Below, in pieces: positions 1 through 21,999 of a stretch of 21,999 bases of DNA. The position numbers and the translations under genes were made by a program. This DNA comes from a virus: the IMG/VR virus record IMGVR_UViG_3300046009_013444, positions 1-21,999 of that record; one strand, 5' to 3'. A model generated the notes under the pieces. The model worked only from the letters and a program-made list of their open reading frames with translations. It was not told where the DNA came from and did not search any database. Every line of letters starts with the position of its first letter. Position 1 is the first letter of the stretch.

Positions 1-646
1 TATTAAAAAACTATATTTTTTAAACTACGATTATATTTTATACAACGAAGATTTTATCAACGAAATTTCTAAAACACTAGAAAGTAAAAAAGCATATTTA
101 GGTAAATACAAAGCAGCCGAAGGTGATACAGTATACACTTACTTCTTAGCCATTAACTCAGACTTTTATCTTAAAAACATCCCACAAATCCTATCAGCAG
201 ACGATTACGAAAATCTCTGGAAAGAATGGGGTAGTGAATCAAACGGGTATGAAAACATGATGTACCATGTTTTTAAAGATAAAGTAGGTATTCATTACGA
301 TTACGAGTTTGAACAACACGTTTTAGATACTTTTAATCACGAGGATTTTTCACGTGTAGAATATTTTACAGTTTTACCTACTAATAAAGAAAATACAATA
401 TCTACTTTTATTAGGATATCTAACGCTAAAGAAAACAAGATAATCAAAACCTACATTTTAGATGGTGATTTAGAAATTTTAGTAGATACTATAGAGGTTT
501 ATAACAAAGTTGACCATTACAAACTTTTACCGTACATTGAAAATCAAAAGATTAAATTTGAAATCTATGATTTAAACGGATTAATAGATACAAAAGTTTT
601 ATCTGTAGATAATTTAGAACAAAACGGATTACTTACTATTAAATGA
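1..646 (+). CDS. Possible GT-A-like glycosyltransferase, 5' end outside window
   Basis: The frame is open from base 2 to the TGA at 644-646, so this is the 3' part (about 214 residues) of a gene that begins before the window. The methionines near 257 are internal and not a convincing start. The visible N-terminal part reads like the nucleotide-sugar domain of GT-A enzymes (LNYDYILYNEDF, then FLAINSDFYLKNIP). The last 100 residues look like a beta-rich domain with alternating hydrophobic strands. The stop overlaps the next start as ATGA, which suggests translational coupling with two clear glycosyltransferases. The GT assignment rests on weak motif resemblance plus context. The open frame is certain, the function is not, and an accessory or glycan-binding domain is an alternative. 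Confidence 0.6.
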   Translation, partial: IKKLYFLNYDYILYNEDFINEISKTLESKKAYLGKYKAAEGDTVYTYFLAINSDFYLKNIPQILSADDYENLWKEWGSESNGYENMMYHVFKDKVGIHYDYEFEQHVLDTFNHEDFSRVEYFTVLPTNKENTISTFIRISNAKENKIIKTYILDGDLEILVDTIEVYNKVDHYKLLPYIENQKIKFEIYDLNGLIDTKVLSVDNLEQNGLLTIK

Positions 647-1584
647 AAATTTGCCAAATAAACCCAGGTTGTGGAATACCTGTACCTCCTCCAGGTTGGG
701 GAGCGATTGAAAAAATCGTATGGGAATTTACTTGTAATCTAAAAGAGCTAGGACATGAGGTAGATATTCGTTGGGCAAACGAAATTCAACCAGGTGAATA
801 TGATATTGTAATGGTACACGTTGCTAATCTAGCTATTCAATTAGCTGATAGAGGTATTCCATATATTTTTCAACACCATGATCATCATGCCTACGTGTAT
901 GGTAAGGATTCATATGTTTATCAAGAAAATTTACAAGCAATGGAACGTTCTTTACTTTCAATAGTTCCAGCTCGTTATTTAGTAGATTATTTTAATACTA
1001 ATAAAGTAGAATATTTTTCACATGGTGTAAATGTTAAAGAATTTTATCCTACTACACCTCCTCTTCATCATAAATTATTAATGGTTGCCAATAATGGGTT
1101 AGCTGGTAATTCTAGCCACGATAGGAAGGGATTTGAATTAGGAATTAAATTAGCTATGACATTTAATCTTCCTATTACAATAGCTGGTCCTACTAATAAC
1201 TCGAATTTTTTCAGTAATAATCCTTGGGTATATGGTTATCCTAATCTTAATATAGTATACGATGTATCACCACAAGATTTAATTAAATTATATCAGGAAC
1301 ATACAATTTTTATTCATCCAAGTGAAGTAGAAGCAGGTCATCCTAATTTAACTTTAGTTGAAGCGGCTGCTTGTGGTTTACCTACTGTGGGGTGGATTGA
1401 AATGGAAACTGATTTTAATGGGATGTGGAGAGCACCTCGTGATTTATCCCAACTAGTAGATGGGTTAAAATATGTAATTAATAATTACAATAAATGTCGA
1501 ACTGATATTTTACAAACCGCTAATAATTTATCGTGGTATAATAGAAGTATAGATTTAGTTAAACTATTTGAACGTTTCGTATGA
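643..1584 (+). CDS. GT-B fold glycosyltransferase (GT4/group 1 type)
   Basis: A 313-residue protein, predicted to transfer a sugar from a nucleotide-sugar donor. The N-terminal Rossmann half opens with MKICQINPGCGIPVPPPGWG, where the GWGAIEK stretch corresponds to the usual Gly-rich acceptor-side loop. Around residue 78 lies a His-rich QHHDHHAYVYG loop. The C-terminal donor half carries VANN..RKGFELGI (148-168) and the family signature HPSEVEAGHPNLTLVEAAACGLPTVG in shortened reading around 225-250, with the two acidic residues of the E..E motif spaced slightly wider than normal. It overlaps both neighbours by ATGA, so the three GT-like genes are probably co-translated. It has no signal peptide or membrane segment and is probably cytoplasmic. 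The substrate could be a virion protein, a host surface glycan or DNA; nothing here decides. Confidence 0.85.
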   Translation: MKICQINPGCGIPVPPPGWGAIEKIVWEFTCNLKELGHEVDIRWANEIQPGEYDIVMVHVANLAIQLADRGIPYIFQHHDHHAYVYGKDSYVYQENLQAMERSLLSIVPARYLVDYFNTNKVEYFSHGVNVKEFYPTTPPLHHKLLMVANNGLAGNSSHDRKGFELGIKLAMTFNLPITIAGPTNNSNFFSNNPWVYGYPNLNIVYDVSPQDLIKLYQEHTIFIHPSEVEAGHPNLTLVEAAACGLPTVGWIEMETDFNGMWRAPRDLSQLVDGLKYVINNYNKCRTDILQTANNLSWYNRSIDLVKLFERFV

Positions 1585-2780
1585 AAGAAACTTTAATTCA
1601 AGAATATAATAATACTCAATTTTTAAAAATTCCTAGTATTACTCCTAAAAATACTATAATTTATAATTTTGTAGATGGGGCTACTTGTGAAATTAATGGT
1701 CCTGTTTCTAAAAATTATAATGTTAAATTTTTTAATGGAACTACTAGTGAATTAGTACACGAAACTGTTATTGCTAATAATATGTGGACTCGTACTACAG
1801 CAAAATATTTTGTAAAGTGGAGAATTGAGGTATATGATGATGATACTAAAGAATTAGTAGAAATTTATAATTACAATGCTAAAGGGAAAAGAGTATATAT
1901 CCATCTTGACTCAACAGCTTTAGGTGATTCTTTAGCATGGTTTCCTTATGCTGAAGAATTTAGAAAACACCATAATTGCGAAGTTATAGTTTCTACTTTT
2001 CACAACGAATGGTTCAAAGACAACTACCCAGAACTAGAATTTGTAGAACCAGGTACTGTAGTAGAAAATTTATATGCTATGTATGGTGTAGGATGGCATT
2101 ATATTGACAAAGAATTAGATAAAAGTAAACATCCTAAAGAAGTAAAGACTATGCCGATGCAGCAAACTTCTACTTCTATTTTAGGATTACCTTACAAAGA
2201 AGTAAAACCAAAACTTACTTTTCCTATAACCCAACCTGCTATCCCAGGCGATTATGTTGTAATTGCCCCTCATGCCTCGGCTCATGCTAAATACTGGAAT
2301 AATCGTACAGGGTGGCAAGAAGTAATTGATTATTTAAACAGTAAAGGGTATAAAGTATTAATGGTTACAAAAGAACCATTAGGTGATGAATGGCATGATT
2401 CTAAACTATATGGTACTTTAGAAGGAGTAATTGATAAAACCGGAGAATATCCTTTAGAAGATAGGTACAATGATATACACCATGCTAAAGCCTATATTGG
2501 TTTAGGTAGTGGTTTAAGTTGGTTAGCTTGGACTACCCCTACTCCAATAGTATTAATCTCAGGATTTTCTAAACCTTATACTGAATTTCAAGATTGCGAA
2601 AGAATCTTTGATTATACCCCAAGTCTATGTACAGGATGTTTTAATAAACATTGGTTAGATCCAGGTGATTGGGAGTGGTGCCCTGAACATAAAAATACTA
2701 CTCGTCAGTTTGAATGTACAAAAAATATTACTTCTCAAAAAGTAATTGATGCTTTAAACAAAATACTTAATATTTATTAA
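1581..2780 (+). CDS. Aah/TibC-type autotransporter O-heptosyltransferase homologue
   Basis: A 399-residue protein matching the bacterial autotransporter heptosyltransferase (Aah/TibC) family, which moves heptose from ADP-heptose onto Ser/Thr of beta-helical adhesins. Residues 20-100 form the beta-rich N-terminal domain (YNFVDGATCEING...MW...KYFVKWRIEVY). A GT-B catalytic part follows, with HLDSTALGDSLAWFPY (108-123) containing an acidic residue in the position expected of the family's catalytic Asp. The donor half runs IAPHASAHAKYWN (228-240) to GLGSGLSWLAW (307-317). Near the C-terminus Cys350, Cys353, Cys367 and Cys379 (C-x2-C-x13-C-x11-C) reproduce the family's iron finger. The gene is coupled by ATGA to the upstream GT. 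Likely targets are repetitive phage fibre or adhesion proteins, but this is inference. Whether the donor is ADP-heptose is also unproven. Confidence 0.88.
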   Translation: MKETLIQEYNNTQFLKIPSITPKNTIIYNFVDGATCEINGPVSKNYNVKFFNGTTSELVHETVIANNMWTRTTAKYFVKWRIEVYDDDTKELVEIYNYNAKGKRVYIHLDSTALGDSLAWFPYAEEFRKHHNCEVIVSTFHNEWFKDNYPELEFVEPGTVVENLYAMYGVGWHYIDKELDKSKHPKEVKTMPMQQTSTSILGLPYKEVKPKLTFPITQPAIPGDYVVIAPHASAHAKYWNNRTGWQEVIDYLNSKGYKVLMVTKEPLGDEWHDSKLYGTLEGVIDKTGEYPLEDRYNDIHHAKAYIGLGSGLSWLAWTTPTPIVLISGFSKPYTEFQDCERIFDYTPSLCTGCFNKHWLDPGDWEWCPEHKNTTRQFECTKNITSQKVIDALNKILNIY

Positions 2781-2781
2781 C

Positions 2782-3030
2782 ATGGAAACAAAAGTTTTAA
2801 CTCAAGAAGAGCTTACTCAATTAACAAATCTTCAAAATCAACAAAATGATCTTATACTAAATTTAGGATCAATTGAATACAGAATGTCTTTGTTAGCACA
2901 AAATAAAGAAATACTTAAAGCTCAAGTATTAGAATTAGAAAAATTAAACAATGAATTAGGTCAACAATTGACTGAAAAATACGGATCTGGTAACATTAAC
3001 CTAGAAACAGGTGAAATTATTATAGAGTAA
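2782..3030 (+). CDS. Small coiled-coil protein of unknown function
   Basis: An 82-residue protein starting one base after the stop of the heptosyltransferase, so it probably belongs to the same transcript. Residues 8-66 are Gln/Glu/Leu/Asn-rich with heptad-like spacing (LTNLQNQQNDLI, ILKAQVLELEKLNNELGQQL), which indicates a helical coiled coil. The tail YGSGNINLETGEIIIE looks like a short beta hairpin. It has no Cys, signal peptide or membrane segment. Its position just upstream of the sheath gene may point to a virion or assembly role, but I do not recognise the family. Confidence 0.75.
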   Translation: METKVLTQEELTQLTNLQNQQNDLILNLGSIEYRMSLLAQNKEILKAQVLELEKLNNELGQQLTEKYGSGNINLETGEIIIE

Positions 3031-3090
3031 AAACCCCGTTTCATTTAGTTATATTTAATGGTTTTATAAAGACTTTTGAAAAAAAAGCAC

Positions 3091-3104
3091 ATATTTATAA
3101 TAAA
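3091..3104 (+). promoter_or_regulatory. Putative late promoter of the tail sheath gene
   Basis: ATATTTATAATAAA lies 33 bases upstream of the sheath ATG. It is one of seven copies of the ATATTTATAA core in this window, each just upstream of a gene. The core contains a TATAAT-like -10 and is similar in composition to the T4 late element TATAAATA, which appears here on the opposite strand. Confidence 0.65.
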
Positions 3105-3123
3105 ACTAAAAATATAACTTGCA

Positions 3124-5118
3124 ATGGCAGAAACTTTAATTTCACCTGGGGTATTAGCTAGAGAAAACGATAATTCATTCGTTTCTCAGCAACCAGTAAC
3201 TGTAGGCGCCGCTATTATAGGTCCAACTGTAAAAGGCCCTGTAGAAATCCCTACTGTAGTTACTACATATTCTGATTATGTAAACAAATTTGGTACTACT
3301 TTCTTAAGTGGTGGTCAGGAATACAGCTACTTAACTTCAATTGCTGCTTACAACTACTTCCAACAAGGAGGTCAAAGTTTGTTAGTAGCTAGAGTAGCTT
3401 CTGGTTCATTTACTTCTGCAACCGATACTGGAATTTATTCTTCTGATGAAACTGGTGTATTAGCTACTGGTTCTTTCTCAAGCTCAATTACTACTAACGT
3501 TTCAGCTTCTGCAGGTACTTACAATAACGTAGCTACTATTACTAGTGGTACAGGTGTTGGAGCTACATTTAACGTAGTAGTAGCCAACCCAAGTGGTAGT
3601 GTAGTATCAAGCATTATAGTTTCAGGTTCAGGTACTGGTTACAATATTGGTGATACAATTACTATTGCTTCTTCTTCTTTAGGAGCTTCTACTTCTTTAG
3701 GTACTAACTTAGTACTTACTTTAACAGCCGCTAATATAGTAAGTGAAATAGCCTTTACATTAAAAACTATTTCTGAGGGTACTATTATGAATAGCTTTAG
3801 TACTCAAGGTGCTAATGGCACTCTACCAAGCGGTTCAGCTGATAACGTAAGATGGCAGATTTTAAATTCTAACACATCTTCAGGAACTTTTGATCTTTTA
3901 ATTAGACAAGGTAACGATACTGCTACTGAGCCTATCGTATTAGAAACTTGGACTAACTTATCACTTGACCCAACCCAACCAAACTTTATCTCTAGAGTAA
4001 TTGGTGACAGCTATCAAACATACAATGCTCCAGACAACTATGTAGAGGTATTAGGTAATTTCCCTACTAATTCTAGATACGTGTACGTAAGTGCTGTAAA
4101 TAACCCAACTCCATACTATTTTAATAATAATGGAAGCCCACAACCACAGTATACTTCTTCACTTCCTATTAATGCTAGTGGTTCATTTGATGGAGCAATC
4201 GGTAATATTTTAACAGGTACAGGTAAATATTATAATAATATTTCTAACACAGATACTCAAGGTTTAATAGGTGCCAACTATAATAATATGATATCTTTAA
4301 TGGCTAACCAAGACGATTACAGATTTAATGTAATTTCAGTCCCTGGTTTAACTATTGCCGATAATGCTTCTCAAACTACTAATTTAGTAAATAACATTCA
4401 ATCTAGAGGTGATGCTATTGCAGTAGTAGATACTAGAGAATTTGGAGCTTCAATCTCAGAAGCCACTACTTCAGCACTTACAATTAATAGCTCATATGCC
4501 GCAACATATTGGCCATGGTTACAAACCATTGATCCAGGTACTGGTCAATTAGTATGGGTACCAGCTTCAACATTAATTCCGGCTGTATACGCGTTTAATG
4601 ACAGTGTATCTGAACCATGGTTTGCACCTGCCGGAATCAATCGCGGTGGATTAGACACTGTAGTAAGAGCCGAAAGAAAACTAAGCCAAACTAACCGTAA
4701 CGATCTTTACACAGGTAATGTAAACCCAATTGCAACATTCCCAGGTACTGGAGTTGTAGTATACGGTCAGAAAACATTGCAGAAAAAATCATCTGCACTT
4801 GATCGTGTAAACGTTAGAAGATTGTTAATCGCCCTTAAGTCGTACATTTCTCAAGTAGCTAATAACTTAGTGTTTGAACAAAACACAATTGCTACAAGAA
4901 ACCAATTCTTAAGCCAAGTTAATCCTTATCTTGAATCAGTTCAACAACGTCAAGGTTTGTATGCGTTTAGAGTAATTATGGATGATTCCAATAACACTCC
5001 AGACGTAATCGATAGAAACCAATTAATTGGTCAAATCTATCTACAACCAACTAAGACTGCTGAATTTATTTACCTAGACTTCAACATCTTACCAACTGGA
5101 GCTACTTTCCCAGCATAA
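3124..5118 (+). CDS. 18: Contractile tail sheath protein, gp18-like
   Basis: A 664-residue protein, close in length to T4 gp18 (about 660). It polymerises around the tail tube and contracts during infection. The N-terminus is typical of sheath proteins: MAETLISPGVLARENDNS, then a VGAAIIGPTVKGPVEIPTVV strand region, a FGTTF loop and an AAYNYFQQGGQSLLVARV segment. The conserved C-terminal part (from about residue 480) contains PWLQTIDP, PAGINRGG and VYGQKTLQKK, and ends in the DVIDRNQLIGQIYLQPTKTAEFIYLDFNI region that forms inter-subunit contacts. Residues about 105-205 are Ser/Thr/Gly-rich and contain a GTGYNIGDTITI motif, which suggests an inserted, outward-facing beta domain. A late-promoter-like site precedes it and the tube gene follows after 46 bases. 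Confidence 0.95.
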   Translation: MAETLISPGVLARENDNSFVSQQPVTVGAAIIGPTVKGPVEIPTVVTTYSDYVNKFGTTFLSGGQEYSYLTSIAAYNYFQQGGQSLLVARVASGSFTSATDTGIYSSDETGVLATGSFSSSITTNVSASAGTYNNVATITSGTGVGATFNVVVANPSGSVVSSIIVSGSGTGYNIGDTITIASSSLGASTSLGTNLVLTLTAANIVSEIAFTLKTISEGTIMNSFSTQGANGTLPSGSADNVRWQILNSNTSSGTFDLLIRQGNDTATEPIVLETWTNLSLDPTQPNFISRVIGDSYQTYNAPDNYVEVLGNFPTNSRYVYVSAVNNPTPYYFNNNGSPQPQYTSSLPINASGSFDGAIGNILTGTGKYYNNISNTDTQGLIGANYNNMISLMANQDDYRFNVISVPGLTIADNASQTTNLVNNIQSRGDAIAVVDTREFGASISEATTSALTINSSYAATYWPWLQTIDPGTGQLVWVPASTLIPAVYAFNDSVSEPWFAPAGINRGGLDTVVRAERKLSQTNRNDLYTGNVNPIATFPGTGVVVYGQKTLQKKSSALDRVNVRRLLIALKSYISQVANNLVFEQNTIATRNQFLSQVNPYLESVQQRQGLYAFRVIMDDSNNTPDVIDRNQLIGQIYLQPTKTAEFIYLDFNILPTGATFPA

Positions 5119-5133
5119 GAGTTGTAATTAACG

Positions 5134-5147
5134 ATATTTATAATAAA
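5134..5147 (+). promoter_or_regulatory. Putative late promoter of the tail tube gene
   Basis: ATATTTATAATAAA, identical over 14 bases to the site before the sheath gene, 31 bases upstream of the tube ATG. A separate promoter for the tube would suit the high copy number of both proteins. Confidence 0.65.
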
Positions 5148-5164
5148 ATAAACAATATAGCAAA

Positions 5165-5653
5165 ATGGCAGTATTAGACCCAAACGAAATATTTTTCACA
5201 GCGTTTGAACCCAAACAGGCGAACCGCTTCATCATGTATATTGATGGTATCCCCGCTTACGAAGTTAAGGGTGTGGGAGCTATAAACTTAACTCAAGGTA
5301 GTGTAGCTTTAAACCACATTAACGTTCAACGCTTTGTTAAAGGTAAAACCACTTGGGGTACCATCCAGTTCACATTATTCGATCCTATCACCCCATCTGG
5401 TGCTCAGGCAGTAATGGAGTGGGTACGTTTACACCACGAATCAGTAACAGGTAGAGATGGTTATTCCGATTTCTACAAGAAAGACTTAACTTTCGATGTA
5501 TTAGGTCCAGTAGGCGATATCGTTTCTGAATGGGTAATCAAAGGTGCTCTTATTACCGACGCTAGTTTTGGTGAGTATTCATGGGATACTGTTGACCAAG
5601 CAATTGAAATTACAATGACTGTACAACCAGATTACTGTGTATTGAACTTCTAA
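5165..5653 (+). CDS. 19: Tail tube protein, gp19-like
   Basis: A 162-residue protein, the same size as T4 gp19 (163). It forms the hexameric rings of the inner tail tube. Features expected of the family include NRFIMYIDGIPAYEVKGVG near the N-terminus, a central LNHINVQRFVKGKTTWGTI segment followed by FTLFDPI, and the late SEWVIKGALITDASFGEYSW region followed by an EITMTVQPDYCVLNF C-terminal strand. It lies directly after the sheath gene, the usual order in contractile tails. The gene ends with adjacent TAA and TAG codons, then a strong intrinsic terminator 25 bases later. GC and codon use are slightly higher than in neighbouring genes, which fits a highly expressed protein. Confidence 0.95.
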   Translation: MAVLDPNEIFFTAFEPKQANRFIMYIDGIPAYEVKGVGAINLTQGSVALNHINVQRFVKGKTTWGTIQFTLFDPITPSGAQAVMEWVRLHHESVTGRDGYSDFYKKDLTFDVLGPVGDIVSEWVIKGALITDASFGEYSWDTVDQAIEITMTVQPDYCVLNF

Positions 5654-5678
5654 TAGAAATTTACATAAAATTAAATTT

Positions 5679-5706
5679 GAGCTTGGCTTTGCCAAGCTCT
5701 TTTTTT
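5679..5706 (+). terminator. Intrinsic terminator after sheath-tube
   Basis: A perfect 9 bp stem, GAGCTTGGC / GCCAAGCTC, with a TTT loop is followed by seven Ts (5700-5706). It sits 25 bases after the tube stop codon and separates the sheath-tube unit from the following membrane-protein gene. Confidence 0.92.
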
Positions 5707-5719
5707 ATCTTATCACATC

Positions 5720-5741
5720 TATAAGGGATAGGTTCTTTGAC
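5720..5741 (+). repeat. Left arm of inverted repeat; boxA-like element
   Basis: This arm matches the reverse complement of 6083-6103 with one mismatch and one single-base gap. The inner 12 bases (AGGTTCTTTGAC) are perfect. The GGTTCTTTGACA text also resembles the boxA antitermination element in Bacteroidota rRNA leaders. It lies 22 bases upstream of the 5764 start, so it could act in the leader of that gene. Confidence 0.7.
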
Positions 5742-5763
5742 ATCTAATAACTAAAACAAAACT

Positions 5764-6075
5764 ATGGAAATTACATCATTTATTTTAGGTGTAGCTGCGG
5801 TCATTACTATACTAATGGTTGTGGTTACGTTTATGAACTTTATGGAAATTAAAAATCTCCACAAACAAATCGATATTCTTCAAAGTATTGATGAATCGAT
5901 TATACGTAATAACGATGCTCTTGAAAGTAGAAGCATAAATTACACAGATCAATTAAATAATAACACTCAACGAGAATTAGAAAATCTCTATCGTCACATT
6001 GATAGTAGAGTAGATAAACTTGAAGAGAAAACCAAAAAAGAGTTTCAATCTCTTACTCACACTAAATCTTATTAA
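5764..6075 (+). CDS. Single-pass membrane protein with coiled coil, unknown function
   Basis: A 103-residue protein. Residues 5-27 are a strongly hydrophobic helix (FILGVAAVITILMVVVTFM), followed by a charged helical region to the C-terminus with heptad-like spacing (IKNLHKQIDILQSID, LENLYRHIDSRVDKLEEKTKKEF). The overall plan, an N-terminal anchor plus a soluble coiled coil, resembles an inner-membrane spanin or a membrane-tethered assembly factor. No lipoprotein partner is visible, and topology cannot be decided. It has no late-promoter motif, a terminator lies upstream, and an inverted repeat (5720-5741 / 6083-6103) brackets the gene, so it is probably an independently controlled or acquired unit. 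Confidence 0.78.
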   Translation: MEITSFILGVAAVITILMVVVTFMNFMEIKNLHKQIDILQSIDESIIRNNDALESRSINYTDQLNNNTQRELENLYRHIDSRVDKLEEKTKKEFQSLTHTKSY

Positions 6076-6082
6076 TTAACCC

Positions 6083-6103
6083 GTCAAAGAACCTTCCTTT
6101 ATA
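6083..6103 (-). repeat. Right arm of inverted repeat
   Basis: Reverse-complement partner of 5720-5741, with a perfect 12-base core GTCAAAGAACCT at 6083-6094. It ends immediately before the late-promoter-like motif at 6104. If it is a transcribed signal it reads on the minus strand. Confidence 0.7.
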
Positions 6104-6117
6104 ATATTTATAAACAT
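6104..6117 (+). promoter_or_regulatory. Putative late promoter of the gp26-like gene
   Basis: ATATTTATAAACAT, 35 bases upstream of the ATG at 6139. It keeps the ten-base core shared by all seven sites but diverges after it. Confidence 0.6.
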
Positions 6118-6138
6118 ATTAGTTATAACAAATAATTT

Positions 6139-6879
6139 ATGACAGAATTTAAATTACCAACCGAAATGGTTGAACTACCTTCAAAGGGTTTATTATACCC
6201 TGAAGATCATCCTTTAGCAGAAGGAAAAATAGAAATAAAATACATGACTGCTAAAGAAGAAGATATTCTTACTAACCAAAATTACATTAAGCAAGGAATT
6301 GTAATTGACAAATTACTTCAATCACTTATCATTACTAAATTTAATTATAATGATTTATTGATTGGAGATAAAGATGCTATTATGATGGCTGCTCGTATTT
6401 TAGGTTATGGTAAAGATTATAAATTTTATTATTTAGGAGAAGATATTACAGTAGATTTAACTACTCTTAAAGAAAAATCTTTAGATGAATCTAAAATTCT
6501 AGAAAAAGGTAAAAACGAATTCAAATATGAATTACCTCACACAGGTAACGTAATTACATTTAAACTTTTAACTAATAAAGACGATAAAGATATTGATGCT
6601 GAATTAGAAGGTTTAAAGAAAATTAATAAAAATGATAATCCTGAACTTACTACACGTTTAAAACATATGATCCTTTCAATAAATGGGGATTATGATGCAA
6701 AAACCATTAGAAGTTTTGTAGATACCGCATTTTTAGCTAGAGATTCTAAGGCATTTAGAGAATACTATAATGAAATATCCCCAGGTGTCGAAACTAAAAT
6801 TAAATATGAATTTATAGAAGGCGTAGAGGAGGACGTCAATATACAATTCGGAACTACGTTTTTTTGGCCTGACGCCTAA
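6139..6879 (+). CDS. 26: Baseplate hub assembly protein, gp26-like (T4_baseplate family)
   Basis: A 246-residue protein resembling the T4 gp26 group (about 208 residues in T4), needed for baseplate hub assembly. The N-terminal signature LPTEMVELPSKGLLYPEDHP, followed by GKIEIKYMTAKEEDILTNQN, is characteristic of the family. The rest is helical and acidic and ends in TFFWPDA. The gene's position just before the tape measure is where long-tailed phages place their tail assembly chaperones. At its 3' end a run of seven Ts (6859-6865) falls where a second open frame overlaps this gene and continues to 7153. The family call is good; equivalence to the T4 hub protein in function is inferred. Confidence 0.85.
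   Translation: MTEFKLPTEMVELPSKGLLYPEDHPLAEGKIEIKYMTAKEEDILTNQNYIKQGIVIDKLLQSLIITKFNYNDLLIGDKDAIMMAARILGYGKDYKFYYLGEDITVDLTTLKEKSLDESKILEKGKNEFKYELPHTGNVITFKLLTNKDDKDIDAELEGLKKINKNDNPELTTRLKHMILSINGDYDAKTIRSFVDTAFLARDSKAFREYYNEISPGVETKIKYEFIEGVEEDVNIQFGTTFFWPDA
6859..6865 (+). other. Candidate recoding site (T7 run) at gp26-like 3' end
   Basis: Seven Ts encode Phe-Phe in the gp26-like frame, six codons before its stop. A +1 (or -2) shift here would join the protein to the overlapping frame, which runs FFGLTPNYRGHIF onward to 7153. A six-base stem (6901-6906 with 6919-6924) lies downstream but is AT-rich and weak. The overlapping frame opens at 6827, after a TAG at 6824, and has no ATG until 6962. 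Confidence 0.45.
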
Positions 6880-6961
6880 TTACCGTGGACATATTTTTAG
6901 TGAAATTCACGAAATAGTATTTCATGGACAAGGGGGGTATGATTGGAACACAGTTTACAAT

Positions 6962-7153
6962 ATGCCTATTTGGTTACGTAAGTTTACTTTTAATAAAATA
7001 AAGTCGCATTACGATAAAGTAAACAACCAGGAAAATCAGGACACTGTTAAAAAATCAGTTGCTGCTATGAAATCTGTAGGAGCAACTAAAGATAAACAAC
7101 CTGTAAAAACAATATCTCCTCCAACATATGTTACGAAGGCATCAAAAAAATGA
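6962..7153 (+). CDS. Small baseplate/tail-assembly protein, or C-terminal part of a recoded gp26-like fusion
   Basis: The annotated start is the first ATG, which gives 63 residues (MPIWLRKFTFNKIKSHYDK, then a Lys/Val/Thr-rich tail). The same frame is open from 6827, and its upstream translation looks like real protein: FFGLTPNYRGHIF, then SEIHEIVFHGQGGYDWNTVYN running straight into MPIWLRKF. The gene therefore probably begins before 6962, either through frameshifting from the gp26-like gene at the T7 run or from a non-ATG codon (ATA at 6839 follows a GAGGAGG). The gap from 6880 to 6961 would otherwise be unexplained. Location between the gp26-like gene and the tape measure suits a tail assembly chaperone. 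Confidence 0.65.
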   Translation: MPIWLRKFTFNKIKSHYDKVNNQENQDTVKKSVAAMKSVGATKDKQPVKTISPPTYVTKASKK

Positions 7154-7162
7154 TGCCTTCTA

Positions 7163-7174
7163 ATATTTATAATA
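7163..7174 (+). promoter_or_regulatory. Putative late promoter overlapping the tape-measure leader
   Basis: ATATTTATAATA begins only 13 bases before the ATG at 7176. If it works like the other copies, transcription would start at or just after the ATG, giving a leaderless or nearly leaderless mRNA, or the true start is downstream. Confidence 0.5.
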
Positions 7175-7175
7175 T

Positions 7176-9932
7176 ATGGCTAAACAAAATTCTAACCAAC
7201 CACCTGACTTTTCTGTTATAGAAAAGAAAATCAAAGAACTTGATGCTAAAATACAAGCATTAGGTGGGGAAGGTTTTCCTAATATAGATAAAGCTCTTAA
7301 AAATATGAATGGCGATGTAGGACAAGCTACTCGTCTTATGGAACTTTTATCTAGTGAAGCCTCAGACTTAGAAAATGTTTTTGAAAATATTTCAACAACT
7401 TTAAAAAATGTAGTTTTAGATTTAAATGGTGGTACTAAAGCTGCTACTTTAATGAATCGAAGTTTTAATAAATTAGAACGAATAGCTGATAAGTTAGTTG
7501 ATCATAGAAAAGATGAAAATATATTAACTATAAGACAATTAAAAGAGTTAGAAAAACAATCTAAAATAGAAGTTGAAAATTTAGAATTTGCTCGTGATAG
7601 AGCTTTAGCAGAAAACATATTTTTAAAAAAAAAAGAAATATCTGTTGGACTAGGTAAAGCTGAACAAAACCAATTAGAAAAAAATGAAGCTTCAATAACA
7701 GAAGTTACTAAGGCTTTAGAAGAAAAAGAATCATATTTAAAAAAAATAAATAGATATTCTGAACTAGAAGTTAAAAGAGAAAGAGAAATTCAAAAGACTC
7801 TTGGTTTAACAGGTCAAGCTTTTAAAGGTATAGCAAGTACTTTAGAAAAAATAGGGGTTGAAAGTGAAGCTATTGAAGATATAAACTTAGCAATGCGTAA
7901 AGCAGCTAAAACTGGAGATGGTCTTAAAGTAATACTTGAAGGTATTAAAGGTTCAGCTTTGGCGGCTTATGATACTTTAACCACTGACCCAGCCGCCCAA
8001 TTAGCATTTTTAGTTAAAACATTCAAAACTTTATATGATTTAGGAGCTAATTTTAGTAAAGACACAGCTAATATAGCTCGAGAATTAGGAATGTCTAATA
8101 AAGAAGCTGCGGTTCTTAATAAAGAATTTTACAGTTTACAACAAAATAGTAATGATGCTTTTGGTAATCAAAAGAATTTTTTACAATCTACCTTAGAATT
8201 AAACGAAGCATTAGGAACCTCAGCAACTTTTTCAGCAGAAGTTTTAGCAACCCAAGCACGTATATCTCAAGTTACAGGATTGACAGCAGAAGAATCAGCT
8301 GAAATATATAAATTTTCTTTGTTAACAGGTGAAACACAAGAAGAAATTTATGATTCTGTTGGGGGTATTAGAAAAGGTAATTTAAATAATAAAAAAGTTC
8401 TTCAAGAAGTACTTAAAACTAGCGGTCAATTAGCAGCTCAGTATAAAAATAATCCTATATTACTAGGAAAAGCAGTTGTTCAAGCTCAAAAACTAGGTTT
8501 AACTTTAGAACAAACTAAAAATATATCTAAAAATCTTCTTAATTTTGAAGACTCAATCTCAGCCGAACTAGAAGCCGAATTATTAACTGGACAAGATCTT
8601 AATTTAGAAAGAGCTAGATATTTATCTTTAATGGGTGATTCAGCAGGTGCTGCTGAGGAATTAATGAAAAACTTAGGACCTAATGGTTTAGCTAAGTTTC
8701 AAAAGATGAATGTTATCCAACAAGAAGCTTATGCTAGGGCATTAGGTATGGGTGTGGATGAATTAGCAGATTCTTTAGTAAAACAAAAACAACTTGAATC
8801 ATTAGATAAAGGACAAGCTAAACTTTTAAAAGAAAGAATTCAAAAATTAAAAGATGCGGGTGAAACTGAAAAAGCTGCTGAGTTAGAAAAACAAGCTTTA
8901 GCAGGTAAAAATGTAGAATTAGCAGAACAACAACTAGATGCCCAAGCTAAAATAGCTCAAGCCACAGAAACCTTCAAATCAGCTATGCAGGCTGTTGTAG
9001 CAGGTCCTTTAGGATTTTTAGCTGATAAAGTTGCTAGTATCATGGAGATGATAAATAAATCTCCATTTGCTAAAGCAGTTTTAGGAGGGATAGGTGCTAT
9101 AGGAGCTATAGCTGCATCTGCAGCATCAGTATATTTAATAGGTAAAACTTTAATCACTTCATTAACAAACGCCTATAAAGGCAAACCCTCAGGAAGACCA
9201 GACGAACCAATTAGTGTAACAATGGCAGGTGGAACCCCAGGAATGGGTGGTGGTGGAGATACTTCTACTGGTGGTGGTGGTACCTTTGGAAAAGGAACTT
9301 TTGGAAGATTAGGCTCTAAAGGAGGTAGAGATGTTTTACGAAGAGCAGGTAAAGGAAGTTTAGTAAAAGGAGTTGGTAAAGGAATTATGGGGGCTGGTAA
9401 AGGTCTCTTAAAAGGTGGGGGTAAAGGTCTCTTAAAAGCCGGAGCTAAAAAAATACCTTACTTAGGTGCTTTACTAGGGGCGGGTATGGAATTTGCTGAT
9501 GGGGGATTTAATTTAGAATCAGTAGGAAGAGCAGCCCTATCAGGAGGTGGAGCTTTTCTAGGGGGATTAGGAGGAGCGGCAGCCGGGGGAGCTCTTGGAT
9601 TAGGAACAGGTGGAATAGGAGCAGCTGCAATCCCAGCTTTAACATTAGGGGGATCCGCAGGAGGTGGTATGCTTGGAGATTATCTTGGAGATAAAATATT
9701 TGGCGAAAGAGAAGAAACTGAGTTAGCCACAGGTGGTATAGTAACTAAACCCACAAAAGCATTAGTAGGTGAGGCAGGAGCCGAAGCAGTTATTCCATTA
9801 GATAAACTTATGGCAGAATTTAAAGAAATGCGAGCTATACTAACCCAAATCGCAAACAGAGAAGGAACAGTTTATTTAGACGGTACAAAAGTAGGTACTG
9901 CAATGGCTATGAGCACTTATAAAACTCAATAA
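7176..9932 (+). CDS. Tail tape measure protein (gp29-like role)
   Basis: A 918-residue protein expected to set tail length and travel inside the tube. Residues 1-250 are highly charged and helical with coiled-coil spacing. A hydrophobic segment lies at 634-663 (AVLGGIGAIGAIAASAASVY). From about 685 to 850 it is a Gly/Ala-rich region with glycine-zipper segments. The C-terminus carries VGEAGAEAVIPLDKL (864-878), a hallmark of tape measure proteins. At roughly 0.15 nm per residue this would give a tail of about 140 nm, longer than T4's. It contains a 24-base in-frame tandem repeat (9396-9438). Start choice is uncertain because the promoter-like motif ends one base before the ATG; the next Met is at residue 44. 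Confidence 0.9.
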   Translation: MAKQNSNQPPDFSVIEKKIKELDAKIQALGGEGFPNIDKALKNMNGDVGQATRLMELLSSEASDLENVFENISTTLKNVVLDLNGGTKAATLMNRSFNKLERIADKLVDHRKDENILTIRQLKELEKQSKIEVENLEFARDRALAENIFLKKKEISVGLGKAEQNQLEKNEASITEVTKALEEKESYLKKINRYSELEVKREREIQKTLGLTGQAFKGIASTLEKIGVESEAIEDINLAMRKAAKTGDGLKVILEGIKGSALAAYDTLTTDPAAQLAFLVKTFKTLYDLGANFSKDTANIARELGMSNKEAAVLNKEFYSLQQNSNDAFGNQKNFLQSTLELNEALGTSATFSAEVLATQARISQVTGLTAEESAEIYKFSLLTGETQEEIYDSVGGIRKGNLNNKKVLQEVLKTSGQLAAQYKNNPILLGKAVVQAQKLGLTLEQTKNISKNLLNFEDSISAELEAELLTGQDLNLERARYLSLMGDSAGAAEELMKNLGPNGLAKFQKMNVIQQEAYARALGMGVDELADSLVKQKQLESLDKGQAKLLKERIQKLKDAGETEKAAELEKQALAGKNVELAEQQLDAQAKIAQATETFKSAMQAVVAGPLGFLADKVASIMEMINKSPFAKAVLGGIGAIGAIAASAASVYLIGKTLITSLTNAYKGKPSGRPDEPISVTMAGGTPGMGGGGDTSTGGGGTFGKGTFGRLGSKGGRDVLRRAGKGSLVKGVGKGIMGAGKGLLKGGGKGLLKAGAKKIPYLGALLGAGMEFADGGFNLESVGRAALSGGGAFLGGLGGAAAGGALGLGTGGIGAAAIPALTLGGSAGGGMLGDYLGDKIFGEREETELATGGIVTKPTKALVGEAGAEAVIPLDKLMAEFKEMRAILTQIANREGTVYLDGTKVGTAMAMSTYKTQ
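9396..9438 (+). repeat. In-frame 24-base tandem repeat within tape measure gene
   Basis: A 19-base sequence occurs at 9396-9414 and again at 9420-9438, a period of 24 bases. It encodes GKGLLKGG followed by GKGLLKAG, so it adds one 8-residue unit to the Gly-rich part of the tape measure. Confidence 0.85.
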
Positions 9933-9938
9933 TTTTTA

Positions 9939-9952
9939 ATATTTATAATAAA
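9939..9952 (+). promoter_or_regulatory. Putative late promoter of the 90-residue gene and downstream baseplate genes
   Basis: ATATTTATAATAAA, 30 bases upstream of the ATG at 9969. The genes from 9969 to 16198 have no further copy and are tightly packed, so this site may drive the whole block. Confidence 0.65.
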
Positions 9953-9968
9953 TCTTAAATTAATAAAC

Positions 9969-10241
9969 ATGGGACTATTAGATAAATTAACAACACAAGG
10001 TTCTAACTTAACACCCTATGATGGGGCAACTCCTCAAATTAATCCTTTAGCCACTAAGCAATCTAAATTGCATGCTGATGGTAACCAACCCGGATATTCT
10101 TTAAACGGTTCAGCTGCCTCTATTGTAACTACGGATTATACTGCGTATAATGATGGATACAATAATGCTTTACCACAACCATCACAGCTAGACCTTAACG
10201 GAAAAACTCCTTCTAAGTATTTAGACAACCCTCCAGGATAA
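9969..10241 (+). CDS. Small Asn/Gly/Pro-rich protein, probably virion-associated
   Basis: A 90-residue protein beginning MGLLDKLTTQGSNLTPYDG and ending NGKTPSKYLDNPPG. It is rich in Asn, Gly, Pro, Ser and Thr, has no Cys, no membrane segment and no coiled coil, and looks extended rather than globular. It has its own late-promoter-like site and ends six bases before the 727-residue baseplate gene, so it is most likely made late and present in, or needed for, the baseplate. I do not recognise the family. Confidence 0.72.
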   Translation: MGLLDKLTTQGSNLTPYDGATPQINPLATKQSKLHADGNQPGYSLNGSAASIVTTDYTAYNDGYNNALPQPSQLDLNGKTPSKYLDNPPG

Positions 10242-10247
10242 TATTAA

Positions 10248-12431
10248 ATGCCTTTAGTAGATTTAGTAACTGATCTTAAAAGCCTCAAGTACGGTAAGGA
10301 TACCCCTGGAGGCGGATATAGTGGACAACCCTATATCCAGGCTAAGATTCCGGATGGTTTAGAACCTAAATCAGCTGACTTTCTTTTAAGAAATGGTTAC
10401 TTAGCACCATTAAGTGCTGCTGAGGATATTAAACGTTTAGCTAAAATGTTTGGTGACTTAAAGTCACCTAACGGACTTTTATTTATTGCTAAACAAAATT
10501 TATTATCCAACTCAGCCGTTCGTACCCAAACTAGTGGGGTAATGAACGAGGGCATTTATACTCCATTATCTACTTTAGCTCAAGCGGGTGTTGTAGCTTT
10601 TGGAGGCCATTTAAATAAACAAGGTATAAACCCGTTTGAACAAACAGGAGCGTACGCCCAAGATGATTATCTATACTTTAATAAAGTAAAAAATGATAAT
10701 GCAATTGGTGTTAATAGATTAGTAAGTCTTTACACAGCTATAGAAAACGACCGCTCTATTAATAATTGGAATTTTTCAGGAGTTAACTTAAATGTTGGAG
10801 ATAATAATATTTTATCTTATAGAGGTGGTCCTGGAGCGCCTTTAGGTGTAGGTAATACTAATATTAGATTTGCTGATCAGAGAACAGGTAAAAACAATCC
10901 ATTAAAAGTTAGTAATCCTAACTATTTTTTTGGAACCCGAGGAACAAACCAATTTTCAGTTGATCAAGAAAATAAACAAGTTGGTGGCTTACAAGTAGAC
11001 ACCGGAAATGGAACTAAACCTTGGATTAAAGGTGGGGTGTATTATGATGGAAATGCTAAAAATGCATACTTTGTAAGTAATGTTGATTTTCCTGATGGTT
11101 TACCATCTAATAATGTTAATACACCTCAAATTACTAGTTTAAGCAGTATACCTGATGGTTCTAAAACTTGGACTCCTAAACAAAACAACCCAGATTCTTT
11201 AAAATATTATAAAACACTTACATTAATAGGAGATCAATCTAAAAATAATGGAGTCTCAGGAAAATATTCTAAATTAACAAACAAACCTATTAATAATTAT
11301 TTTAATTTTTTAGGTGCACAAATAGACACATATAATCATAATGTATATGAACCTATTATTCCTAATAATACTTGGCCCAAAAATAGTAAGTTAATAAACA
11401 ATCAATATACTTACACTTACAATCAGCAAAATATAATTGATACTGAAGTAAATGATGGTAAGTTAGCTGGAAGACCCTTACTACAAGATTTTAGAAAAAT
11501 ATTAAGAGAAAAATTACCTCTTCAAGTAGGAGATTCGGGAGCCCAAAACGCAAAACGTACGGGGGCCACACCCGATACCCCAAACTATAACAGTGGTAAA
11601 GCTTATGAAAAACGTGTTAATATTGGTAGCAAAAACTCCCTAGGTCCCGGTAATAGCACAAATAAAAATCTAGTTTCTTACACAGCAGGATCAGGAATAG
11701 GCCCAGTAGATTTAATTAATGCCTTACCAATTTACAGAAGCAAAAACGTAGCCCAAAATTCTCAAGAATACCCAGTAAACGATTTAGTTAAATTTAGAAT
11801 TGCTGCTATTGATAACAACGATCCTAGTTTTAAAACGTTTATCCACTTTAGAGCATTTATTGACAGTTTTAGTGATTCATATAATGCTAGTTGGGGTAGT
11901 GTAAGATATTTAGGTAGAGGTGAAAACTTTTACAATTACAATGGATTTGATAGAACAATTTCATTATCTTTTACAGTTGCTGCTCAATCAAAAGATGAAC
12001 TTATCCCAATGTATAAAAAGCTTAATTATCTAGCCTCCCAATTAACCCCAGATTATAGCCCATTTGGTTATATGCGTGGTCCTTTAGTACAATTAACTAT
12101 GGGAGGTTATTTGTATGAGCAAGTAGGATTCATCTCAGCTTTAACATATGATATCCCAAATGATACTACTTGGGAGATTGGTATAAACGATGAAGGTGGT
12201 AATGATTCTACTGTAAAAGAATTACCTCATAGAATAAACGTATCTTCTTTCCAATTCACACCAATCCACAACTTTGTACCAAGTAAACAAGGTTTAGGAT
12301 TTGCTAAGCAATCAGCCAATATAAATCAAGAAAAAGCCGGTGGGTTTGTAACTGAATACGGCCCACAACGTTATATAGCTTTAGCTACGGGTGATGGTAA
12401 AGGTGGCACACTTAATAATTATGACTCATGA
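10248..12431 (+). CDS. Large baseplate protein with tube-like C-terminal domain (gp48/gp54 or Afp7-like role)
   Basis: A 727-residue protein. The first 480 residues are Asn/Gly/Tyr-rich and low in recognisable motifs (IKRLAKMFGDLKSPNGLLFIAKQNLL near 75-100 in shortened form). The C-terminal 230 residues form a compact beta-rich domain: FKTFIHFRAFIDSFSDSY, SWGSVRYLGRGENFYNYNGF, ISLSFTVAAQSKDELIPMYK, KLNYLASQLTPDYSPFGYM, then LVQLTMGGYLYEQVGFI. This pattern fits the tail-tube-like fold used by tube initiator and hub-adaptor proteins. The overlapping next gene is LysM-like; in related injection systems tube-like and LysM domains can be one protein. Assignment to gp48/gp54 is inferred from position and fold, not from a clear full-length match. 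A GC-rich patch lies at 11531-11580. Confidence 0.72.
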   Translation: MPLVDLVTDLKSLKYGKDTPGGGYSGQPYIQAKIPDGLEPKSADFLLRNGYLAPLSAAEDIKRLAKMFGDLKSPNGLLFIAKQNLLSNSAVRTQTSGVMNEGIYTPLSTLAQAGVVAFGGHLNKQGINPFEQTGAYAQDDYLYFNKVKNDNAIGVNRLVSLYTAIENDRSINNWNFSGVNLNVGDNNILSYRGGPGAPLGVGNTNIRFADQRTGKNNPLKVSNPNYFFGTRGTNQFSVDQENKQVGGLQVDTGNGTKPWIKGGVYYDGNAKNAYFVSNVDFPDGLPSNNVNTPQITSLSSIPDGSKTWTPKQNNPDSLKYYKTLTLIGDQSKNNGVSGKYSKLTNKPINNYFNFLGAQIDTYNHNVYEPIIPNNTWPKNSKLINNQYTYTYNQQNIIDTEVNDGKLAGRPLLQDFRKILREKLPLQVGDSGAQNAKRTGATPDTPNYNSGKAYEKRVNIGSKNSLGPGNSTNKNLVSYTAGSGIGPVDLINALPIYRSKNVAQNSQEYPVNDLVKFRIAAIDNNDPSFKTFIHFRAFIDSFSDSYNASWGSVRYLGRGENFYNYNGFDRTISLSFTVAAQSKDELIPMYKKLNYLASQLTPDYSPFGYMRGPLVQLTMGGYLYEQVGFISALTYDIPNDTTWEIGINDEGGNDSTVKELPHRINVSSFQFTPIHNFVPSKQGLGFAKQSANINQEKAGGFVTEYGPQRYIALATGDGKGGTLNNYDS

Positions 12432-12736
12432 ACAGATACCAAACTATCCCAGTCATAAAAACTACCACAGGAAAACAAGCGTATGCTACGTCTCGTTATC
12501 CTGAAATTCCATTATCTGAAAATGATATTTACGTTTATGCCTCACAAGGTGATAGATATGATCTTTTAGCTTTAAATTATTATGGAAATTCCTCATTATG
12601 GTGGATTATAGCTATTGCTAACCCTAATCTAGGATTAAACACTTTAATCCTACCAGAGGGGCAACAAATCAGAATCCCAGGTAATTTCTCTCAAGTTGTT
12701 AGTGAATTTAGTACTATTAACCAATTAAGGTCATGA
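12428..12736 (+). CDS. LysM-like baseplate protein (tail protein X / gp53-like)
   Basis: A 102-residue protein starting inside the previous stop (ATGA) and ending in the same way into the next gene, so the three genes are probably translationally coupled. The core YVYASQGDRYDLLALNYYG, then SLWWIIAIANPNLGLNTLIL and PEGQQIRIP is the LysM-type pattern found in P2 tail protein X, Afp7-like proteins and T4 gp53. In contractile tails this domain lies in the baseplate between hub and wedges; whether it binds peptidoglycan is not implied. T4 gp53 is about 196 residues, so this is a shorter version. Confidence 0.82.
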   Translation: MNRYQTIPVIKTTTGKQAYATSRYPEIPLSENDIYVYASQGDRYDLLALNYYGNSSLWWIIAIANPNLGLNTLILPEGQQIRIPGNFSQVVSEFSTINQLRS

Positions 12737-15612
12737 ATATAGTAGGTGAAGGAATCAACCCCAAAATATCAGATCAAATTAAGGTAAGACAAAATGTTTA
12801 CGGCTCACTAAATAGAGATCCAGAACAAATAGAATATCTTAATTCTAGAACGGCATTTGCTAGATTAGTCTCTTCAGTAAATGTAACTGAAAAATTTAAT
12901 CCAGCTAGTGCCGAATTAAAAACTATTCTAAACGATATTAGAGGTAATACATTAGCAAAACGATTTACTTTATTTAATGGCACTACCAATGAGGCTTTAA
13001 ATCTACAACGATCAGGAATTGCCCGAGATGGTTCTATAATAAACCCCAACGCTTATGGTTTAGGTGGTCTAGAATTTGGTATCCGACCTATGCCTGGTAT
13101 AGTATCAGCTAATACTAAAACAGAAAACCGTGGTTCTTTAAGAACAACTACAATTCAAATTAAAGCCTGGAATCGAGTTCAGTTCGAGATAATAGATATT
13201 TTATATTTACGTTTAGGATATAGTGTCTTATTTGAATTTGGTAATACTATATTTTTTAAAAATGATGGTAGATTAATTAAAGACGTTCCATATTCTTTAG
13301 CTGACACATTCCTAGCTGGAGATTATACAGTTTCAACTCTTTTAAAAAGAATTCAAGAACTTCGTTTAGAATCTAATGGTAACTACGATGCTATTTACGG
13401 TAAAGTAGTTAACTTCTCGTGGGAATTTGTAGAGGATGGATCATATGATATTACTGTAATTATTAGAAGTATAGGTGATGTCATCGAATCCTTAAAAGTA
13501 AACGTATTAATTGATGACATCACAATCCAAGTTAAATCCGGAGAAGAAGAAGAGAAAGAAGAAACAGCTCAAGAAACACAAGAACCACCCTCTATAGAAT
13601 CTTATGCTGATAAACATCAAATAGGTAAATTATTAGTTAATGCTAAAACTGCATTAGGATTATCTACAAAAACCCAAGGTGGTTGTAAAGTAGTGTATTC
13701 TAACTTATTTAAAAATATTCCTCAAGTTAAAGGTAAAAAACATTTTTTACAACAAGACTATGATAAGGGTGAATCACAATATTATATTAGATTAGGCTCT
13801 TTATTAGCTTATATAGAAAATGTAATTGTACCTAAATACACAAACGGTTCAAATGTCGGAGAACCTATCCTTAACTTTGACTACTTAAATAATAACATTA
13901 TCTATACTGTTCCAAACCAAATTAGCACAGACCCTAGAGTATGTTTAATCAACAATTCAATTAAATTCTCTTCAGGTACGTATCTATACGCACCTCAAGG
14001 TGATCCCTACGTAACACAAAAAGCCAATTATGATGTAGGTCAAGTAATGAACATATACGTTAACTTTATGTACATTCTTACTACAATGGATGCTAATTTA
14101 GATAATAATAACAAAGTTCCTTTAATTGATTTACTTAAAAACCTACTAAATGGTATAAGTAATGCTTTAGGGGCTATAAATACCCTAGAGCCTTTCTACG
14201 ATGAGATTACTAATACAATAAAAATTGTTGACCAATCTACTCTCCCAGGTAAATATAAAATATTAGAGGCTTTAGAGAAAACCAATCCTGATTCTACCAC
14301 TAAATTAAATTTATATGGGTATTATTATACTAAAGATCAACAAGGTCAAATAGTCAATAGTAGTGCTGGATTTGTAAGAAATTTTGGTATTAAAACCGAG
14401 ATTACCCCTAATTTAGCTACTATGTTATCTATTGGTGCCCAAGCAGCAGGTTCAGTAGTAGGTGAGGATGCAACAGCATTATCTAAACTAAACGAGGGAC
14501 TTAGAGATAGAATTAAAAACGATGTAGTAGATGCTATAACTAAATCTAACGAACCCAAAAAAAGCAAATTACAAGAGTTAAATGAGAGATTCCCTAATGC
14601 AAATCGTAATTTTTCTGAGGCCGCTAAAAAACTAGGATCATTTAATAACAGTAAACCTACATGGGATGTAGAAAGTATTGATTCATACACTCAATTACAG
14701 GTTAACTTTTTATCATATGTTACATCTAAAGAAGCCATTTCAACTAATAAACCTTCAGGCACTATAGGATTTATCCCTGTAAATCTTAACCTTACATTAG
14801 ATGGCCTCTCAGGCCTTAAAATATACAATACTTTAAGAGTTGATACCTCTTACCTTCCATCTAACTATCCAACAGCAATGGATTTTATCATTACTGGTTT
14901 ATCTCACACAATCCAAAATAACGTTTGGACCACGGATTTAACCACAATTATGGTACCACGTGATGTAGCAGGTAGTCCTGGTAATAAATTATCAAGTGGA
15001 GCCTCAGGAGCAGCAGGTGCTAATACATCCGCAAACGATAGAGGTTCATCTCGTGTAACTCCAGCTGCTGGTAACTGTAAAGCCGACGATCAAAGATTAT
15101 CACCAAATTTCTTATTATCACAATTATCTTGTAATGCTGTAGCTGCTAAATATTTTGTACCAAGTGTTGGTCAAACCAAAACAACCAGCCGTGGTTCATT
15201 TATAAGACAGCAAATTATAGATAATTTAAGAGCAGTTGCTGTAAATATTCTAGAACCTATCAAAGCTACTTACCCAACAGCATTCCCAACAAATGGTTAC
15301 AGAAATAAAGGAGGTAACAGCCAACACGAGATAGGAGAGGCAGTAGATATTCAATTTAGTGATATGGCTAATTTATCTATAAGAGATCAAAATGCTCTTA
15401 TGCTTGAGAGAGCTAAGGCAATCCAAAAAATACTCCAAGGTAAAGATGGATTTGACCAATTTCTTCTAGAGTACAAAACAACAAGAGGAGGTAAACCATG
15501 GATTCACATCTCATACCGTAAAGACGGGGCTAACCGAAACGAGATTCGTACATTCTTAAATGATGTAACTGCTAGAAACGGTAATGGTAAATTTTATAAC
15601 GCTTTAGCTTAA
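12733..15612 (+). CDS. Baseplate hub/spike-like protein with C-terminal M15 zinc peptidase
   Basis: A 959-residue protein. Residues 135-260 contain a beta-rich region (TTTIQIKAWNRVQFEIIDIL then YLRLGYSVLFEFGNTIFF) that looks like a hub or baseplate structural domain. A Glu-rich linker lies near 271-285. The middle is structural and unassigned, and a Gly/Ser/Ala linker near 750-780 leads to an enzymatic domain. There NGYRNKGGNSQHEIGEAVDI gives His865 and Asp872 (SxHxxGxAxD), and KPWIHISY gives His925, the expected zinc ligands and WxH motif of M15 D-Ala-D-Ala carboxypeptidase-type peptidases. In T4 the corresponding cell-wall enzyme in the hub is a lysozyme domain of gp5; here a peptidase is in that role. 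The gp27/gp5 equivalence is inferred from position. Confidence 0.85.
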   Translation: MNIVGEGINPKISDQIKVRQNVYGSLNRDPEQIEYLNSRTAFARLVSSVNVTEKFNPASAELKTILNDIRGNTLAKRFTLFNGTTNEALNLQRSGIARDGSIINPNAYGLGGLEFGIRPMPGIVSANTKTENRGSLRTTTIQIKAWNRVQFEIIDILYLRLGYSVLFEFGNTIFFKNDGRLIKDVPYSLADTFLAGDYTVSTLLKRIQELRLESNGNYDAIYGKVVNFSWEFVEDGSYDITVIIRSIGDVIESLKVNVLIDDITIQVKSGEEEEKEETAQETQEPPSIESYADKHQIGKLLVNAKTALGLSTKTQGGCKVVYSNLFKNIPQVKGKKHFLQQDYDKGESQYYIRLGSLLAYIENVIVPKYTNGSNVGEPILNFDYLNNNIIYTVPNQISTDPRVCLINNSIKFSSGTYLYAPQGDPYVTQKANYDVGQVMNIYVNFMYILTTMDANLDNNNKVPLIDLLKNLLNGISNALGAINTLEPFYDEITNTIKIVDQSTLPGKYKILEALEKTNPDSTTKLNLYGYYYTKDQQGQIVNSSAGFVRNFGIKTEITPNLATMLSIGAQAAGSVVGEDATALSKLNEGLRDRIKNDVVDAITKSNEPKKSKLQELNERFPNANRNFSEAAKKLGSFNNSKPTWDVESIDSYTQLQVNFLSYVTSKEAISTNKPSGTIGFIPVNLNLTLDGLSGLKIYNTLRVDTSYLPSNYPTAMDFIITGLSHTIQNNVWTTDLTTIMVPRDVAGSPGNKLSSGASGAAGANTSANDRGSSRVTPAAGNCKADDQRLSPNFLLSQLSCNAVAAKYFVPSVGQTKTTSRGSFIRQQIIDNLRAVAVNILEPIKATYPTAFPTNGYRNKGGNSQHEIGEAVDIQFSDMANLSIRDQNALMLERAKAIQKILQGKDGFDQFLLEYKTTRGGKPWIHISYRKDGANRNEIRTFLNDVTARNGNGKFYNALA

Positions 15613-15613
15613 T

Positions 15614-16198
15614 ATGCCTTATTTTCCACTATCTCAAATCAAAACAAATCTTTATAGTAATGGAGAATTTGTCCAATCAAATAACCAAGAACTTTATACG
15701 GGTTATTACTGGAAAAATTCCCTAGGAAAATACTACACAGGCAAATCTCCACAAGATGAACCTACAATTGAACTACTCCCAATACCAGATAGTTTTAGAC
15801 AAACAGATATAATAGAGTCAACCCCATCTTTGGATACAATAGCCTATTCAGATACAACTCAGACTCAACCCCCAACAAGTAACATCCCTCCCTACTTTGC
15901 TAGTTTACCAACTGAGCAAGATTATCAAATAGGAGAATTTAGAAGATATTTCTGTAAAAAATCAAACGAGATACTTTACATAGAGATAAGTAAAACAAGT
16001 TACGATCTATTAGAGACTAAAAGTGATAGTTTACTTTGGCAATTGTACATTCCATTTAATCTACCTTGGAGATTAACAGGTACTAAAGAGGAAGCATTCC
16101 GCATCAATCGAAACATTACAGCTTTAACATCCCAAAGACTCCAATTACCTAAACTTGGAGATTACCTAAATAATAATTATCTTAAGTACTACAAATAA
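15614..16198 (+). CDS. Unknown protein of the baseplate gene block
   Basis: A 194-residue protein starting two bases after the hub stop codon. It has an N-terminal Tyr/Gly/Ser-rich part (NNQELYTGYYWKNSLGKYYT), a Pro/Thr-rich hinge near 80-95, and a C-terminal region with LYIEISKTSYDLL, then LWQLYIPFNLPWRLTGTKEE. It has no signal peptide, membrane segment or metal motif. The tight linkage to the hub gene suggests a structural or baseplate-assembly function. I do not recognise the family. Confidence 0.72.
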   Translation: MPYFPLSQIKTNLYSNGEFVQSNNQELYTGYYWKNSLGKYYTGKSPQDEPTIELLPIPDSFRQTDIIESTPSLDTIAYSDTTQTQPPTSNIPPYFASLPTEQDYQIGEFRRYFCKKSNEILYIEISKTSYDLLETKSDSLLWQLYIPFNLPWRLTGTKEEAFRINRNITALTSQRLQLPKLGDYLNNNYLKYYK

Positions 16199-16210
16199 AA
16201 ATGTATTTAA

Positions 16211-17479
16211 GTGTTTTGGTTAATAGAAAATAAGAGTCAATTAGACGAGTTTTGCTACAAGGGTTTTAAAGAAGCATTTGTGGAGATAATTCCATATTCT
16301 CCCTTCATCCACTCCTCTCAAAACTCGATCTGTGCTATTTACGTTCGTCCTGTACGAGATGTAAAAGGGTACATTTTACCTATTTTCCACACCGAGGTAG
16401 AAGAAAATCTATTTGAGGATCAAGTTTACCGTTTACTTAAAGGGTTAGATAAAATTTACTGTCGAGATAAAAAGGAATTTTTACATTACTTTCCTTTCAA
16501 GCAGCTTGTTGACATTACCCTCACCTCCCCTACGTATATACAACCAACTCAAGCACACGAATTTATCTACAAGATATACTCTAGTAGAAAAGACGTAAAC
16601 ATACTTGTACCTATTGTTAAACACTATGAGTATTGTGAATCTATCTTTGAGGAGCTAGAACACTTAATTGGGCAACCTGTTAACGAGTTTTACAACCACA
16701 AAGCAAGTTGGATGTTCTATGCCATTGAGCAAGCGGGATTAACCGTTGATATACCGTTGTATGAGCAGTACTTTGAGCAAAGCACGGAGGGCGTGGTTTA
16801 TACTCAATATAACTTTAAAACGCTCACAACACGCCCATCAAACACATTTAATGGAATTAATTATGCAGCACTTAATAAAGAAAACGGTTGCAGGAAAGCT
16901 TTTATTGCGCGTAACTCTTCGCTTGTTGAGTTTGACATTAGCGCTTACCATCCTACTTTGTTGGCTAAGTTGGTTGACTATGATTTTAGTGATGAGGATA
17001 TTTATAGTCACTTTGCAGAAGTTTACGGGATGGATCGTAAAGATGCAAAAATCTTAACTCTTCAACAACTATACGGGGGTATTTTACCGCAATACGAGAA
17101 TCTTGAATTCTTTAAAAAGGTTAAAGTATATGTAAAGGCTTTATGGGATACTTTCCAATATGATGGTTATATCGAATGCCCTATTTCAGGACACCAGTAC
17201 TTTCGAGATAAGCTGGAAAACATGAATCCACAAAAACTTTTGAATTATTTGATTCAAAACTTGGAAACCGCATATAATGTTAATATATTGTGGGAAGTAT
17301 TCAAGATATTAAAAAATAAAAAAACTAAACTTGTATTATATACATTTGATTCGTTTTTGTTGGATTGGAGCGACGATGAGCGTGAGGTTTTAACAGACAT
17401 TCAAAATATATTCAAGAAATATAAACTAAATATAAAAGTTGCGCATGGAACCAGTTATGACTTTAGACCTACCGTATGA
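16211..17479 (+). CDS. Divergent family A DNA polymerase-like protein
   Basis: A 422-residue protein starting at GTG (a TAA lies just before it in frame). Pol I signatures appear in the right order: TLTTRPSNTFNGIN (204-217) resembles the RxSS..PNLQN stretch. Motif A is FDISAYHP with Asp242. Motif B is RKDAKILTLQQLYGG with Arg276, Lys280, Tyr288 and Gly289, and the R-x3-K-x7-YG spacing is canonical. Motif C is LYTFDSF with Asp380. Both catalytic carboxylates are therefore kept. Unusual changes are His247 where Pol I has the steric-gate Glu and Phe-Asp-Ser in place of His-Asp-Glu. The palm is shorter than in Pol I (138 residues between the two Asp). Residues 100-190 look like a reduced exonuclease-like or linker region. 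It has no late-promoter motif upstream. Confidence 0.78.
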   Translation: MFWLIENKSQLDEFCYKGFKEAFVEIIPYSPFIHSSQNSICAIYVRPVRDVKGYILPIFHTEVEENLFEDQVYRLLKGLDKIYCRDKKEFLHYFPFKQLVDITLTSPTYIQPTQAHEFIYKIYSSRKDVNILVPIVKHYEYCESIFEELEHLIGQPVNEFYNHKASWMFYAIEQAGLTVDIPLYEQYFEQSTEGVVYTQYNFKTLTTRPSNTFNGINYAALNKENGCRKAFIARNSSLVEFDISAYHPTLLAKLVDYDFSDEDIYSHFAEVYGMDRKDAKILTLQQLYGGILPQYENLEFFKKVKVYVKALWDTFQYDGYIECPISGHQYFRDKLENMNPQKLLNYLIQNLETAYNVNILWEVFKILKNKKTKLVLYTFDSFLLDWSDDEREVLTDIQNIFKKYKLNIKVAHGTSYDFRPTV

Positions 17480-17903
17480 TATTTATGGGGTAGACAACCC
17501 CATAAACTTCACAGATTTGAATAATAAGTTATTTTGTACATTTACTACATTGGATGGTGTAGAAGAATTGGTACACTCGCTACAAAGAAGGTACACTATC
17601 ATGTACAATAAGATATTTGTATTGGAGGTTAAAGATAATAATGAGTACGTTTTGACATACAATATCGAGATGTCTAATTTGGCTCATATCCCAGAAAACA
17701 CGATTTTGGTTCATCGTAAAAAAGAATCAAACACTCTCTATACAATCAATGCTCTAAACGAGCTGATTAAAAAACTGAATGGCGGAGTTGTAGATACACG
17801 TTACCAGATTGACTGGCAGCACTACAAAAACACGATTTTGCTAACTCAACAAAACGAGTTAAAGCAATTAAAGACTAAAATTCACGAGATTATTGAACTG
17901 TAA
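17445..17903 (+). CDS. Unknown protein following the polymerase
   Basis: A 152-residue protein. I chose ATG 17445; ATG 17457 (MTLDLPYDIYGVDNP) is equally plausible, and a TTG at 17439 is less likely. It overlaps the polymerase gene's 3' end by 20-35 bases in another frame, suggesting co-translation. Visible features are a beta-rich first half (LFCTFTTLDGVEEL, YNKIFVLEVKDNNEYVLTYN) and an alpha-helical C-terminus (LYTINALNELIKKLNGG, IDWQHYKNTILL, ELKQLKTKIHEIIEL). There are no catalytic motifs that I recognise. The last 30 bases belong to a 36-base repeat whose second copy lies at 18439-18474. It could be a polymerase or transcription accessory protein, but that is only contextual. Confidence 0.72.
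   Translation: MEPVMTLDLPYDIYGVDNPINFTDLNNKLFCTFTTLDGVEELVHSLQRRYTIMYNKIFVLEVKDNNEYVLTYNIEMSNLAHIPENTILVHRKKESNTLYTINALNELIKKLNGGVVDTRYQIDWQHYKNTILLTQQNELKQLKTKIHEIIEL
17867..17902 (+). repeat. 36-base direct repeat, copy 1 (coding)
   Basis: It matches 18439-18474 in 35 of 36 positions (C at 17898 against T at 18470). This copy codes for the C-terminus of the preceding protein and runs directly into the late-promoter motif at 17903. Confidence 0.92.
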
Positions 17904-17916
17904 TATTTATAACAAA
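17903..17916 (+). promoter_or_regulatory. Putative late promoter of the 171-residue gene
   Basis: ATATTTATAACAAA, 25 bases upstream of the ATG at 17928 and overlapping the stop codon of the previous gene. Confidence 0.62.
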
Positions 17917-17927
17917 TATATAGCGTA

Positions 17928-18443
17928 ATGAGCAATTTCGATTTAAAAAAATATTTAGCTGAAGGCAGACTATTTGAAGAAATCCAAGAAATTGAATTGA
18001 ATACATCTTTTCTTCAATTTCAAGATGATTTTGAAAGAGGAGGAGATGAAGGATATACTGTATGGAAACCTGAATTTAAAAATGGTTTAAAAGCATCTCA
18101 ACAAAATTTTAAATCTTCTGGTAAACCCGCTATTCCTACTCAAAAAAATAGCTTTTCAATGATTGATACTATGAGTGATATGGGGGAAAATATACCATAT
18201 ATTAATGTTAAATTTAAAAAACCACTAAATGAGGTTTTTATAGATTTAGATGATTACGATCCCGAAGAATTTGGTGTAGAAGATTTTAATAAATTTGATG
18301 AAATAGTTGAGTCTAAACCTAACCCAACACTGCAAGATGTTTCTGAATTAATTGATTTAAATAATGAAGGTTTAAGTTTTTATGGAAGTTATGTTTTAGA
18401 CATAAAATCTAATGAAATAATTAGTATTACAAAACATGATTAA
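17928..18443 (+). CDS. MSNFD-leader protein 1, possible prohead-targeted internal protein
   Basis: A 171-residue acidic protein. Its first 13 residues, MSNFDLKKYLAEG, closely match the leader of the next gene (MSNFDYKKYLVEN), but the remainder is unrelated by eye. YLAEG fits the L-x-E cleavage rule of T4-type prohead protease gp21, so the leader could be a capsid targeting sequence that is removed inside the prohead. After the leader come a region with GYTVWKPEFKNGLKASQQNF and an Asp/Glu-rich second half (EVFIDLDDYDPEEFGVEDFN), ending in beta-rich SFYGSYVLDIKSNEIISITK. It has no membrane segment or enzymatic motif I recognise. It has a late-promoter-like site, and it sits between two copies of a 36-base repeat, suggesting recent duplication or insertion. 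Confidence 0.78.
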   Translation: MSNFDLKKYLAEGRLFEEIQEIELNTSFLQFQDDFERGGDEGYTVWKPEFKNGLKASQQNFKSSGKPAIPTQKNSFSMIDTMSDMGENIPYINVKFKKPLNEVFIDLDDYDPEEFGVEDFNKFDEIVESKPNPTLQDVSELIDLNNEGLSFYGSYVLDIKSNEIISITKHD

Positions 18444-18474
18444 AGACTAAAATTCACGAGATTATTGAATTGTA
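18439..18474 (+). repeat. 36-base direct repeat, copy 2 (non-coding)
   Basis: Second copy of 17867-17902 with one mismatch. Here it overlaps the stop codon of the 171-residue gene and is otherwise intergenic, so it looks like a fossil of the end of the 17445-17903 gene. Confidence 0.92.
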
Positions 18475-18486
18475 GTAAAAATTTAT

Positions 18487-18500
18487 ATATTTATAATAAA
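18487..18500 (+). promoter_or_regulatory. Putative late promoter of the 120-residue gene
   Basis: ATATTTATAATAAA, 27 bases upstream of the ATG at 18514 and 12 bases after the second 36-base repeat. Confidence 0.65.
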
Positions 18501-18513
18501 TAATTTAGACACA

Positions 18514-18876
18514 ATGAGCAACTTTGATTACAAAAAATACTTAGTAGAGAATAAACTTACTTCTAATTCTCGTTTAAACGAAGAAGAAGGTACAGATATT
18601 TTATCTTTTCTTAAATCAAACAAACAGGAACTTTTAAGTAAATTAACTGAAAAATTCAAATATGATGAAGATGATATGGAAATGATGAGCGGATACGAAA
18701 TAGGACCAGGTGCTGATGCTGATGGAAACGAGGATGCAGAAATAGCAGGTTTAGGTGAAGCTGGATTAGATTTTTCGTTTAATCCAAAGAAAGTAAAAGA
18801 TACATATGGTGATGCTTTTAATTTTAAATTAGTTATAGCAGGTAAACCTATTTATGGTATTTCATATAATATGTAA
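18514..18876 (+). CDS. MSNFD-leader protein 2, possible prohead-targeted internal protein
   Basis: A 120-residue, strongly acidic protein. The leader MSNFDYKKYLVENKL parallels that of the preceding gene, and LVE followed by N is again close to the L-x-E prohead-protease consensus. After it come a helical Lys/Leu-rich stretch (TDILSFLKSNKQELLSKLTEKF) in shortened form, a Met/Gly/Asp-rich section with GPGADADGNEDAEIAGLGEAG, and a short beta-rich end, NFKLVIAGKPIYGISYNM. No catalytic motif is seen. The shared leader with an otherwise different body suggests a delivery tag attached to varied cargo. The last gene before a hairpin and the replication block. Confidence 0.78.
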   Translation: MSNFDYKKYLVENKLTSNSRLNEEEGTDILSFLKSNKQELLSKLTEKFKYDEDDMEMMSGYEIGPGADADGNEDAEIAGLGEAGLDFSFNPKKVKDTYGDAFNFKLVIAGKPIYGISYNM

Positions 18877-18893
18877 AAATATCCCTAACATAT

Positions 18894-18928
18894 AAAGTAA
18901 AAAAGCCCTTCAAAAGAGGGCTTACTTT
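18894..18928. terminator. Hairpin with terminator form, best oriented for the minus strand
   Basis: AAGCCCT (18903-18909) pairs with AGGGCTT (18917-18923). Outer AAAGT (18894-18898) pairs with ACTTT (18924-18928) around an A-bulge. An A-run precedes the stem, so the clear U-run would follow it only in minus-strand RNA; the plus-strand U tract is broken (TTACTTTAACTT). It separates the MSNFD genes from gp32 and may act in both directions. Confidence 0.6.
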
Positions 18929-18988
18929 AACTTGGCTACCCCAAATCAGTTTCGTACATTTAGTATCAAACATAAATAAGTTATAAAA

Positions 18989-19813
18989 ATGGATTTAGAA
19001 GCAATCAAATCGCGTTTAAACGCAATGCAAAAAACCACAAATGGTAAAGGTGGAGGTGACCGTACCTCACTATTCTGGAAGCCTACCGTAGGCAAACAGA
19101 CAGTACGTGTTGTACCCTCAAAGTACAACCCAATAATGCCCTTTAGCGAGATTTTCTTCCACTACGGAATCGATAAGCCCGTTATGGTATCTCCTATCAA
19201 CTGGGGTGACAAAGACCCAATCGTTGAGTTCGCAGCTCAATTGAAGAAAACCAACGACAAGGAAAACTGGAAGTTGTCTAAAAAAATCGAACCAAAAGCT
19301 CGTTACTTTGCCCCAGTAATTGTACGTGGTGAAGAAGACAAAGGTGTTCGTTTGTGGCAGTTCGGTAAAGAGATTTACGAGGCGTTCCTGCAAATGGCTG
19401 TTGACGAGGAAGTTGGTGATTACACTGACGTAATGGAAGGTCGCGACATCAAGTTGACCACTGTAGGCCCAGAAGCAACTGGTACCCCTTACAACAAAAC
19501 CACAATTAGCCCTTCAATGAAGAATAGCCCATTGGGTGACGCTGAACAAGTTCGTTTGTGGAAAGATAATCAACCAAACCCAAAAGAATTGTTCAAGCCA
19601 TTTACTTTTGATGAGATGAAGTTGGCCTTGCAGAACTGGTTGAACCCCGAAGCTACTGAGGGCGAGATCATAGATGATGAGAAAGAAGTAGAAGAAGCAC
19701 CTAAAACAAACTACTCAATCAATACCTCAAATGCAGCTGTAAAGCAAAGCAAGTTGGATAAGTTTGATAGTTTGTTTGATGAAGATAGCACCTCTGACGA
19801 TTTGCCCTTCTAA
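18989..19813 (+). CDS. 32: Single-stranded DNA-binding protein, gp32-like, without zinc finger
   Basis: A 274-residue protein (T4 gp32 is 301). It coats ssDNA during replication and recombination. The basic N-terminal part (MDLEAIKSRLNAMQ) corresponds to the cooperativity domain. The OB-like core runs SLFWKPTVGKQTVRVVPSKY, PFSEIFFHYGIDKPVMVSP and RLWQFGKEIYEAFLQMAVDE. There is no cysteine anywhere, so the zinc site of T4 gp32 is absent. The acidic C-terminal tail (about 225-274) ends DKFDSLFDEDSTSDDLPF, close to the DDDIPF tip of bacterial SSBs. The uvsX-like gene starts two bases after its stop. Leu codons are mostly TTG, unlike the TTA-rich late genes. No late-promoter motif precedes it. 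Confidence 0.92.
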   Translation: MDLEAIKSRLNAMQKTTNGKGGGDRTSLFWKPTVGKQTVRVVPSKYNPIMPFSEIFFHYGIDKPVMVSPINWGDKDPIVEFAAQLKKTNDKENWKLSKKIEPKARYFAPVIVRGEEDKGVRLWQFGKEIYEAFLQMAVDEEVGDYTDVMEGRDIKLTTVGPEATGTPYNKTTISPSMKNSPLGDAEQVRLWKDNQPNPKELFKPFTFDEMKLALQNWLNPEATEGEIIDDEKEVEEAPKTNYSINTSNAAVKQSKLDKFDSLFDEDSTSDDLPF

Positions 19814-19815
19814 TT

Positions 19816-20895
19816 ATGGCTAAGAAACGTAGTGAATCACTCTCAGCAGCAGTGTCTGCTGAGATCAAGGCTGGGTTTAGTCTTGAGAAATTCAAAGACA
19901 AAAAAGGTTTATCCGGTTCGGTTAAATTTAAACCACAACAATGGGTGCCACTTTCACCTGCGTTTCAAGAAGTAACAAGTGTGCCTGGTATTCCAACAGG
20001 CCACATTGTTCTTCTTCGAGGACACAGTGATACAGGTAAAACAACCGCACTCATCGAGGCGGCTGTAAACGCTCAAAAAGCAGGCATTCTACCAGTATTC
20101 ATTATCACCGAGATGAAATGGAACTGGGAACACGCCACTCAAATGGGCTTACAAATCAACGAGGTAGTAGATAAGGAAACTGGAGAAATTCTAGATTATA
20201 ATGGATTCTTCCTATATGCCGACCGCGAGACTATCCATACTATCGAGGATGTAGCAGCATTTGTTTTGGATTTGCTTGATGAGCAGAAAAAAGGCAATTT
20301 ACCATACGATTTGATGTTCTTGTGGGACTCTATTGGTTCTGTACCTTGTGAACTATCTATCACATCTAAAAAGAACAACAACGAGTGGAACGCAGGTGCA
20401 ATGTCAACTCAGTTTGGTAATGGTGTAAACCAAAAGATCACTTTATCACGTAAAGAATCTTCAAAGTACACAAATACCCTGGTTTGTATCAACAAAGTAT
20501 GGACAGCCAAACCAGAAATGCCTATGGGTCAACCCAAGTTGATGAACAAGGGTGGTTTTGCAATGTGGTTTGACGCTACGTTTGTAGTAACTTTTGGTAA
20601 TATCGCAAACGCGGGTACCAATAAGATTAAAGCAATCAAAGACGGCAAGCAAGTAGAATTTGCTAAACGCACTAACGTTCAAATTGACAAAAACCACATC
20701 AATGGTATTACCACAAAAGGTAAAATTATCATGACACCACACGGTTTTATTGACGATACTGATAAGGCTCTTAAAGATTATAAAGATTCACACGCTAAAG
20801 AATGGAGTCGCATTCTAGGTGGAGGAGATTTTGCTATCGTAGAGGAAGTTGATACCTTCGAGCCAGCAGAAGTATACACACAAGAACCGGAATAA
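19816..20895 (+). CDS. uvsX: RecA-like recombinase, UvsX-like
   Basis: A 359-residue protein (T4 UvsX is 391) that forms filaments on ssDNA and performs strand exchange in recombination-dependent replication and repair. Walker A is GHSDTGKT at residues 69-76, following GIPTGHIVLLR. A Walker B-like strand occurs at LMFLWDSIGSVP. The loop region after it (NNNEWNAGAMSTQFGNGVNQ) and the C-terminal acidic tail (EEVDTFEPAEVYTQEPE) fit UvsX. It lies between gp32 and RNase H-like genes, and the gp32-UvsX pair is functionally linked in T4. The start ATG is two bases after the gp32 stop, so the genes are likely co-transcribed. Confidence 0.93.
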   Translation: MAKKRSESLSAAVSAEIKAGFSLEKFKDKKGLSGSVKFKPQQWVPLSPAFQEVTSVPGIPTGHIVLLRGHSDTGKTTALIEAAVNAQKAGILPVFIITEMKWNWEHATQMGLQINEVVDKETGEILDYNGFFLYADRETIHTIEDVAAFVLDLLDEQKKGNLPYDLMFLWDSIGSVPCELSITSKKNNNEWNAGAMSTQFGNGVNQKITLSRKESSKYTNTLVCINKVWTAKPEMPMGQPKLMNKGGFAMWFDATFVVTFGNIANAGTNKIKAIKDGKQVEFAKRTNVQIDKNHINGITTKGKIIMTPHGFIDDTDKALKDYKDSHAKEWSRILGGGDFAIVEEVDTFEPAEVYTQEPE

Positions 20896-20896
20896 A

Positions 20897-21937
20897 ATGG
20901 ATACAAAAGATTTACTATCACTCCTTAACAATGTAGTTGAGGAGAATGAAACCGAATCCCTTAATAAACATGATCGCGTTCTCTTAATTGATGGTCTAAA
21001 TCTATTTTTCCGTAATTTTGCAATGCTTAACTTCGTCAATGAAGACGGGGTGCATGTTGGGGGATTAGGTGGATTTCTTCGTTCATTAGGTACTCTAGTA
21101 AATCGTATTCAACCTACTTCGGTTTATATGGTATTCGATGGAGTTGGTTCTACGGTTAACCGTAAGAACCTTCTTCCCGAATACAAATCTAATCGCAACA
21201 TAACCCGCATTACAAACTGGGATATTTTTGAGAGTTTGGATGACGAACACGCGGCTAAAATTGACCAAATTGTCCGTTTAATCCATTATTTACAGTGCTT
21301 ACCTGTCAAAACCGTATCACTCGATAAAACAGAGGCTGATGACATTATAGCGCATTTAGCAACAAAATTATCAGACAACTATAATTCAAAAGTATTCATC
21401 GTTTCTAGCGACAAAGATTTTATCCAGCTAATAAACGATAATATTGTTGTGTATCGTCCAATCGAAAAAGATTACTATACAACAGATACAGTAATCGAAA
21501 AATTTGGTATTCCTGCTGCAAACTTTATCCTGTATAAAGTACTAATGGGCGATAATTCAGATAAAGTAGCAGGTGTGAAAGGTCTTGGAGAAAAGAAACT
21601 AATGAAGTTGTTTCCCGAACTCTCTCAGCGTATATTGACGCTACAAGATATTTTAGACATAAGTGAGGTAAAATTGAAAGAAAACATCATATATGCTCGT
21701 ATTTTGGACATGCAAGACCAGCTTGAAAAAAATTATCAGATTATGAATTTACATAATCCGATGCTAGATGATATTGAAAAAGAATTCCTTGATGCTCTTA
21801 TTGAACATCAGTTACCTGAACTTGACATTGTAGAATTTCTTAAGTATTATCACGAGGATGGTTTGAAACATCTAATCAAGAATATTGATTACTGGATTCA
21901 AAACACATTTAAAGATTTAATCAGTTATAGTAAATAA
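20897..21937 (+). CDS. rnh: RNase H / FEN-type 5'-3' exonuclease (T4 Rnh-like)
   Basis: A 346-residue protein. I chose ATG 20897, one base after the uvsX stop, rather than a TTG at 20849 inside uvsX. Conserved FEN family acidic residues are present: LLIDGLNLFFRNF (Asp32), VFDG (Asp81), EADDIIAHLA (Glu146, Asp148, Asp149), SSDKDFIQLI (Asp172, Asp174) and MGDNSDKVAGVKGLGEKK (Asp219, Asp222) with the helix-hairpin-helix that follows. T4 RNase H (305 residues) removes RNA primers. This protein adds about 25 residues at the N-terminus. It would complement the family A polymerase at 16211, which lacks such a domain. Confidence 0.92.
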   Translation: MDTKDLLSLLNNVVEENETESLNKHDRVLLIDGLNLFFRNFAMLNFVNEDGVHVGGLGGFLRSLGTLVNRIQPTSVYMVFDGVGSTVNRKNLLPEYKSNRNITRITNWDIFESLDDEHAAKIDQIVRLIHYLQCLPVKTVSLDKTEADDIIAHLATKLSDNYNSKVFIVSSDKDFIQLINDNIVVYRPIEKDYYTTDTVIEKFGIPAANFILYKVLMGDNSDKVAGVKGLGEKKLMKLFPELSQRILTLQDILDISEVKLKENIIYARILDMQDQLEKNYQIMNLHNPMLDDIEKEFLDALIEHQLPELDIVEFLKYYHEDGLKHLIKNIDYWIQNTFKDLISYSK

Positions 21938-21942
21938 GTTAT

Positions 21943-21999
21943 ATGACACTTACAAATATTAATCAATATGGTCCTGGATTTCAGGTCAAGGTGCTTGCC
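21943..21999 (+). CDS. Start of a gene cut by the window edge, possibly replicative helicase
   Basis: Only 19 codons are visible (MTLTNINQYGPGFQVKVLA). The gene starts five bases after the nuclease stop. The text resembles the N-terminus of phage DnaB-like (gp41) helicases, which would fit the neighbourhood, but so short a piece cannot settle it. Confidence 0.5.
   Translation, partial: MTLTNINQYGPGFQVKVLA

Follow-up and report, generated by a model that had tools for sequence, protein, structure and literature searches.

Two proteins encoded in a linear piece of 22 kb from an uncultured T4-like myovirus (the window, meaning the whole stretch of 21,999 nt analysed here) share a 12-residue N-terminus, MSNFDxKKYLxE, which is probably a modular, protease-removed leader that works like the capsid-targeting sequence (CTS) of T4. 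A capsid-targeting tag had already been proposed in a sequence-only reading of the window, and the idea is supported by the modular use of N-terminal leaders, their aromatic-aliphatic-x-Glu end as in T4 IPII/IPIII, late promoter elements, an S77 protease encoded by close relatives, the placing of some leader genes within the head operon, and an alternative leader in which the C-terminal peptide of the scaffold recurs. The 39-bp direct repeat, the swapping of leaders and the scale of leader use go beyond that reading. Leader classes were designated A (MxNFDLKKYLAE), B (MKKSxLKQIIKEE), C (MIKLTDLLKE) and D (RMQKLAGIITE). Head targeting of the leader proteins is well supported by inference, and injection and anti-defence roles of the cargo are plausible by analogy with T4.

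Window and leader genes

The genes of the window start in the order tail sheath (3124), tube (5165), hub (6139), tape-measure-like gene (7176) and baseplate-like genes, with a polymerase fragment (16211), SSB (18989), a UvsX-like gene (19816) and then an exonuclease gene in the right part; ORF1 and ORF2 are positioned between the polymerase/x154 pair and SSB (Table 1). Both ORFs, with their shared start and unrelated bodies, were confirmed as first read, the bodies belonging to different families. The N-terminal stretch of ORF1 is MSNFDLKKYLAEGRLFEE, with a second L-x-E at residues 15-17 (LFE), and that of ORF2 is MSNFDYKKYLVENKLTSN, with a second L-x-E at residues 21-23 (LNE). A prohead-protease cut is predicted after Glu12 in leader A of ORF1.

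Table 1. Features in and around the cargo slot of the window
Feature	Position	Strand	Description or basis
Conserved ORF x154	17445..17903	+	Left border of cargo slot; immuto gp002 in the same place
Direct repeat, copy 1	17867..17905	+	3' end of upstream ORF and intergenic start
TATTTATA promoter-like element	17904..17911	+	24 nt before ORF1; common to structural genes
ORF1	17928..18443	+	171 aa, leader A and cargo body, ATG start; sequence
Leader A of ORF1, MSNFDLKKYLAE	17928..17963	+	Sequence; positions 9-12 conserved in 146 proteins
ORF1 body (cargo) from Ile22, stop included	17991..18443	+	73-87% identity to its relatives, several of which have another leader
Direct repeat, copy 2 (95%)	18439..18477	+	At ORF1 stop
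TATTTATA promoter-like element	18488..18495	+	26 nt before ORF2
ORF2	18514..18876	+	120 aa, leader A and a different acidic cargo body, ATG start; sequence
Leader A of ORF2, MSNFDYKKYLVE	18514..18549	+	Sequence
SSB (gp32-like)	18989..19813	+	Right border of cargo slot; without TATTTATA element

Neither ORF matched above noise in Pfam and PHROG profile searches, and ORF1 had no match in 50,697 phage records. AlphaFold models were dropped as input for fold searches (mean pLDDT 48.8 for ORF1 and 44.9 for ORF2), and profile matches to solved structures were weak and at chance level (P22 tailspike, E 0.06; sortase, E 0.016). Because neither the 28-residue leader nor ORF1 matched a cultured phage in tblastn, the closest cultured relative, Flavobacterium phage immuto (Immutovirus; TerL, 61%), was reached through TerL.

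Elsewhere in the window, two ORFs 5' of the tail sheath gene (643-2780) look glycosyltransferase-like by eye. The polymerase fragment (16211-17479) is a 422-aa piece whose PHROG 17 match covers the C-terminal part of the profile; its counterpart in immuto is gp001, and the presence there of a second family A polymerase gene far off (gp199) suggests that the polymerase was split or duplicated.

The late-promoter-like sites noticed before both ORFs are real, with TATTTATA lying 24 and 26 nt upstream of the respective ATG. Eight copies of this element were found on the + strand of the window, seven of them 12-34 nt before genes (sheath, tube, hub, tape-measure, ORF 9969, ORF1 and ORF2) and the eighth inside pol, and none was found there before pol, SSB, UvsX or exonuclease. 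Among upstream regions of leader genes, 38 of 135 carried TATTTATA versus 2.0 in shuffles; the T4 late consensus TATAAATA was not enriched before leader genes (8 versus 4.3 expected). The immuto genome carries a longer form, TATTTATAA, before portal, sheath, tube and tail genes, and also before gp077 (leader A) and gp230 (leader D). Late transcription of the cargo genes is supported because the promoter-like element is common to virion genes.

Distribution of leader A

A degenerate DNA pattern of the leader matched at least 120 IMG/VR contigs (scan 1), at which at least 152 ORF starts with the leader were counted, with a maximum of four on one 9.5-kb contig (L045). In a second scan of IMG/VR (at least 120 contigs), only ATG-x-NFDL-[KR]-K was fixed. 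When both scans were pooled (cargo proteins of at least 60 aa, body families by blastp at 1e-3), leader A was found on at least 179 cargo proteins representing at least 101 body families. The search for further MSNFDxKKYL-type starts, as suggested with the first reading, thus yielded a leader that heads far too many unrelated bodies in viral contigs to be shared by chance. Among the matches listed, 84% of the leader-A bodies are acidic, with a median net charge of -9.

The same DNA pattern hit three contigs in 84,980 bacterial and archaeal genomes, which, the viral and cellular collections being unequal in size, is to be read as a strong contrast and not as a rate. Two of these, on MAG contigs (L193 and L194), read like phage cargo; the third (L195), a Fur-like/Fur-type protein, was rejected as a genuine leader protein, being a chance match by eye.

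A regular expression for leader A matched 187 N-termini, 8 internal positions and none in reversed proteins (714,248 residues), counts that show position and not frequency, the contigs having been picked partly for carrying the leader. The leader is kept inside a longer ORF in six cases, which are single ORFs with leader A internal at a fusion point, mostly preceded by Met, in L167 (16342-17934; G018 36342-37934), L062, L104, L154, L220 and L225. These arrangements suggest fused cargo genes, possibly read as multi-cargo polyproteins or from internal starts.

Head genes, leader D and the fate of the cargo

The first reading had expected a gp21-like prohead protease elsewhere in the genome; this was borne out in relatives, and the 22-kb fragment itself encodes none. 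S77 prohead protease (PF03420) was detected above the cut-off in G001, the contig of the closest ORF1 relative (87% identical), and also in G005, G010 and G013. It is encoded in 12 of the 24 larger leader-A contigs, including all three of more than 160 kb; this co-occurrence was rejected as proof by itself, many contigs being fragments and 12/24 being little above the expectation from size. In L036 (G013, 1523-3256, - strand) the protease gene is split by a long in-frame insert (GELDHPE|CFIEGY... to ...SGN|S), which starts with Cys, is missing from G001 and G005, and looks like an intein.

Leader genes also occur within the head operon. A leader-A gene lies directly between protease and scaffold in G019, and in both G018 and immuto a variant leader gene (MENNFD-) occupies that place and leader-A genes directly precede TerL. 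Over four near-complete genomes, six of nine leader-A or variant genes lie within 2 kb of the TerL-to-MCP module (binomial P of about 3e-5), a count that is descriptive, made after looking and on related genomes, and that leaves out immuto gp003, which was found separately in the pol-SSB slot (6/10 with gp003). In several contigs the gene next to the tube gene belongs to a leader-A family with homology to the head protein whose gene immediately precedes that of the protease. In MCP, the sites that alignment places where T4 gp23 is processed read KQ[LI][VI]xE|x (KQIIKE|S in G019, for example), near to leader B.

The motif of leader D is terminal only: a regular expression for it (RMQKLAGI-like) matched 31 C-termini, 16 N-termini and no internal position in the same 714,248 residues. 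The C-terminal carriers are mostly gp22-like scaffold proteins encoded between protease and major capsid protein, together with a few non-scaffold proteins, and at the N-termini of cargo the motif is in most cases followed by I-T-E or similar. Because the motif is confined to termini and I-T-E comes after it, leader D looks like a copied terminal peptide of the scaffold with an attached cut site. No other single observation is as informative with regard to a prohead destination, at which the motif D peptide would serve for docking. Immuto gp230 (L230 25061-25456), which carries leader D (MKKQILSEQFKRMQFLAGIITES) and TATTTATAA and stands alone among early-type genes, is a candidate packaged protein.

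Alternatively, the leader proteins could be prohead core or scaffold parts that are targeted and cleaved and then stay or are degraded in the head, not being injected effectors. This explanation shares the targeting step with the one preferred here, and the two part over what becomes of the cargo. It draws on the acidic bodies, which resemble T4 gp67 in this respect, on the homology of one leader-A family to the head protein whose gene precedes the protease, and on the leader genes within the head operon; but the number of families (at least 101), the tandem arrays and the turnover of cassettes are what accessory cargo would show, most families are without a visible link to head genes, and we regard this explanation as somewhat unlikely. 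Under the preferred reading, that of a CTS-like leader, the cargo bodies are probably in part ejected effectors, and some are related to head-core proteins.

Leader A as peptide and as DNA

Conservation was scored in 146 distinct proteins from scan 2, which are related through their leaders, so that the following counts are not independent events; Phe4 was fixed by the scan pattern. At positions not selected in the scan, Tyr or Phe occupied position 9 and Leu, Ile or Val position 10 in 145 of 146 proteins each, position 11 was mostly Ala, Val or Thr, and position 12 was Glu in 138 and Asp in 3, with conservation dropping off past about residue 15. Most of the eight proteins without Glu12 have an L-x-E a few residues further on (YLYNNPLLKE and FVSARTLLKE, for example). 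The frequency of [YF]LxE in the bodies is 0.064% of positions.

Third codon positions at Asn3, Lys8, Tyr9 and Glu12 follow the usage of the bodies (leader/body: AAT, 0.73/0.72; TAT, 0.69/0.68; GAA, 0.85/0.87). Leu is biased to TTA in the leader and Phe codon use also differs, from which it appears that some DNA-level or copying effect remains. Taken together, the codons indicate that the leader is kept mainly as a peptide and disfavour a pure DNA handle.

Different leaders were found on the same bodies. The ORF1 body follows leader A in the window and in G001 and G002, follows leader B ([M/V]KKSxLKQII[KR]EE) in L005-L009 and L011-L014, and has almost no leader in L010, with identity restarting sharply at IELN across leader types. 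The ORF2 body stands behind leader A in L196, behind an A-variant (MKKADNFDASKWLVENK) in L197 and, as part of a longer protein, in L198, behind leader B in L199 (MTKLELRQIIREE), and behind leader D in L200 (MTKLINEAKRLQELAGINE), where the following gene bears the same leader. Two further families follow this pattern: leader A alternates with MKLSKLISEA in the CPLPTQNLELN family, and with MTRLEKIINEVLLEE or MDRLKKIVKEIISE in the RDRCLRIADRKFDKPSAYKSG family. Aliphatic-x-Glu is present in each of these swapped leaders.

The slot between x154 and SSB also varies in content: in L006 it holds ORF1 with leader B, in L197 a pair of variant-leader genes, and in immuto the unrelated leader-A protein gp003. 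In L196 the upstream ORF is joined straight to ORF2 with no ORF1, and the junction is collinear with copy 2 of the direct repeat. On the simplest reading, a cassette of roughly 572 bp with ORF1 was gained via recombination in short homology; alternatively, ORF1 may have been lost in L196.

Given that T4-type phages shuffle regulatory cassettes, the leader might be a recombination handle only, the promoter and the 5' gene end being copied with mobile cassettes and no targeting being involved. Such a handle would account for the 39-bp flanking repeat, for the repeated promoter element and leader DNA that surround ORF1, and for the relative without ORF1 (L196), but it is made improbable by the body-like synonymous positions at Asn3, Lys8, Tyr9 and Glu12, by chemically different leaders on the same body, by the retention of the leader at six internal fusion points, and by the match of motif D to the scaffold C-terminus. 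That the leader sends proteins elsewhere, such as to a host protease, the host membrane or parts of the tail (tube or baseplate), is likewise improbable, although a leader-A gene lies between tube and hub genes in some contigs and ORF1 and ORF2 come after tail genes, since the leader-A family of the tail operon has a head protein as its homologue and the [L/I]-x-E end, the head-operon neighbours and the scaffold-like leader D fit the prohead.

Proposed mechanism and meaning

For the CTS-like leader, docking, cleavage, packaging and ejection are steps that we infer, the first two from motif and context. Cargo genes would be transcribed late from the TATTTATA promoter-like element, as virion genes are, and the 12-residue leader would dock the cargo on the assembling prohead core, where the S77 prohead protease would cut after [L/I]-x-Glu, either at Glu12 or at the second site a few residues on. 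The freed body would stay in the DNA-filled head, and at least some cargo would be ejected along with the DNA. The leader is a module, and bodies pass as cassettes from phage to phage and from locus to locus behind whichever leader is attached. Points that count against the CTS reading are the ORF1 relative with almost no leader (L010), the acidic cargo, a spacing unlike that of T4, the missing protease gene on the fragment and the missing family link to T4 internal proteins; moreover, L-x-E carries little information in proteins rich in Glu.

More tentatively, immuto-like T4-type phages may possess an open "address label" system in which at least four interchangeable labels, one of them copying the scaffold C-terminal docking peptide, load at least 100 cassette-borne families into the head for delivery at infection; we hold this to be possible and somewhat short of probable. 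If the CTS-like reading is right, the leader is a DNA-readable handle for packaged, probably first-delivered genes of uncultured T4-like phages. It then provides, for phages other than the T-even group of E. coli, a list of candidate anti-defence or takeover proteins, and it offers the scaffold C-terminal peptide as a docking partner open to testing, as well as new tags with which to load proteins into phage heads.

Comparison with known systems

Immuto has in common with the window and its relatives the leader-A-type proteins gp003, gp076, gp077 and gp092 and the variant gp069, the pol-x154-cargo-SSB slot, an S77-type protease and, ahead of structural genes, the TATTTATAA element. Its slot holds other cargo, and its leader proteins bear the annotation hypothetical, except gp077, which is given as cobalamin adenosyltransferase. 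The latter annotation (cob(I)alamin adenosyltransferase PduO) looks doubtful for a gene beside TerL with the leader-A-type start MADNFNLRSFLTENK (L226 17631-18632). No publications on immuto virion proteins were found, nor was a description of the leader system in immuto-like phages, in a literature search that covered mainly open-access papers, and novelty is accordingly provisional.

In the giant phages SPN3US and phiKZ, ejection-protein propeptides likewise put an identical short N-terminus on head proteins that have diverged (for example MANFVKSKLARESVE on gp53 and gp54) and have Glu-ending protease sites (PMC5694885), but these propeptides mostly exceed 100 residues and SPN3US cuts at A-x-E. 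The N-terminal signal of P1 DarB is enough by itself to bring a reporter into the head (PMC9024508); the Dar proteins, in contrast, are without a found consensus and P1 is without a separate T4-like scaffold.

The gp21-removed CTS of T4, which leader A would match in its way of working, is also a short N-terminal leader on otherwise unrelated proteins of variable cargo loci, with an aromatic residue at position 4, another just before [L/I]-x-Glu, and an S77 protease, encoded in the case of leader A in relatives only. The T4 controls read here were MKTYQEFIAE (IPII/IPIII), MLKEQLIAE (gp22) and MAKINELLRE (gp24), and cutting in T4 after the Glu that ends each of these N-termini is established. 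A short N-terminus shared within one phage is found in ORF1/ORF2 and in the four leader-A-type proteins of immuto, as well as across the at least 101 families. Leader A has aromatics at 4 and 9, Leu10 and Glu12, that is, two extra residues between the aromatics (MxNFDLKKYLAE versus MKTYQEFIAE), whereas in the T4 CTS residues 4 and 7 target and residues 8 and 10 govern processing (PMC9026906). The leader-A cargo further differs in its roughly 100 families, its several interchangeable leader classes and its bodies without sequence homology to those of T4, and these bodies are mostly acidic, while T4 IPI-IPIII are basic and DNA-associated. With no PHROG or Pfam match above noise and ORF1 unmatched in the phage records searched, the leader-A proteins stand outside the T4 internal-protein family by sequence, charge and leader spacing. 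Each of T4 Ip1-3 inhibits a GmrSD restriction enzyme, and the leader is the sole part that they share (PMC12373910). Ip1-3 offer the best precedent for a possible role of the cargo, with the acidic bodies and the head-protein relative allowing a structural role for some.
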